Shown here piece by piece: positions 1 to 64,000 of a DNA stretch of 64,000 nt; positions within the stretch are counted from its first letter, which is position 1; each line of letters opens with the position of its first letter. The notes under the pieces are model-generated. The model did no database searches and was not told the DNA's origin. It was given only the letters and a program-made list of their open reading frames with translations. Where the stretch lies: contig JAJRRU010000003.1 in the NCBI GenBank assembly GCA_024279135.1, positions 124,001-188,000 on the forward strand, read 5' to 3'. The DNA is from Alphaproteobacteria bacterium. Lineage in GTDB: Bacteria > Pseudomonadota > Alphaproteobacteria > Rhodospirillales > Casp-alpha2. A program made the position numbers and the translations under genes.

Positions 1-71
1 CGCGTGCAGTGGTTTTGGATTGCCAGAAAGTCCGCCGCCAGATGGATAATGTCAATGTATATTTGATATAC

Positions 72-108
72 AGAGTGCTTCAGGGTTAAATTGACCCGGA
101 AACACTCT
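72..108. terminator. Imperfect hairpin downstream of the MEMO-AMMECR1 gene
   Basis: The arms AGAGTG-C-TTC-A-GGGT and ACCC-G-GAA-A-CACTCT pair around a 7-base loop with two mismatches. The hairpin starts about 11 bases past the stop codon of the minus-strand MEMO-AMMECR1 gene. No clean T tract follows on either strand, so termination is only a suggestion. Bases 1-66 are open in frame 1 and stop at 64-66; this could be the tail of an upstream plus-strand gene, but I cannot recognise it. Confidence 0.3.
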
Positions 109-118
109 AGTCGGCGAC

Positions 119-1591
119 TCAGGACCAGATGGATTGCGGTTGCTGAAGATCTGATTGTTTGACTTCACCAGTGATGAAGCGTTTCACGCAAAATGTCGGC
201 GACCAGTGATCGGCTGATAATCCCGCTTTGACTTTGAGCCGGGACAGAAAATCCTCAGCCCTAGGTAGCTGGCTCCAGACTGATGGCAGAAATAACGCGG
301 CGTTGGGACCGTCACTGATAATCAGCCCGTCAATGCCGGGGCGAATTTGTTTCATCAGATCGGCTTCATCGCTAAAGCTCATATCCGTGGCCGGGCTTAA
401 CACCGATACGGAAAGCGACAGGTCGGGTATTTCGTTTTGTTGTATTTGAGGGAACCTGCCATCCTTGAAGGCTGCCTTGAAAGCGTTGAGAGCCACATCA
501 TCGATCAGCGGACGGCAGGCTTGCGGTGAGCCGATGCAGCCGCGCAAAATCCCGTTTTTGTTGATTGTGACAAAGCAGGCGCCGATGTTTTTCAGATTGT
601 CGGGGAAAGACTTCGTATTCACATTAATCGGCTGGCCGTTCGCCAGACCCTGTTTGATGCCGGCCGCAGACAGTTTGAGCAGGAGATTACCGTGTTGTCG
701 CAAAAGATCTTTTGTCTGCTGTTCAAAGTCTGTCGCTACAGGTTCCGACATATGGGGTTCCGATTTCTGGGGCTCATAAGGTGCTCCGGTTTCATGGAAG
801 GCCCAGGCACCATAACCGACCACCCGGTCTTTCGTGCTCGCCGTGTCGCCGGAATTATTCAGCCCCAGGGTTTCTACGCTCATGCCCCGACGTTTTGCCG
901 AGCACAACAAACCACTCAGGGGAATCCGGCCACAGGCCTGTTCCTGGGCAATTGCATCGGGGTCCATGGCCTCGATGGCTGCACAGGTACGCTGGTCCAT
1001 TTGCCGGGCCTGATCATAGTTCAGGTAATGACTGAGGTCTGTGCTGATGACAATCAGTGTTTCGCTGCCGCCCCATAAAATATCGAGAACCTGGGCAATC
1101 TGTTGTGGGCTGCAGCCACCGACCACCAGCGGGACCAGAGTGAACGTGCCGAGCGCCTGTTGCAGGAAGGGTAACTGGACCTCCAGCGAGTGTTCGTCGC
1201 GGTGGGTTTGCTCATGGGTACAGACCTGGGGCAGGTGCTCGATTTTTTTAATGGCTGCCTGATCCAGTTCAATGATGCCAAGTGGCGTCTCGAAAGCCTC
1301 GGCACCGCTCAAAGCCAGTCCATTAACAGCAACCCGGTGGCACGGGCCAAGCAGGATAACACGGGTAATCTGATCACGGGCCGGGGCCAGACGGGCATAG
1401 GCCTGGGCTGCAATGCTGGCCGAAAATATATATCCGGCATGGGGGGCGACGATAACCTTTGGTACATCAGAAGCCGACAGGTCAGAACCGAGATTCACAC
1501 CATCCAGAAATCCCTGTACGGTTGTGGCTAGTTCATCAGGTGAGGCGGGATAGAATGTACCGGCAACGGCGGCTGGTCGTATGGATGTCAT
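119..1591 (-). CDS. MEMO1-AMMECR1 fusion (AmmeMemoRadiSam system proteins B and A)
   Basis: This 490-residue protein joins two families that are usually separate genes. Residues 1 to about 270 are MEMO-like. H51 (PHAGY), H85 (GPCH), H188 (DLSHY) and C220 (CGR) occupy the places of the conserved metal-site residues of human MEMO1 (H49, H81, H192, C244). Residues about 290-480 are AMMECR1-like, with the diagnostic LRGCIG motif at 349-354. The linker near 270-290 is rich in Pro, Glu and Ser. There is no signal peptide or membrane segment, so it should be cytoplasmic. The family is known to accompany the radical SAM protein AmrS, which is encoded nearby at 6281. The reaction is not established. 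It starts 59 bases after queE ends and is probably transcribed with queDE. Confidence 0.9.
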   Translation of the reverse strand: MTSIRPAAVAGTFYPASPDELATTVQGFLDGVNLGSDLSASDVPKVIVAPHAGYIFSASIAAQAYARLAPARDQITRVILLGPCHRVAVNGLALSGAEAFETPLGIIELDQAAIKKIEHLPQVCTHEQTHRDEHSLEVQLPFLQQALGTFTLVPLVVGGCSPQQIAQVLDILWGGSETLIVISTDLSHYLNYDQARQMDQRTCAAIEAMDPDAIAQEQACGRIPLSGLLCSAKRRGMSVETLGLNNSGDTASTKDRVVGYGAWAFHETGAPYEPQKSEPHMSEPVATDFEQQTKDLLRQHGNLLLKLSAAGIKQGLANGQPINVNTKSFPDNLKNIGACFVTINKNGILRGCIGSPQACRPLIDDVALNAFKAAFKDGRFPQIQQNEIPDLSLSVSVLSPATDMSFSDEADLMKQIRPGIDGLIISDGPNAALFLPSVWSQLPRAEDFLSRLKVKAGLSADHWSPTFCVKRFITGEVKQSDLQQPQSIWS

Positions 1592-1650
1592 GGTATCCTC
1601 GATAAATCAGTCTTGTTACAGTCTAGCATATTTCTAACCTGGGTACCGGA

Positions 1651-2499
1651 TTATGTTCCGGGCTTGTTTCCAAATATCCAGTTATGAACCCGCGCCGAGA
1701 AATGATAGCCACGCTTTAATGCTTGTTGGCATATATCCTCCTGGTGCTTGTGTTGTTGATCTGCGGTCGCGCCCACAGGCATGATCCAGACATCCCAGTT
1801 TACACCGGCTGCGCGGTATTCACGGGTCGCTGTCTCGACCTCATGCCAGCATTGTTCCGAATTATCGACCACGTATTTCAGTTGTCCCGTTTGTGATATT
1901 TCAGCGTACGCCGCCACCACGTCGGGTTTGATGGCCTGATCCCAGGTTTCCCCTGAAATCGAAAGTTTTGGGCTGACCGACCAGTACAATTCCGTATCCG
2001 GGCTCTGATATAACTGTGTTATAATATCGCGAAAGGCCGGGCGCAGGCCTTGGGTTCCGTTTGTTTCGATGGTCAGGTAGCGGGGCAGATTATGCTCAGC
2101 CGCGAAGCTATCCAGAATACTGGTCATGGCGGTTTGCGATAACATGGGCTCACCGCCGGTTATCACAAGATGGCACCATTGGCCTGAATTCTGGTGACAG
2201 AACGGGCCAAATCTGTCACCGATTTCTGTGCAGATTTCATCAGCCGAGGCTAATTTCGACAAGTGCCGGTACTCTGCCGCCCAACTGTAACGGCTGTCGC
2301 AGCCATGACTGATGACGGGCAGGTCGTTTAAATCAGAAATGGTGACGGGATCGGTATCATGTCGGTCAGGCTGATCATTTGAAAAACCCCGACATTCGAA
2401 ATTACAGCCCCATAAGCGCAGAAATACACTGGAAGTGCCGGTGTAGAAGCCTTCACCCTGAATAGATTTGAAAATTTCCGAATATCGAAAATCTGTCAT
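1651..2499 (-). CDS. queE: 7-carboxy-7-deazaguanine synthase
   Basis: A radical SAM enzyme of about 282 residues that converts 6-carboxy-tetrahydropterin to 7-carboxy-7-deazaguanine in queuosine and preQ1 synthesis. The N-terminus FKSIQGEG is typical. The iron-sulfur cysteines are C32, C36 and C67. The third Cys is displaced by about 30 residues and sits in HGCDSRYSW, a layout known in part of the QueE family. The chosen ATG at 2499 overlaps the queD stop as ATGA, which implies translational coupling. A longer frame to 2541 exists but would lie inside queD. The glycine-rich SAM motif TGGEPM is present. Confidence 0.93.
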   Translation of the reverse strand: MTDFRYSEIFKSIQGEGFYTGTSSVFLRLWGCNFECRGFSNDQPDRHDTDPVTISDLNDLPVISHGCDSRYSWAAEYRHLSKLASADEICTEIGDRFGPFCHQNSGQWCHLVITGGEPMLSQTAMTSILDSFAAEHNLPRYLTIETNGTQGLRPAFRDIITQLYQSPDTELYWSVSPKLSISGETWDQAIKPDVVAAYAEISQTGQLKYVVDNSEQCWHEVETATREYRAAGVNWDVWIMPVGATADQQHKHQEDICQQALKRGYHFSARVHNWIFGNKPGT

Positions 2500-3110
2500 G
2501 AAGGCCCTGTGATCTGTGTGCCAGGATAATCGACGCTGCAATTGGGAGTCTCGTACAACCGGATATTGGTCAGGCTGATTTCATCTCCCCGGAAGGAACG
2601 GCGCATGACGCGGTCCAACAGGTCAAACATGTGCTTGGCCATATTCTCGACTGTTGGTGTATATCCCACGGGCACGATCTTCATGCCAGCCGGGTCCTGA
2701 GCGCTGATTAAGGTCATGGGCAGGCTCACCGCCTTCAGTTCATGACCGTGCTCCAATGCAAGGCAGTAGTTTTCCAGCTGATTGTCCAGTTCGCTGTCAT
2801 AGCGAGTGATAACGTCGGCTGGAACCTGGCCGGGGAAGTACATGTTCATGAGCACCGTATCGCGCTGCGAGACAATAAATGCGTGGTCATAAATGCCATC
2901 CAGCACATCCATCATAAATTGTTTAATGCGCCCGAAGTCGATCACCATACCGTCTTCACTGTGGCCGTCCTTTTCCAGAATTTCACCACAACACGTGGCG
3001 ATGATCCGATAACGATGGCCATGGGGGCTGCGGCATTTCGATGTGTGGTCGGGTACCCGGTGGCCACAATCAATGCTGATTTCCCGGTGAACGATTGCTG
3101 TATTGCTCAT
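2496..3110 (-). CDS. queD: 6-carboxy-5,6,7,8-tetrahydropterin synthase (QueD)
   Basis: A 204-residue member of the 6-pyruvoyl-tetrahydropterin synthase fold. It makes the substrate of QueE from dihydroneopterin triphosphate. The zinc ligands H17, H30 and H32 and the catalytic C26 (KCRSPHGH) are visible, and YDHAF lies further on. It is longer than the roughly 120-residue E. coli enzyme, having an extended middle and C-terminus (ENMAKHMFDLL is conserved), like the longer alphaproteobacterial forms. Its stop overlaps the queE start. queC and queF are not in this window. A palindrome lies 20 bases upstream of the ATG. Confidence 0.92.
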   Translation of the reverse strand: MSNTAIVHREISIDCGHRVPDHTSKCRSPHGHRYRIIATCCGEILEKDGHSEDGMVIDFGRIKQFMMDVLDGIYDHAFIVSQRDTVLMNMYFPGQVPADVITRYDSELDNQLENYCLALEHGHELKAVSLPMTLISAQDPAGMKIVPVGYTPTVENMAKHMFDLLDRVMRRSFRGDEISLTNIRLYETPNCSVDYPGTQITGPS

Positions 3111-3129
3111 AATATTAGATCTTCACAAC

Positions 3130-3145
3130 TAGGGTCAGGACCCTA
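3130..3145. promoter_or_regulatory. Palindrome upstream of queD, candidate operator
   Basis: TAGGGTC-AG-GACCCTA is a perfect 7-base inverted repeat with a 2-base centre. It ends about 20 bases before the queD ATG, in the gap between the sensor kinase and queD. Its position suits a repressor site or a short leader hairpin for the queDE and MEMO-AMMECR1 run. No regulator is identified. Confidence 0.35.
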
Positions 3146-3216
3146 AGGTTATTTATTGTGATGATGGGGTAAAGCATAAAAAAATACCCGTCAAATCATT
3201 CTTCACCTGATATCAG

Positions 3217-5148
3217 TTATCCTGTGAGTTCAATTTTTTTCAAGGCTTGCCGGATTTTCCGTTCTTTTCCTTCGGCATAATGGGCAATGGTGGTGTCGAC
3301 AGTCTCAATATGGCCAATCAGCCAGGCTTTAAGAAACTTGCGCAGTTTTTGTAATGTCTCCGGGTTTTTATTTTCAAACCAGTCATCTGACAGAACGCTC
3401 AATTGGGACACCAACTGTTGATGGAGAGCCAGGTGGTTATCCAGGTTCGGATAATCACATGCTTTCATGATCGTCTCTTCCCGCCTGAAGTGGTAGCGGG
3501 TGTATTCCTTCACTTCCATGATGATCTCATTTAATTGAGATGCTTTAAATGATTTCTGCATAATCTTGTTGGTCAGGTTAATGAGAATCTGGTGGTCCTT
3601 GTCTATTTCATCTACGCCCACACGGAGAATGTCGGTCCAGATGAAAACGTCAGGATTGGATGCCAGGGGCAGTTCGATCCAGAAGGTGCTGCCAATCCCG
3701 TCCAGGCTGTTAAACCCGATGTGTCCTGCCATTCGTTCAATAAGAAGTTTGGTCACCGTCAGGCCAATGCCGGTGCCTTCCTTAGAATTCATGAGGTTGT
3801 TCTGGGCGCGGTGAAACGGTTTGAAAACGTTAATAAAACTGTCTTGTGGAATGCCGATGCCTGTATCTGTTATGGAAATGTGCAGGAATTTATCACTGTT
3901 TTCGAGGACTTCCACCGTAATGGAACCACCCACTTCGTTATATTTGACGGCGTTTGATAATAGATTGATGAGTATCTGTTTGAAGCGTAAAGGATCTGTA
4001 CGGAGTATGGAATTGACCTTCGTTACGTTTTTGACATCAATCGTAATTTCTTTGATCTCCGCAATGGGGGATACCATAGAAATACACTCGGTTAAGATTT
4101 CAATTGCATTGACTTGTGCCAATACAAGAGGGGCCTGGTTGGCTTCTATTCTTGCCAGATCAAGCACCTCGTTTATGAGTTCGAGCAGATGATTGCCGCC
4201 CAACAAGATGCTTTCGATCTGATCGTTCTGAGTATCTGAAAGAGTATTGTTTGGGTCGTTTTGCAACAGTTGGGCAAATCCGAGAACGGCGTTCATGGGG
4301 GTTCGCAATTCGTGGCTCATACTGGCTAGAAATTTTGACTTCGATACATTGGCCTGTTCGGCTTCGTCTTTGGATTTCTGAAGTTCTAGATTTTGTATCT
4401 CGATCTTGGCGAATGATTCTCGTAATTGGGTCGTCAGTTGATCGAAACCCCGGGTTACTTCACCAAACTCATCGATGCCCACATTGGAGAGTTTGCTGAC
4501 GGCCGGGTCTTTGGGGCTCAAAGCAATGGCAGACAGGCCGTCGCGCAACAGGCGGATGGGGCGTAATATCAGACGTTCGAGAACCAACATGGCAACGGCT
4601 GTGACCACGATGGAGATTAACAATATCAGCGCGATAATCCGCCAGATATAGGCGTTTACCTGGGGTGCTATTGCCATGGTATCAATTTTTGCCAGAACGA
4701 TAAATTTTGAGCGTGTGCGATGGGAAGGCCACATCACTTCCATTGTTTGATCATTATCGAAATTGTAAATGGTTTTTGCAATATCCCCCGTCACTTTTGG
4801 CAGCGATGTTGGGATGTCGCCAAATTGGCTGATCAGGGTTCCGCTCAGATCATAGACGATCATTCCCGATAAGACTGTGTTTTGCCTCAAGCTCAGGCCG
4901 ATGAGCGAAATGGTTGATGTTTTATGGTTATGGAATTCAACGTCCCTAAGGATGATGCGCGAGATTATCAACCCTTCGCGTTCCACCTCATATCGCAGAC
5001 CCCGTTTAAATTTATCCACCGAGAAGATTAGAATGGTTGCTTCGATAAAAAGTATCGCCATAAAGATTGCCGCGGTGATGCGCCAACATAACCGGCATCC
5101 TTTTAAAGCCAGAATAAAATCCTGAAACTGTTTAGATATATTATTCAT
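3217..5148 (-). CDS. Membrane sensor histidine kinase with C-terminal bacteriohemerythrin domain
   Basis: About 643 residues from ATG 5148; an upstream GTG at 5190 would add 14. Order of parts: membrane segment near 23-43, periplasmic sensor near 45-165, second membrane segment near 168-190, HAMP near 191-245, HisKA with the phospho-acceptor H279 in SMSHELRTP, then HATPase with N399 (LLSNA), DTGIGI and GTGIGL. Residues about 505-635 form a hemerythrin domain that keeps all seven expected di-iron ligands: H519, H553, E557, H572, H576, H613 and D618. Such domains bind O2 or iron, so redox, O2 or NO input is likely. No response regulator gene lies beside it. The gene looks more AT-rich than queDE, and no convincing Shine-Dalgarno precedes either start. 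Confidence 0.9.
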   Translation of the reverse strand: MNNISKQFQDFILALKGCRLCWRITAAIFMAILFIEATILIFSVDKFKRGLRYEVEREGLIISRIILRDVEFHNHKTSTISLIGLSLRQNTVLSGMIVYDLSGTLISQFGDIPTSLPKVTGDIAKTIYNFDNDQTMEVMWPSHRTRSKFIVLAKIDTMAIAPQVNAYIWRIIALILLISIVVTAVAMLVLERLILRPIRLLRDGLSAIALSPKDPAVSKLSNVGIDEFGEVTRGFDQLTTQLRESFAKIEIQNLELQKSKDEAEQANVSKSKFLASMSHELRTPMNAVLGFAQLLQNDPNNTLSDTQNDQIESILLGGNHLLELINEVLDLARIEANQAPLVLAQVNAIEILTECISMVSPIAEIKEITIDVKNVTKVNSILRTDPLRFKQILINLLSNAVKYNEVGGSITVEVLENSDKFLHISITDTGIGIPQDSFINVFKPFHRAQNNLMNSKEGTGIGLTVTKLLIERMAGHIGFNSLDGIGSTFWIELPLASNPDVFIWTDILRVGVDEIDKDHQILINLTNKIMQKSFKASQLNEIIMEVKEYTRYHFRREETIMKACDYPNLDNHLALHQQLVSQLSVLSDDWFENKNPETLQKLRKFLKAWLIGHIETVDTTIAHYAEGKERKIRQALKKIELTG

Positions 5149-5486
5149 TAAGAGACATAGTGCACGATTTATACTCGGTGTACTACCCACAGGCCATATT
5201 TCTTAGTCCATTGGGATCTCTTTTATGCAATATGGAACAAGTATTTGATTTTGTGAAAATATTTACTATATGACCGTTAGGTGCAATTGGTACTATTATC
5301 ATGATAATTTCCATCCACGGGCCTTAAACTTATAATTAATTCAGTAATTTTGAAGTGATTCCCAACAGCATTGATATGCTTGTCTTATAAACATACTGCC
5401 TTTGTGGTGTTATCCTGAAAGCACCAATCGGGCCTGGCCAGACCCGATTGGTGGAATGGGATGGATCGTTGAAGTGCGGGCCTTAG
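5149..5486. other. AT-rich intergenic stretch with two palindromes
   Basis: This is most of the one gap longer than 300 bases. It probably holds the promoter of the minus-strand kinase. ATTATCATGATAAT at 5295-5308 is a perfect 14-base palindrome. CACCAATCGGG at 5422-5432 and CCCGATTGGTG at 5443-5453 form a perfect 11-base inverted repeat with a 10-base loop. Neither is followed by a T tract. From about 5455 the sequence begins to resemble decayed amrS. No open reading frame worth calling was found. Confidence 0.45.
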
Positions 5487-5625
5487 TGTGGCCGTTCCAG
5501 CGGTTTTTGCGGCGATCCCATCGAGAAAAAACCGCTTGATCATTTCCTGCCCGGAACACCCATTCTGTCGTTTGGCACGGCGGGGTGTAACCTGACGTGT
5601 AAATTCTGTTAGAATTGATATTAAA
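5487..5625 (+). pseudogene. Fragment of a second amrS copy
   Basis: Bases 5487-5612 align without gaps to codons 52-93 of the intact amrS (6434-6559). I count 112 of 126 identical bases. The radical SAM cysteine motif CNLTCKFC is preserved and is followed directly by TAG where amrS has CAG. Alignment continues to about 5625 with a 2-base deletion. A match to GTGCGGGC at 5476-5483 suggests the remnant reached further upstream before deletion. Most differences are at third codon positions, so the copy probably diverged while still coding. It ends where the cytochrome gene stops. It is too short to be functional. Confidence 0.9.
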
Positions 5626-6030
5626 TCAATTATTCAATGCGCCTTGCTTGACCCACTTATGGAATAAAAGTTGATCACAATTTGTCAATTTTTTGCCATG
5701 CAATGGCATTCTGATTTGTTTGCTGGCGCGGCCTTCTATTAAAACAATCAGGTTGCTCATAAAAGGATCCCCCGGCAATACCATCGGACCATATTTTGTT
5801 CCCCTCATAAGTCCCTCATAGGTCCTGAGGTCAAAACCGCTTTTTTCATATCCTTCCTTGCCGGGTTGATGGCATTTCAGACATCGTATTTGTATGATCG
5901 GGAAAATGTCTTCGCCGAAGCTGATTTTGCTATCTGCAACAGCCATAGACGGCCATAAACAAAGAAGGGTTATTACGATAACACCAAGTGCAAGTATGCA
6001 AGGCAGACCGCATATTCTGGAGACATACAT
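5626..6030 (-). CDS. Small exported cytochrome c-type protein
   Basis: About 134 residues from ATG 6030. This start gives a clean signal peptide (hydrophobic core LALGVIVITLLCLWP, then AVADS) and has GGATGG a few bases upstream. The frame is open to a TTG at 6153, but that would bury the signal. One haem c site, CLKCH, lies about 25 residues after cleavage. The flanking pattern, FPIIQIRCLKCH and later SGFDLRTYEGLMRGTKYGPMVLPGDP, is that of the planctomycete-type cytochrome C (PSCyt1) domain. It should be periplasmic. The partner is unknown. It lies between the broken and the intact copies of amrS, and its base composition looks lower in GC than its neighbours. Confidence 0.75.
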   Translation of the reverse strand: MYVSRICGLPCILALGVIVITLLCLWPSMAVADSKISFGEDIFPIIQIRCLKCHQPGKEGYEKSGFDLRTYEGLMRGTKYGPMVLPGDPFMSNLIVLIEGRASKQIRMPLHGKKLTNCDQLLFHKWVKQGALNN

Positions 6031-6268
6031 AACACCATCCAATACACGTCTTGTGATTTTACTTATGTTCTTGTGTAGGCCCGGCAGACATAATGAACGT
6101 CTTGCTAACTTCTTCCACCTGGGCGCTACACCGAGGATACTATTATAGCACAAAAACCTTATAATTTGTAGGGTTATTATGCCTCTATTTGAAATTGCAA
6201 TCTATGTTGCGGACCACCAGAGGGTCATCTCTTACTTAAAGGTAATGAACTACACCTTGAAATGATGA

Positions 6269-6274
6269 TATAAT
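6269..6274 (+). promoter_or_regulatory. TATAAT box just before amrS
   Basis: A consensus TATAAT ends 6 bases before the amrS ATG, and no Shine-Dalgarno sequence is present between them. A transcript from this box would begin at or next to the A of the start codon, giving a leaderless mRNA. No good -35 hexamer is visible at 17 bases spacing. Confidence 0.4.
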
Positions 6275-6280
6275 CCAACT

Positions 6281-7366
6281 ATGGAAAATATTACTGAAAC
6301 CAAATACTGGCACACCCTCGATGATGGCCGCGTCCAGTGCGATGTGTGTCCGCGTTTCTGCAAGTTGAAAGAAGGCCAGCGGGGATTGTGTTTTGTGCGG
6401 GCACGTGAAAACGACGCCATCGTGCTGACAACCTGGGGCCGCTCCAGCGGTTTTTGCGTCGATCCCATCGAGAAAAAACCGCTCAACCATTTCCTGCCCG
6501 GCACCCCGGTGCTGTCGTTTGGCACGGCGGGGTGTAACCTGACCTGTAAATTCTGCCAGAATTACGATATTTCAAAATCCCGAGAATTTGACAAACTGGC
6601 CCAGCAGGCCACGCCTGACATGATCGCCGAAGCGGCCCGCCTGACCGGTTCGCGCAGTGTGGCCTTTACCTATAATGATCCGGTGATCTTCCTGGAATAT
6701 GCTATCGATGTGGCACGCGCCTGTCATGCCCGTAACATCAAAACCGTGGCGGTCACGGCGGGCTATATATGCGACGAACCGCGCCGCGAGTTTTTTGCCC
6801 ACGTTGATGCCGCCAATGTGGATTTGAAATGTTTCACCGAAGAATTTTATCAAAAACTTTGCAGCGGGCATTTGCAGAACGTGCTCGACACCCTGGTTTA
6901 TCTGAAAGCTGAGACCGATGTGTGGTTTGAAATCACCACCTTGCTGATCCCCGGCGAAAACGATTCGGCCGAAGAAATACATGCCATGACAACCTGGATT
7001 AAGGAAAGCCTGGGTCCGGATGTACCGCTCCATTTCAGCGCCTTCCATCCTGACTGGAAGATGCTCGACAAACCCAACACCCCGCCGCAGACCCTGTTTC
7101 GCTCGCGTGACATCGCGCTCAAGAACGGCTTGCATCATGTCTATACGGGCAACATCCACGATCATAATGGCAGTTCCACCTATTGTACGGGGTGCGGAGA
7201 AATTCTGATTGGTCGTGACTGGTATGAACTGTCCGACTGGGGTGTTGTCATAGGGGGCAATGACGAGGCCCGGTGCAAGTCTTGCCGTGAACCCCTCGTC
7301 GGGGTGTTCGATGGCCCGCCCGGAACCTGGGGACGGAAACGCCAGCAGATCCAGTTTAAAACCTGA
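6281..7366 (+). CDS. amrS: AmmeMemoRadiSam system radical SAM enzyme
   Basis: A 361-residue radical SAM protein. The catalytic cluster motif is C85-x3-C89-x2-C92 ([11 protein letters not shown]). An N-terminal cysteine set (C20, C23, C27, C37) and a C-terminal CTGCG...CKSC knuckle suggest additional metal binding. Its length and N-terminus (DVCPRFCKLKEGQRGLC) match the AmrS family, formerly annotated as pyruvate formate-lyase-activating-like. Family partners are MEMO and AMMECR1, fused at 119-1591. The chemical product is not known. Translation may be leaderless. A 139-base relic of a second copy lies upstream on the same strand. Confidence 0.93.
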   Translation: MENITETKYWHTLDDGRVQCDVCPRFCKLKEGQRGLCFVRARENDAIVLTTWGRSSGFCVDPIEKKPLNHFLPGTPVLSFGTAGCNLTCKFCQNYDISKSREFDKLAQQATPDMIAEAARLTGSRSVAFTYNDPVIFLEYAIDVARACHARNIKTVAVTAGYICDEPRREFFAHVDAANVDLKCFTEEFYQKLCSGHLQNVLDTLVYLKAETDVWFEITTLLIPGENDSAEEIHAMTTWIKESLGPDVPLHFSAFHPDWKMLDKPNTPPQTLFRSRDIALKNGLHHVYTGNIHDHNGSSTYCTGCGEILIGRDWYELSDWGVVIGGNDEARCKSCREPLVGVFDGPPGTWGRKRQQIQFKT

Positions 7367-7459
7367 AATATTATAAACGGGACTTTCTTTTGCGAGGTAC
7401 TAGTCTAAAGTTGCCCGGACAATTTCCTCATGACCTGATAAAACAAGGACGCCATCATT

Positions 7460-8968
7460 ATGAAAATTGCTTTTGCCAACCCTGTTATTGCCAAATCTGG
7501 AACGGTCTGCGTCGGTGTGACCAGTGGAGCTAAAATGACGGAGGCAGCGAAATCTCTGGATAAGATCATCAAGGGAGCAATTGCGCGAACCATCAAGGTT
7601 GGTCGTTTCGAAGGTAAAAAAGGCCAGTCGGTAACCTTGCCGGCCCCGGCGGGATGTAACCTTGAGGCCGTTATTCTGATTGGATTGGGCGAGCCTAAAA
7701 AACTCGACGCCCTGTCGCTTCAGGATCTGGGCGGCAAAATTTACGCCTCCATTAGCAAGTCCGGCTCAACCGCTGTATCCATCTGTGTCGATGCCGTCAG
7801 AGGTTGTAAGTTAAGTGCCAGTGATATGGCAGCGGAAATGGCCTTTGGTGCTCGTCTGCGGTCATACCGGTTTGATAAATATATCACCAAAAAGGCTGCG
7901 GAACTGAAACCCACCCTGAAAACCCTGACATTTCATGTGGCCGATGCGGCGAAATCCCGCAAGGCATTCGGGCCGCGCGACAAGGTTGCCGATGGTGTGT
8001 TCATGACCCGTGATCTGGTCAGTGAACCGGCCAATATCCTGTATCCAGAGACCCTGGCCAAAGAGGCTCGTACCTTAAGTAAACTCGGCATCAAGGTCGA
8101 GGTTCTGGGCGAGGCACAGTTGAAAAAACTGGGCATGGGCGCCCTGCTCGGCGTGGCCCAGGGCAGCGTTCGCACCCCGCGTGTGGTGGTCATGCGCTGG
8201 AACGGTGGCCCGGCAAAATCCGCCAAAAGTAAAGACGGCCCGATTGCATTTATCGGCAAGGGGGTGACGTTTGATACGGGTGGTATCTCCATCAAGCCAT
8301 CGGGTGGCATGGAAGATATGAAGTGGGATATGGGCGGCTCAGGCGTGGTGATCGGCCTGATGAAAGCACTGGCCGGGCGCAAGGCCAAGGTTGACGTTGT
8401 CGGCATCGTCGGGCTGGTTGAAAACATGCCCGATGGCAACGCTCAGCGGCCCGGCGATATTGTCACATCCATGTCCGGTCAGACCATCGAGGTTCTTAAT
8501 ACCGACGCCGAAGGCCGACTGGTGCTGTGTGATGTGCTGCATTATTGCAATACCAAGTACAAGCCGCGCATGATGATCGATCTGGCGACCCTGACCGGGG
8601 CGATCATGATTGCCCTTGGTGGCGAACGGGCCGGGTTGTTTTCCAATGATGATAAACTGGCCAAGGCGATTTACCGGGCCGGGGAGGATGTCGCCGAGCA
8701 TGTCTGGCGTATGCCGCTGGGTAGTGTTTATGACAAGATGATCAATTCTGATGCTGCCGATATGAAAAACATTTCCGGTGGACGGGGTGCCGGCAGTATT
8801 ACCGCCGCCCAGTTCCTGCAACGCTTCGTTGGTGATACGCCTTGGGCACACCTTGATATAGCCGGGGTTACCTGGTCAAAGAAGGATGCACCGACCGTAC
8901 CCAAAGGCGGTACGGCTTTCGGTGTCCGGTTGCTCGACCGGCTGGTTGCTGATGAATATGAAATATAA
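7460..8968 (+). CDS. pepA: Leucyl aminopeptidase (M17 family)
   Basis: A 502-residue cytosolic di-zinc aminopeptidase that removes N-terminal residues during peptide turnover. The family signature NTDAEGRLVL is present, as are the metal and active-site blocks GKGVTFDTGG, DMGGSG and ATLTGA. The N-terminal regulatory domain spans about 1-170. AAGGAC lies about 10 bases before the ATG. holC follows 33 bases downstream, a pairing common in proteobacteria. Confidence 0.96.
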   Translation: MKIAFANPVIAKSGTVCVGVTSGAKMTEAAKSLDKIIKGAIARTIKVGRFEGKKGQSVTLPAPAGCNLEAVILIGLGEPKKLDALSLQDLGGKIYASISKSGSTAVSICVDAVRGCKLSASDMAAEMAFGARLRSYRFDKYITKKAAELKPTLKTLTFHVADAAKSRKAFGPRDKVADGVFMTRDLVSEPANILYPETLAKEARTLSKLGIKVEVLGEAQLKKLGMGALLGVAQGSVRTPRVVVMRWNGGPAKSAKSKDGPIAFIGKGVTFDTGGISIKPSGGMEDMKWDMGGSGVVIGLMKALAGRKAKVDVVGIVGLVENMPDGNAQRPGDIVTSMSGQTIEVLNTDAEGRLVLCDVLHYCNTKYKPRMMIDLATLTGAIMIALGGERAGLFSNDDKLAKAIYRAGEDVAEHVWRMPLGSVYDKMINSDAADMKNISGGRGAGSITAAQFLQRFVGDTPWAHLDIAGVTWSKKDAPTVPKGGTAFGVRLLDRLVADEYEI

Positions 8969-9001
8969 CATGGTCGGGCCGGTGATAATGTCAGGGGTTT
9001 A

Positions 9002-9457
9002 ATGAGTGATATAAATTTCTATCACCTGCAACGATCCTCCCTGGAAACGGTGCTGCCGAAATTGCTGGAAAAGACCATGGGTGCAGGCAAACGAGCCATG
9101 GTTCTGGCGGGATCGGCCGTGAAGGTTGAACAATTGGCAAAACACCTGTGGACATACGAGTCTGCCAGCTGGCTGCCCCACGGCACAGCTAAAGATGGCT
9201 CTCCTCAGGACCAACCGATCTGGATATCAGAACCCGAACAGGACCAAAACCCCAACGGGGCGGAATTCCTGTTTCTGACCGATGGGACGACGGCCTCAAA
9301 TCTTGATGAGTATGAGCGTTGTTTTGTTTTGTTTGACGGTAATGATAAACCGGCTCTTGATGGGGCTCGCACGTTCTGGTCCAGTTGCAAGCAAGCCGGT
9401 CATGATATGGCATACTGGCAGCAGAATGACCGCAATGGCTGGGATAAGAAACAATAA
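9002..9457 (+). CDS. holC: DNA polymerase III chi subunit
   Basis: A 151-residue protein with the chi fold pattern: an N-terminal FYHLQRSSLETVLPKLLEK, then KRAMVLAGSAVKVEQLAKHLWTY, then LPHGTAKDG. Chi links the clamp loader to single-strand binding protein. AGGGG lies a few bases before the ATG. It sits between pepA and rnd on one strand with short gaps, so co-transcription is likely. Confidence 0.92.
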   Translation: MSDINFYHLQRSSLETVLPKLLEKTMGAGKRAMVLAGSAVKVEQLAKHLWTYESASWLPHGTAKDGSPQDQPIWISEPEQDQNPNGAEFLFLTDGTTASNLDEYERCFVLFDGNDKPALDGARTFWSSCKQAGHDMAYWQQNDRNGWDKKQ

Positions 9458-9481
9458 TTTACTAAACTGAAATGAATTTAA

Positions 9482-10711
9482 ATGTCTGAAAATATAGGGC
9501 GGTTGCCCGAAAACCCTACGGTGATTACCGATAGTACAACCCTGCAAACTTTTTGTACCCGAGCGGCGCAGGCTCCTTATGTTATTATCGATACAGAGTT
9601 CATGCGCGAAACTACCTACTGGCCGATTCTGTGTCTGGTGCAAATCGCCATCGGCGGCGATCCGCTGGACGGTGAGAGCGAGGATGACCTTTCGGCAATC
9701 GTCGATCCCATGGCCGGGGTCTCGTCTGGCCGGGAATTTGATCTGACTGCACTCTATGATCTGATGGCCGATGAGAGCGTGCTCAAGGTTTTTCATGCCG
9801 CCCGACAAGACCTTGAAATATTTTTCAAGGGTATGGGTCGATTGCCCCATCCGGTGTTTGATACCCAGGTCGCGGCCATGGTCTGTGGTTTTGGTGACTC
9901 CGTGGGATTTGAAAATCTGTTGACCCGATTGACCGGTGCCAAGGTAGATAAGGGAGCACGGTTTACCGACTGGTCGATCCGCCCCCTGAACCGTCGCCAG
10001 ATCGATTATGCACTGGCCGATGTGGTCTTCCTGAAACCGGCGTATCTGAAGCTCTGTAAACTGCTGGAAGACGGTGGACGGTCCGACTGGATCGACGGCG
10101 AAATGCAAACCCTGCTCGATGAACGCATTTACGATGTTGACCCCATGCTGGTATTTAAACGCATCAAGGCCCGCAATGCCAAACCCCGCACGCTGGCGGT
10201 GTTGCGCGAACTGGCGGCCTGGCGTGAAGGACAATGCAAAAAGCGCAATTTAACACGTAACCGGATTCTTCGCGACGAGGCTCTCCTGGAAATCGCCCAT
10301 CACACACCGCGCGATGTAGCAGGGGTGGCGCGCATTCGCGGTATGGGACGCCGCATGGCCGAAGGTTCGGCGGGTCAGGAGATTATCCAGGCCGTCAAAC
10401 GCGGTCTGGATGTAGCGGCCAAGGACTGTCCACAGCCCAATTCCAAACCCGTTTTACCGCGCGGTATCGGGCCAACGGCTGATTTGCTGAAAGTCCTGCT
10501 TAAAATTAAGTGCGAAGAATTCAATGTGGCACAAAAGTTGATTGCCTCAAGTGACGATATCGACCAAATCGCCGCCTTTGGTGAAAAAGCTGAAGTCCGT
10601 GCCCTGAATAACTGGCGTTACGATGTTTTTGGACGTGATGCACTGCTTATACGGGATGGAAAATGTGGCATTGCAATGAAAGGCAAGTCTTTAGCTCTAT
10701 TTGAGCTTTAA
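9482..10711 (+). CDS. rnd: Ribonuclease D
   Basis: A 409-residue 3'-5' exoribonuclease that matures tRNA and other stable RNA. Exonuclease motif I is IIDTEFMRE near residue 40, motif II is FHAARQDLEIF, and motif III is YALADVVFL. Two C-terminal HRDC-like segments follow (RELAAWREGQCKKRNLTRN, and again near 320-390). It begins 24 bases after holC. Confidence 0.95.
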   Translation: MSENIGRLPENPTVITDSTTLQTFCTRAAQAPYVIIDTEFMRETTYWPILCLVQIAIGGDPLDGESEDDLSAIVDPMAGVSSGREFDLTALYDLMADESVLKVFHAARQDLEIFFKGMGRLPHPVFDTQVAAMVCGFGDSVGFENLLTRLTGAKVDKGARFTDWSIRPLNRRQIDYALADVVFLKPAYLKLCKLLEDGGRSDWIDGEMQTLLDERIYDVDPMLVFKRIKARNAKPRTLAVLRELAAWREGQCKKRNLTRNRILRDEALLEIAHHTPRDVAGVARIRGMGRRMAEGSAGQEIIQAVKRGLDVAAKDCPQPNSKPVLPRGIGPTADLLKVLLKIKCEEFNVAQKLIASSDDIDQIAAFGEKAEVRALNNWRYDVFGRDALLIRDGKCGIAMKGKSLALFEL

Positions 10712-10873
10712 TCCAGGTGTGGGAAGCAGCATTGTTCGGTACTTTCCTTTCGGACCTGGTTCGCACAAAACGCCGTCACCACGGTCGAACGGGCCAATGA
10801 AAACAACAACTGTCTTTCTTAAGCTGCCCACAAGACCGGCGAAGTGTTGTCGGGGAATTATGCAAGGTGCGGT
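10712..10873. other. Gap between convergent rnd and SDR genes
   Basis: About 160 bases. A 63-codon plus-strand frame overlaps the end of rnd, but its composition and lack of a ribosome site argue against a gene. No convincing terminator hairpin with a T tract was seen. Confidence 0.4.
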
Positions 10874-11653
10874 TTATAACGTTCCGGGGTAGCTGCCACC
10901 ATCAAGCAACAGGTTCTGGCCGGTCATAAAGCCCGCTTGTTGGGAACAGACATAGGCACATAAATCACCGAATTCTTCCGGTATGCCAAAACGTCCGGCG
11001 GGATTTCGCCCCGCCCATTCTGCGGCAATTTCAGTGGCTTCCCGGCCACTGGATTTGGCCGCATTATTAATATTGCTGCGTAACCTGTCGGTATCAAACG
11101 GGCCAGGCAGGATGGCATTGATGGTCACGTTATGGCACACGGTCTGGCGGGCGATACCGGCAACAAAACCGGTTAACCCGGCCCGTGCTCCGTTCGATAA
11201 TCCGATTGTGGGTATCGGTGCTTTTACCGCACTGGAGGTAATATTGACGATGCGGCCGAATTTACGGTCAATCATGCCGTCAACGACCGCTTTGATCATG
11301 AAGATAGCACCTAACATGTTGCTTTCAAGGGCGGCAATCCAGTCGCTTCGATCCCAGTCCCGGAAATCTCCAAGCGGTGGTCCGCCTGCATTATTGACCA
11401 CAATATCGGGGGCGTTGCAGGCCGCAAGAGCCTCTTCAATTCCCTGGTCAGTGGTAATGTCAGCCGCAATGGCGATGACTTCAACACCCGTAGCATCACG
11501 GATTTCCTGGGCCGTGGCCTCCAGCACATCACGGTTACGCGCAATGATGGTTACATCAACCCCTTCACGAGCCAGTGACATCGCGCAGGCTTTGCCCAGT
11601 CCTTTGCTGGCGGCACTGACAATTGCTTTTTTTCCCTTGATGCCTAAATCCAT
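10874..11653 (-). CDS. SDR-family protein lacking the catalytic Tyr-Lys pair
   Basis: A 259-residue Rossmann protein of the beta-ketoacyl-ACP-reductase-like SDR group. The nucleotide-binding loop reads SAASKGLGKA rather than TGxxxGxG. NNAGGPP and the Ser block NITSSAVKAPIP are present. Where classical SDRs have YxxxK, this protein has LSNGAR, so Tyr and Lys are replaced by Leu and Arg. This matches a recognised subgroup with imperfect catalytic residues; its substrate is unknown. It precedes no partner gene on its strand except at a distance. The preceding gene hdaA ends 3 bases upstream, so it probably lies at the end of that operon. Confidence 0.85.
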   Translation of the reverse strand: MDLGIKGKKAIVSAASKGLGKACAMSLAREGVDVTIIARNRDVLEATAQEIRDATGVEVIAIAADITTDQGIEEALAACNAPDIVVNNAGGPPLGDFRDWDRSDWIAALESNMLGAIFMIKAVVDGMIDRKFGRIVNITSSAVKAPIPTIGLSNGARAGLTGFVAGIARQTVCHNVTINAILPGPFDTDRLRSNINNAAKSSGREATEIAAEWAGRNPAGRFGIPEEFGDLCAYVCSQQAGFMTGQNLLLDGGSYPGTL

Positions 11654-11656
11654 AAC

Positions 11657-12367
11657 TTAAATTTCCAATTCTTCCTGATTGAGTGTATCCAGAACTTGCC
11701 GGATCAGCGGTATGGTTATATTGCGATGTTCACGCAAGGCCAGCGCATCGATGGCCGTAACAATATGGTGGACACAGCGAAAAGAGCGTTCCATGCGTGG
11801 TAAAATATAATCGATGACACCATGATCGATGCGCAACTGGCGGTCTGCGAATTGCTTCACCATGACGGCGGCCAGCAGGCTTTCGTCTGGATCTGCGATT
11901 GCAACATGGGTCAACGCGTTTAGCCGTGATTTCAGGTCGGCAAGTTTAACCTTCCAGCGTGCCGGGGGGGTGATGGAACACAGCACCGCATGATGGCCCG
12001 TTTCTTTCAGCAAATTGAGAATGTGAAACAGGTTTTCTTCGTGTATATCAGCCCCGTCTTCGCTTACCACGGCCTCGGCATTGTCGATGACCAGAGTCGG
12101 GTTGGTTTCGACCAGATCACGTACATTGATCTGGTTGATCTGGCTGCCATCGATCAGATGCGCGCCGCTTTTTGCCATATAGACATGGGCTAAATGTGTT
12201 TTGCCACTGCCCGGTGGTCCCGATATGGCCAGGCTCTGGGATGGCCAGTCCGGCCATTTGTCGATCCAGGCCACGGCCTGTTGATTGGCTGGTGCGATTA
12301 GAAAGTCTTCCCGTGAAAGGGCTGAACGGTGGACCAGATCGAATGTTAGTTGGTGTGCTCGGTTCAA
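11657..12367 (-). CDS. hdaA: DnaA-related regulatory protein HdaA
   Basis: A 236-residue AAA+ protein resembling DnaA domain III. The N-terminal QLTFDL resembles the clamp-binding peptide of Hda. Walker A is GPPGSGKT near residue 52, and Walker B is LVIDNAEA. In alphaproteobacteria HdaA promotes ATP hydrolysis by DnaA when bound to the beta clamp and so limits re-initiation. The start is TTG at 12367. No ATG occurs in the first 80 residues, and the TTG overlaps the TGA of the upstream permease gene (TTGA), indicating coupling. Confidence 0.9.
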   Translation of the reverse strand: MNRAHQLTFDLVHRSALSREDFLIAPANQQAVAWIDKWPDWPSQSLAISGPPGSGKTHLAHVYMAKSGAHLIDGSQINQINVRDLVETNPTLVIDNAEAVVSEDGADIHEENLFHILNLLKETGHHAVLCSITPPARWKVKLADLKSRLNALTHVAIADPDESLLAAVMVKQFADRQLRIDHGVIDYILPRMERSFRCVHHIVTAIDALALREHRNITIPLIRQVLDTLNQEELEI

Positions 12368-13446
12368 TTGGGATCACCACCGTGGCCATGGTACAGCGGG
12401 CTTTCCAGATACCGGGTCGCAGCAAAACGGATCAGCACGCCAATAACCGCAGCGGTGGGCACGGCCAGCAAAACCCCGGCAAATCCAAACAATGAGCCAC
12501 CAGCCATCAGGGCAAACATGATCCACAGGTCATGCAGGCCGACCTTGTCACCGACAAGTCGCGGGGTTAACACATAACTTTCGGTGATTTGCCCGATCAG
12601 GAATATGGCACCAACCATGGCAACCGGGCCCAGGCTATCGAACTGTATGATGGCGATACCCACACCGATGACGATACCGGTCATGGCTCCGACGTAGGGA
12701 ATAAAGGATATCAATCCGGCCCCCAGTCCAATCAACAGCCCGGCTTCCAGACCGGTCAGGCTCAAGGTTATGCCATACCAGACCATCAGAACCAGACAGA
12801 CCGAGGACTGTCCGCGCACAAAAGCCGATATGGTCTGATCGATCAGTCGCATTTGCTCACGGATCGTATCAGCCTGTTTGCGTGGCAGCAGCAAATCCAT
12901 GCGGGCAATCATATTATCCCATTCCAAAAGCATAAAAAAAGCCACGATCGGGGTTATCACAATCATCGAGACAACGCCGAACAGGGCCAGGCTGCCCGAC
13001 CAGATACTGCCCAGGGTCTTGTTGAACCATTTAACGATTGTACCGCTGTTGTCGGTGGCCGCATCGCGGGCCTGTCCGATGGCCTGTCCGAGGCTGTCTT
13101 CCGGCAGCAGAGTCTGAATTTGCGCCATGACTTGTTGGCCGAAACCTTCCAGCAAAGCCAGCATATCGGGCGCCCGTTCACCGATGGCGATGATCTGGGT
13201 CTTTAACAAGGGGAACAGCAGAGCCAACCCACTGAGCACGATCAGAAAGAAACTGATCATGATAATCAGGACTGCTATGAGTCGCGAACAACCCTTTTCT
13301 TCCATTTTATCAACCACGGGGTCGAGGAAATAGGCAATCGCAAGCCCGGCGATAAAGGGTGCCAGAATATCGCTCAGTAAATGAACCAGCAAGACGAAGA
13401 CTGCCAAGCCTACGGCCCAGAATGACAACCGTTGAACACGGGTCAT
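12364..13446 (-). CDS. AI-2E family membrane permease
   Basis: About 360 residues with the AI-2E/PerM pattern: paired N-terminal membrane helices, a soluble stretch near 85-150, then a cluster of helices including the conserved region LTGLEAGLLIGLGAGLISF and YVLTPRLVGDKVGLHDLWI. I chose ATG 13446, which has AGGAA upstream; a GTG at 13485 would add 13 residues. The substrate is unknown. It is translationally coupled to hdaA, an arrangement common in alphaproteobacteria. Confidence 0.88.
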   Translation of the reverse strand: MTRVQRLSFWAVGLAVFVLLVHLLSDILAPFIAGLAIAYFLDPVVDKMEEKGCSRLIAVLIIMISFFLIVLSGLALLFPLLKTQIIAIGERAPDMLALLEGFGQQVMAQIQTLLPEDSLGQAIGQARDAATDNSGTIVKWFNKTLGSIWSGSLALFGVVSMIVITPIVAFFMLLEWDNMIARMDLLLPRKQADTIREQMRLIDQTISAFVRGQSSVCLVLMVWYGITLSLTGLEAGLLIGLGAGLISFIPYVGAMTGIVIGVGIAIIQFDSLGPVAMVGAIFLIGQITESYVLTPRLVGDKVGLHDLWIMFALMAGGSLFGFAGVLLAVPTAAVIGVLIRFAATRYLESPLYHGHGGDPN

Positions 13447-13503
13447 AATCGAACGTTCCTGTTGAATTTCATGTTGCTCGCTCACTGCCTGTCATACCGA
13501 AAA

Positions 13504-14631
13504 TTATCGAACTGTACTGATGTACCATACACCATCGCGTAGGGTAAGCTGTAGATTGCTTTGCTCCAGGGCCAGTTCCAGTTGGCCGGGGTTGCCCAGA
13601 TAGTGAAGGTTCAGCCGTGCTTCATCTTTTGATAGCAGGACCACATCGACCCGCTCGATGGTTACGATGGTTTTGATGCGGTCTTGCAGACCAAGCCATT
13701 CCTTCAGGTTGGTAAATGGCACGGAAACGGCGAGCACACCGCTTTCGCCATAGTTCATCAGGTTATCTCGTTTCCAGCTATCCTCAACGAAACGCCCCAC
13801 ATCGCCTACACCACGGGCCAGCAATTGTGCCACCGGGGTAGAAATTGGTGCCGAAATGGTCATGGTTTGTGTCTGGGCACTGCTGCCCGCACCATACCGT
13901 GTGATGAAGATGTCCAGTGTCCTCGTCTCAGTCGTTGCGGTGGCCTGGCGAATAGAGGCATGAACAACCAGAGCCGCCCCGGCGTTGTATCGTTTGGCAA
14001 TGGTTTGTAGGCGTGCCTCGTCTCCATCAAGGGCATGTTGCACGCCAATTGATGTTTTGTCGATGAGATCGCCTTTCGGATGGATCAAAGGGACCAGCCC
14101 GTTCAGGCCGGTTAACTGGTGCCAGATTCTGCGCCAGATGTTGCTGTCTTCCCAGAGCGACAGGGTGCCGCCCCGTTCCAGTATGGGAATCACCACGGTT
14201 GGTGTGCTGATAGTTTCGGCAAACGGCACACCAAATTCGTTCAGCAACAGCCGGATGTCGTTGCCTTTGAACCGCACATGAAGGTTGGACAGGTATCGAA
14301 CAGATGAAGTTTTCTCATCCGATACGGAAAAATCCTGAATGTAGGTTGAAATAGTTTCGGCGTCGGGTATGGGTAAGCGGTTGTAGTGCTCGCGCAGGGT
14401 CAGGCGCCGCAACAAGGTGTTAAAGGCTGTAACCTGCCCCGATTCCAGTGCTTTATCGCGTGCCTTGGCGGCAGATGACGCGGTTGCATCGACCGCAATA
14501 TTGCGGATTTCAAAAACACTGGGTTGGGCCGCCACAGGCAGGGGCTGATAAAACAGGCCAAGCAGGAAAAACAACACACAGGCAGTTGCTGTTTTGTAAG
14601 AAAGTCTGTATCCAGTGCCTGTTGCAAACAT
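13504..14631 (-). CDS. DUF2066 domain-containing exported protein
   Basis: 375 residues with a signal peptide (TATACVLFFLLGLFYQPLPVAAQ). The DUF2066 pattern follows: FEIRNIAVDATASSAAKARDKALESG near 40-66, then TLREHYNRLPIPDAETISTYIQDF. It probably acts in the periplasm or envelope. The function of the family is not known. It lies upstream of the permease and hdaA on the same strand and diverges from purM, as in other alphaproteobacteria. Confidence 0.85.
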   Translation of the reverse strand: MFATGTGYRLSYKTATACVLFFLLGLFYQPLPVAAQPSVFEIRNIAVDATASSAAKARDKALESGQVTAFNTLLRRLTLREHYNRLPIPDAETISTYIQDFSVSDEKTSSVRYLSNLHVRFKGNDIRLLLNEFGVPFAETISTPTVVIPILERGGTLSLWEDSNIWRRIWHQLTGLNGLVPLIHPKGDLIDKTSIGVQHALDGDEARLQTIAKRYNAGAALVVHASIRQATATTETRTLDIFITRYGAGSSAQTQTMTISAPISTPVAQLLARGVGDVGRFVEDSWKRDNLMNYGESGVLAVSVPFTNLKEWLGLQDRIKTIVTIERVDVVLLSKDEARLNLHYLGNPGQLELALEQSNLQLTLRDGVWYISTVR

Positions 14632-14803
14632 GGGCGAAGCTACTATCGTTTAGAGTTCATCGTAATGCGGGTTGTTCGGAAATTGATCCCGCAGTTTAAT
14701 TACGGGCTTACACCCGATGCAGCCTAAAGATTCTATTTTCACAGGCCCAAGGCAAGCTAAATCAGGCAAGCGAAATCAATTTTTCAGGCGGAGGTTACCC
14801 TAT

Positions 14804-15919
14804 ATGTCAGAAAACAAACAACCCGATAGTCGTGAAATAGACCGCCCAAATGGTCTGCGCTACAGTGACGCCGGTGTGGATATCGATGCCGGGAACGCCC
14901 TGGTTGAAGCGATCAAGCCCCACGCCAAGGCAACCGAACGCTCCGGGGTCATGGCTGGACTTGGCGGTTTCGGTGGGCTCTTTGACTTGCGGGCCGCAGG
15001 GTATAATGATCCGGTTCTGGTGGCGGCCAACGACGGCGTTGGTACCAAGCTGAAAATCGCCATCGAGACCGGTCAGCATGACCATGTGGGCATTGATCTG
15101 GTTGCCATGTGTGCCAATGATCTGGTGGTGCAGGGCGCAGAGCCTCTGTTTTTTCTGGATTATTTTGCCACCGGGACACTGGATGTTGAGGCTGCCAGCC
15201 GTGTTATCGCCGGTATTGCCGCGGGTTGCCAGCAAGCCGGTTGCGCGCTGATCGGTGGAGAAACTGCCGAGATGCCGGGCATGTACCGCGGGGATGATTA
15301 CGATCTTGCCGGATTTTGTGTCGGTGCCGTCGAACGGGGTGATGAACTGACTGGCCGGGATGTCGCCCATGGTGATGTGGTTCTGGCACTGGGTTCCAGC
15401 GGTGTGCATTCCAATGGGTTTTCGCTGGTTCGCCGCATCGTGCAGGTTGCCGGGATGTCCTATAGTGATGCCGCCCCGTTTGAAGACGGCGTGAGCCTCG
15501 GCGAGGTTCTGCTGCGTCCGACCCGGATCTATGTAAAAAGCTGTCTGGCATCCTTGCGCACCGGCGGTCCCGGTGGTGTCCGGGCTTTTGCCCACATTAC
15601 CGGCGGCGGGCTGACGGAGAATATCCCCCGCATACTGTCAGACCATCTTGGTGTGGAAATCCAGGCCGGAAGCTGGTCTGTTCCGGCGGTATTTAACTGG
15701 CTCGCCGAGGCCGGTGGTATCGCCAGTGACGAAATGGTCCGCACGTTTAATTGCGGCATCGGCATGGTGGTGATCGTAGCACCAGAGCGGGCCGAAGATT
15801 TGATGGAGCTGTTTACCACGGCAGGTGAAGCCGTCAGCAATATCGGCAAAGTCGTTGCACGCGGCAACAAGGCTGTTACAATTGCCGGGTTGGAAGGGGC
15901 ATGGATGAAACATGAATAA
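14804..15919 (+). CDS. purM: Phosphoribosylformylglycinamidine cyclo-ligase
   Basis: About 371 residues. It makes aminoimidazole ribonucleotide in purine synthesis. Visible blocks are [53 protein letters not shown] and [12 protein letters not shown]. The start at 14804 has GGAGG about 8 bases upstream; the frame opens earlier, but those residues do not match the family. It overlaps purN by 8 bases. Confidence 0.96.
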
Positions 15920-16571
15920 GCTGAAAGTAGCTGTTCTGATATCGGGTCGCGGGTCGAATATGATGGCCCTGCTGGAAGCTTCTCGTCAGCCCGAAAGCTC
16001 CTTTGAGATTTGTCTGGTGATTGCCAACCGTTCTGATGCTGGCGGGCTCGCCGCTGCTCAGCAAGCCGGGATAGAAGCCGATATTATCAAATTCGGCGAC
16101 TTTGAGACCCGCGAAGCCTTCGAAGAAGCCCTCCATGATCGAATCGAACACTCAGACGCCAGACTGGTTTGTCTGGCCGGATTTATGTGGTTGCTGGGTG
16201 ATGCTTTCGTGCAAAACTGGCGGGACCGCCTGATCAACATTCATCCATCCTTATTACCGGCGTTCAAGGGGCTTAATGTTCAGGCCCAGGCCGTTGAAAT
16301 GGGCGTGCGATTTGCCGGATGTACGGTTCACTTCGTGCGGCATGAACTGGATGACGGCCCGATCATTGTTCAGGCCGTGGTACCAGTCAAACCTGCCGAT
16401 GATGAAAATATTCTGGCGGCCCGGATTTTGGAACAGGAACACATTATCTATCCGCAAGCCGTGCAATGGATCGGCGAAGGTCGTATCCGGGTTTCGGGTG
16501 AAAGGGTCCTTATCGATAATGCCGATATCCATAACGAGGCCATTATCAGCCCGTTTGATACCTTTGATTGA
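15912..16571 (+). CDS. purN: Phosphoribosylglycinamide formyltransferase
   Basis: 219 residues. It transfers a formyl group from 10-formyl-tetrahydrofolate to GAR. It has [13 protein letters not shown] at the N-terminus, the catalytic region [14 protein letters not shown], and the [13 protein letters not shown] block with the conserved Asp. The start overlaps the purM stop. The last Asp codon and the stop codon lie inside the first unit of a 16-base tandem repeat, so the C-terminal end may have been altered by repeat expansion. Confidence 0.96.
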
Positions 16572-16629
16572 TATACCCGGTGATTGATAAAGCTGGCGAT
16601 TGATAAAGCCGGCGATTGATATAAACGGA
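16566..16629. repeat. Four tandem copies of a 16-base unit at the purN stop
   Basis: The units are GATTGATATACCCGGT, GATTGATAAAGCTGGC, GATTGATAAAGCCGGC and GATTGATATAAACGGA, at 16566, 16582, 16598 and 16614. Units two and three differ at one base. The purN stop TGA lies in unit one. The array separates convergent purN and the MFS gene. It probably arose by replication slippage. Confidence 0.9.
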
Positions 16630-16666
16630 CCGACAACCGACCGGAAGTGCGACCCGTTTTACGTCG

Positions 16667-17926
16667 TTATTGTGCCGGTACCAGTGCCGGTGCGGGCAGG
16701 GGGGCCTCGCGGATGGGCAAACAAATCAGAGCCGAAAAAATACCCACGCCGATGCCGACCCACCAAATACTGTCATAAGATCCGGACTGGTCATACATCG
16801 TCCCTCCCAGCCAGACGCCGATAAAGGCACCGATCTGGTGTGACAGGAAAACAAGTCCATACAGGGTTCCCATATATTTTACGCCATAAATATGAGCGAT
16901 TAATCCGGATGTAAGCGGCACGGTTGCGAGCCACAAAACCCCCATGGTGAGCGAGAAAAGCACCACCGTGGTCGGGGTCATGGGTAGCATGATAAATACC
17001 ACCGCGACGATGGTTCGTCCGGTATATATCCACGCCAGCAGATATTTTTTAGACCAGTATCTGCCCAGTGCCCCGGCGGCTATGGCACCGATGATATTGG
17101 CCGTCCCGATCAGGGCAATGGAAAAAGCACCCAGGGACGATGTGGTATTAACCCCGATACTGCGTAGTATACTGCTCGGCGGAATGGCGCTGCATATCTC
17201 GGTAATGAAGGCCGGGAAATGGGCGGTGATGAAGGCGAGCTGAAATCCGCAGGAAAAGAAGCCCACGAAAATCATGTAAAAGGTGGGATCGCGCAGGGCT
17301 TTTATAACAACCCTGCCCATACTTTCTTCCGGCCCGCTATGGGCTATCGCCACAGTGTCCGTCCGCAACCACGGCAGGACCATTAAAACTGCGATGATCA
17401 CCATGGCAAAAATAAGAAAAACACTGGACCAGGGCATGATGGCAAGCAAACTGACGGCAGCCGGTGGTCCGATGATCTGCCCTGCCGAACCCGCTGCGGT
17501 GGCAATGCCAAGCGTCAGTGAACGGTTTTCAGGCGATGCGGCCCGCCCGACCACGGCCAGAATAACCCCGAAGCCGGTGCCCGCGATGCCGAACCCCACG
17601 AGTATTTCATAGAACTGATGGGCTTCCGGGGTTACCGCGAAGCTGCTCAGCACCAGACCTAGCGCGTAAACCAGTGCGCCCAGGATGACCGCCCGCAAGT
17701 TGCCAAATTTTTCGGCTATGGCACCGAATATGGGCTGGCCGATACCCCAGGCCAGATTTTGGATGGCGATGGCGAATGAGAACTCGGATCGCAGCCAGCC
17801 GAACTGTTCGGCGATGGGGATCTGGAACACACCGAAACTGGCCCGAATGGCAAATCCGGTCATCAGGATCAGACAACCCGCCATTAAAACCGGGGTAATC
17901 AGCGGAGTAGGCGATTGAGGTTTCAT
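16667..17926 (-). CDS. MFS transporter
   Basis: 419 residues with about twelve hydrophobic segments. The N-terminal half (FGVFQIPIAEQFGWLRSEFSFAIAI, then GPPAAVSLLAIMPW) resembles MFS carriers of the oxalate/formate-antiporter and monocarboxylate type. The loop 2-3 motif is degenerate (GAIAEKFGNLRAVI). The substrate cannot be read from sequence. It lies alone between purN and ndk. Confidence 0.85.
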   Translation of the reverse strand: MKPQSPTPLITPVLMAGCLILMTGFAIRASFGVFQIPIAEQFGWLRSEFSFAIAIQNLAWGIGQPIFGAIAEKFGNLRAVILGALVYALGLVLSSFAVTPEAHQFYEILVGFGIAGTGFGVILAVVGRAASPENRSLTLGIATAAGSAGQIIGPPAAVSLLAIMPWSSVFLIFAMVIIAVLMVLPWLRTDTVAIAHSGPEESMGRVVIKALRDPTFYMIFVGFFSCGFQLAFITAHFPAFITEICSAIPPSSILRSIGVNTTSSLGAFSIALIGTANIIGAIAAGALGRYWSKKYLLAWIYTGRTIVAVVFIMLPMTPTTVVLFSLTMGVLWLATVPLTSGLIAHIYGVKYMGTLYGLVFLSHQIGAFIGVWLGGTMYDQSGSYDSIWWVGIGVGIFSALICLPIREAPLPAPALVPAQ

Positions 17927-18021
17927 GAGGTAACGTTCCTTGCGGCCACGATCATACTATAAGGTGCTAAATTGGATATTATCAAGGTTGTTGAAATGAT
18001 GCGGTTGGCGTAGATATTTCA

Positions 18022-18060
18022 TAGAAAAAGGCCGCTGAGCTATGACACAGCGACCTTTAA
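18022..18060 (-). terminator. Rho-independent terminator of ndk
   Basis: Read on the minus strand, AAAGGTCGCTG and CAGCGGCCTTT form a stem with one mismatch and a 10-base loop, followed by TTCT. It lies about 20 bases past the ndk stop. Confidence 0.8.
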
Positions 18061-18079
18061 ATTCTGATGTCGGCTGGGA

Positions 18080-18502
18080 TTAACCAACGATTTCCAGTTG
18101 GCTGAAGTAATATGAAATTTCTTCGGCTGCGGTTTCCGGCGAATCAGAACCGTGCACGGAATTGGCCTCAATGTTTTCTGCAAAATCACGGCGGATGGTG
18201 CCTTCGTCGGCGTTGGCCGGGTTGGTCGCCCCCATGATTTCACGGTTGCGGGTGATGGCTTCTTCACCTTCCAGAACCTGAACCACGATGGGGCCAGAGC
18301 ACATGAATTCGCACAGATCACCAAAAAAAGCGCGTTCGCTGTGGACAGCATAAAAGCCTTCGGCCTGTTCGCGGGTCAGTTTGACACGCTTTTGGGCGAT
18401 AATACGCAGATCAGCATCTTCAAAACGGGCATTGATTTTACCGGTGAGGTTGCGACGGGTTGCGTCAGGCTTGATAATTGACAGTGTACGTTCGACAGCC
18501 AT
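18080..18502 (-). CDS. ndk: Nucleoside diphosphate kinase
   Basis: 140 residues, the usual length. It balances NTP pools by ping-pong phosphotransfer. The active-site signature is NSVHGSDS with the phospho-His near residue 117. [11 protein letters not shown] opens the protein. AAGGAG lies about 7 bases before the ATG, and a terminator follows the gene. Confidence 0.97.
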
Positions 18503-18641
18503 TGGCTGATCTCCTTGCAGTAAGTGTAGTATTATATCGTAATAATCTGTTGGTGATATGCACCGAAATACCGCACATCACAATGCGGGCGGGTTATAAC
18601 CATATCGGGGCGGTCATGCAACCTTGTATGTATTAAATTTT

Positions 18642-19889
18642 CTAAAACCGGTCCGCTCTGAAGGGGTGAATGTCAATTGACGGTGTCTGATCCAGGGCTA
18701 TATCGGCCACCAGTTCTGCCGTCGGGGCGCACAGGGTCAGGCCAAGGTGGCCATGGCCATAGGCATGAATAATGTTGGGCCGGATGGGTGAGCGGCCAAT
18801 CACAGGAAGCGTGTCGGGGGTGGATGGGCGAAACCCCATCCATTGCGGATCGTCAGAACTGTTGAGCCCCGGCAAGCACTGTTTGGCTATTTTCAACATG
18901 GCATTGGCCCGGGCGTAATTGGGTGCTGCCTCCAGCCCGCCGAATTCCACCGTACCGGCGATGCGCATACCACACGACAAGGGTGCTATCAAAAAAGCAT
19001 GGGCGGTAATGGAGACTGAGCGATTTAATTCGATGCCCGGGTTCTTCATTGTAACGGTGTAACCGCGTTCGGTTTCAAGCGGGATGTTTTCCCCCCACAG
19101 TGCCGCCAGTCGGTGTGACCACGCACCAGCAGCCAGCACAACCTTGTCGGCCTTTATTTTGCGACCATCAGCCAGCTGAACGGTTGGCTTGGCATTTTCT
19201 TCGGCCACGTTTATGACGGTGCCGCTGACAAGAGTGACCCCTTGTTTTATGGCATGATTGGCAATGTCCAGGCCGGTCTGATGGGGATCAGTTACAGACA
19301 TCCAGTCGGGTTGCAGCACACCGTTGGTAAAACTGTCACCAAGCGCCGGTTCCATGTCATGCAATTCAGCCTTGTTCAGATAAGATACCGGGATACCAAA
19401 TTCCGTGCGCAGTTCCCAGTCACTGCGCGAGTGTTCAAAGGCGGCTGTTGATTGGTAGGCATGAATGTGGCCTTTGTGATGAAGGCAATGGGCAATCCCG
19501 GCCTCGGCAAAAAGCTGTTCCACAGCCGGGCCGGTGATCTTCATGATAGAGGCCAGCGAACGGGCACTGTCGCGGACACGTTTGGCGTTGCTGGCACGCC
19601 AGAATTTGTACAGCCATGGCATGATTTTTGGAATATAACGGGGCCGGATCGACAACGGACCAAGCGGGTCCAGCAGCCATTTTGGCGCACTGAGCATAAT
19701 ACCGGGCGATGCCAACGGCATGATGGCAGAGGTCGCAATGGCCCCAGCGTTACCGCTCGATGTGCCGGCGCACGGCTCGTCACGCTCGATTAGGGTGACG
19801 GTAACCCCGCGCCTGCGTAACACCGCCGCACAACTGATACCGATAATTCCGGAGCCGATAATGGCGACGTGTAAATTGTCATTTTTCAT
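18642..19889 (-). CDS. FAD-dependent D-amino-acid dehydrogenase-like oxidoreductase
   Basis: About 415 residues of the DadA/DAO family. The dinucleotide-binding motif is AIIGSGIIGISCA near residue 10, followed by ERDEPCAGTSSGNAGAIATSAI. The C-terminal GFRPSTPDTLPVIGRSP and HAYGHGHLGLTL match the FAD-binding end of DadA. It probably oxidises a D-amino acid or related amine at the membrane. ATG 19889 has AGGG upstream; ATG 19928 would add 13 residues without a ribosome site. No alanine racemase is adjacent. Confidence 0.85.
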   Translation of the reverse strand: MKNDNLHVAIIGSGIIGISCAAVLRRRGVTVTLIERDEPCAGTSSGNAGAIATSAIMPLASPGIMLSAPKWLLDPLGPLSIRPRYIPKIMPWLYKFWRASNAKRVRDSARSLASIMKITGPAVEQLFAEAGIAHCLHHKGHIHAYQSTAAFEHSRSDWELRTEFGIPVSYLNKAELHDMEPALGDSFTNGVLQPDWMSVTDPHQTGLDIANHAIKQGVTLVSGTVINVAEENAKPTVQLADGRKIKADKVVLAAGAWSHRLAALWGENIPLETERGYTVTMKNPGIELNRSVSITAHAFLIAPLSCGMRIAGTVEFGGLEAAPNYARANAMLKIAKQCLPGLNSSDDPQWMGFRPSTPDTLPVIGRSPIRPNIIHAYGHGHLGLTLCAPTAELVADIALDQTPSIDIHPFRADRF

Positions 19890-20017
19890 GGCCCTGAGAG
19901 TGTCATAATCCTGATTAGTGTAAAGCATAATTTTGTCATGTTCGAACGATCAAAATTCATCAATAATCTGAGCAATCGCTTTACTCTCCAGCCGGTTATG
20001 GTATGTAGCGCCCCATC

Positions 20018-21949
20018 ATGTTGCACATTAATGATCTGACATATCGTATCGCCGGACGTATTTTGTTCGACCAGGCCACCGTCGTTGTCCCAAACGGCCA
20101 CAAGGTAGGGCTGGTTGGCCGTAACGGCACGGGTAAATCGACCCTGATTAAACTGATCCTTGATGAGGTTCACGCGGATGAAGGATCGATTTCAGTGCGC
20201 CCCCGCATCAAGGTGGCCTGTGTTGCTCAGGAAGCCCCTGACGGGGACACCAGCCTGATCGACAGTGTGCTGGCCAGTGATACTGAACGGGTTGCCCTGA
20301 TGGACGAGGCCGAGACCGCCACCGATCCGGGGCGGATTGCCGATATTCATGAACGTCTGGGCGACATCGATGCTTATACCGCACCGACCAGAGCGGCGGC
20401 GATCCTCAGTGGTCTGGGGTTTAATGAAACCGCCCAGCAACGCCCATTGAACAGTTTTTCCGGTGGCTGGCGTATGCGCGTTGCATTGGCGTCCACGTTG
20501 TTCGTCAACCCGGATTTGCTGTTGCTGGATGAACCCACCAACCATCTGGATCTGGAAGCCTCCATGTGGCTGGAAAGTCATCTGCGGGCCTGGCGTGGCA
20601 CCTTGTTGATGATCAGCCACGACCGAACATTCCTGAACGCGGTTGCCAACGAAATTATACATCTGGAGAACCTGAAACTGATACGCTATGCCGGTAATTA
20701 TGACCGGTTTGAGCGGACCCGGCGGGAACGCCTGGAACTGGATTCCAAGATGCGCATCCGTCAGCTTGCCCAGCGTCGTCACTTACAGACTTTTGTTGAC
20801 CGGTTCCGCTATTCCGCGTCCAAGGCAAAACAGGCCCAGAGCCGTTTAAAAATGATCGAACGCATGCAGCCCATCGCCGCAGCGTTAGCTGATCAGTCCA
20901 TCAACTTTGATTTCCCCAAGCCTGATCTGTTATCGCCCCCGATTATTGCCCTTGAGGATGTGCAGGCCGGGTACGCACCGGGCAAACCGGTGTTGCGCGA
21001 TCTGGACCTGCGCATCGATATGGATGACCGGATCGGGCTGCTGGGTGCCAATGGTAATGGTAAATCAACCCTGATCAAGATATTGGGTGACCGTTTAAAA
21101 CCTCTGTCCGGGTCTTTACGAAAATCGTCCAAGCTCAAGGTCGGGTTTTTTGCCCAGCATCAGGTGGATGAGTTAAGCATCGATGATACGGCCTTCGAAC
21201 ATTTATTAAAAATGATGCCTATGCAACCGGAGGCACGTATTCGGGCCCATCTGGGAAAATTCGGTTTTCAGGGTCGCCGCGCCGATGTAAAGGCCAGCGA
21301 ACTATCCGGCGGCGAAAAAGCTCGGCTGGTTTTATCCATCATGAGCCGCGAGGCCCCACACCTGTTGCTGCTCGACGAGCCCACCAACCATCTGGACGTG
21401 GACTCTCGCGAGGCTCTGGTGCAGTCCATCAATGCTTACGAAGGGGCCGTGGTCATGGTCAGCCACGATGTGCATTTGCTGGAAACCACCTGTGACCGGT
21501 TGTGGCTGGTCGATGAGGGGACGTGCCGGGTGTTCGATGGCGATCTTGAAGAATACAAGGCGCTGTTGCTGGAACGAAAACGGGCCGAACGGCGGGGACC
21601 GGAAAACAGTCTGGCCGGGAATGTCGAGGGTGTTGAGGGTGGAAATGTTTCGTCTATCAAACTCAATGCAAAGCCATTGAATAAAAAAGAACAACGCCGC
21701 AACCGGGCCGCCTTACGCGCGCAATCGGATCATTTGAAACGCGCGGTACGTGACGCCGAAAAACTCTTGAGCAAACTGACGGCAGACCTCAAGGCGGTCG
21801 AAGCATCGCTCGCCGATCCCAAGCTCTACGAAGGCGGCGGAGACGCCGAAGTCATCGCCCTGCAAACCCGCAGCAAGGCATTGAAGGAAAGCATGGTCAA
21901 GGCCGAAGAGGTCTGGCTGGAAGCTTCTGATGCCATGGAAGCAAAATGA
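20018..21949 (+). CDS. ABC-F family ATPase
   Basis: 643 residues with two ABC domains and no membrane segment, so it is an ABC-F protein acting on ribosomes rather than a transporter. Domain one has Walker A GRNGTGKST, signature FSGGWRMR and LLLDEPTNHLD. Domain two has GANGNGKST, LSGGEKARL and the same Walker B. The linker near 225-290 is the charged P-site-tRNA-interaction type. The C-terminus is a coiled coil (560-643), as in Uup/YheS-like members. The downstream MFS gene starts inside its stop (ATGA). Confidence 0.94.
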   Translation: MLHINDLTYRIAGRILFDQATVVVPNGHKVGLVGRNGTGKSTLIKLILDEVHADEGSISVRPRIKVACVAQEAPDGDTSLIDSVLASDTERVALMDEAETATDPGRIADIHERLGDIDAYTAPTRAAAILSGLGFNETAQQRPLNSFSGGWRMRVALASTLFVNPDLLLLDEPTNHLDLEASMWLESHLRAWRGTLLMISHDRTFLNAVANEIIHLENLKLIRYAGNYDRFERTRRERLELDSKMRIRQLAQRRHLQTFVDRFRYSASKAKQAQSRLKMIERMQPIAAALADQSINFDFPKPDLLSPPIIALEDVQAGYAPGKPVLRDLDLRIDMDDRIGLLGANGNGKSTLIKILGDRLKPLSGSLRKSSKLKVGFFAQHQVDELSIDDTAFEHLLKMMPMQPEARIRAHLGKFGFQGRRADVKASELSGGEKARLVLSIMSREAPHLLLLDEPTNHLDVDSREALVQSINAYEGAVVMVSHDVHLLETTCDRLWLVDEGTCRVFDGDLEEYKALLLERKRAERRGPENSLAGNVEGVEGGNVSSIKLNAKPLNKKEQRRNRAALRAQSDHLKRAVRDAEKLLSKLTADLKAVEASLADPKLYEGGGDAEVIALQTRSKALKESMVKAEEVWLEASDAMEAK

Positions 21950-23154
21950 CGGTTTCACGGGATGACGAAAATCTGTCGTCCCATCAGAACTTACCCGGCG
22001 GAAGATTTGAAGCCCAGCGGTTGGCGGTGTTTTATGCCCTGTTGTTTGGCATCATTGGTATCAACATCCCGTTCTGGCCGGTCTGGATGGAATCCCGGGG
22101 TCTGAACGCCAGCCAGATCGGCATCGCCCTGTCATTGGGGCTGGCAACCAAAATAATCACCAATCCGATTATAGGACATTTTGCCGATCATACCGGGCGC
22201 AGACGGGGGCTGATGATTTTTCTGGCTACCGGGGCTTTGTTTGCCTACGCCAGCTTCTGGTTTGGTCATAACTTTCTGGCCCTGACCCTGGTGACTATTG
22301 TGTATTTCAGTTTCTGGTCACCGTTGTTACCGCTGATTGAGGGCCTGACCATGTTGGGCGCACAAAAAAAACGGTATGGCTATGGCAGTATCCGATTGTG
22401 GGGATCTATCGGTTTTGTCGTCGCATCAAGCGTGGCCGGTCTGATCGTGGCCGGGCGTTCGCCCGATGTGATTTACCTGATGGTCGTTGTCATGCTGGTC
22501 ATGCTTGTGCTGGCTGGTTTTGCCCTGCCGGAAATTCGGCTCGCCGATCGCACAATGACCCGTTCAGAACCCAATAAGCTAAAGGTCTTGATTGTGTTAT
22601 CGGATCGGAAATTTGTGATTTTCCTGATCGCCGCGGCTCTGATATTGGCCAGTCACAGTGCGTTTTATGGTTTTGCTACCCTGCTCTGGCGCAGCCTGGG
22701 GTATTCTGAGACCATGATCGGATTATTCTGGGCCGAAGGCACCATTGCCGAGGTTCTGCTGTTTATGTTTGCCCACCGCCTGATGCGGATTACCGGCGCT
22801 CTGGGCTTGATGTTTCTGGGTGCTGTGGCCGGAATTATCCGCTGGTCGGTGATGGCTTACGCTACCTCGGCGGTCGATATTGCCGCTATTCAGCTACTGC
22901 ATGGTTTAACCTTCGGGGCCAGCCATCTGGGGGCCATGTATTATATCAGCTCGCATGTGGCTGATCACTTGTCAGCCACGGCCCAGGGTTTGTATTCCAG
23001 CACCGTGATGGGGTTGGCTTTGAGCGGGGCGACACTGGTATCGGGGTATTTGTTTGATGCTCATGGCGGTCTGGTCTTCCTCGCCATGGCGGGTATGAGT
23101 ATGGTAGGCCTGCTGGTATTGATTTTATTGACCATGACACAGGGAAAACAATAA
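21946..23154 (+). CDS. MFS transporter (phenylpropionate-permease-like)
   Basis: 402 residues and about twelve membrane segments. IGINIPFWPVWMESRGLNASQIGIAL and FSFWSPLLPLIEGLTM, with YGSIRLWGSIGF, are characteristic of the MFS_1-like/HcaT group. The substrate is unknown. The ATGA overlap with the ABC-F gene and the TAATG overlap with the GST gene indicate a tightly coupled three-gene operon. Confidence 0.88.
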   Translation: MTVSRDDENLSSHQNLPGGRFEAQRLAVFYALLFGIIGINIPFWPVWMESRGLNASQIGIALSLGLATKIITNPIIGHFADHTGRRRGLMIFLATGALFAYASFWFGHNFLALTLVTIVYFSFWSPLLPLIEGLTMLGAQKKRYGYGSIRLWGSIGFVVASSVAGLIVAGRSPDVIYLMVVVMLVMLVLAGFALPEIRLADRTMTRSEPNKLKVLIVLSDRKFVIFLIAAALILASHSAFYGFATLLWRSLGYSETMIGLFWAEGTIAEVLLFMFAHRLMRITGALGLMFLGAVAGIIRWSVMAYATSAVDIAAIQLLHGLTFGASHLGAMYYISSHVADHLSATAQGLYSSTVMGLALSGATLVSGYLFDAHGGLVFLAMAGMSMVGLLVLILLTMTQGKQ

Positions 23155-23786
23155 TGGGCTACACGCTGTATTGGTGTCCGGGTAAAGCATCCTTTGCCCC
23201 CCACGCGTTATTAGCAGAAAGCGGGCTGGATTATGATCTTGAACTGATCGACATCGCCACCGGACAGAGCCATTCACCGGACTATCTGGCTATCAACCCG
23301 GCGGGTTACGTTCCGGCGTTGAAGTTGCCCGATGGCGGCATCCTCTATGAAGCCGCCGCCATCATGTTATATCTGGCCGATAAACACGAATTACGCACCA
23401 TGGCACCGGGAATTCATGATGCCGAACGGGCGTTGTTTTTACGTTCGCTGTTTTATCTGACCAATACCATTCAGGATGCCTGCAAGGCCTATTATTACGC
23501 CCACCGCTATTCCACCTCGCCTGATGACAGTCCGCGCATCAAGGCGCGCGCAGTGCAAAATCTCGATGATCGCTGGGCTGTGGTCGAAGACCTGCTAAGT
23601 CAGAACGGCCCCTATCATCTGGGCGAGCGGTTCAGCCTGGTCGATATTTATATGACCATGCTGGCCGACTGGTACCCCGGCGAGCGGGACGGTTTTCATG
23701 CCCGGTGTCCTTCCGTTAAACGGTGCAGCGATCTGGTGTTGGCCCGACCCGCCATTGTTGGGGTCTTGAAAATCGACTTTGATTAA
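23154..23786 (+). CDS. Glutathione S-transferase family protein
   Basis: 210 residues. The N-terminal thioredoxin-like half has YWCPGKASFAPHALLAESGLDYDLE, the cis-Pro GYVPALKLPDGG and EAAAIMLYLAD. The C-terminal helical half has GERFSLVDIYMTML. Ser within GKASFAP is the likely active-site position, suggesting the beta or a related class. It ends on a TTAA shared with the stop of the convergent C45 gene, so the two stop codons overlap by two bases. Confidence 0.9.
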   Translation: MGYTLYWCPGKASFAPHALLAESGLDYDLELIDIATGQSHSPDYLAINPAGYVPALKLPDGGILYEAAAIMLYLADKHELRTMAPGIHDAERALFLRSLFYLTNTIQDACKAYYYAHRYSTSPDDSPRIKARAVQNLDDRWAVVEDLLSQNGPYHLGERFSLVDIYMTMLADWYPGERDGFHARCPSVKRCSDLVLARPAIVGVLKIDFD

Positions 23787-24847
23787 GCAACCCGGTACGT
23801 TTTAAAAGCTGCATCCGCGTTGGCTCCTTTACGGATGTGTAATTCCCGCGTGTCCAAATCCATGACCATGGTGAACACGGTGCCCAGTTCCTTGACCGCT
23901 ACATGGGGAATGAACGGGCGGAAAATGGGAAACTCAATGTTGGAGCGATCCGACAGGATGGATTTCATTAAATTCAGCGATCTGTCTTCCGGCTGGTTTT
24001 GGATGTGTCCTGCGACCCGGCCATAGCGGGCGTAGGAGCTGTGAAAAAGTGGGTCTTCAGGGCTGTTGACCGGCTGGCCACGATAATGATTGGTGTGGAT
24101 CAGCACGCCGTCTTCCGGGTTCAAGGTAAAACAGGTCTGGCCGGCAAATTCCGTATCGAAACAGTTACCCGCCATATCGGCTACCAGTACGTTGCTGGAT
24201 TTGCCGGTATTTGCGCTGGTGATTAATGTTGCGGCCTGATCAATGGTCTGGCAATCGAGGATACCGCGCAACAGGATATGGATGGGCACCCCGTCAAGTT
24301 TCTCTCCCAGTGTGAGGATATTCAGGCATACCCCGAGACCGGCGCTGTTCATACCGATTTTACCGATAATGCCCGGTTCGGTGATCATGGTGATGGTCGG
24401 CCCGTCCGGACTTTCAATCCGTAGCAGAATACTGAGGTCTTCCAGCGGTTTGCCCCAATCCCAGGTCTGGCCCAATAAATTGCTGCCTGGAAAACACAGG
24501 GCAGTACATTCTGTGGCCTGCAAATCGGGTGTTTCGACCAGCCCGCCGTGGGACAATATCTCGGTCCGTGAATTGAGGGCCACCAGCCACAAAGGATCAA
24601 GACCGGCTGCATCCGCGATGGCATCGATTTCCGTCATATAATCTTGGTTAAAGTCTTCGATGGTGGTGCGAAAGCTGGCGGCCAACTCAAGAATTTTCGG
24701 GTCCGGCAGGTTAAAAATTTCCCGGTAATAGGCGATGGTATCGGCGATCTCGCCGCTCAGTTGTTCGCCGTACTGGCGGCCACGCTCAACCGGTGATCCG
24801 GAGATGGTTATAGCCCTGAAACTATCGGCTGGGTTATGTTCGGTCAT
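23783..24847 (-). CDS. C45-family (acyl-CoA:6-APA acyltransferase-like) Ntn hydrolase
   Basis: About 354 residues. The family cleaves itself to expose an N-terminal Cys nucleophile. Here that would be C114 in ATECTALC, followed by GSNLLGQTWDW, as in the penicillin acyltransferase/acid-ceramidase-like superfamily. The N-terminal part RGRQYGEQLSGEIADTIAYYREIF fits. The substrate is unknown; amide hydrolysis or acyl transfer is the inferred chemistry. The start at 24847 overlaps the stop of the upstream alcohol dehydrogenase (ATGA), so both are made from one message. Confidence 0.83.
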   Translation of the reverse strand: MTEHNPADSFRAITISGSPVERGRQYGEQLSGEIADTIAYYREIFNLPDPKILELAASFRTTIEDFNQDYMTEIDAIADAAGLDPLWLVALNSRTEILSHGGLVETPDLQATECTALCFPGSNLLGQTWDWGKPLEDLSILLRIESPDGPTITMITEPGIIGKIGMNSAGLGVCLNILTLGEKLDGVPIHILLRGILDCQTIDQAATLITSANTGKSSNVLVADMAGNCFDTEFAGQTCFTLNPEDGVLIHTNHYRGQPVNSPEDPLFHSSYARYGRVAGHIQNQPEDRSLNLMKSILSDRSNIEFPIFRPFIPHVAVKELGTVFTMVMDLDTRELHIRKGANADAAFKTYRVA

Positions 24848-25944
24848 GCGGTCAAACTTGTCAGGACACGGTCTCTGGTGCCGATAAAATTCTGCCCCCG
24901 CGCCCCACCCAGGGCGGTTGCCACCATACCGGCCCATTCATCGCCTTGAATGCCATATTGAGCCGGCTGGGTTGATACACCAAGGGTATCGAGCAATGCG
25001 CTCAGATCATCCACTCCGGCCTTTAGGTCGGGGCCGAAAATTCTGCCAAGGCTGGCATCACAGTCTTTGTCGATACCGATCACACTGTCGAGGATTTTTG
25101 GCAATGTGAAAGAACAGGCCAGACCGTGGGGTACATCATATTTCAAGGTTATGGGGTAGGATATCGAATGGGCCAGCGCGGTTTTGGTGTTCGAGAATGC
25201 CAGCCCGGCAAACAGGCAGGCCCTGGCAACACGCGAGCGCAAATCAATGTTTTGCAGATCACCAGTCAGCCGGGGCAGGGCGGCGATCATTTCAGTTGCG
25301 CCAAACACGGCATGATTGGCCGAAACAGGGTTGCTGTTGTGGTTCCAGATGCTTTCCAGTGCGTGGGACAGGGCGTCCAGCCCGGTGCTGATGGTCAATG
25401 CTTTGGGCAGGTCGAGCATGAGTTCGGGATCAACAACCGCATGTGAGGGGTAAAGTTCCGGGCGCGCCAGTGAGTATTTTTTCTGAGACGTTTTATCCCA
25501 CACTGTCGCCCAGTAGGTTAACTCGCTGCCGGTTCCTGCGGTGGTGGGCACGGCGATGATGGGATGACTGGCGAGTTGGTCCTCGCCGTGGCCGGTCTCT
25601 AAAAACCGCCGCACGGCATCAAATCCATCAGGACAGGAGGCCAGAACCTTGACCGTGTCGATGACAGAACCACCGCCAAGGGCAACGATGACTGTATCTT
25701 GACTGGCAGAACTTGCGAACCGGGCGCAGGTTTCGCTAAGGTCTGAAAAATCCGGGTTGGGGGTGATATTATTAATGATGCATTGTGGTTTGCCCGCTCT
25801 GCTGACTAACGCTTCGCTTAATGTCGCAAAATACGGCTCGTCATAGGTGACAAGACAATAAGGTCGTTTGTCGATGATTTTATGGAGGCCAGCGAATACC
25901 CCTTGCCCAAAACAGATTTGAACCGGGTTCTCAAATTTCCACAT
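24844..25944 (-). CDS. Iron-containing alcohol dehydrogenase, phosphonoacetaldehyde-reductase-like
   Basis: About 366 residues from ATG 25944, which has AGGAG 7 bases upstream. GGGSVIDTVK binds NAD(P). Metal ligands are likely from GLDALSHALES and the histidines of ALAHSISYP and YDVPHGLA. The N-terminus MWKFENPVQICFGQG and the block ATVWDKTSQKKYSL recall the phosphonoacetaldehyde reductase branch (PhpC-like). That assignment is tentative, since no phosphonate genes are nearby. It is coupled to the C45 hydrolase and diverges from aspS. Confidence 0.82.
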   Translation of the reverse strand: MWKFENPVQICFGQGVFAGLHKIIDKRPYCLVTYDEPYFATLSEALVSRAGKPQCIINNITPNPDFSDLSETCARFASSASQDTVIVALGGGSVIDTVKVLASCPDGFDAVRRFLETGHGEDQLASHPIIAVPTTAGTGSELTYWATVWDKTSQKKYSLARPELYPSHAVVDPELMLDLPKALTISTGLDALSHALESIWNHNSNPVSANHAVFGATEMIAALPRLTGDLQNIDLRSRVARACLFAGLAFSNTKTALAHSISYPITLKYDVPHGLACSFTLPKILDSVIGIDKDCDASLGRIFGPDLKAGVDDLSALLDTLGVSTQPAQYGIQGDEWAGMVATALGGARGQNFIGTRDRVLTSLTA

Positions 25945-26035
25945 TGCTGGTCTCCTGACTTGACATTGGCTGAGGGGCATGGCTTTTCACCGGGATAGTT
26001 CAGCCCCTCATCATAGTAAACAGGTTTTTCATACG

Positions 26036-27856
26036 ATGCATCCATACCGAACACATAAATGTGGCGAGCTGCGCCAGGCGCAGGTCAACGAACAGGTCCG
26101 TATTTCAGGCTGGGTACATCGTATCCGTGATCATGGAAATCTGTTGTTTATCGATCTACGCGATATGTATGGCATGACCCAGTGTGTGATCGACTCGTCC
26201 AGTGATTTATTCGCCGAAGTTGAGGCGTTGCGGGTCGAGACCGTTGTGACGGTGAGCGGTGGTGTGGTCAAACGCAGCGACGATACCATCAACACATCCC
26301 TGCCGACCGGCGAGATTGAAATTTCAATTGAAACCATCACCATCGAAGGCCCCGCCCAGGTTCTGCCCATGCAGGTCGCCGGGGATAGCGAGACGGGCGA
26401 GGAAATTCGCCTGCGTTACCGGTTCCTGGATTTACGCCGCGAGAAATTACGCGATAACATTTTATTACGCTCGAAGGTGATTTCTTCTATTCGCCGCCGC
26501 ATGATCGAACAGGATTTCGTTGAATTCCAGACACCCATCCTGACAGCCTCTTCACCGGAAGGTGCGCGTGATTATCTGGTGCCAAGTCGCCATCACCCCG
26601 GACAGTTTTATGCCCTGCCGCAGGCTCCGCAACAGTTCAAACAGTTGCTGATGGTCTCCGGGTTCGATCGTTATTTCCAGATTGCACCGTGTTTCCGCGA
26701 TGAAGACGCGCGGGCAGATCGCAGTCCCGGTGAATTCTACCAACTTGATTTTGAAATGGCGTTTGTCACTCAGGAAGATGTTTTTGCGGCAATAGAGCCG
26801 GTTCTGGAAGGTGTGTTTCGCGAATTTGGCAAAGACAAGGCGGTCACCGAAGCACCGTTCCCGCGTATTGCCTATAAAGAATCCATGGCCAAGTACGGTT
26901 CCGACAAGCCGGACCTGCGCAACCCGCTGGAAATGGTCGATGTCACCGAAGCCTTCCGGGATTCCGGTTTTGGCTTGTTTGCCAAAAATGTGGCCAAGGG
27001 CTGTGTGGTTCGTGCCATACCGGCACCGGGTGGTGCGAGCAAACCGCGCAGCTTCTTCGATAAATTGAATAACTGGGCGCGTGATGAGGGTGCCGGTGGT
27101 CTGGGTTATATTATCTACGCCGACGGTGAAGCCCGTGGCCCGATAGGTAAAAACCTGGAAGCCGAACGCACGGCCTCGATCAAACAGGCAACCGGCGTTG
27201 CTGATGGTGACGCGGTATTTTTTGTCTGTGGTATGGAATCTGATGCCGCGAAATTCGGCGGAGTAGCCCGTGAACGTATTTGTGATGAACTTGGCTTGCG
27301 CGAAAAGGATACCTTCCGGTTCTGCTGGATTGTCGATTATCCCATGTATGAGATGAACGAAGACACCGGCCAGATCGAGTTCAGCCACAACCCGTTTTCC
27401 ATGCCCCAGGGCGAAATGGATGCGCTGGAAAACAAGGACCCGCTCGATATTCTGGCCTACCAGTATGATATCGTCTGTAATGGCATCGAATTGAGTTCCG
27501 GGGCCATCAGAAATCACCGGGCCGATATTATGATAAAGGCTTTTGACATCGCCGGGTATGGCCCCGATGTGGTCGAAGAAAAATTCGGCGGTATGCTCAA
27601 TGCCTTCCGCTTCGGTGCCCCGCCCCATGGTGGATCAGCACCGGGCATCGACCGTATCGTGATGATGCTGGCCGATGAGCCCAACATTCGCGAAGTTATC
27701 GCTTTCCCCATGAACCAGCAGGCCCAGGATTTATTGATGGGCTCACCGGGGTTCGCCGATGAACGGCAACTGAAGGAATTGCACCTGCGGGTAGTCATGC
27801 CGAAGGTTGTCAAAACCACCGATGCTGAGACAGAAAACCCGGCCAAACCAGAATAA
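26036..27856 (+). CDS. aspS: Aspartyl-tRNA synthetase
   Basis: About 606 residues from ATG 26036, matching the bacterial family; the frame is open upstream to 25979. The OB-fold anticodon domain is at 1-110 ([21 protein letters not shown]). Class II motif 2 is [19 protein letters not shown], motif 3 is [13 protein letters not shown], and the bacterial GAD insertion is at about 290-410. It may be the non-discriminating type; that depends on residues I have not resolved. The Shine-Dalgarno sequence is weak. Confidence 0.95.
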
Positions 27857-28039
27857 ACTCTTGTTTTAGCTCAACTTGCACCTGAGAACTACAACCTAGT
27901 ATCCTGATTTATTGGGATATTTACATTTTGTTATTGTCCTGAGGCTATAAATTCAGATAGTCTTAATCCGTTCCCGTGTGTTGTATTTATACGGTGGCAG
28001 AGAACTGTCACAATGGGTTCTAGAAAGAAAGAGGATTTG

Positions 28040-28924
28040 ATGAGCCAATTTCGGGTCGTACCTGTTGTCTTGTTTGCACTCTTGCTTAACGGTTGTTTCC
28101 TGCCGGTGCAGTATTCTATTGCGTCGTGGGCAATGGACGGCCTGTCATTTTTGTTTACCAAAAAATCCCTGACCGATCATGGAATTTCAGCCATCGCACA
28201 GAAAGATTGTGCCTTGTGGCGCACGGTGACCGAGGGTGAAATTTGCCGTGAAGATGGCTCAATTGCTGTTGTTGTAGATGCTGGTGATGTCTCAGGTGTC
28301 GACAAGTCGAGCCAGACAACTTCCTTTGCCGGTAACCAGCAAAGTCGAGCCGACAGACTCTATTATAACTCGATTTTGAGCGATCTGATCCCTGTCAAGG
28401 ATGCATCGGGTGGTCTGGATACCTGGCAGAAAGATAGCCCGCATGATCCCGTGGTTGTGGCCAAAGCAGCGCCGAAGGCTGGAAACAAACCTGCCATGGT
28501 TAAGAATATACCTGTGCTTACTGTGGTTGCTTCAGAAACTTTACCGGCCCCGGCAATTTTACCGGCCCCGGAAAAACCAGCTATCAAACCACAATTCAGT
28601 GAACAGGCCCGGATTGGGCCGGCATTAGCGGGCCTGAAAGGTCATTATCTGGTTATCGGAAGCTTTGGGCGGTGGTCCAATGCGTCGCGCTTTGCCGAAC
28701 GGTACGAAGGCCTGGGCACACAATTGGTCTCCGCAGTGGTCAACGATGAACAGGTTTACAGAATTCTTGTCGGACCTTACGTGGCTGATACCAGGCGACA
28801 ACTGGTGGCTTCGGTAATGGGGGCCGGGATAACAGAAATCTGGGCTATGAAGGTGGCTGAAAACACCATTGCCATTGACCCCAAGCAGGATCAGAAAGTC
28901 CAGATTGTCTTTCTTCCCCAGTAA
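28040..28924 (+). CDS. SPOR-domain lipoprotein
   Basis: About 294 residues. The lipobox LLLNGC follows a short signal peptide. The middle, near 110-195, is low-complexity with Pro and Ala (PAPAILPAPEKPA). The C-terminal 75 residues are a SPOR domain (GHYLVIGSFGRWSNASRFAERYEGL, YRILVGPYVAD) that binds denuded peptidoglycan, usually at division sites. AGAGGA precedes the ATG at 28040. Confidence 0.83.
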   Translation: MSQFRVVPVVLFALLLNGCFLPVQYSIASWAMDGLSFLFTKKSLTDHGISAIAQKDCALWRTVTEGEICREDGSIAVVVDAGDVSGVDKSSQTTSFAGNQQSRADRLYYNSILSDLIPVKDASGGLDTWQKDSPHDPVVVAKAAPKAGNKPAMVKNIPVLTVVASETLPAPAILPAPEKPAIKPQFSEQARIGPALAGLKGHYLVIGSFGRWSNASRFAERYEGLGTQLVSAVVNDEQVYRILVGPYVADTRRQLVASVMGAGITEIWAMKVAENTIAIDPKQDQKVQIVFLPQ

Positions 28925-28933
28925 AGGCTGGAT

Positions 28934-29500
28934 TTAATCAAAGGCGAGCACACCGGCCAGTTGGCGCAACAGGCGTGTGATGCACTGTGCAATATCGATG
29001 GAATGAACATCGTGATTGTTGTAGCGCCGTACGAAGGCCAGACGTTTCTCCCATTCCCGGACAAAATCGCGGGGTGCGTCGGGCTGGGCTGATTTGTTCA
29101 GCAAGGCACCGACGGTTTTATTGTAGTCCGGGTGTAATTCTGACTGGAAAGCAAGGGCATCGTATTCTTCCCACGATATAAGACCCTGCATGTATAGATC
29201 AGTGCTCAGGTTAGCCATTTGCCGCGCACTCATGTATCTCACGTCGATATCAACATTGGTAATTTCACGGGCGATAGCACGCCGTCGTTCCGCATCATTC
29301 AGGATCGGAACGGGCAAATTCTGATTGCTGAATGTGGGAACCAGCACATCCTTGCCATGCCATAGTTGAAATACATCCGGCGTGGATTTGTCCGTTGCTG
29401 CGTGGTTGAACTGATAGGGTGGCAGGGAAACCCGGACGGTACTTTGGCCCGAATAATCCTCGGTGTAATTCGTGTCCTGGCGATTAAGCTGTATTTTCAC
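28934..29500 (-). CDS. Conserved-looking protein of unknown function
   Basis: 188 residues with a GTG start and GGGAG about 8 bases upstream. I do not recognise a domain. It is soluble, with no signal or membrane segment. The N-terminal 60 residues look extended; about 65-185 appear helical (ERRRAIAREITNVDIDVRYMSARQ, MQGLISWEEYDAL). It lies downstream of the degenerate GGDEF gene on the same strand, separated from it by a terminator-like hairpin, and it converges on the SPOR gene with a 9-base gap. Confidence 0.65.
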   Translation of the reverse strand: MKIQLNRQDTNYTEDYSGQSTVRVSLPPYQFNHAATDKSTPDVFQLWHGKDVLVPTFSNQNLPVPILNDAERRRAIAREITNVDIDVRYMSARQMANLSTDLYMQGLISWEEYDALAFQSELHPDYNKTVGALLNKSAQPDAPRDFVREWEKRLAFVRRYNNHDVHSIDIAQCITRLLRQLAGVLAFD

Positions 29501-29561
29501 AGGATATCTCCCTGTTTGTTAAACTGTTGTTGTGGTCCTGGTTCGACAATCCGATAACTTT

Positions 29562-29621
29562 TTAAAAAGGTACCCCGTATCCGAGGGGTTTGAGGGGGAG
29601 GAGAGGGAACCGGATACGGGG
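29562..29621 (-). terminator. Hairpin after the GGDEF-like gene
   Basis: CCCCGTATCCG at 29573-29583 and CGGATACGGGG at 29611-29621 form a perfect 11-base stem with a 27-base purine-rich loop. On the minus strand the stem is followed by TACCTTTTTAA. This fits termination of the gene ending at 29643, although the loop is long. Confidence 0.6.
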
Positions 29622-29642
29622 CGAGTGCGCAGGGGTCGTTTG

Positions 29643-30362
29643 TTATCCTTTAATATTCTGGTATTGCGCCTTGTTTGCCGATGGGCTCTGGTGAGCCGTA
29701 ATACGCTCGCGCAGATTGTCGACGTTTGGTACGCTATCGGATTTAAGGACTGTTGAATTGATCGCTTCTGTGGTCAGGTTGGCGGTGACGGGTATCTCAT
29801 AACCCAGCCAGTTGACCGTCGTATGGGTCAAAGCCCAGTGCAAAGCACACATACGGTGATGGGCATCTGCCAGCGGCATATCATTAAACAGGATTGTGAA
29901 CTTGTTTCCCGTGACGCGGCCGACATGATCAATATCGCGAATTTGATCTTTCAAGATCTGGGTAACGGCACACAAGACAGCATCGCCGGCATCGGAACTG
30001 TGCTCTTTATTGATGGCTTTGATGTTGTTGACATAAACATGGATCATGGAACCATGTTTGTTGTGGCGCTTGGCATAGGCGTGTGATCGCGACAGTTCCA
30101 GTTCAAAACCGCGGTGGTTGAGGGTCTCGGTCAGGTTGTCGGTGACCGAATCATTTCTCAGAGAAACGATCTTTTTTTTCTGTTCATTGATGCACATGTT
30201 GGTGTGCTGTGCAGCGTTCAGGACATTGCGTGCCATGTTGAGGACCAGGATTTTATCCTGCCCACTGGTGATGGCGTTTGCCATGATGTGGATCTGTTTT
30301 TCCAGATCGAATGCGTCTATTTTATTGAGTTCATAAACGTTGTCTGATTTCTGTACTAACAT
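29643..30362 (-). CDS. GGDEF-fold protein with degenerate active site
   Basis: About 239 residues from ATG 30362, with AGGAGG about 7 bases upstream. Residues 1-70 are helical. Residues 75-200 follow the diguanylate cyclase fold: VTDNLTETLNHRGFELEL corresponds to DxLTGLxNRRxF, and IDHVGRVTGNKFTILF corresponds to the RxGGDEF segment. The signature is TGNKF (151-155), so the catalytic acidic residues are lost and cyclase activity is unlikely. It may act as a scaffold or c-di-GMP/GTP sensor. The frame extends to a TTG at 30437 without support. Confidence 0.82.
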   Translation of the reverse strand: MLVQKSDNVYELNKIDAFDLEKQIHIMANAITSGQDKILVLNMARNVLNAAQHTNMCINEQKKKIVSLRNDSVTDNLTETLNHRGFELELSRSHAYAKRHNKHGSMIHVYVNNIKAINKEHSSDAGDAVLCAVTQILKDQIRDIDHVGRVTGNKFTILFNDMPLADAHHRMCALHWALTHTTVNWLGYEIPVTANLTTEAINSTVLKSDSVPNVDNLRERITAHQSPSANKAQYQNIKG

Positions 30363-30540
30363 TGTGGCCTCCTGCGAGAGAACTGTTAAGGAAGATATTT
30401 TTTTCTTCACTACAGGTCTTCGCAACAGACGTGCCAAATATTAATGATTTGTAAATCAATGGTTTACGTTCTGTTAACTTTTAGCTTTTCTCGGCAGGAA
30501 TTGCCCGATGGGTAAAATTTGCCGGGCTCAGCCGGGAAAA

Positions 30541-31443
30541 TTACTCCTCAGATGGCCATAACCAGGCCGCCCCGCGAACGCCACTGGAGTCTCCGTGGGT
30601 ATTCTTGCGTAACAGGGTTTCGGTGTGATCGGAGAACACCCAGTCCTGCCATATACGCGGTACGGTATCATAGAGCCGGTCAATATTGCTGATGCCGCCA
30701 CCCAGCACGATTATGTCCGGGTCGAGGATATTGATGACGCTCGCCAGACCACGGGCCAGTTTATTCTCATACAAGGCCAGTGTTTTTTCAGCTACGGGGT
30801 CTTCTCGGGCCGCCAGCTCGACGATCTTGCTGGCCGATATAGGCTCGCCGCCATGTTCTACGAAGCTGCGTTCCAGGCCCGGACCTGACAAAAAGGTTTC
30901 GATGCAACCTTGTTTGCCGCAATAACAGTCCGCCCCGGGGGCTTCGTCGGCGGTCATCCAGGGCAGGGGATTATGGCCCCATTCACCGGCAATGGCATTG
31001 ATACCGGTATGGGCCGTCGCCTTGATGGCCAGTGCGCCGCCGACCCCGGTTCCCAATATGACACCAAACACGATATCAAAGCCTTTGGCACTGCCATCGG
31101 TGGCTTCCGATACGGCAAAACAATTGGCATCATTTTCCATGCGGACCGGGCGCTCAAGCCTGGCCTCAAGATCCTTGCGCAGCGGGTTACCGATCAGGCA
31201 GGTAGAATTGGCATTTTTAATCAGCCCGGTCGCCGGTGATACCGTGCCGGGAATGCCGATGCCCACGGAGCCAGATTGGTGGGTCTGGTCTTCGAGGGAT
31301 TTTACCACCCCGTCGATGGCTTCCAAGATTGCCCCATAGTCACCTTGTGGGGTGGGTACGCGCAAACGGGCAATCTCGTGGCCTGCCGAATCCAGTGCGA
31401 TTCCTTCAATTTTTGTGCCGCCAAGGTCGATGCCGATCCTCAT
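30541..31443 (-). CDS. ROK-family sugar kinase
   Basis: 300 residues from ATG 31443, with AGGGGG a few bases upstream. The N-terminal phosphate loop is IGIDLGGTKIEG. The zinc-binding ROK motif is CYCGKQGCIETFLSGPGLE near residues 175-193. The H-x-C context GEWGHNPLPW fits fructokinase or N-acetylglucosamine kinase types. The substrate is not decidable. There is no N-terminal HTH, so it is not a NagC-type repressor. Confidence 0.9.
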   Translation of the reverse strand: MRIGIDLGGTKIEGIALDSAGHEIARLRVPTPQGDYGAILEAIDGVVKSLEDQTHQSGSVGIGIPGTVSPATGLIKNANSTCLIGNPLRKDLEARLERPVRMENDANCFAVSEATDGSAKGFDIVFGVILGTGVGGALAIKATAHTGINAIAGEWGHNPLPWMTADEAPGADCYCGKQGCIETFLSGPGLERSFVEHGGEPISASKIVELAAREDPVAEKTLALYENKLARGLASVINILDPDIIVLGGGISNIDRLYDTVPRIWQDWVFSDHTETLLRKNTHGDSSGVRGAAWLWPSEE

Positions 31444-31612
31444 TTTACCCCCTGATAATACTATAATTGGCAAATAAGCCCGGATAACCGGGGTTATTGG
31501 CGTTTTACTGCAATCTTATTAACTATTATCTGTATAGACTTGGATTAATGGTGATATGTCAGAGTGAAAGTTACATAGGTTTTTGCTGCTTTTGTCCACG
31601 GTAGAATGAGAA

Positions 31613-32083
31613 ATGAACAAAATATCTCGCGATTCATCAACCTGTCTTTATCCCGTTCTTGACGGGCTTGTTCATGCCGGGCTTTCTGGCAAACACTTGG
31701 CAGGCATTGTCGGGGTTTCGCCCCCGACGTTGAGCAAGTGGCGCACCGGGCGTTCCAGAATGACCGGATCGCAGCTCATGTTTCTGACATTATTGCTGGC
31801 CCATTTTCTGGAAGAACACGACAGTCTGGATATTGATACCCATGCAAACACCGGACAGGGCGGGTTCAGTGAAGACCCTGTCGACGAACTTGGTCTTATC
31901 CGAAACTATTTACATGAACAGGAAACCCGTAATCTGGCTTTGGCGCCGGTTTCTGTCCATGCCGGGGCGCGTTTGTACCGCACCTGGCTGGAAAATGCCG
32001 ACAAGTCTGATCTGGTCGCCTTGTGCGGTGTCCTGATCAACCGGTGGGTCAAACCCGGTTATCGTGGCATGGTGGCACAATAA
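31613..32083 (+). CDS. Small protein with putative N-terminal helix-turn-helix
   Basis: 156 residues. Residues about 15-60 read as a Cro/CI-like HTH (GLSGKHLAGIVGVSPPTLSKWRTGRS would be the turn and recognition helix). The remainder is helical and unrecognised. It abuts the next gene with no gap (TAA then ATG), so the two are probably one unit. A transcription-factor role is only inferred. Confidence 0.65.
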   Translation: MNKISRDSSTCLYPVLDGLVHAGLSGKHLAGIVGVSPPTLSKWRTGRSRMTGSQLMFLTLLLAHFLEEHDSLDIDTHANTGQGGFSEDPVDELGLIRNYLHEQETRNLALAPVSVHAGARLYRTWLENADKSDLVALCGVLINRWVKPGYRGMVAQ

Positions 32084-32818
32084 ATGAGTAATTCATTTGG
32101 ATTGAGCCCGGAAGGTTTGAACTTCGCGCTGCATATCAAGAAACAATACCTCAACGGTCAGCCGGTTTGTGTGCCCGGTGATGATGAGCATATTTTGTTA
32201 CCTGAATACCTGCTCAATAATAATCTTGATCTGTCGTCCATGGAAGACCCCCTGCCGCTAGCCATGCTGGCTACGCGTGATCCTGAATCGCCCATGTCGG
32301 TGGCCGCCATTACCCGGCTCAGCCCCCTGGGCAAGACAAACCGGTTGTTGTCCGGTCTGGTCCGGGTGGTCGGCGAGACCAGCAAACATCCCCTTGTTCG
32401 CGAGTGTGTCTCGCTGGTAACAGAAAACGACTTTGACCCGGATTCCATTGCCCGGATACACCGTCATGCCAGTGATTTTATTGTTCAGTCGCGGCGGCAG
32501 TATTCACAGGCCTTGCGACAGAATTTACAGGATTTAATGAACGGGGAACTTGCACCACGCAAATTTGTCCAGAACTTCTTTGAATTGACCGAAGCCGGTA
32601 ATTTACGGACCGATATCAGGAAACGCCTGATACTCAGTATGTTGTTATCGGAAAATGTCAGACCCAGTGTGAAATTTCTGGTTCTGGAAAACTTCGACCG
32701 TATGCCCAAGCCTGTGCGGATCGCCATTATCTGTGGTGTGCTTCAGGCAGAACCGTCTCATCATATCGATCTGGTCAAAGAAGAAATTCGCTGGATCGTG
32801 GCCCACGAAAGGCTTTGA
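32084..32818 (+). CDS. Protein of unknown function paired with the HTH gene
   Basis: 244 residues, soluble and mostly helical after residue 90. I recognise no domain. The run RHASDFIVQSRRQYSQALRQN followed by LMNGELAPRKFVQNFFELTE looks like a conserved helical core. It begins on the base after the previous stop codon. It ends 10 bases from the convergent RND gene. Confidence 0.65.
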   Translation: MSNSFGLSPEGLNFALHIKKQYLNGQPVCVPGDDEHILLPEYLLNNNLDLSSMEDPLPLAMLATRDPESPMSVAAITRLSPLGKTNRLLSGLVRVVGETSKHPLVRECVSLVTENDFDPDSIARIHRHASDFIVQSRRQYSQALRQNLQDLMNGELAPRKFVQNFFELTEAGNLRTDIRKRLILSMLLSENVRPSVKFLVLENFDRMPKPVRIAIICGVLQAEPSHHIDLVKEEIRWIVAHERL

Positions 32819-32828
32819 TGTCCCCCTG

Positions 32829-35800
32829 TTAAGCCGTACTTGGGGCGTTCAGTCCGGATTTTTTGTGTGATGTTTCTACCGTCCCGGCTACCAGAGCCAG
32901 CAAGGGGGGGATAATCAACAGGGTCAGGACGGCAGACAGCGATAACCCGCCCACAACCACCGAGCCCAATCCACGGTAGAGTTCTGATCCCGCTCCGGGA
33001 AAAATGACCAGCGGCAACATGCCGAAGACACTGGTCAGGGTCGACATGAAAATCGGTCTGATACGATTTTGCGTGGCCTCCATGATGGCCGCATTCACAT
33101 CCATATCCTCATTGCGAATATGGTGTAACGTCTGGTGGACCAGCAAAATAGCGTTGTTGACCACGATGCCGATCAGGATAACAAATCCGAGTAATGTCAG
33201 CATATCCAAGGGTTGCAGGGTTACCGTATTGATCAAAGCCAGGCCACCCACCCCGCCCGCCGTTGCAAGCGGTACGGAAAGCATGATGACCATGGGGTAG
33301 AGGAAGCTTTCAAACAGTATGGCCATTGAAAGGTAAACAAGGATAATTGCGACGATCAGGTTGATGACCAGGGCGTCCCATGTCTGGCTCAGCTTGTCAG
33401 CTGTACCCGACAGGCGCATGCGTACCCCGTCGGGCAGCCCTTCGGCTTTTAGGGGCTCAATGACCTGGCTGGTAATTGTTTCCAGGGCGACTTCCAGCGG
33501 CATTTTCTCTGGTGGGCGAATTTCCAGTGTTACCGTGCGCAGGCGCTCAAGATGCCTGATCTCCGTCGGCCCCGAAGTAACCGAAACAGTCGATAGGGAG
33601 CCGAGGGGCAATATGTGACCCGAACTGGTCACTACGGGCAACTGTTCGATGCCCTGGGTCTGGGTGACCGCCCCATAGGGGCCTTTTAAGGTCAGATCCA
33701 TGCGATTGTTATCGATGGTAATCTCGGCAATTCGCAGACCGTCATTGAAGGTGTCGAGGGTATCACCGAGTTCGCGAACCGTGAGGCCATTATCGGCCAG
33801 TTTCAGACGATCGGGTTCGACGCGGATTTCCGGTGCCCCAAGTTCCAGTCCGGGACGTGGGCGCAATTGAGTACCTTGGGAAGATGGCATGGCCTGTTGC
33901 ATTTTTCCCACGGCTTTCAGTGTGGTATCGAGAATGGTTTCCAGATCCGGCCCTGTAACATCCAGGTTGATCGATCGCCCACCACCGATGCCCCGGGCAA
34001 ACAGGGAGCTTTGGGAAATCAGCCCGAATGTGCCCGGTTCCCTGTATGAGGCATTGCGCATGATCGGGATCAGATCCTTGACCCGGTTTGCGTCCTCGGC
34101 AGAAGCACCGAGAAAGGTCGTGCCCCGCGAAGCCACGAAGAGAAACCGGCTGATGCGTGGCCGCTGGTCAGGGTCACTGGCCGTATTCTTCCGATCAGCC
34201 CCGTTGTTCATGTTACCCACGTTGCCTGTCGATCCATTCCACAGGGGCTGGAGTTCCGCTTCGATGATAGAGGCGATATCGGTCGTGGTTTTCAAATTAT
34301 AGCCGGGTGGCGGAATAATGGCACCGAAGATCAGGTTACGATTGCCGTCCGGTAAATAATCGAGTTTGGGCAGGAACATGATAGTCGCTGCGGACGCCAC
34401 ACCACACAGCACGATGACAACAATCAAGGCGACCACGCGGTTAACGATGGTCAGGCGGGTTATGGCGGTAATCAGGCTGATGACCAGACCGCCGAATGCC
34501 TTCAGCGGGTCAAATCGTTTCTTGGTAATCGTTTCACCCCCGGTTTTTTCGGGGCTGTCGATTAACAGCTTGTTCGAAAGTGCCGGGATCACGGTTATGG
34601 CCACCAGCAGTGACAACAGGACCGAGACTGAAATCGCCACCGCAATGTCACGGAACAACTGACCGACTTCCAATTCCATAATCAGGATCGGTATAAACAC
34701 CAGCACCGTGGTCATGGCCGAAACCATAATAGCCCCCCAAACCTGGCGGGCACCCTGATAGGCGGCTTCGCGTTTCTTCATGCCCTGCTCACGCAGGCGA
34801 TAGATATTTTCAAGCACCACAATGGCGGCGTCGACAACCATGCCCACGGCAAAGGCGATGCCAGCCAGCGAGATAACATTGATGGAACGCCCCAGGGCGG
34901 ACATGGCAACAAATGCCCCGATTATGGAAACCGGAATGGCCAGAGATATGACAAGCGTTGCGCGGCCGGATCGCAAAAATAACAACAATACAATGGCCGC
35001 CAGCGTGCCACCGTAGAATATATTCTGGCGCACCAGATTAATCGATGAGTCGATATAGACTGTCTCGTCATAAACCTGAGTCAGATACAGGTCATTTTCC
35101 GGTAATACGGTTTCGTTTAACTCGGTCAGGGCCGCGCGGATACCTTTCATGACGTCGATCACATTGGCGCCGGTCTCGCGTACCGCATTGATCGCCAGTG
35201 CCGGTTCGCCCAGGAACCGTATGAACGATACGGGTTCCTTGAAGGTAAACGAAACCTTGGCAATGTCGCCGACCCTAACACGGGCTATGCGCCCTGTTAC
35301 CGGATCGACGCTGGAACGCAGGATTACATTTTCAACCTGTTCGATGGTTTCAAACTCGCCTTGGGTGCGTACCACGTATCGGCGTTTGCCTTCGTTTACA
35401 TCACCGGCGGTAACGCTGGATTTGGCCGCACGCAGGGTGTTGATCAGCGATGTAACCGTAAGCCCATAACGCGCCATTGCATCGGGATTGACCACGATCA
35501 CCATTTCCCGGTCGCTGCCGCCATAGAAATTTACCCGCGATACACCGTTAACCCGCTCGATGCGATCCTGAATGAAGTCTTTGACAAAATCGCCGTATTG
35601 ATGAATATCGGTTTCATTGCCTGCGGTGCGTCGCATAATTATCCAGGCTATGGGGCTGTCTTCGCTCGATGAGGTCGATATGGTTGGCTCGCTGGCTTCG
35701 TCGGGATACCCGTTGACCCGGTCCAGACGGTTTGAGACCAGCAGCATGGCCCGGTCCATGTTCTGTCCGACGGCAAATTCCAGGGTAATCGACGAGCGAC

Positions 35801-36059
35801 CATCCTGCGAACGACTGATAATCTGTTCCAGCCCTTCCAGGCCTTTGAGTTCTTCTTCCTGAAGATTGGTAATCTCGCGTTCAATTTCTGCCGGTGCTGC
35901 ACCGGACCAGATGGTACGCAGATTGATGATCGGTTTACGCACATCCGGGGTCAACTGTATGGGAATATTATTCAATGAAACGAGTCCGAACAGGACCGTC
36001 ATCAAGACGGCCGATATGACGGTAACCGGGCGTTCAATGGATGCGCGGATCAAATCCAT
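32829..36059 (-). CDS. RND efflux permease (AcrB/HAE family)
   Basis: 1076 residues, the usual length. It is an inner-membrane proton-driven pump with twelve membrane helices and two large periplasmic loops. MDLIRASIERPVTVISAVLM opens the protein. Conserved blocks are IPIQLTPDVRKPII, GMVVDAAIVVLENIYR (TM4, with the proton-relay Asp) and GIVVNNAILLVH in the second half. The adaptor gene ends 2 bases upstream. No outer-membrane channel gene is present, so it probably uses a shared TolC. The substrates are unknown. Confidence 0.94.
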   Translation of the reverse strand: MDLIRASIERPVTVISAVLMTVLFGLVSLNNIPIQLTPDVRKPIINLRTIWSGAAPAEIEREITNLQEEELKGLEGLEQIISRSQDGRSSITLEFAVGQNMDRAMLLVSNRLDRVNGYPDEASEPTISTSSSEDSPIAWIIMRRTAGNETDIHQYGDFVKDFIQDRIERVNGVSRVNFYGGSDREMVIVVNPDAMARYGLTVTSLINTLRAAKSSVTAGDVNEGKRRYVVRTQGEFETIEQVENVILRSSVDPVTGRIARVRVGDIAKVSFTFKEPVSFIRFLGEPALAINAVRETGANVIDVMKGIRAALTELNETVLPENDLYLTQVYDETVYIDSSINLVRQNIFYGGTLAAIVLLLFLRSGRATLVISLAIPVSIIGAFVAMSALGRSINVISLAGIAFAVGMVVDAAIVVLENIYRLREQGMKKREAAYQGARQVWGAIMVSAMTTVLVFIPILIMELEVGQLFRDIAVAISVSVLLSLLVAITVIPALSNKLLIDSPEKTGGETITKKRFDPLKAFGGLVISLITAITRLTIVNRVVALIVVIVLCGVASAATIMFLPKLDYLPDGNRNLIFGAIIPPPGYNLKTTTDIASIIEAELQPLWNGSTGNVGNMNNGADRKNTASDPDQRPRISRFLFVASRGTTFLGASAEDANRVKDLIPIMRNASYREPGTFGLISQSSLFARGIGGGRSINLDVTGPDLETILDTTLKAVGKMQQAMPSSQGTQLRPRPGLELGAPEIRVEPDRLKLADNGLTVRELGDTLDTFNDGLRIAEITIDNNRMDLTLKGPYGAVTQTQGIEQLPVVTSSGHILPLGSLSTVSVTSGPTEIRHLERLRTVTLEIRPPEKMPLEVALETITSQVIEPLKAEGLPDGVRMRLSGTADKLSQTWDALVINLIVAIILVYLSMAILFESFLYPMVIMLSVPLATAGGVGGLALINTVTLQPLDMLTLLGFVILIGIVVNNAILLVHQTLHHIRNEDMDVNAAIMEATQNRIRPIFMSTLTSVFGMLPLVIFPGAGSELYRGLGSVVVGGLSLSAVLTLLIIPPLLALVAGTVETSHKKSGLNAPSTA

Positions 36060-36061
36060 GA

Positions 36062-37201
36062 TTAATTACTGCTCGCAGATTCAAAGCTAACGGCTTGATC
36101 GGGGCGCAACCGTTCATTGCCACGAATAACCACCAGATCACCTATTTCAAGTCCGCGGATGACCTCAAAACGGTCATGAATAGCCCCCGCCAGTTTAACG
36201 GTTGTAATTTTAGCCACGCCATCCCTGACAACATAAACAATTGTTCTGCCGGATTTATTAATGATTGCATCTTTGTGTACCGACATAACCTGTCGCGGGG
36301 CGCCGATCGGGATGTTCACGGTAACGCTCTGGTTTTCTGCAAGGCTGCCCTGGTGGGTAAAGATGGTGGTAAACCGCACCGAACGGGTTCGTGTCAGGGG
36401 ATTTTCATTGGGCACAATGGCCCGTACCGTGGCCTGGTTGGTTATTTCCCCGTTATCGAAGTCGCTCAGGGTATAGTTAATCACCGTTCCCGGAGGCAGG
36501 CCGGCAATCCGGTCGGCCGGTATGTCGGCCTCGATTTCAAGAGTGGAATCGTTGATCAGCGTAACCACCGGGTCGGCGACCCGCAGGAAAGAGCCTACAT
36601 TGGTATGTCGCATGGTGATGATACTATCAAAGGGTGCCCTGATATTAGCATTGTGCAGGTTGATTTTTGCCAGCATCAGGTTCGCTTCTGCCCGGCTCAG
36701 GGCGGCGCGATTCTCGGTTATGGTACTGTTCATAACGGCGATTTCCTGTTGCTTGTCATCCAGTCGGGCCTGGGAAAAAGCTGCCGAAGACCGTAATTTT
36801 TGTAACCGTTTAAATTCTTGTTGGCGAAGTTGCAATTGAGCATTGCTGGTTTCTATACGGGTTTTGGCCTGTTTGACCTCGGCTTGTCGCAAATCCCGTT
36901 GCGCAGCCAGGGCGTTGTTGATCAGCACGGCGATAATCTCGTTCTTTTTGACCCGGTCCCCGACCTGTACCCGAAGCTCGCCCAAAGGGCCGGCTGTGCG
37001 GGCCGCCACAATGCCGCTCTGGGTTGCGACCAGCCTGCCCAGCACTGCCATGGTCTGGCTAAATGGCTGGATGAGCACAGCGTCCACACTGACCAGTGTG
37101 GCTTGTTGCTGTTGGGCATGAACACCCTGGGCATGAGAAAGGATTGCCAGGGCGAAGGAAATGCTCAACAGTAGTGTGCGTAAGGCCGTTTTTAATCTCA
37201 T
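36062..37201 (-). CDS. RND periplasmic adaptor (membrane fusion) protein
   Basis: 379 residues with a signal peptide (LLLSISFALAILSHAQGVHAQ). The lipoyl half-motifs are GRLVATQSGIVAAR and ANIRAPFDSIITMRH. A helical hairpin lies between them (about 95-160), followed by beta-barrel and membrane-proximal domains. It bridges the permease to an outer-membrane channel. It is upstream of, and surely co-transcribed with, the permease. Confidence 0.93.
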   Translation of the reverse strand: MRLKTALRTLLLSISFALAILSHAQGVHAQQQQATLVSVDAVLIQPFSQTMAVLGRLVATQSGIVAARTAGPLGELRVQVGDRVKKNEIIAVLINNALAAQRDLRQAEVKQAKTRIETSNAQLQLRQQEFKRLQKLRSSAAFSQARLDDKQQEIAVMNSTITENRAALSRAEANLMLAKINLHNANIRAPFDSIITMRHTNVGSFLRVADPVVTLINDSTLEIEADIPADRIAGLPPGTVINYTLSDFDNGEITNQATVRAIVPNENPLTRTRSVRFTTIFTHQGSLAENQSVTVNIPIGAPRQVMSVHKDAIINKSGRTIVYVVRDGVAKITTVKLAGAIHDRFEVIRGLEIGDLVVIRGNERLRPDQAVSFESASSN

Positions 37202-37317
37202 TAGAGTACCTGAATTTATTGCGCGAAAAATTAATCAGTTCTCGGAAATTTTTTATGTGTGTGGAAACTTACTGCCAGTATGATCACGTAATATAGGAAG
37301 GTATAGGAGTTTTAGCC

Positions 37318-38262
37318 ATAGCCACGTTTTATTATTCTCACCCGATCTGCACTGAACATGACCCGGGTGCCAGCCACCCGGAATGCCCGGATCGTCTGCG
37401 CGCTATTTCGGCCATGCTCGATGGGGACAATTTCCCGGAGCTTGAATGTTGCGAGCCCCCGCTTGGCACCCTGGAGCAGATCGAGCGTGTTCACGACAGT
37501 ACCTATGTGCGCAGCGTATTCGATCAGGTTCCCGATCAGGGCCAGGTTTATCTGGACGGTGATACTGCCTTGTCGCCAGCCTCCGGCCAGGCAGCGCTGC
37601 GGGCCGTCGGGGGTATTTGTGCCGCCGTCGATGCGGTACTTGGTGGTCAGGCCCACAATGCTTTTTGTGCCATGCGTCCGCCCGGACATCACGCCGAGAG
37701 ATCCCGTGCAATGGGGTTTTGCCTGTTTAACAATGTGGCCATCGCCGCCCATCATGCACGGGTCATTCATGGCTTGAAGCGGGTTGCGGTGGTCGACTTC
37801 GATGTTCATCACGGTAATGGCACCCAGCACACGTTTTATGACGACCCGGCGTTGTTTTTTGCTTCGTCACATCAGTGGCCCAACTATCCGGGGACCGGCA
37901 TGATCGAGGAAACCGGGGTCGAAGATGACCGGGGCTGCCCGACTAATATAAATGCTCATTTGTCACCGGGTAGCGGGTCACTGGAATTTCGTGCCGCGTG
38001 GCGCGATACCCTGTTGCCCGCCCTGGAGAACTTTTCACCGGAACTGATCATTATCTCAGCCGGATTTGATGCTCATGAACGTGATCCACTGGCTAGCCTT
38101 AACGTGCAAACCGAGGATTTCGACTGGATTACCCACCAGATTATGATCGTGGCCGATAACTGCTGTGATGGTCATGTTGTTTCGTCACTGGAAGGCGGCT
38201 ACGACCTGAGCGCCCTGGGCGACAGCGTTGCGGTTCATGTGACGGCATTGATGGATCATTGA
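37318..38262 (+). CDS. Histone-deacetylase-family hydrolase, apparent AUA start
   Basis: The family N-terminus is encoded from 37321 (ATFYYSHPI, then CTEHDPGASHPECPDRLRAI) and is in frame with the rest. No ATG, GTG or TTG lies between the upstream in-frame TAG at 37294 and this block. The codon in the expected start place is ATA at 37318, with AGGAG at 37305-37309, 8 bases away. From there the protein is 314 residues, the normal length. Zinc and catalytic residues are present: RPPGHHAE, DFDVHHGNGTQ and SAGFDAHERD. The first ATG, at 37414, would remove about 32 conserved residues. It probably acts on acetylated polyamines or similar amides. Confidence 0.85.
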   Translation: MATFYYSHPICTEHDPGASHPECPDRLRAISAMLDGDNFPELECCEPPLGTLEQIERVHDSTYVRSVFDQVPDQGQVYLDGDTALSPASGQAALRAVGGICAAVDAVLGGQAHNAFCAMRPPGHHAERSRAMGFCLFNNVAIAAHHARVIHGLKRVAVVDFDVHHGNGTQHTFYDDPALFFASSHQWPNYPGTGMIEETGVEDDRGCPTNINAHLSPGSGSLEFRAAWRDTLLPALENFSPELIIISAGFDAHERDPLASLNVQTEDFDWITHQIMIVADNCCDGHVVSSLEGGYDLSALGDSVAVHVTALMDH

Positions 38263-38365
38263 AGACAGCTCATTTAGGTCTCGGCAAGGCTGGACGCCTG
38301 CATGGCGGAGGTGTAGAGATATGCTGTGTTTCGTGCAATGATATAGACAGAGGTTGATAACAACC

Positions 38366-38638
38366 GTGAGTGACAAAAAGTCAGACTCCAAACAGGGTAA
38401 AATCCCGACTGATATTACAAAATTAAGTTTCGAGGCCGCCCTCGAAGAACTCGAGGATATCGTGCGCAGCCTGGAGGACGGGCGCGGAGAGCTTGATGGC
38501 GCCATCAAGGCTTATGAGCGAGGTGCGTGGCTTAAAATGCACTGTGAGCAACGTCTGCAGGAGGCTCGCATGAGAGTCGAGAAAATTGTCGTGGGTTCCG
38601 ATGATAAACTCTCCGCCCAGTCGGCTGAATTTGATTAA
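38366..38638 (+). CDS. xseB: Exodeoxyribonuclease VII small subunit
   Basis: About 90 residues. LSFEAALEELEDIVRSLEDGRGELDGAI and YERGAWLKMHCEQRLQEA fit XseB. The subunit binds XseA, which is not in this window. I chose GTG 38366 (MSDKK...), since dxs nearby also starts GTG-AGTGACAA; a TTG at 38354 is the alternative. It heads the xseB-ispA-dxs-tlyA run. Confidence 0.93.
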   Translation: MSDKKSDSKQGKIPTDITKLSFEAALEELEDIVRSLEDGRGELDGAIKAYERGAWLKMHCEQRLQEARMRVEKIVVGSDDKLSAQSAEFD

Positions 38639-38662
38639 CCCCGCCCGATTGGATATGGTCTG

Positions 38663-39550
38663 ATGAAGATGTTGCAAGACAGTATGGCCGATGCCGCCGA
38701 GGCTGTTCAGGATACCCTCGATAATTTATTGGAACTGGGTGGCGATCCGGAAGACCGGGTTGTCGAGGCCATGCGCTATGCCTGCCTTGGGGGCGGCAAG
38801 CGGATACGACCCTTTATGGTGCTGACCACCGCCGATATGTTCGGGGTCGACCGAGAGGCCGCGTTGCGATGTGCGGCGGCCATGGAAATGGTCCATTGTT
38901 ATTCTTTGGTCCACGATGACCTGCCAGCCATGGATGACGATGATCTGCGCCGTGGCAAGGCGACCTGTCATAAAGAGTTTGACGAGGCGACGGCAATTTT
39001 AGCCGGTGATGGCCTGTTGACCAAGGCTTTCGAGGTTTTAGCCCATAATGATACCCACGGCGATGCGAGGGTTCGCGCCGATCTGGTGCTGGCTCTGGCA
39101 CAGGCCGCCGGTAATCGGGGCATGATCGGTGGACAGATGCTCGATATTGTTGCCGAAAACACCGAATTGAACATGCCGGAGATCACCCGGATGCAACGTA
39201 TGAAAACCGGTATGCTGATTAGTGTGGCGTGTGAAATGGGGGCTATACTTGGCAAGGTTCATCCGTCCCTTCGCCATGCCCTGCTTGCATATGCCAACGA
39301 TCTGGGGCTGGCATTCCAGATCGCCGATGATCTGTTGGATGTGGAAGGTTCCAGCTCGGCAGTGGGCAAGAAAACCGGTAAGGATGCGGCGGCCGGAAAG
39401 GCGACCTTCATTAGCCTGGTGGGTGTGAAGCGTGCCCGCAATCAGGCTGAAATTTTAAGTGATCAGGCTATTTCACACCTGGAGGTATTCGCCGATAAAG
39501 CCGATCTTCTGAGGCAACTTGCCCGTTTTGTAGTAGAACGGGACAATTAA
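38663..39550 (+). CDS. ispA: Farnesyl/geranyl diphosphate synthase
   Basis: 295 residues. It condenses isopentenyl and allylic diphosphates. The first Asp-rich motif is DDLPAMDDDDLRRG and the second is ADDLLD, near residue 218. GGGKRIRPF lies near residue 33. It is 24 bases after xseB and 129 bases before dxs, which supplies its precursors. Confidence 0.95.
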   Translation: MKMLQDSMADAAEAVQDTLDNLLELGGDPEDRVVEAMRYACLGGGKRIRPFMVLTTADMFGVDREAALRCAAAMEMVHCYSLVHDDLPAMDDDDLRRGKATCHKEFDEATAILAGDGLLTKAFEVLAHNDTHGDARVRADLVLALAQAAGNRGMIGGQMLDIVAENTELNMPEITRMQRMKTGMLISVACEMGAILGKVHPSLRHALLAYANDLGLAFQIADDLLDVEGSSSAVGKKTGKDAAAGKATFISLVGVKRARNQAEILSDQAISHLEVFADKADLLRQLARFVVERDN

Positions 39551-39596
39551 TCCTGGCCAGTAAATAATGATCCTTGGTGGAATACAATCAAACTTG

Positions 39597-39644
39597 TATA
39601 ATATTAATGTACTATAGATGTATAATAACTAGATGTATAATAAC
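39597..39644 (+). promoter_or_regulatory. AT-rich dxs leader with duplicated TATAAT and 15-base tandem repeat
   Basis: TAGATGTATAATAAC occurs twice in direct succession (39615-39629 and 39630-39644). Three TATAAT hexamers lie at 39597, 39621 and 39636. This is the only long AT-rich gap inside the isoprenoid gene run and is a good place for a dxs promoter. No strong -35 element is seen at standard spacing. Confidence 0.5.
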
Positions 39645-39679
39645 CTCAGAACTAATTTTGAAAACTGGAAATCAAACAC

Positions 39680-41605
39680 GTGAGTGACAAGACCGCCACA
39701 CCCTTGCTTGATACAATTAATTCGCCGGGTGATATCGCTGAATTCAGCACCGATAAGCTCAAGCAATTGGCCGATGAATTGCGTAACGATACGATCCGTT
39801 CGGTCAGCATTACGGGTGGTCATCTGGGCGCCAGTCTGGGGGTTGTTGAACTCAGCGTTGCCATACACCACATTTTTAATACGCCCCACGACCGTCTGAT
39901 CTGGGATGTGGGCCATCAATGTTATCCGCACAAGATATTGACCGGTCGGCGCAGCCAAATGTCCACATTGCGAAAAGGTGGCGGCATTTCAGGGTTTACC
40001 AATCGCAAGGAAAGCCAATACGACCCGTTTGGTGCCGGTCACAGTTCCACGTCAATATCCGCCGGGCTCGGCATGGCTGTCGCCAGTGAACTGGATGGTA
40101 TCAAACGTAACATTATTTCGGTCATCGGTGATGGTTCCATGACGGCGGGCATGGCCTACGAAGCCATGAATAATGCCGGGGCCATGGATAGCAAACTGAT
40201 CGTCATTCTCAATGACAATGATATGTCCATCGCCCCGCCGGTCGGCGCGCTTAGCGCCTATTTGTCACGCCTGATTTCATCACAGTCTTATCGGACAATG
40301 CGCCATTACGCCGCCGAGATCGCCAGTAAGTTTCCCCGCCAGATCGAAGAACGTGCCATGCGTGCCGAGGAATACGCCCGTGGTATCCTGTCCGGTGGAA
40401 CCATGTTCGAGGAACTGGGGTTCTTCTATGTAGGGCCCGTCGATGGTCATAATCTGGATCACCTGTTGCCGGTCTTGAAGAATTTACGCGATGACAAACA
40501 AACCGGCCCGGTGTTGCTGCATATTGTCACCAAAAAAGGCCACGGTTATGCCCCGGCGGAACGCTCATCCGATAAATACCATGGTGTGGGTAAATTTGAT
40601 GTGGTGACCGGAAAACAGGTCAAGGCCAAAGCCAATGCACCGTCTTATACTTCGATTTTTGCCAAGGCGTTGATCCGTGAAGCCGATGATGATGATAAAG
40701 TCGTCGCCATTACCGCCGCCATGCCGGGCGGCACCGGGTTGGACATGTTTGGCGAGAAATACCCGCAGCGTTGTTTCGATGCCGGTATCGCCGAACAACA
40801 CGCGGTAACTTTTGCCGGGGGCATGGCGTGTGAAGGCTACAAGCCTTTCGTGGCCATATATTCCACCTTCTTACAGCGGGCCTATGATCAGGTTATTCAT
40901 GACATAACCATTCAGAGCTTGCCGGTGCGGTTCGTTCTGGACCGGGCCGGATATGTGGGGGCCGATGGCGCGACCCATTGCGGTGCGTTTGATCTGGCCT
41001 ATCTGATGACCCTGCCGGGATTTGTAATCATGGCCCCGTCCGACGAAGCAGAATTGGTCCACATGGTCGCCACGGCGGCCCGGATTGATGATGGACCAAG
41101 TGCTATCCGCTATCCGCGCGGCGAGGGTATCGGTGTTGAACTGCCCGCCCGTGGCAAGCCTTTGACGATCGGCGAGGGGCGCATCGTACGTGAGGGTACC
41201 TCGGTGGCTATCCTCAGTATTGGCAGCTTGCTGAAAGAAGCCCTGTTGGCCGCCGAAGATCTGGCAGCCCGCGGTTTGTCGGCGACGGTTGCCGATGCCC
41301 GGTTTGCCAAACCCCTGGACCAGAATTTGATCTTGCAACTGGCAAAAAACCACGACGTACTGGTTTTGCTTGAAGAAGGCTCGTGTGGCGGGTTTGGTGC
41401 CCATGTGCTGAGTTACATGAGTAACGCCGGGTTGCTTGAAACCGGTTTGAAGGTCCGCACCCTGACCATGCCGGATCGCTTTATCGAACATGATACGCCC
41501 GGCAACCAGTTATCGGAAGCCGGACTGGACGCCCCGGCTGTTGTTGCGTGTGTGCTGAAGGCACTGGGGCGGGGTGATGAGGTCGAACAATCCGTCAGAG
41601 CCTGA
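39680..41605 (+). CDS. dxs: 1-deoxy-D-xylulose-5-phosphate synthase
   Basis: 641 residues with a GTG start. It is the thiamine-diphosphate enzyme that opens the MEP pathway from pyruvate and glyceraldehyde 3-phosphate. The ThDP motif is [18 protein letters not shown]. The substrate His lies in [13 protein letters not shown], and the transketolase-type Glu in [15 protein letters not shown]. tlyA begins 16 bases downstream. Confidence 0.97.
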
Positions 41606-41620
41606 ACGGGGCTTTCATAT

Positions 41621-42376
41621 ATGACCGGCAAGCCGAAAAAATGCCGTCTGGACGTGGCGTTGGTGGAACGTGGGCTGGCCGATGATACCAAGCGTGCCCA
41701 GGCGCTGATTATGGCTGGTGTGGTGTACCGCGATACGGTCCGGCTCGATAAACCAAGTATCATGACCAAGCCGGATGATAATCTGACCGTAAAGGATAAA
41801 GGCCATCCCTGGGTCTCGCGGGGCGGGGTCAAGCTGGCACACGGGCTGGAACATTTTGGGCTTAGTCCGACAGATCGTATTTGCGTCGATGTGGGCGCCT
41901 CTACGGGCGGTTTCAGCGATGTCCTGCTCACCGGGGATGCCGCCAAAGTTTATGCCGTCGATGTGGGGCATGGTCAACTGGACTGGAAAATTCGCAATGA
42001 TGACCGCGTGGTGGTTCTGGAAAAAACCAACGCCCGGTATCTGGACGCGAGCCTGATACCCGAGCCGCTGGATGCCATTGTTTGCGACGCCAGTTTTATT
42101 GGCCTGCGAACGGTTCTGCCCGCCGCAATGTCACTGGCCTCAACCGGGGCGTTCCTCATAGCCTTGATTAAACCCCAGTTTGAAGTTGCCCGCGAGCAGG
42201 TTGGCGAACGCGGCGTGGTACGCGATGCGGCCTTGCACCGGGAGGTCTGTGAGACTATTGAGGACTGGATGGCAAACTGTGAAGGCTGGCAAACTCTCGG
42301 CATCACCCAAAGCCCGATTAAAGGCCCGGAAGGCAATGTGGAATTCCTGATCGGGGCACGGTATGGCACGTTATAA
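41621..42376 (+). CDS. tlyA: TlyA-type rRNA 2'-O-ribose methyltransferase
   Basis: 251 residues. An S4 RNA-binding domain (about 8-65, RLDVALVERGLADDTKRAQ) is joined to an FtsJ-like SAM-dependent methyltransferase (CVDVGASTGGFSDVLL near residue 88, then VCDASFIGLR). The family methylates cytidine 2'-OH in 16S and/or 23S rRNA. A small fragment of this gene's 3' end recurs at 43829. Confidence 0.93.
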   Translation: MTGKPKKCRLDVALVERGLADDTKRAQALIMAGVVYRDTVRLDKPSIMTKPDDNLTVKDKGHPWVSRGGVKLAHGLEHFGLSPTDRICVDVGASTGGFSDVLLTGDAAKVYAVDVGHGQLDWKIRNDDRVVVLEKTNARYLDASLIPEPLDAIVCDASFIGLRTVLPAAMSLASTGAFLIALIKPQFEVAREQVGERGVVRDAALHREVCETIEDWMANCEGWQTLGITQSPIKGPEGNVEFLIGARYGTL

Positions 42377-42421
42377 CGGTCTCGCCATGACTATTGCATT
42401 CGGACAGTAACGCGATATGGA

Positions 42422-42853
42422 TTATGTCTGAGAAGCCGTTTCGTATTTCGACCACTCAGATATAACAGCCCACGTGATGGTCAGCACACCGAATAACGCA
42501 ACATATAATCGTATGGGTTCGAAATAGGTGAGCAGCAGTTCACTGCCGAAAGCAAGTAGCAGGATTTTGTTGCATACTGGACAAGCTATGCCCAGAAAAC
42601 CAATAACGCCTCCAACTCCGATCGTTTTATCAGAGCATAAAGGGCGACGAATCATGACGTATATACCACTGAGCATGGATAGCATGGCCAATAGGGCGAT
42701 CTCCCAGTTTCCGGCCGGTGTCATGCGAATGAAAAAAGAATTTTCCCACAGGGCCGCAACTGTTCCCAGGGTAACGAAACAGCCAGCCATAACAGCCAAA
42801 CCGGCGAGCAACCGTTTGTAAGATAATTGCTGAATAATGGCTTGCGTTCTCAT
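42422..42853 (-). CDS. Small four-helix membrane protein with CPVCNK motif
   Basis: 143 residues with about four membrane segments. The motif GIACPVCNKILLLAFG places a CxxC pair at the start of the third segment, suggesting thiol-disulphide or metal chemistry in the membrane. I do not recognise a named family. It lies 34 bases after the haem-type membrane gene at 42888 on the same strand, so the two are likely an operon. The pair lies between intact tlyA and a tlyA fragment. Confidence 0.7.
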   Translation of the reverse strand: MRTQAIIQQLSYKRLLAGLAVMAGCFVTLGTVAALWENSFFIRMTPAGNWEIALLAMLSMLSGIYVMIRRPLCSDKTIGVGGVIGFLGIACPVCNKILLLAFGSELLLTYFEPIRLYVALFGVLTITWAVISEWSKYETASQT

Positions 42854-42887
42854 GTCAGGAGTCCGGATGCTTGTCGTCAGAATGAAG

Positions 42888-43658
42888 TCAAGGTTTCGCC
42901 TGTGCGCCGAGCTGTGGTGTAACGGTGGTCGAATTAGCCTGCATTAAAACAGGCTTTCGTTTTATTTTCCAGGTCTTCATAAAAGCGAGGAATTGAAGCA
43001 GACTGACAAAAATGATGAGCCCGACGAATGGCAACTGTGCCCAGTTCGGTTTCGGTACGGCGCGGTGGAAATCCTGGAAGTGGAGATACAGGAAATAAGC
43101 CGTATGGATGACAATCAGAATCCATAAAATATAAGCCCCTTGTTGCAGGAACTTCCAGACTGATCCACTGAGGACTCTCTGACTCCAGTCGTTGGAGGAA
43201 AGTGCCAGGACGATGCCGTAAAGCAAAGCAACCACACCGATTATGTTTGCCAGTCCAAACCCGTGTTTAACCATGACATAGAGGCCAGTTGCGGGGTGTA
43301 GTTCATAGCCGAACAGACGAACCAAATCCCATTGCAGCCAACCGGTAAGGATAATAAGGGTGTGGATGATGGCGAGCAGCACACCGTAGATACCCATTTC
43401 CCGACGCCAGGCAAGTGTTGTACGGAAGTGTTTCCACAGGCGGGACAACGGTCCGATTGCTATAGAAATAGCAATCAGGATAATGCTCATATCGCCGATG
43501 GCCCGGTTCCATCTGTGCATTTCCGACCAATGGAGCCGTGATTCCAGGAACCCATAGGTCCCCAAACTGGCGAGTATCAAAACCAGTAAATGTCTGGTTT
43601 TCCAGCCAAAATTCGGCCGACCAGTCAGTCTGGCCCAAATTCCTGGAGTTTGCGTCAT
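42888..43658 (-). CDS. Ferric-reductase-like (MsrQ/YedZ type) membrane protein
   Basis: 256 residues with about six core membrane helices. WRREMGIYGVLLAIIHTLIIL corresponds to the RRxLGxxxxxxxxxH segment of ferric-reductase-like proteins. Further histidines (VKHGFG, VIHTAYFLYLHFQDFH) could ligate b haem. No partner msrP-type gene is present; the small CPVCNK protein is the only co-directional neighbour. It probably moves electrons across the membrane. The block looks lower in GC than tlyA and dxs. Confidence 0.78.
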   Translation of the reverse strand: MTQTPGIWARLTGRPNFGWKTRHLLVLILASLGTYGFLESRLHWSEMHRWNRAIGDMSIILIAISIAIGPLSRLWKHFRTTLAWRREMGIYGVLLAIIHTLIILTGWLQWDLVRLFGYELHPATGLYVMVKHGFGLANIIGVVALLYGIVLALSSNDWSQRVLSGSVWKFLQQGAYILWILIVIHTAYFLYLHFQDFHRAVPKPNWAQLPFVGLIIFVSLLQFLAFMKTWKIKRKPVLMQANSTTVTPQLGAQAKP

Positions 43659-43828
43659 GTTCCCTCAAATTGGTAAATTCATTCGTGTGGATTTATATAC
43701 ACGCATTATAAAACACAATATGTCGAAATTATGCTGCACGTTATCTGTATTGCTCTAATTGGTACACGATTATATGCTTTGTGGTGATTTGGTGTGCAAG
43801 CCAGCATGTGTACGTCGGCCAGGACGTC

Positions 43829-43862
43829 CGCGAAGCAGCCTTGCACCGGAGCACGGTATGGC
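43829..43862 (+). pseudogene. Remnant of the tlyA 3' end
   Basis: CGCGAAGCAGCCTTGCACCGG matches tlyA 42221-42241 at 19 of 21 bases. The next bases, up to GCACGGTATGGC, match 42353-42367 at 14 of 15. The two pieces are in tlyA order and orientation and would be joined by a deletion of about 113 bases. It sits just upstream of the PhyH gene. It is short, so chance cannot be fully excluded. Confidence 0.6.
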
Positions 43863-43898
43863 TGAAGTCTTTATCGATACAACAGGAGTAACCATAAC

Positions 43899-44723
43899 GT
43901 GACGGATACTACACGGTTTATCCTAACCGAAGACCATATAGCCACGTTTCACCGCGAAGGCGTTCTGCTGGCCAAGGGGGCATTTACCAACTGGGTCGAA
44001 ACCTTGCGCCAGGGGATTGATGACAATCTGGCCAGCCCTGGTGAGTTTTCCACCGACAGCACACAACCGGGAGAATCCGGGCGGTTTGTGGATGATTATT
44101 GCAACTGGCATAGAATTGACGGGTTTCGGGAATTCGCCGAAAATTCAAATTGCGCCGAATTGGCTGGCCGTGTCATGGGAGCGGTCCAAGCCCGACTTTT
44201 TCATGAACATATTGTCATCAAGGAACCCGGCACAGGCAAAGCGACACCTTGGCATCATGACATGCCCTATTATTGTGTGGATGGCCCGAAAACAGTGAGC
44301 GTCTGGATCGCACTGGATTATGTGCCGCTGGAAGCCACGGTGCGATTTGTCGCGGGCTCCCAAGACTGGGGCAGACTGTATTATCCGCGCCGTTTTAAAG
44401 ACGGCACCAGCTACTCTCAGGATAACCAGACACAGGATCACGTGCCCGACATCGACGCCGGAGGGGATAAATACCTTGTTCGGGAATGGGCTTGCGAGCC
44501 GGGCGATGCGGTATTATTTGATTTCAAGACATTGCACGGCACCACGGCGGCAATCCTGAAACACCGCCGCCGAGCCATTGCCTTCAGGTGGCTGGGTGAG
44601 GATGCCATATATCTGGATCGGCACGGCGAAACATCCCCGCCGTACCCGGAATTGAAAGCCAGGCTGAAATCCGGTGATGCCCTGCCCGAAGATATATTCC
44701 CGACCTTGTGGCGCGATAGCTAG
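43899..44723 (+). CDS. PhyH-family Fe(II)/2-oxoglutarate dioxygenase
   Basis: 274 residues with a GTG start and AGGAG about 9 bases upstream. The iron-binding HxD...H set is likely WHHDMPYY and LHGTTAAILKHRRRAI, with the later Arg binding 2-oxoglutarate. The order matches the phytanoyl-CoA dioxygenase family. The hydroxylated substrate is unknown. A terminator follows. Confidence 0.88.
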   Translation: MTDTTRFILTEDHIATFHREGVLLAKGAFTNWVETLRQGIDDNLASPGEFSTDSTQPGESGRFVDDYCNWHRIDGFREFAENSNCAELAGRVMGAVQARLFHEHIVIKEPGTGKATPWHHDMPYYCVDGPKTVSVWIALDYVPLEATVRFVAGSQDWGRLYYPRRFKDGTSYSQDNQTQDHVPDIDAGGDKYLVREWACEPGDAVLFDFKTLHGTTAAILKHRRRAIAFRWLGEDAIYLDRHGETSPPYPELKARLKSGDALPEDIFPTLWRDS

Positions 44724-44755
44724 CTTCGCCCGTCACGGGGCGGAGAAGTTGTTTT
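44724..44755 (+). terminator. Rho-independent terminator of the PhyH gene
   Basis: CTTCGCCC and GGGCGGAG pair (one G-T wobble) around GTCACG, followed by AAGTTGTTTT. It begins on the base after the PhyH stop codon. Confidence 0.75.
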
Positions 44756-44777
44756 GGATGGTTCGGATGATCGGTGA

Positions 44778-45860
44778 TTATCCACACTGGGCGCGCTGGC
44801 GTAAAACATGGTCGGCCAGAACACAAGCCATCATGGCTTCACCGATAGGCACGGCACGAATGCCCACACAAGGGTCGTGGCGGCCCTTGGTGGAAACTTC
44901 GATTTCGGTGCCCTGTGAATCGATGCTTTTGGTCGGGATCATAATAGAGCTGGTCGGCTTGACCGCAAAGCGCACGATGATGTCCTGGCCGCTGGAGATG
45001 CCACCCAGGATGCCTCCGGCATTGTTGGATTGGAATATGGGGTTGTCGCCGGACATGCGTATTTCGTCGGCATTTTCTTCACCGCGTAACGTCGCCACAG
45101 CCATACCGGCACCAATTTCGACACCTTTAACAGCGTTGATGCTCATCATGGCAGCCGCCAGATCGCCATCCAGTTTGCCATAGACCGGCGCCCCGAGACC
45201 AGCCGGAATTCCCGAAGCGTGGACTTCTATGGTGGCACCGATCGATGAGCCCTGTTTGCGAATTTTGTCCAGATAGACTTCCCAGGTTGCCGCCATGCGC
45301 GTGTCGGGACACCAGAACGGATTGTTCTCTATTACCCGCCAGTCCCAGGCCTCGCGGTCGATGACGTTTTTACCGATCTGGACTAACGCGCCCCGGATGG
45401 TGACCTGATCGCCGATAATGTGTTTCAGGATCTTTCGTGCGATGGCACCGGAAGCTACTCGCAGGGCGGTTTCTCTCGCTGAAGAACGCCCGCCACCGCG
45501 ATGATCACGAATGCCGTATTTAGCCATGTAGCTAAAATCGGCGTGACCGGGGCGGAACTGGTCCTTGATCTGGTCATAGTCTTTGGAACGCTGGTCCTCA
45601 TTACGGATCAGCAGGCCGATGGGGGTTCCCGTCGTCAGGCCATCCATAACACCGGACAGGATTTCGACAGTGTCGCTTTCTTGCCGTTGGGTGGTGAATC
45701 GCGACTGGCCGGGTTTGCGCTTGTTCAGATATCGCTGGATATCATCCACGGTCAGGGCAATTCCGGGTGGTGTGCCGTCCACCACACACCCAATGGCCGG
45801 GCCATGGCTTTCACCGAAGGTCGTCGTGCGAAACAGGTGACCGAAGGTATTATGTGACAT
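44778..45860 (-). CDS. aroC: Chorismate synthase
   Basis: 360 residues. It removes phosphate from EPSP to form chorismate using reduced FMN. Signatures: [19 protein letters not shown] near residue 16, [23 protein letters not shown] near 120, and [17 protein letters not shown] near the C-terminus. fabI lies 33 bases upstream on the same strand. Confidence 0.97.
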
Positions 45861-45893
45861 GGTAACCCTTTATTCTGGACCCATGATGCGGGG

Positions 45894-46706
45894 TCAAACC
45901 ACGGAGATGTCCGGTGCGTCAACGGCTTTCATGCCGACAATGTTGTAGCCGCAATCCACGTGATGGGTCTCGCCGGTAACGCCACTGGACAGGTCTGAAA
46001 GCAGATAAATACCGGCACCGCCAATATCATCCATATTGACGTTGCGGCGCAAGGGCGAGTTGTATTCATTCCATTTCAGGATGTAGCGGAAATCGCCGAT
46101 ACCCGATGCTGCCAGAGTTTTCATGGGACCGGCCGACAGGGAATTGATGCGAATGTTTTTCTTGCCCAGATCCTCGGCCAGATAACGCACACTGGTTTCA
46201 AGTGCTGCCTTGGCTACGCCCATAACGTTGTAATGTGGCATGACCCGTTCTGCACCATAATATGTCAGCGTCAGGATGCTGCCGCCCTCGGGCATCAGGG
46301 CTTCGGCATGTTGACAGACCTGGGTGAAGGAAAAACACGATACAGCCATGGTTGCGGTAAAGTTGTCGGCCGAGGTATCAATGTAGCGGCCCTTTAATTC
46401 ATCTTTATCCGAATAGGCGATGGCGTGAACAACGAAGTCCAGCTTGCCCCATTTCTGGGCTATTTCAGCGAAGGTCGCTTTCAGGCTGTCGCTATCGGTT
46501 ACATCACACGGCATGGTCAGGGTACTGCCTAAAGTTTCGGCCAGCGGTATGACGCGTTTCTTCAGGGCATCTCCCTGGTAGGTAAACGCCAGCTCCGCGC
46601 CGTGTTCATGGGCGGCTTTTGAAATCCCCCAAGCAATAGAGCGCTCGTTTGCGACGCCCATTATCAGTCCTTTTTTGCCTGCCAGAATTGAACCTGTGGT
46701 GGTCAT
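45894..46706 (-). CDS. fabI: Enoyl-[acyl-carrier-protein] reductase
   Basis: 270 residues. It performs the NADH-dependent last reduction step of fatty-acid elongation. GVANERSIAWGI is the FabI nucleotide loop. The catalytic Tyr/Lys lie in TYYGAERVMPHYNVMGVAKAAL (Y-x6-K spacing). AAGGA lies about 9 bases before the ATG. Confidence 0.96.
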   Translation of the reverse strand: MTTTGSILAGKKGLIMGVANERSIAWGISKAAHEHGAELAFTYQGDALKKRVIPLAETLGSTLTMPCDVTDSDSLKATFAEIAQKWGKLDFVVHAIAYSDKDELKGRYIDTSADNFTATMAVSCFSFTQVCQHAEALMPEGGSILTLTYYGAERVMPHYNVMGVAKAALETSVRYLAEDLGKKNIRINSLSAGPMKTLAASGIGDFRYILKWNEYNSPLRRNVNMDDIGGAGIYLLSDLSSGVTGETHHVDCGYNIVGMKAVDAPDISVV

Positions 46707-46813
46707 GAACTTTTTCCTTAACGGTTGTTATTTAAGGCACATATCAGACCAATATAACTATCAGGCCATATTCTTTACGACAAGTGCCAGTTATCACGTT
46801 ATTGCGGTAAATT

Positions 46814-47668
46814 TCAGATTCCGGCGGTCTTGTTAAGCGGGGTTTTGGCCGGATTGATTGAGGGGACCTCTTCTGACGGGTTCCATTGGTGCATAAAACG
46901 GGTGAGTTCCCGGTTGCCATATTCGGGTAGTTGCACCATTAAAGTGACAACCTGATCCCCGAAGCCGCCATCGTTTTTGCGCATACCTTTGCCCGGCAAC
47001 CGGACGGTTGTTCCGGAACTGGCGTTTTTCGGTATCAGGATGTTTACGGCCTCACCATTGCACCCCGGAACCATGAGACGGCCTCCCAAAACCGCCAGTT
47101 TAAGGGAAATAGGTTGATCGTGCACGATATCAAAGCCGTCGATGCGGAACAGGTCGTGATCCCCGATCAATATCTCCACCAAAGCAGCACCGTCCGCTCC
47201 CCCCCCGGAGCCCGGGGCACCCTGGCCTTTTAATCTGAGCGTTTGTTTATGCCTGGTGCCGGGCGGTATGGTGACCCGGATCTTGCGTCCCGTTGTCATG
47301 CCGATGTTTTTGATACCGCCATTGACCGCATCGATGAAGTCTATGCGCAGAATATAGAATACATCGGAGCCGGCAATGCGGATGTTACCCATGTTCGTAG
47401 CTGGCCTGGTTTTCGCCTGGTTATTGGATTTTTGTACCGAAGAGCCGTTTTCATCAATATCACCCCGGTCATAACGCGCCCGGTTTTGCGGATTTGACAG
47501 GGTTGAATAGGCATTGCTGATTTTCTTGAAGACATCATCCGCGCCCCGGTCATTACGGATTTTGTCGGGGTGTTTATCACGCGCCAGGAGGCGGAACGCT
47601 TTCTTGATCTCTTGCGCAGAAGCGGATTTTTTTACACCGAGAATATCATACAGGCTTTGTGTGCTCAT
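46814..47668 (-). CDS. DnaJ/CbpA-type J-domain protein
   Basis: 284 residues. The J domain is at 5-70 with the HPD triad in DKHPDK. A short linker is followed by the substrate-binding DnaJ C-terminal domains (ITIP-like VTIPPGTRHKQTLRLKGQGAPG near 130-152, and LPGKGMRKNDGGFGD). It lacks the Cys-rich zinc finger, so it is a CbpA-like type B co-chaperone rather than canonical DnaJ. Confidence 0.9.
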   Translation of the reverse strand: MSTQSLYDILGVKKSASAQEIKKAFRLLARDKHPDKIRNDRGADDVFKKISNAYSTLSNPQNRARYDRGDIDENGSSVQKSNNQAKTRPATNMGNIRIAGSDVFYILRIDFIDAVNGGIKNIGMTTGRKIRVTIPPGTRHKQTLRLKGQGAPGSGGGADGAALVEILIGDHDLFRIDGFDIVHDQPISLKLAVLGGRLMVPGCNGEAVNILIPKNASSGTTVRLPGKGMRKNDGGFGDQVVTLMVQLPEYGNRELTRFMHQWNPSEEVPSINPAKTPLNKTAGI

Positions 47669-47718
47669 GGTTCAAGAGTGCCCGTTTCGCCCTGTTTGTG
47701 CAACGTTGTCTGGAATAT

Positions 47719-48249
47719 CTATTCAACCACTTGCCATGAGCCATCGGGTTGAAGGCACGCTTGCCCGTGGGAAATATTGGTTTTTCCGTCTTTTGTGATG
47801 GTGCTTTCAAAGTCCCGGCATTTGCTTCCGGTGGAATTTTGATAGGTGGTTTGGGGGGTGATTGAGCCGGAACTGCCCGAATCGGGGTTATTCCACAGGG
47901 AGGTTTCCCCATTCGGGTTGGAATTCATGGAAACCTGGACGACTTCTTCTGCCTGGTTGAAATTACCCCGATCAAATGACCTGCCCAGTTCCCGCCCGGC
48001 TATGGTGCCAAAAATGGCACCGAATGCCTTGGAAAGTGACTGGCCGTTGCCACTGCCGACCTTGGAGCCCAGATAGGCGCCGAGGAACATGCCTCCTATG
48101 GTTCCTGACATCTCGCCGTAACTGTTATCATCAGCGGCGCAATCGTTATTGGCGGCATCACAGTCCGTCACGCTGGATGCGCACGCCGATACGCCCAGCA
48201 TGATGGCCAAGAAGGGCACAATAATGATAGCTTTTGTTTTTATGGACAT
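47719..48249 (-). CDS. Glycine-zipper outer-membrane lipoprotein (17-kDa antigen-like)
   Basis: About 176 residues from ATG 48249. The lipobox is LGVSAC. A glycine-zipper segment follows (GTIGGMFLGAYLGSKVG, then GTIAGRELGRSFD), as in the Rickettsia 17-kDa surface antigen family. The C-terminal part, with C-x(n)-C (KCRDFESTIT, GQACLQPDGSW), is a small beta domain common in these proteins. It probably resides in the envelope. It diverges from pdxH. Confidence 0.83.
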   Translation of the reverse strand: MSIKTKAIIIVPFLAIMLGVSACASSVTDCDAANNDCAADDNSYGEMSGTIGGMFLGAYLGSKVGSGNGQSLSKAFGAIFGTIAGRELGRSFDRGNFNQAEEVVQVSMNSNPNGETSLWNNPDSGSSGSITPQTTYQNSTGSKCRDFESTITKDGKTNISHGQACLQPDGSWQVVE

Positions 48250-48294
48250 GATTTCGATACCTTGACAGCGATGGAAGTCCCGTAACATAAGACA

Positions 48295-48313
48295 GGTATA
48301 GAAATACTATACC
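48295..48313. promoter_or_regulatory. Inverted repeat in the lipoprotein/pdxH divergent gap
   Basis: GGTATAG-AAATA-CTATACC is a perfect 7-base inverted repeat. It is centred in the 86-base gap between divergent starts and includes promoter-like TATA sequence on both strands. It is a candidate operator or overlapping promoter. Confidence 0.4.
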
Positions 48314-48335
48314 ATAAAATCAGCAAAGGTGCGGC

Positions 48336-48923
48336 ATGATAAGCGAACGAGAAAATCCGATTGACCTTTTCAATGCCTGGTTCGAAGAGGCCTCCGATAC
48401 AGAGCCCAACGATGCGAATGCTCTGTCGCTTGCCACATCAACGCCGGGTGGCCTGCCATCAGTGCGTATCGTGCTGTTGAAAAGTGTGGATGATCGCGGG
48501 TTCGTTTTTTATACCAACCTGGGCAGCCGCAAGGCCCAGCACATTCAGTCCAATGCCCATGTGGCGCTGTGTTTTCACTGGAAATCCCTGCGCCGTCAGG
48601 TCAGGGTTGAAGGCCCCGTTGAGGCCGTCAGTGATGAGGAAGCCGACGCGTATTTCGATAGCCGGCCAAAAATGAGCCAGATCGGTGCCTGGGCTTCCCG
48701 ACAATCAGCCCCCCTGAAAGGTCGCTTCGAGCTGGAAGCCAGAATAGCCGAATTCACGGCGCGGTTTAATATTGGCAAGGTTCCCCGCCCGGATTTCTGG
48801 TCCGGTTACCGGGTGATCCCCCAGACCATTGAATTCTGGCAGGATCAAACATTTCGTTTGCATGACAGACTGGTCTATAGTCGTGTGGATAACCAATGGC
48901 AGACAAACCGGCTGTATCCGTGA
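48336..48923 (+). CDS. pdxH: Pyridoxamine 5'-phosphate oxidase
   Basis: 195 residues. The FMN enzyme forms pyridoxal phosphate. Blocks include [35 protein letters not shown] and the C-terminal signature [15 protein letters not shown], with [10 protein letters not shown] before it. A cation transporter gene follows after 18 bases. Confidence 0.96.
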
Positions 48924-48941
48924 GGTAATTGGGTATAAAAT

Positions 48942-49901
48942 ATGTCCACGCTAGACACATCACCGCCCGTGAATACGCAACAAAATGTCACCGGACATGG
49001 CGAGGTCCCCCAGCATGTTGCCCGCTTGATGCGGTTGGCAACCTATGCTTCGGTTCTGGTTGCCTGTATTCTGATTGCCGCTAAATTCTGGGCCTGGCGC
49101 TCGACGGGGTCGGTTAGTTTGCTGTCTACCTTGATCGATTCGCTGCTGGACATGGCGGCGTCGCTGATAAATCTGTTTGCGGTTAGCCATGCTCTCGAGC
49201 CGGCCGACCGGGAGCACCGTTTTGGTCATGGCAAGGCAGAATCACTGGCCGGACTGGCGCAATCCATCTTCATTACCGGTTCCGCAGCCTTCCTGTTCTA
49301 TGAAGCCGGGGTTCATCTCGTCGATATGCGCGAAATTAAAAATACCGAAATCGGTTTTTATGTGATGGGGTTATCCATCGGGCTGACGGTACTGTTGGTG
49401 AGTTTTCAGCATTATGTCATCGCCGAGACTAAATCAGTGGCGATTATGGCCGATTCCCTGCATTACCGAATGGATATACTGGTCAATCTGGGTGTGATCG
49501 TCTCGCTGGCCCTGGTTTCCTGGCTCGGTTGGCAATGGATTGACCCACTGGTCGCGGTATTGATTGCGGGTTATATCGTATATGGTGCCTGGACAATTGC
49601 CAAGGAAGCCATGCATGTGCTGATGGATCACGAATTGCCCGATGAGGACAGATCAAAAATCAAGCATATTGCCTTGTCCCATGATTGTGTTCTCGGGGTG
49701 CATGATATCCGTACCCGGTCTTCCGGCCTCAATGTTTTTATTCAACTGCATCTGGTGCTCGATTGTGATATCACCCTGGTCGCGGCCCACGAAATTGCCG
49801 ATGATGTTGAGTTGCTGATCAATACGGAATTCCCCTCGGCGCAGGTCCTCATACACCAGGATCCGTCAGGGCTGGAGGAGAATATTCCGGTGTTTCGCTG
49901 A
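48942..49901 (+). CDS. Cation diffusion facilitator (FieF-like)
   Basis: 319 residues. There are six membrane helices (about 30-220) and a cytoplasmic C-terminal domain (about 225-310). Metal-site residues appear as LIDSLLDMAAS (D-x3-D) in TM2, HRFGHGKAES after it and ADSLHYRMDI (S/H/D) in TM5. It exports Zn, Fe or a similar divalent metal. Confidence 0.92.
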   Translation: MSTLDTSPPVNTQQNVTGHGEVPQHVARLMRLATYASVLVACILIAAKFWAWRSTGSVSLLSTLIDSLLDMAASLINLFAVSHALEPADREHRFGHGKAESLAGLAQSIFITGSAAFLFYEAGVHLVDMREIKNTEIGFYVMGLSIGLTVLLVSFQHYVIAETKSVAIMADSLHYRMDILVNLGVIVSLALVSWLGWQWIDPLVAVLIAGYIVYGAWTIAKEAMHVLMDHELPDEDRSKIKHIALSHDCVLGVHDIRTRSSGLNVFIQLHLVLDCDITLVAAHEIADDVELLINTEFPSAQVLIHQDPSGLEENIPVFR

Positions 49902-49990
49902 TCTGGAGATGGATAGTTGCATGAACATAATGTGCATAGTTCGGGGCTTTCAGATCATGAATATTCTGGCGGCTTGCGCTGGGAAAAAGT

Positions 49991-50041
49991 ACGGTACCGT
50001 GGTATAATTACTAATTAATGGATAACTGACAGTAAGAGGAG
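49991..50041 (+). promoter_or_regulatory. Extended -10 promoter and ribosome site of the stress-protein gene
   Basis: TG-G-TATAAT (50000-50008) is a consensus extended -10. It is immediately preceded by the perfect palindrome ACGGTACCGT (49991-50000), which could be an operator. AAGAGGAG (50034-50041) lies 6 bases before the ATG. No clear -35 is seen, as expected for an extended -10. Confidence 0.55.
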
Positions 50042-50047
50042 ATAATC

Positions 50048-50923
50048 ATGGCCATAAAAACAATTCTCGTGCCGTTGGATGGATCCGAGGAAGGATGTAA
50101 CGCCCTTCAAACAGCCATTATACTGGCTCGTCAATGCAAGGCGCACCTGGAAGTCGTCCATGTTCGTGCCAATCCGAAAGACGCCATTCCCCTGCTCGGG
50201 GAAGGCATGTCAGGGGCGGTTATCGAAGATATTATTCTGGCCGCCGAGAACGAAGCATCTGAGCGCTCTGCCCGGGCGCGGACCATTTATGAGGATGCCT
50301 GCAAGACCGCGGATTTCCCCCACACTGATGATGCGTCTGAGCATGACAAATTCGAAGGTCCCAGCATTTACTGGGTCGAAGAAGTCGGGCGAGAAGATGA
50401 AATAATAGCCCTGCGCGGGCGTCTTGCCGATATCATTATCGTCAACCGTCCGACCGACGATACGACCGTATCGGCCACCATGACCCTGAACGCTGCGCTG
50501 GTGGAAACCGGACGCGCCGTGCTGGTCGTGCCCCCCAATGGTACGGAAAATTTTGGCTCACGTGTGGCCATATCCTGGAATGGCAGTGCAGAGGCCGCCC
50601 GGGCCGTTGCTGCGGCCATGCCATTGATCGAGGGGGCCGAAAAAGTCATGATCTTCACCGTCAATGGCGAAGGTGACAAATCCGACGTTGCCGCCCAGTT
50701 GCGCCAATACCTGTCATGGCACGGCGTAAATGCAGAGATCGAGACGACCTGTGTGGGTGACCGCAACGTGGGCGAAATTCTGGTAACCAATTGCAGTCAC
50801 TGGAAAGCCGATGTGCTGATCATGGGGGCTTATACCCACAGCCGTTTGCGACAGCTTATCTTTGGCGGGGTGACCCGACACGTACTGTCAGAAGCCAACC
50901 TGCCGGTGATAATGGTTCACTGA
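50048..50923 (+). CDS. Tandem universal stress protein
   Basis: 291 residues containing two Usp-type units. The first (MAIKTILVPLDGSEEGCNALQTAI, about 1-145) has a long acidic insert. The second (about 160-291) ends GGVTRHVLSEANLPVIMVH, with the G-x2-G-x9-G(S/T)-like ATP-binding tail GAYTHSRLRQLIFGG. It is cytoplasmic and probably stress-induced. It overlaps the convergent MFS gene by 7 bases. Confidence 0.9.
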   Translation: MAIKTILVPLDGSEEGCNALQTAIILARQCKAHLEVVHVRANPKDAIPLLGEGMSGAVIEDIILAAENEASERSARARTIYEDACKTADFPHTDDASEHDKFEGPSIYWVEEVGREDEIIALRGRLADIIIVNRPTDDTTVSATMTLNAALVETGRAVLVVPPNGTENFGSRVAISWNGSAEAARAVAAAMPLIEGAEKVMIFTVNGEGDKSDVAAQLRQYLSWHGVNAEIETTCVGDRNVGEILVTNCSHWKADVLIMGAYTHSRLRQLIFGGVTRHVLSEANLPVIMVH

Positions 50924-52245
50924 TCGGTCCTGGGTGTGTCTTCCGTAAGCTCGACGTTCTCGGCGTTGTCAATATTCTCATTGATTTCCTGATAGGTTTC
51001 GGTGGTAAAGGCCGGGGCGATGGTCGATACTTGAATGGTCGAGTATGTGGTGTCCTGTTCATCCATGGGGGTGGCCGCACTGCGGGTCATGCGGTAGAGC
51101 GCGAATAAACCGATGGCAAAGTGGATAATGACGAAGTACCACAGGTAACCGACATTCCCGAAATAAGCCATGGCATAGGATATGATGGGCGATCCCATCA
51201 CCGCCCCAACCCCGATGATCAGGGCCAGGGTTGCACTGCCGCCCAGCATTTGATCGGATTCCAGCCTGTCGTTGGCGTGGGATACACACAACGAATACAT
51301 GGAAAATGAAAAACCACCCAGGAGAAAAAACATAATCATCGTGGGGTAGATCGAGACGGTATCCAGTGTGCTGCTGTAAAGCGGGACGAGGGCCGCACAG
51401 AAGGTTACTGCGATGATGACTTTCCGTCGATCGAAGGCATCGGATATATAACCAATGGGGAATTGCAGGATCACACAGCCCAAATAAATCAGGGATGTGA
51501 GGATCGAAATCTCGGCAATGGTGTAACCCAGCGAATACCCATACACCGCTGTCATACCAACCAACGCACCGTTTGACATGCCCACGGCAAAAGCACCGGC
51601 AACACCCAGCGGTGACAATCTGTAGAGCTCCATAATCTTGATTCTTTTAGGGGCCTCCACATTGGGTGCCTGACTAGCGGCCAGTAATATGGGCATCAAG
51701 GCCAGTGATACCAGCACCGAAGCCAGTATAAAAAGTTCAACGGATGAGGGATGAGACAGGTTGAGGAACAGCGGGCCAATGCCCATGCCACCGACCAGCA
51801 AAACAATGTAAATGGATAAAATTTTACCGCGGGTTTTATTGTCCGCCCGGTCATTCAGCCAGCTTTCGGCAATAATGAAGATTCCCGCATAACAAAACCC
51901 GGTCAACACCCGCCCGGCAAACCATACATAGGGATCAATAATCATGGCCTGGACCAGCGGTATTATAGATGCCAGAGATGCCAGTGCGGCAAATACCCGG
52001 ATATGACCCACCCGTTGCACCAGATCGATAATGGTCAGGGAACCGACCACCAGGCCGACAAAATAGCCGGACATGACATAGCCGGTTGTGGCAATGTCAA
52101 ATTGTTCAATCGAGGCCCGTAAAGCCAGCAGGGTTCCTTGCAGGCTGTTACTGATCATGACGATGAATATAGCCACCAACAATGCCCAGCAGGCTTGGGT
52201 AACGGTCAGGATCGAGGTGGTTTGAGGGGAGTTAGGATTGGCCAT
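50917..52245 (-). CDS. MFS transporter (YcaD-like)
   Basis: About 442 residues from ATG 52245; the TTG at 52287 is less likely. It has twelve membrane segments and a 50-residue acidic cytoplasmic tail. GYVMSGYFVGLVVGSL, FIIAESWLNDRADNKTRGKILSIY and YISDAFDRRKVI match the YcaD/UMF2 group. The substrate is unknown. Confidence 0.85.
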   Translation of the reverse strand: MANPNSPQTTSILTVTQACWALLVAIFIVMISNSLQGTLLALRASIEQFDIATTGYVMSGYFVGLVVGSLTIIDLVQRVGHIRVFAALASLASIIPLVQAMIIDPYVWFAGRVLTGFCYAGIFIIAESWLNDRADNKTRGKILSIYIVLLVGGMGIGPLFLNLSHPSSVELFILASVLVSLALMPILLAASQAPNVEAPKRIKIMELYRLSPLGVAGAFAVGMSNGALVGMTAVYGYSLGYTIAEISILTSLIYLGCVILQFPIGYISDAFDRRKVIIAVTFCAALVPLYSSTLDTVSIYPTMIMFFLLGGFSFSMYSLCVSHANDRLESDQMLGGSATLALIIGVGAVMGSPIISYAMAYFGNVGYLWYFVIIHFAIGLFALYRMTRSAATPMDEQDTTYSTIQVSTIAPAFTTETYQEINENIDNAENVELTEDTPRTDQ

Positions 52246-52502
52246 GGCAGCCTCATAAAAAATTCTTTTTTGCGTTATGTTTGCCAACGTTAAAGGCAGA
52301 ATTCCTATCTAGCGTGTCGTTTTGATATTTGCAATAAATTGTATTGTATTTTTGATAGAATAAATCATATTTTTCTGGTAATGCCCCGGCCAGAAACAGA
52401 GGCCGTCATCCAATTTCATTTGTCCGCAAGAAACGGATAGACCCGGATGTTCTCAGGTTCTAGGAACAGTGTCATGATTGTCATTGATGAGAGGCTTGCT
52501 TT
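52246..52502. other. AT-rich divergent promoter region
   Basis: About 257 bases between the divergent MFS and EamA genes. The part near 52320-52380 is strongly AT-rich and likely holds both promoters. No gene, strong palindrome or repeat was seen. Confidence 0.4.
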
Positions 52503-53459
52503 ATGTCGTCGCATACTCAGATAAACCAGACCATGACCACCATGGAATGGGGCTTGTTAATTTTCCTGTCAGTGCTGTGGGGCGGTTCGTTTTTCTTTAA
52601 CGGCGTTGCGGTTAAAGAGTTGCCAACTTTTACGGTGGTTGTATGCCGGGTGGCATTCGGCGCCATGATATTGTATCTGATCTTGCGCCTGATGGGCCAG
52701 AATATGCCGACCTCGCCCAGGGTGTGGGGCGCTTTTTTCGTTATGGGCTTTATGAATAATGTGGTCCCGTTTTCACTGATCGTCTGGGGCCAGTTACACA
52801 TAGGTTCAGGCGTGGCCTCGATTTTAAATGCAACCACCCCGGTGTTTGCGGTCATCATCGCCCATTGGCTGACCCATGACGAAAAGATGACACGGGGCCG
52901 GTTGCTCGGCGTTATAATCGGCTTCATAGGTGTTGCGGTCATGATTGGCGACGATATTTTCCAGTCTCTGGGGAACAATGTCATCGCACAGTTTGCCTGC
53001 CTGGGCGCGGGCATTGCCTACGCCGTTGCCGGGGTTTTCGGTCGCCGGTTCAGTGCCATGGGCATTACCCCCATGGCCACAGCAACCGGGCAGGTTACCG
53101 CGGCGAGTATTTTGCTTGTTCCGGTTATGCTGGTGGTCGATATGCCGTGGACCCTTGATGTGCCGAGCATACCGGCTATAGCATCATTGCTGGGTCTGGC
53201 GGTCCTGTCGACGGCCATTGCCTATACCATTTATTTCCGAATTCTAGCGACAGCCGGTGCCACCAATCTGTTGCTCGTTACCCTGTTGGTGCCGGTAAGT
53301 GCCATCATTCTGGGTGTGTTCATCCTCGATGAAGTGCTGTTACAGAAACACCTGACAGGCATGTTGATCATCAGTTTCGCCCTGTCAATTATCGACGGAC
53401 GCCTGTGGCACTATCTGGCAAGGCGCGTGGGGTTTGTTATAAAATCAGCAGGGAAATAA
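52503..53459 (+). CDS. EamA/DMT-family transporter
   Basis: 318 residues and ten membrane segments in two EamA repeats (about 12-145 and 160-300). LSVLWGGSFFFNGVAVKELPTFTVV and the second-repeat end LLVPVSAIILGVFILDEVL are typical. It probably exports metabolites. Its 3' end overlaps the convergent AEC gene by 23 bases. Confidence 0.89.
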   Translation: MSSHTQINQTMTTMEWGLLIFLSVLWGGSFFFNGVAVKELPTFTVVVCRVAFGAMILYLILRLMGQNMPTSPRVWGAFFVMGFMNNVVPFSLIVWGQLHIGSGVASILNATTPVFAVIIAHWLTHDEKMTRGRLLGVIIGFIGVAVMIGDDIFQSLGNNVIAQFACLGAGIAYAVAGVFGRRFSAMGITPMATATGQVTAASILLVPVMLVVDMPWTLDVPSIPAIASLLGLAVLSTAIAYTIYFRILATAGATNLLLVTLLVPVSAIILGVFILDEVLLQKHLTGMLIISFALSIIDGRLWHYLARRVGFVIKSAGK

Positions 53460-54369
53460 CAACGGGCAGAAATATCATGGCGATGAAGGTATGGAAGGTG
53501 ATGATGCTGGCCATCAACGGTGCGTCACCGCCCATCTGGCGGGCCAGAGTATAACCAGCCGAAGCGGTCGGGACCAGAGAGTAGATCATCGCCACGGCCC
53601 ACACGATGCCGGTATCCCCGGTAATGTTGAAATAAGCCAGTCCAAAGGCTACGCCCGCCGGAAAAATGAGAAACTTGGCAATGGCGGAAACCGTAAAAGG
53701 CAGGGCCGAGGTTTTCATGCTGGTAATCTTCAAATTTGCGCCAACGCATAACAAGACGATGGGCAAGGCGGCCTGTCCCAACAGGTTCGTCACGTCGTGC
53801 AGGATCGGCGTTTCGCCAATATTCAGCATATTGAACGACAGGCCAGCCGCCACGGCCAGCAACAGGGGGTTACGGATCAGGTCTTTCACCAGATTGCCAA
53901 GGACAGAACCCTCGCGGTTGTGTTGCAACATCAAGGACATGGACGTGACGACCACCAGATTGGTCGCCGGGATCAATGCTGCACTGGCCAGCAATGCCAG
54001 TGTCAAACCCTCGTTACCATACAGTCGTTCAACCACGGCTATGGCGATAAAGGTGTTGTGACGGGCACCGCCCTGCAAGACCGAGGCGATGACAGGTTTG
54101 CTCATACCCAGCATCTTGCTGGTAGAGAAGGAAAACAGGGCTGCGGCCAAAAACCCACCGAGAATGGCAAGTACATACGGCCCCAGTTGCGGCGAGGATA
54201 AATCAACCAGCGAGGTTTTGTTGAATAACAGGGCCGGGAACAGGACCCAATAGACCAGCTTGTCATTGATATTCCAGAAATCCGTACTGGGGATACCATT
54301 ACGGCGTAACAGATTACCGGTAATAATCAGGATAAAAATCGGTGCAATGGTGATAAAGATGGTCAGCAT
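53437..54369 (-). CDS. AEC-family (auxin efflux carrier-like) transporter
   Basis: 310 residues with about ten membrane segments. The N-terminus FITIAPIFILIITGNLLRRNGI and blocks GGARHNTFIAIAV and PIVLLCVGANLK match the AEC family, which in bacteria often carries malate, malonate or amino acids. It overlaps the EamA gene tail to tail. Confidence 0.88.
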   Translation of the reverse strand: MLTIFITIAPIFILIITGNLLRRNGIPSTDFWNINDKLVYWVLFPALLFNKTSLVDLSSPQLGPYVLAILGGFLAAALFSFSTSKMLGMSKPVIASVLQGGARHNTFIAIAVVERLYGNEGLTLALLASAALIPATNLVVVTSMSLMLQHNREGSVLGNLVKDLIRNPLLLAVAAGLSFNMLNIGETPILHDVTNLLGQAALPIVLLCVGANLKITSMKTSALPFTVSAIAKFLIFPAGVAFGLAYFNITGDTGIVWAVAMIYSLVPTASAGYTLARQMGGDAPLMASIITFHTFIAMIFLPVVISLLIL

Positions 54370-54407
54370 CCAGAGTATTTCCGTTCAGTTGATATCATCG
54401 CGTAATA

Positions 54408-55694
54408 TCATTGCGTAATGTCATTAAGGGCGGCGTGAAACCGGTCCATAAAATCGTCGACGGCTGTCTCGTCATGGGCCAGACTCAGATAGAGCTTGGT
54501 GCCCATGGGGTTAAGGAATACCCGGCGCCGGAACAGGGCCAGCATTAAGGCCCGGCCTTTTTTACGGTCACCTTTGATGGTCGAGCGATAGTCGAAAACC
54601 GGGTCGGGTGAGAACACTACCTGGGCCAGCGGGCCGTCGCCGATGATCTGGCCGGTGATGTCTCGGTCCGTCAGGGCTTTGGCCATCTTGTCACGCAAGG
54701 ATTGTCCCAGACCATGCAGGTGTTCATAGGTACCGGGCTGGCGAAAGACAGCCAGGGTCGCATTGGCTGCGGCTGTGGAAACCGGGTTGCCGCCAAGGGT
54801 CGAAGCCATCCAGACATAATCATCGCCGCCGATGCGGTTTTCATTGACCATTTCCATAATATCGGTCCGTCCACCAAATGCGCCGATGGGATAGCCGCCG
54901 CCCAGGGCCTTGCCATAGGCGATCAGGTCGGGTTTGACGCCGTAATATTCCTGCGCCCCGCCATAGGCCAGACGGAAACCGGTGACGACTTCATCGAAAA
55001 TCAGCAGTACACCAAATTCATCGGCTGCGGCGCGAACGGCTTGCAGGTAACCGTCTTGGGGTGGGGTGCAGCGCTGCAAGGGTTCCATGAGAATGGCCGC
55101 GATCTCTGTTTTGTATTCGCTCAGGATCGAGCGCAGGGCGGCAATATCATTGTACGGGGCCACCAATAACTGGCGGGCCGCCGCCGGGGTCCCCGCACTG
55201 GTCAGTTCGGGTGTTGGAAAATTTGTCTTGCCCGTGGCAAACAGACTGGTCACACCGGCTTCGTTGGCCCCGTGGTAGGCACCTTCGAATTTGAGGATTT
55301 TCTCGGCCCCCGTGAAGGCCCGTGCCAGTCGTTGACAATACATGGTCGCCTCGGTGCCCGATGCACAGAACCGAAGTTTTTCAGCCGCCGGGGATATGCG
55401 GCAAATTTCTTCAGCTAACGCCAGTGAATGGGTGTTCAGATAGGCGAAGTTCGAGCCCTGGGTGGCTTGGGCCGTGACAGCCTCGACGATCTCAGGGCGG
55501 GCATGGCCGACCAGAACCGAGCCCCAGCCCATGGACATGTCCAGATATTCTTCGCCTTTGTCAGTCCACAGACGGCACCCCTGAGCTTTTTGCATGACCA
55601 CAATCTGGTCTGTGGGGAACCCGAATTCCCCATTGGCGACACCGCCGGGGAAAACATCCAATACGCGCGGATCGGTGGTCTCTATTTGCTTCAT
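54408..55694 (-). CDS. Class III aminotransferase, glutamate-1-semialdehyde-aminomutase-like
   Basis: 428 residues and PLP-dependent. LLIFDEVVTGFR carries the PLP-contacting Asp. The Schiff-base Lys lies in IAYGKALGGGYPIGAFGG near residue 262. GSVLVGHARPEIVEAV and RFCASGTEATMYCQRLARAFTG fit the HemL-like branch. Neighbours are transporters and there is no haem gene, so a role other than tetrapyrrole synthesis is plausible. Confidence 0.87.
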   Translation of the reverse strand: MKQIETTDPRVLDVFPGGVANGEFGFPTDQIVVMQKAQGCRLWTDKGEEYLDMSMGWGSVLVGHARPEIVEAVTAQATQGSNFAYLNTHSLALAEEICRISPAAEKLRFCASGTEATMYCQRLARAFTGAEKILKFEGAYHGANEAGVTSLFATGKTNFPTPELTSAGTPAAARQLLVAPYNDIAALRSILSEYKTEIAAILMEPLQRCTPPQDGYLQAVRAAADEFGVLLIFDEVVTGFRLAYGGAQEYYGVKPDLIAYGKALGGGYPIGAFGGRTDIMEMVNENRIGGDDYVWMASTLGGNPVSTAAANATLAVFRQPGTYEHLHGLGQSLRDKMAKALTDRDITGQIIGDGPLAQVVFSPDPVFDYRSTIKGDRKKGRALMLALFRRRVFLNPMGTKLYLSLAHDETAVDDFMDRFHAALNDITQ

Positions 55695-55718
55695 GATGTG
55701 GTTCTTGTGTTTTGAGTG

Positions 55719-56315
55719 TTATAGAAAAAGCTCGCCTTGTGGCGGCGGATCGACAGCATCTTCCATAACACAAAGATCATTGCCTTCATAAGGTTTAAGT
55801 AGCCTGGCGGCATTATTAAATGTCACACCGGGATCGAGCCACGCCGTTTCGGCTGATCGTGACAGGATAACGGGCATCCGCCCATGCACCGGGGCCATGA
55901 TCTGATTGGCCGCACAGGTGATAATGGTAAAGTGCGTGTCGCTCATCAGTCCGGCAAAACCCATGAAGGCGGGCTGATCCTGATCAGTCAGAAAAATACG
56001 GTTGCGATAGCTTGATTTACCGTCTTTTCGCCATTCGAGGAACAGGGTCGCCGGGACAATACAGCGGTGCTCCAGAAAGGGCTGGAAACTGGGTTTTTCA
56101 GACAGTGTCTCTGCCCGCGCATTATACAGTGGCTTGGCGTCCCAGGTTGCCGGAAACCCCCATGACAGCAGTCGAACCACGCGAGATGGTTCTATCACAA
56201 CAGCCATGTCCGTTGGTTTGGTTTCTGTATTATGGGGTCTGGTAAGTTCACCCGATACATCAAACCGTTGCTTGATTTTGCTGGTCTTGGCATCAAGTTC
56301 AAAACGACTACACAT
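55719..56315 (-). CDS. SRAP-domain protein (YedK/HMCES-like)
   Basis: 198 residues. The catalytic Cys2 directly follows the initiator Met (MCSRFELD), as needed for the thiazolidine crosslink with abasic sites in single-stranded DNA. Further active-site blocks are NARAETLSEKPSF, RCIVPATLFLEW and HGRMPVIL. It protects abasic sites at replication forks. It is 24 bases upstream of the aminotransferase gene. Confidence 0.93.
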   Translation of the reverse strand: MCSRFELDAKTSKIKQRFDVSGELTRPHNTETKPTDMAVVIEPSRVVRLLSWGFPATWDAKPLYNARAETLSEKPSFQPFLEHRCIVPATLFLEWRKDGKSSYRNRIFLTDQDQPAFMGFAGLMSDTHFTIITCAANQIMAPVHGRMPVILSRSAETAWLDPGVTFNNAARLLKPYEGNDLCVMEDAVDPPPQGELFL

Positions 56316-56391
56316 TATCAGAACCTCTGGGCTTGGTCCGGGGTGATTAAAGACGCTGGTATCTGGTCTCAGTTTAGCCTAATTTCAGGTT

Positions 56392-57132
56392 ATGAGTGAA
56401 GACCGTAAAACAGTTATTATTACCGGCGCCAGCCGCGGTATCGGGCACTATACGGCCCGCTGCTTTCTCGATCGCGGGTGGCGGATTATTACTTGTTCGC
56501 GCGATGCGGTTCCCGAGGAATGTCTGCGCGATAAAAACTGGACCTGTCATTTGCCCACCGATCTGGGTGATGGAGACAGTGTCCTGTCTTTCATCGATCA
56601 GGTCAACGAGATCGTCGGGGACGGGGCAATTCATGCGTTGGTGAACAATGCGGGTATGTCGCCCAAAACGCCCTACAAGGAACGCCTTGGCTGTCTGAAT
56701 GGGGATCTCGATGCGTGGAAAGACGTGTTTGAGATTAATTTTTATGCCGCCCTGCGCCTGAGCCGCGGATTTGCCGCTGCCCTGCACCGGGGCAAAGGGG
56801 CGATTGTCAATGTGACGTCCATAGCGGGCCACAAGATACATCCCTTCGCAGGTTCAGCCTATTCCATCTCAAAGGCCGCATTATCCGCCCTGACCCGGGA
56901 AATGGCCGATGAATTTGCCGCTCTGGACGTGCGGGTTAATGCGGTGGCTCCCGGTGAGATCGAAACCGATATGATCGAGCCCGAATACGAGGCCCTGATC
57001 CCGCGTATACCGCTTGATCGCATGGGCTCGCCGGCCGATGTGGCCGGGACGATCTATTACCTGTGTTCGGACGATGCCAGTTATGTTACCGGCACGGAGA
57101 TTTGGGTAACCGGTGGTCAACACCTGTTCTGA
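56392..57132 (+). CDS. Classical short-chain dehydrogenase/reductase
   Basis: 246 residues. TGASRGIG binds NAD(P), NNAG is at about 84-87, and the catalytic set is Ser in NVTSIAG, Tyr and Lys in YSISK. It ends with the usual VTGTEIWVTGGQH. The substrate is unknown. Unlike the SDR at 10874 it has an intact active site. Confidence 0.9.
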   Translation: MSEDRKTVIITGASRGIGHYTARCFLDRGWRIITCSRDAVPEECLRDKNWTCHLPTDLGDGDSVLSFIDQVNEIVGDGAIHALVNNAGMSPKTPYKERLGCLNGDLDAWKDVFEINFYAALRLSRGFAAALHRGKGAIVNVTSIAGHKIHPFAGSAYSISKAALSALTREMADEFAALDVRVNAVAPGEIETDMIEPEYEALIPRIPLDRMGSPADVAGTIYYLCSDDASYVTGTEIWVTGGQHLF

Positions 57133-57290
57133 CCCCCCATCAGCGCGAAATCTGCACCAGATATGGTGTTTATCCACAGAAATCAGACTATATTTGCCAT
57201 ATCTGCTTCCATGAGTCGGGTCATGTGTGTAAGATATGGCAGCCTGCGGGCCTTGATTTTAACCCATAAACCAGATGATGAGGCAGTGTG

Positions 57291-60200
57291 ATGGCGGATA
57301 AACCCACCAACACGGGAAACGTACAGAAACCCACCAAGGTTGATAATAATTCAAGCGACGCGGATAAAATACGCCGCGAGGGAGGCTATGATCACGCACT
57401 CAAAGGCGGTCTCGGTGATGGCCTGACGGCTGATTTTGAGCGGATCGGAGCGGATATTACCACACCGCTGGTCGGCCAGGATTGGCAACCGCCATTCCTG
57501 ATGCGTTATCATATTCCGGTATATATTGGAGTCTTACTGAGCCTTGGTTGGGCATACCTGTCCTATGGGGGGATCGAGTTATATCTGGGCTGGGGAAATC
57601 TGAATATATTATTGCCCCACGAAATGGGTGGTCTGGCCGTTGGTGTGGTGACACCCCTGGCGTTGCTGTGGATGGTCGTGGCTTTCTTTGAACGGGGCCG
57701 TTCGTTGCGATTTGAAACGGAATCCCTGCGCTGGCAATTAAAACAACTGGCCTTTCCGGGCGAACAGGCCGAAGAGCGTCTGCGTTCCATCACCGATTCC
57801 CTGCGCCAGCAAGCCCAGGATTTAACCAAGGCATCAGATACGGCGTCCAGTCAGGCCGCCACGGCTGCCGATGAAGTCAGACGCCGTTCCATCGAGCTTT
57901 CCCAGGTTTCGGAAGATGCCGATTTACGGGCGCGAGCCGTCTCAGAAGCCCTGAAACGTCAGACCGAAGACCTGCGTGATGTCTCGGGCCGAGCGGTTGA
58001 ACGGGCACGTGAAGTGGGTGATACCTTGTATGAACGCTCGCAAAACCTTGTGACGTCTTCTGACCGGGCCTCTGCGCGGGCTGAGACACTGAACGAAACA
58101 TTGCGCGAGCGCAGCCAGGATATGTTGGAAATCGTGAGCCAGGCAACCACCAGCACGGAGCAGACAACCCAGAATTTTGTCGAACGTGGTGAACGTTTTG
58201 CCGATGTGGTTCGCGAAACCATCAGCCACACATCCCAGGTGGGCGAGGCCCTGTCAGAAAAATCTGATGCCCTGGTGGCCCATGTCCGCGAAGCTTCGGA
58301 GAATTTCGATATCAGTATCAAATCCATCGCCGAGTATTCAGAGGAATTTGAGCGTCGCAGTGAAAATACCGCCCGACAAACCGAACTACTCAACTCCATG
58401 CTCGCAAACCAGAAAGATGCCCTGGACGAAGCGGCTGATAATTTACAAAACAAGGCGCATGACATTGAAGGCTCAATGGGGCGTCAGACAGATGATTTGC
58501 GTAGCGTGACGGACCACGCTCTTGAACGTGCTATTGAGGCCGGTGAAATGCTCAGCGAGCAGACCCAAAACATGGCGGTATCGTCGAACCGGGTTGCTGA
58601 AAATACCAACGCCCTGAATGACACCTTGCAGGAACGCAGCCGTGAACTGCTTGAGGTTGCCGCCCAGGCAACCGCCCATACGCAAAAAACCACCGATGTA
58701 TTCGTTGAACGCGGCGATCATTTTGCCGCGGTCATTAATGAAGCTCTCAGCCGTTCTGAACATGTAGGCACCCAATTATCCTATCAGGCCGATGCTCTGT
58801 TAGGCCATGTCCAGGGTGCTGCGGATCATTTTGATGAGAGTACAAAATCTATCGTAAAACATTCGGCAGAAATGGAACGACAAGGCGAGGCGGCGTTGCA
58901 ACAATCTGAAATGCTGAAGGGTATGCTCAGTGATCAGCAATCCACCCTGGGCGAAGCAGCCGAACAGATGAGCCGTAAGGCCAATGAGATTGAAGGATCA
59001 TTGGGACGCCAGACCGAATCCTTGCGCGATACCACCGAAGTTATCTCGGAAACCGTTCGTGACACGGTTAATGATCTGGAACGCACGACCCGTAATTTAC
59101 AGGGCGCTACCTTGCGTGCCAGCGACCGGGTACGGGTTGTCGGTGATGAGTTTCGCCGCCGCATAGCCGAGGTCAATACCATTACCAAAGACGCCGAAAC
59201 CGGCGTATCGGCCGTGACATCGGTGCTTGAAGGCAGTGCAGAGAGTCTGGCGACCATCAGTGATCGGGTTATTGGCGAAATGGACCGGGTCGGTGATGAA
59301 TTACAGAAACGGGCTAATCAACTGGATGTGGCATCAAGCGAGGCCTCCGTACGTGTTCGCAGTTCAACTGAAACCCTGGCCCAGCAGGCCACAGATATTG
59401 AGCGCATTGCCAATGCAACGGAATCCCGCCTGTCCGAGGTGGGCAATACCCTGCGCGAGCGTTCAACGGAACTGGACGGGGCAACGGAACGGGCCGAATT
59501 CAGGATCGGCAAACTCAATACGGAATATCGCCAGCAGGTCGAGACGCTGGAAAATGCCACGGAGCGTGGCATTGCCCATGTCCAGAAAGCGACCCACAAT
59601 CTACGCCTTTCCACGAACACCATCACCGCTTCATCAAGCCAGACCCGTGATGTGGTGGATGGATTCCGTGGCCAGCTTGATGATATGGGCCAGATGGCCG
59701 AACATTTGACGACCCGCCTTCAGGAACTGGGCCAGACGGTCGGTGAGCGATCCCAGGAAATGAAGCATCAATCCAGTGAAATGCTCAACCGTGTGTCCAG
59801 TGCCAATGCATCGTTGGGCGATCATGGTAAACGGTTGGTTGAATTATCGGATCACCTGACCTATACGGCTGAAAAAGGCATGGCTGGTTTTGTCACTCAC
59901 GCCGATGAACTGACCATGACAACCGATAAGGTGGAAGGCCGGCTTGAAGGCATTTCCAGCGTGATCAGGAGCCATCTCGGCGGATTGCTGTCTTCGGCAG
60001 ATACCGCGGCTTCAAGCATTACATCGTTGGGTGACATGCTGGAGACCAGAACCGGTGATGTAACCCGCAGCACCGATGCCGCCGTACAGGAAATTGGCCG
60101 ACTGGATGATAGTTTGCGTCAATCATCGCGGGAACTTATTTCATCATCGGATCGCTCCGCCAGGCTTTTGGGGCTTGTGGGCGATGCCTTCGACAAACAG

Positions 60201-62000
60201 GTGTCGGGCTTGAATACGGCGACCGATGCGGCGACCATGCGAGTTACCGAGTTGACGTCACGGGTCCATGATGAAGCTGCGTCTATCGAACAGAGCATTA
60301 ATGCGACCGAACAACAGATGACCAAATCGGGCGAGAGCATGATTGTTCATGCCAAACAGCTCGAAGACATCAGCGAAGCCGCCTCTGCCCGCATCAAACG
60401 TGTCAATGATGCCCTGCAATCCAATATCACCGAGATTTCAAGAGCAGCCAAGGTTGCCGTACAGGCCGTCGGTATAACGGGGACTACAGCGCGTGATGAA
60501 CTGGCCAGGACAACCACCGTATCGGATGATGCCAGCGAACGGCTGAAGGCCGTAACGGAGTCCATAAAGCACTATGCCGCTAATCTGGATGTCACTCTGG
60601 GTCAGTCGGAAAACAAACTTTCCCAGGTCGGTGAATTGTTGCAGACCCGTTCGAATCAACTGGACGAAACATATGAACGGGCGGTACAGAATGTGCAAAC
60701 ATTCAGCGCCCAGCTTCATGAACAATCCGTTGGCATCCAGGATGTCACGAGCAGCGCGTCCGAACGCCTGGAGAGCGTTGCCCTGGCCTTGCGTGAACGC
60801 AGCGTTGAAATCGATCTGGCTGTGGATAAGGCCAGCAAATTACTGGCCAGTGTCAATTCTGCGTTGCACGTGCAATCCAGCGATCTCAGCAGCACGTCTG
60901 AGCGGGCGGCATTGCATATGTCATCTGCCCGCGAAGACCTGAAACAGCAATCCTCGGAACTGGATATCACGGCGGCAAAAACGGCTGAAAGCGTCCGTGA
61001 AATCGGCCTGGCCCTGACTGCCCGGGTCGAGGAACTGGGCAAGGCCTCACTCACTACCAGCACCAGTCTGGCGGCCGCCTCGAAAATTATTGATATGCGT
61101 TCCAATGCCGTTGAAGAGACTTCCAAGCGGGCCGTTAACAGCCTGAACGGGGTTAGCGCGACCTTGTTGGCAAGCGCCAATGAGACCGTCGAGTCCATTG
61201 ATACAAGCACCAGCAAACTCACAGAAGCCGCCAAACAATTGCTCGACAACGCCATGAACACCGATACGCTGACAACCCAGATTTCGGGCAAGATGGTGAC
61301 GGCCAGTCATACGCTCAATCAACATATCCAGGGCGTCAGTGGAGCCGCCGGCAAGGCCGAAGAAAACCTGTCCAAAATGAGCCGGGTTGCCGTTTCCCGG
61401 CAACAGGAACTGGTCGCCGCTTCAGAAGATGCCTCGCGGCGATTAAAGGGCTGGGATCAGCGGGTCAAATCACACGCCGAAACCCTGCAAAACACCTCAC
61501 GTGCTGTCCTGAAACAGGTCGAACGGGCGTCATTGACCATGCAGAAACGCTCCGGCGAATTGCGTACGGTATCCGATGATGTGGCGGCGATGCTAAGCGA
61601 ATTGCGCGAACGTTCCGAACTGGTCGGTCAGGATGATTTCCTGCGCCATGCCACGTTTGTTATGGAGCGATTGCAATCTCTTGCCGTCGATATGAACAGG
61701 TTGCTTGAAACCGAAGTCACCGAAGAGGACTGGCGACGCTATAATCGCGGGGAACGCAGCATCTTCGTGCGGAAAATCCTTGGCTTCCGCGAAAAAAGCA
61801 AGCTGGCCGTTATCCGCGACCATTATCAGGAAGATCACGATTTCCGCAATTATGTCACCCGCTACCTGAAACAGTTCCATGCATTGGTCGAAGATTCCAG
61901 AAAGCGCGATCAGGATAATGTAATGAACACCATCTTGCTGTCATCGGATATGGGTAAGTTGTTTATGCTGTTGAACCGGGCACTGGGACGCGAGGAATAA
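57291..62000 (+). CDS. Giant membrane-anchored coiled-coil protein with 25-residue periodicity
   Basis: 1569 residues from ATG 57291, with GAGG about 7 bases upstream. Residues 1-70 are hydrophilic, and two membrane helices lie near 74-93 and 111-133. Residues about 150-1445 form a long helical rod rich in Ser, Glu, Ala and Gln. A 25-residue unit recurs with conserved Leu, an RS pair and an Ala/Arg half (L..RS..L...A..A..R...). Residues 228-402 and 403-577 are a 175-residue super-repeat, that is seven units. Residues about 1445-1569 look globular and charged. The plan resembles TipN-like alphaproteobacterial polarity or scaffold proteins, but the identity is not established. The convergent GDCCVxC gene abuts its stop. 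Confidence 0.85.
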   Translation: MADKPTNTGNVQKPTKVDNNSSDADKIRREGGYDHALKGGLGDGLTADFERIGADITTPLVGQDWQPPFLMRYHIPVYIGVLLSLGWAYLSYGGIELYLGWGNLNILLPHEMGGLAVGVVTPLALLWMVVAFFERGRSLRFETESLRWQLKQLAFPGEQAEERLRSITDSLRQQAQDLTKASDTASSQAATAADEVRRRSIELSQVSEDADLRARAVSEALKRQTEDLRDVSGRAVERAREVGDTLYERSQNLVTSSDRASARAETLNETLRERSQDMLEIVSQATTSTEQTTQNFVERGERFADVVRETISHTSQVGEALSEKSDALVAHVREASENFDISIKSIAEYSEEFERRSENTARQTELLNSMLANQKDALDEAADNLQNKAHDIEGSMGRQTDDLRSVTDHALERAIEAGEMLSEQTQNMAVSSNRVAENTNALNDTLQERSRELLEVAAQATAHTQKTTDVFVERGDHFAAVINEALSRSEHVGTQLSYQADALLGHVQGAADHFDESTKSIVKHSAEMERQGEAALQQSEMLKGMLSDQQSTLGEAAEQMSRKANEIEGSLGRQTESLRDTTEVISETVRDTVNDLERTTRNLQGATLRASDRVRVVGDEFRRRIAEVNTITKDAETGVSAVTSVLEGSAESLATISDRVIGEMDRVGDELQKRANQLDVASSEASVRVRSSTETLAQQATDIERIANATESRLSEVGNTLRERSTELDGATERAEFRIGKLNTEYRQQVETLENATERGIAHVQKATHNLRLSTNTITASSSQTRDVVDGFRGQLDDMGQMAEHLTTRLQELGQTVGERSQEMKHQSSEMLNRVSSANASLGDHGKRLVELSDHLTYTAEKGMAGFVTHADELTMTTDKVEGRLEGISSVIRSHLGGLLSSADTAASSITSLGDMLETRTGDVTRSTDAAVQEIGRLDDSLRQSSRELISSSDRSARLLGLVGDAFDKQVSGLNTATDAATMRVTELTSRVHDEAASIEQSINATEQQMTKSGESMIVHAKQLEDISEAASARIKRVNDALQSNITEISRAAKVAVQAVGITGTTARDELARTTTVSDDASERLKAVTESIKHYAANLDVTLGQSENKLSQVGELLQTRSNQLDETYERAVQNVQTFSAQLHEQSVGIQDVTSSASERLESVALALRERSVEIDLAVDKASKLLASVNSALHVQSSDLSSTSERAALHMSSAREDLKQQSSELDITAAKTAESVREIGLALTARVEELGKASLTTSTSLAAASKIIDMRSNAVEETSKRAVNSLNGVSATLLASANETVESIDTSTSKLTEAAKQLLDNAMNTDTLTTQISGKMVTASHTLNQHIQGVSGAAGKAEENLSKMSRVAVSRQQELVAASEDASRRLKGWDQRVKSHAETLQNTSRAVLKQVERASLTMQKRSGELRTVSDDVAAMLSELRERSELVGQDDFLRHATFVMERLQSLAVDMNRLLETEVTEEDWRRYNRGERSIFVRKILGFREKSKLAVIRDHYQEDHDFRNYVTRYLKQFHALVEDSRKRDQDNVMNTILLSSDMGKLFMLLNRALGREE
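57972..59021 (+). repeat. Two 525-base in-frame repeats inside the coiled-coil gene
   Basis: Unit one (57972-58496) and unit two (58497-59021) encode 175 residues each in direct succession. By hand alignment without gaps about 80 of 175 residues are identical. Shared landmarks are ERSQ/ERSR, a TT..FVERG segment, SDALV/ADALL and EGS.GRQT at the ends. A third unit begins at 59022 and soon diverges. Confidence 0.85.
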
Positions 62001-62216
62001 TCAGCAACAAACCCCGTCAGTGGCCTGAATAGGCGGGCAGGGGTTTGTTCCAAAGGAGCAATAGACACAACAGTCACCCTTCAAAGGACGCAACACGGCA
62101 CCGCATCCCTTGCAGTCATAGAAAAACTGACAGGCATCGGTTGGCATGGTCTCGGTCTCTTTGTGGCCGCACTGGGGACAGGTAATGGTCGATGTGGGGA
62201 TGATCTCAGGTGACAT
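62001..62216 (-). CDS. GDCCVxC-domain cysteine-rich protein
   Basis: 71 residues from ATG 62216. The cysteine groups are CPQCGHKE, CKGCG and GDCCVYC, plus a C-terminal VCC. This matches the small GDCCVxC family often found beside mercury or arsenic transport genes. Some relatives use selenocysteine, but here all positions are Cys codons. It probably binds or transfers a soft metal. Its start lies inside the 3' end of the MerF-like gene. Confidence 0.85.
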   Translation of the reverse strand: MSPEIIPTSTITCPQCGHKETETMPTDACQFFYDCKGCGAVLRPLKGDCCVYCSFGTNPCPPIQATDGVCC

Positions 62217-62418
62217 GTGATTTTTTAAGCCGCCAGATACCGATCCCCAGAATAAGCAGGAATATGGCAAGTCCGGGCAGTAAAATATAATCCAACCAGG
62301 CCAGCCAGGCCGACAGACCGACGGTGCCCAGAATAATGACCAACAGGGGTGTGAAACAGCACAACGCCATGATGGTTGATCCTATGGCACCAGTTCTAAG
62401 AGTATTTTTGTTTTTCAT
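62206..62418 (-). CDS. MerF-like small mercury transporter
   Basis: 70 residues from ATG 62418 with two membrane helices. The vicinal Cys pair lies in helix one (MALCCFTPLLV), as in MerF/MerT. LLPGLAIFLLILGIGIW is helix two. No merR, merP or merA is in the window. It overlaps the GDCCVxC gene by 11 bases, so the two are coupled. Confidence 0.85.
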   Translation of the reverse strand: MKNKNTLRTGAIGSTIMALCCFTPLLVIILGTVGLSAWLAWLDYILLPGLAIFLLILGIGIWRLKKSHVT

Positions 62419-62454
62419 GGCCTTTTTGTACCACATATCGAAATTTGCTATGAA

Positions 62455-62895
62455 TCACAATTCTGTGATTTTTCGACGTAAAGCGGCAACCGGTGTGCGT
62501 TGGTCGATGGCGTGCTGGTAAAACAGTGAAAATTCTTTCATGGCTATTTTCCATTCACCCACTGCGTCATCGCCTGTAACCATGATGGCATCAAATCCAC
62601 AGCGTTGCAGGAACAGGTACTGATCGCGGATTATATGGCCAACCGCCCTGATTTCACCCATATAGCCGTATTGCTCGCGCAGTTGTCGAGCATAACTGAA
62701 GCCGCGCCCATCACTGAAAACCGGGAATTCAATGGCTACCACCGGGATCTGGTCCAGATATTCGGCGATGCAATCGGGTGGTGTGTCGGGACCAAGCTGG
62801 ATCCCGGCGCTCTTGTCACCGTCATTTAGCCACTCCTCCACAGGGCTTACGGCAATGGGATCGGCGACTATTTCACCGTTCTTAAGCACGGTCAT
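62455..62895 (-). CDS. DUF934 protein associated with sulfite reduction
   Basis: 146 residues from ATG 62895. EEWLNDGDKSAGIQLGPDTPPDCIAEYLDQIPVVAIEFP and FSDGRGFSYARQLR mark the DUF934 family, which is regularly found beside ferredoxin-type sulfite/nitrite reductase genes. The biochemical role is not known. It overlaps the reductase gene by 14 bases, so translation is coupled. cysH would be expected nearby but is not in view. Confidence 0.88.
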   Translation of the reverse strand: MTVLKNGEIVADPIAVSPVEEWLNDGDKSAGIQLGPDTPPDCIAEYLDQIPVVAIEFPVFSDGRGFSYARQLREQYGYMGEIRAVGHIIRDQYLFLQRCGFDAIMVTGDDAVGEWKIAMKEFSLFYQHAIDQRTPVAALRRKITEL

Positions 62896-64000
62896 AGAGG
62901 GCCTCCTTAAAGGGGGGAAGTCCGGTGCGTCTGAATGTTTCCATAAATGTTTCACCGGCATGGCGGATGGATAAATAGGTGTTGATAATCAGCTCAACCG
63001 CATCGACCACCTCTTCGGTGGGAAATGCGCGACCGACGATCTGTCCGATGGCGGCATCTTCAAAGGCGCTGCCGCCCAGGGTGATCTGATAATATTCCTC
63101 GCCCTTGCGATCGACACCCAGAATGCCGATGGCGGCAACGTGGTGATGGCCACAGGCATTGATACAGCCCGAAATATTCAGGTGCAGGGGACCGATATCA
63201 TGCTGCAGTTTCAGCTCGGCAAAGCGATGTGAGATACGTTGGCCAATGGGAATGGAGCGGGCATTTGCCAGCGAGCAATAATCCAGGCCCGGACAAACGA
63301 TCATGTCGCCAGCCAGACCGATGTTTGGTGTCGCCAGCTTGTTTTCAAGCAGGACCTGCCAGACCTTGAACAGATTGTCCATTCGCACGTTGGGTAGAAC
63401 AACATTCTGGCGATGAGTAACGCGCAATTCACCCAGGCTATAAAGCTCTGCAAGATCAGCCACCACGCGCATTTGTGCAGAAGTCATATCACCGGCGATG
63501 CCGCCAACGGGTTTCAGAGAGATACTGACAACCCCGTAACCGGGTTGTTTGTGCCCGCTGACCGAAGCGCTGACCCAGTCGGCAAAATCCTGGTTGTGGA
63601 ATTTCTCGACTTCCAGGTCACGGTTAAGGGCTTCGTGATCCAGGGGCTCGTATACCGGCGGCCTGAAGTAGGCTTCGATACGTTCCAGTTCGCCATCTGG
63701 CAGATTGTATTCCAGATGGCGTATTTTCTGCCATTCTTCTTCGACCCGATTGCGAAAATCCTCGATACCGGTCTCATGGATCAGAATTTTAATGCGCGCC
63801 TTATATTTGTTGTCGCGTCTGCCGAACTGGTTATAGACCCGCATGACGGCTTCCAGGTACGATAACAAATGCTGTTTGGGCAGGAATTCACGGATGGTTT
63901 TGGCGACCATGGGGGTGCGGCCCTGGCCGCCACCAGCGAGGATTTCAAAGCCGATTTCGCCCGCCTTGTTTTTGAGCAGGTAAATGCCAATGTCATGGAA
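62882..64000 (-). CDS. Sulfite/nitrite reductase haemoprotein, 5' end outside window
   Basis: The last about 372 residues of a siroheme-[4Fe-4S] reductase. The reading frame is open to the window edge and carries FHDIGIYLLKNKAGEIG and GGGQGRTPMVAK before the first internal Met at 63910, so the true start is beyond 64000. Cluster and siroheme ligands are CPGLDYC and SGCINACGHHH. The assimilatory six-electron reduction of sulfite to sulfide is favoured by the DUF934 partner. Confidence 0.92.
   Translation of the reverse strand, partial: FHDIGIYLLKNKAGEIGFEILAGGGQGRTPMVAKTIREFLPKQHLLSYLEAVMRVYNQFGRRDNKYKARIKILIHETGIEDFRNRVEEEWQKIRHLEYNLPDGELERIEAYFRPPVYEPLDHEALNRDLEVEKFHNQDFADWVSASVSGHKQPGYGVVSISLKPVGGIAGDMTSAQMRVVADLAELYSLGELRVTHRQNVVLPNVRMDNLFKVWQVLLENKLATPNIGLAGDMIVCPGLDYCSLANARSIPIGQRISHRFAELKLQHDIGPLHLNISGCINACGHHHVAAIGILGVDRKGEEYYQITLGGSAFEDAAIGQIVGRAFPTEEVVDAVELIINTYLSIRHAGETFMETFRRTGLPPFKEALYDRA

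Follow-up and report, generated by a model that had tools for sequence, protein, structure and literature searches.

A regular 25-residue repeat in a predicted membrane-anchored rod protein, a divergent relative of the GPR/RgsE growth-pole scaffolds

We analyzed a 64,000-nucleotide window of DNA (contig JAJRRU010000003.1) from an alphaproteobacterium of the order Rhodospirillales and found that one of its genes encodes a rod of 25-residue units, flanked by signals for membrane anchoring and by a conserved C-terminal domain; homology to RgsE is detected at both ends, and the rod length is conserved among relatives. On these comparisons the protein is a divergent homologue of the GPR/RgsE family of growth-pole scaffolds, and by analogy with those proteins it probably acts as a membrane-anchored coiled-coil scaffold for polarity or morphogenesis. 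Membership of the family was already known (PMC7327166), and the novelty, as far as the literature we searched extends, lies in the repeat, in its regularity and in its relation to the rod of RgsE; this search retrieved no paper describing the 25-residue repeat. A first-pass annotation, made from the sequence alone, had pointed to the repeat and had overlooked both the GPR/RgsE homology and a conserved 21-residue break in the register.

The rod gene (Table 1) has its best start within the open frame 57288-62000 (+) at ATG 57291, with GAGG 7 bases upstream, and it is single-copy in the genome as judged by its C-terminal domain. The two N-terminal membrane helices proposed in the first-pass annotation were recovered by both hydropathy and AlphaFold2, and a near-invariant motif, LPHE.GG....TP, lies between the two helices and in the second one in the alignment of relatives. 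The AlphaFold2 model of the N-terminal piece, built with 40 relatives, consists of the two membrane helices (helical segments at residues 75-99 and 109-154), a break at FPG and then one helix; the break reads FPG in the window protein and YPSD in most relatives, and the first stretch of the rod is an unbroken 172-residue helix that runs to the end of the modeled piece (mean pLDDT 83). Residues 160-1420 contain neither proline nor cysteine. The conserved C-terminal domain that had also been anticipated is present in the last 135 residues and is all-helical in a model of moderate confidence (pLDDT 69); it gave nothing above threshold against Pfam and no convincing match against PDB sequences, and its model retrieved no PDB fold at E ≤ 0.001.

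Table 1. Coordinates of the rod gene, its parts and its conserved upstream neighbor (positions in the window)
Feature	Positions	Strand	Description	Basis
SDR oxidoreductase gene	56392..57132	+	upstream of the rod gene, conserved same-strand neighbor	
Rod protein CDS	57291..62000	+	1569 aa plus stop; ATG 57291; GAGG at 57280-57283 as ribosome-binding site	
Membrane hairpin	57513..57689	+	TM1 ~residues 75-94, TM2 ~residues 115-133	hydropathy, AlphaFold2, alignment conservation
Neck, residues 135-170	57693..57800	+	helix break at FPG, residues 155-157	AlphaFold2 model
Repeat block 1, residues 171-770	57801..59600	+	24 units, each exactly 25 residues	
Two adjacent 175-residue copies	57963..59012	+	residues 225-399 and 400-574, 7 units each	
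Register break, residues 771-791 (LRLSTNTITASSSQTRDVVDG)	59601..59663	+	single 21-residue unit, conserved -4 shift	
Repeat block 2, residues 792-1416	59664..61538	+	25 units, each exactly 25 residues	
C-terminal all-helical domain, residues 1435-1569	61593..61997	+	also present in RgsE; no relative found in Pfam or PDB	

The periodicity of the rod is strong. Autocorrelation scored with BLOSUM, with z values measured against shuffles preserving local composition, placed the top lag at 25 (z 17.7), followed by 50, 75, 100, 125 and 150, so that the peak predicted in the first-pass annotation is present together with its harmonics. The hydrophobic period is 3.569, i.e. 25/7. In the SMC protein of the same genome, used as a coiled-coil control, the leading lags were 28, 14, 21 and 7, and lag 25 reached a z of 0.3. 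The units share the consensus L-x-x-R/Q-S/A-x-E/D-L-x-x-A-S/T-D/E-R-A-x-x-R-L-x-x-V-G-D/E-x, in which positions 1 and 8 carry large hydrophobics in 94-96% of units and positions 5, 11, 12, 15, 19 and 22, which hardly ever bear a charge, have small or hydrophobic residues. The spacings along this core (4-3-4-3-4-3-4) add up to 25 residues, or two heptads plus one hendecad, and the almost uncharged core positions (1, 5, 8, 11/12, 15, 19 and 22) thus bear out the 7+7+11 pattern that had been suggested.

A single register through the entire rod is ruled out by a 21-residue unit, and this one unit is the reason why a fixed register brings no more than 21 of 52 units into phase. The break was located by aligning 23 non-redundant relatives of identical rod length, which display 17 units, then one 21-residue unit, then 25 units. 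Once it was placed in the window protein, the best phase under a leave-one-out profile was zero in 43 of the 49 units (chance, 1 in 25), and the remaining six had their best phase at +/-7 or +/-11. The array as a whole comprises 50 repeats over residues 171-1416, and the "fifty-odd" 25-residue units counted initially turn out to be 49 full units and a single one of 21 residues; likewise, the exact 25-residue spacing claimed for them holds inside residues 171-770 and 792-1416, but not across the conserved shift of -4 between these blocks.

The rod of the window protein exceeds the most frequent rod length among relatives by 175 residues, an excess accounted for by an ancient internal duplication of seven units, the two adjacent copies being 47% identical in protein and 59% in DNA. 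No 75-base tandem repeat was detectable in the DNA of the rod, and the repeats are therefore old.

The kinship to RgsE rests on both ends of the protein. In a plasmid collection, tblastn retrieved a Sinorhizobium meliloti match annotated as 'kinesin' in CP090106 (L140:3118-9387); at 2089 residues it has the published size of RgsE (PMC7327166), and we therefore read it as RgsE (SMc00190). The C-terminal domain matches it at 34% identity by tblastn (E 8e-18) and at 35% by hhalign (probability 99.8, E 1.2e-28), and the N-terminal hairpin plus neck aligns with the RgsE N-terminus with an hhalign E of 9e-6. Like the window protein, RgsE has two N-terminal membrane helices and a long proline-poor helical rod. 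Unlike it, RgsE has rod periods of 11/22/44 (leading lags 22, 44 and 11; hydrophobic period 3.655) with a z of only 4.7 at lag 25, and a Pro-rich linker ahead of the C-terminal domain; it also scores highly as an apolipoprotein. The record that carries RgsE, 3.7 Mb long, is labeled plasmid pSymB yet is chromosome-like. In S. meliloti (L140:2132-2500) and in Sphingomonas parapaucimobilis (L142:6649-6942), the rod gene has a small divergent gene upstream of it that is annotated as an Hpt phosphotransfer protein, an annotation that Pfam upholds for S. meliloti only.

Agrobacterium tumefaciens GPR (Atu1348, 2115 aa), 42% identical to RgsE (PMC7327166), has been described with two TM helices, a 1700-residue helix and an essential C-terminus, and the same architecture is found here. 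Reporter fusions place RgsE in the cytoplasm with membrane anchoring, and RgsA, RgsS and TolQ are named as its partners (PMC7327166). GPR assembles into a ring of six foci at the growth pole; deletions of its C-terminus block function, although rings can still form (PMC8262873). Distant RgsE homologues are known in Rhodospirillales and Emcibacterales, and a different role has been suggested for them in these orders (PMC7327166). Under the strict definition of PMC8262873, which asks for multiple PF01442 matches, the window protein is a homologue and not a GPR.

The match to PF01442 (apolipoprotein A1/A4/E) bears on whether the rod is a lipid-binding array. GPR has been described as an apolipoprotein (PMC8262873), RgsE scores 257.8 bits against this profile, and GPR has been proposed to bind lipid through amphipathic helices resting on the membrane. 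We regard the extension of this proposal to the window protein as very improbable: here the score falls to 20.5 bits for a cut-off of 90, and two other members with 25-residue rods score zero. Moreover, the hydrophobic stripe of the rod is narrow, its net charge is negative, its core positions are as regular as those of a coiled coil, and the HELIQUEST lipid-binding threshold is reached in only 9.6% of 18-residue windows (4.0% in RgsE). A 2752-residue member from an MreB-less family scores 245.5 bits; since high scores are found in this protein and RgsE, against 0-20.5 bits in the three 25-residue members, the match tracks the 11/22 periodicity and not the family. PF01442 matches are thus a trait of rod periodicity rather than a criterion of homology, and they are missing also in other members with homologous ends. 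By extension, the apolipoprotein likeness of GPR would reflect periodicity and not descent. The 25-residue repeat suggests that the rods of this family are coiled coils made from 7- and 11-residue steps rather than lipid-binding apolipoproteins.

The spread of the family over the class was surveyed with a C-terminal domain profile (the class-wide alignment A1 being too diverse for the collection scan, alignment A2 was used instead for that scan), which matched in 114 of 289 evenly drawn genomes (~40%). The open frames range from 330 to 2752 residues and the rods from about 150 to over 2400, and nearly all members carry N-terminal membrane helices, rod and C-terminal domain in that order. The 25-residue repeat is the commonest type of rod, and the 11/22-residue rod of RgsE a minority type: in a tree of the C-terminal domain, unrooted and with weak inner forks, the 25-residue label falls on 41 of 58 rows and is scattered over the tree, while the few 11-residue rods include a small supported clade with RgsE. 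Other lineages mix steps, with leading lags of 47, 58, 69 and 116. The 25-residue rod is likely ancestral in the family. Among the extremes, the 2752-residue member (L112:1432-9687) has periods almost purely of 11/22/44 in a genome without MreB, and short members of 330-377 residues (L116-L119, family f44) are almost rodless but retain both membrane helices, along with a C-terminal domain that has diverged. One genome (G253) harbors two long copies, of 1873 and 1610 residues (L107 and L108).

Within the order, the protein was found in 57 of 61 sampled genomes. All relatives that carry a name belong to the Rhodospirillales; marine metagenome-assembled genomes predominate, and the cultured Magnetovibrio blakemorei MV-1 is among them. 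In a first survey, every complete orthologue inspected had a leading lag of 25 or 50. Measured between fixed points at both rod ends, the rod is exactly 1144 residues long in 15 of 41 proteins in this first survey and in 29 of 63 complete relatives in a second, partly overlapping one. Eleven such rods, at 24-59% pairwise identity, align without gaps, zero shift being best in most 100-residue windows.

This constancy is the main argument for a molecular ruler or spacer, in which the exact rod length would set the distance from the inner membrane to the target of the C-terminal domain (~170 nm for 1144 residues). The 1144-residue rods occur in at least seven families of the order, and the 21-residue break is kept as well. 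Nevertheless, we hold the ruler to be unlikely. SMC is equally constant in the same genomes (1054 residues between conserved points in 24 of 30, median identity 55%), so register constraints can explain the constancy of the rod without any ruler; in addition, differences of as much as 220 residues separate close relatives, and rods in the class run from about 150 to over 2400 residues. For the distance-measuring role raised in the first-pass annotation, the high conservation of length therefore stands, but it is no proof of measurement. The accompanying length estimate of about 190 nm agrees with simple arithmetic, which gives 185-196 nm for a fully helical rod (1246-1319 residues x 0.1485 nm).

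Other rods differ from 1144 residues by -22, -7, +7, +11, +22, +44, +55, +66, +88, +110, +121, +175, +200 and +220, among others, i.e. mostly by 7, 11 or 22 residues and at times by whole 25s. Half of the distinct differences within 250 residues (11 of 22) are divisible by 11, against an expectation of 2, a post hoc count over lineages that are not independent. Steps of 25 had been expected between orthologues, but they are not the dominant way in which lengths change: clustering by phase shows no advantage for 25 over other periods, and within 250 residues the differences divisible by 25 are limited to +175 and +200. Inserts in some close relatives are hendecad-like arrays located at two sites. 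A spectrum of pairwise indel lengths was discarded, as self-similarity at lag 25 biases the aligner. A broader idea, that membrane-anchored rods with a conserved tip set intracellular distances class-wide, would have lengths built from 7- and 11-residue steps (25 = 7+7+11), fixed to the residue within lineages and changed between them mostly by steps that preserve the register, and hence a selected functional quantity; we advance it tentatively and think it doubtful.

Two further readings of the rod come from profile matches. An SMC-like coiled coil tethering DNA or the chromosome, instead of an envelope scaffold, is brought to mind by a weak match to TIGR02168 (27.8 bits for a cut-off of 567), and similar weak matches have been reported for RgsE (PMC7327166); with matches confined to the rod, neither ATPase head nor hinge, and a membrane anchor, the window protein is very unlikely to be of this kind. 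The tails of ZorA, from the anti-phage system Zorya, resemble the window protein as long helical cytoplasmic tails on a membrane domain, and PADLOC indeed reports a ZorA1 match of 68 bits. This match covers the tail only (profile positions 371-612 of 699; 57738-58481, residues 150-397), Pfam shows no MotA/ExbB/TolQ domain in the rod protein, and no ZorB-like gene is found among the adjacent genes examined. Besides, defense systems are patchy, and the rod protein occurs in the majority of genomes of the order and in many across the class, so that a ZorA-like stator-tail sensor is hardly credible. The ZorA1 tail match suggests a helix periodicity common to Zorya tails and these rods. An MCE profile match was set aside as rod-only or sub-threshold, and a phage tape-measure origin was rejected with no PHROG match.

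The neighboring genes are metabolic and give no pointer to morphogenesis. The SDR gene, 70-84% identical in relatives, lies upstream on the same strand in 49 of the 49 loci where it was found. Other genes separate it from the rod gene in about half of the loci, with a gap often of ~3.4 kb, which in Magnetovibrio holds genes for a LysR regulator, a universal stress protein and a TauE/SafE exporter. Given a generic oxidoreductase and these intervening genes, we claim no functional link between SDR and rod. Farther upstream, the 198-aa product of 55719-56315 (-), for which there is just a weak NCBIfam match, is read as an SOS-response-associated peptidase; many relatives also have this gene upstream of their SDR gene. 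On the other side, a DUF934 gene overlaps a gene of the sulfite/nitrite reductase type that runs off the window (62455-64000, -), and a few close relatives likewise have this pair beside their rod gene.

The cellular setting of GPR and RgsE is polar growth without MreB, and the window genome lies outside it. Rhizobiaceae with GPR/RgsE are without MreB (PMC7327166), whereas the window genome encodes a true MreB (E 7e-151); the Rhizobiaceae-like genomes G117, G217 and G297 gave only weak matches. The mutual exclusion of Rgs proteins and MreB suggested in PMC7327166 fails class-wide for RgsE homologues, which are mostly found beside MreB. PopZ is also present in the window genome and, with both proteins encoded, the cell is probably polarized and not reliant on MreB-less polar growth.

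In the scaffold that we favor, the two-helix hairpin would anchor the protein in the inner membrane with both ends cytoplasmic, and a continuous helix of ~1250 residues would form a coiled-coil rod of 25-residue units, ~185 nm if fully extended, that projects from the inner membrane or runs along it. The rod would be extended and assemble as a parallel dimer or higher oligomer, and the conserved helical domain at its far end would probably serve as the head that binds partners. As GPR and RgsE suggest by analogy, the protein may multimerize at the envelope, perhaps at a pole, and organize cell-shape or polarity functions, working beside MreB and PopZ rather than in the MreB-less polar growth of the Rhizobiaceae type. 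As its rod differs in periodicity from that of RgsE (25 versus 11/22), geometry and partners may differ too.

Long coiled coils of this general kind have precedents among polarity proteins. TipN, a polar landmark of Caulobacter, combines two TM helices with a coiled coil and is located at the pole, and is comparable in overall description. Scy and FilP, cytosolic polarity coiled coils involved in the polar growth of Streptomyces, have a long-period non-heptad repeat of 51 residues; the likeness concerns the non-heptad repeat, and we claim no homology.

So far, studies of GPR and RgsE have been confined to polar growers of the Rhizobiaceae, while the family is far wider and found mostly beside MreB. 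The hypothesis for its function shifts accordingly, towards a rod-and-tip scaffold rather than an organizer of lipids. For such a scaffold, the 25-residue repeat offers a simple unit for structural work, and the conserved C-terminal domain is the part to assay.
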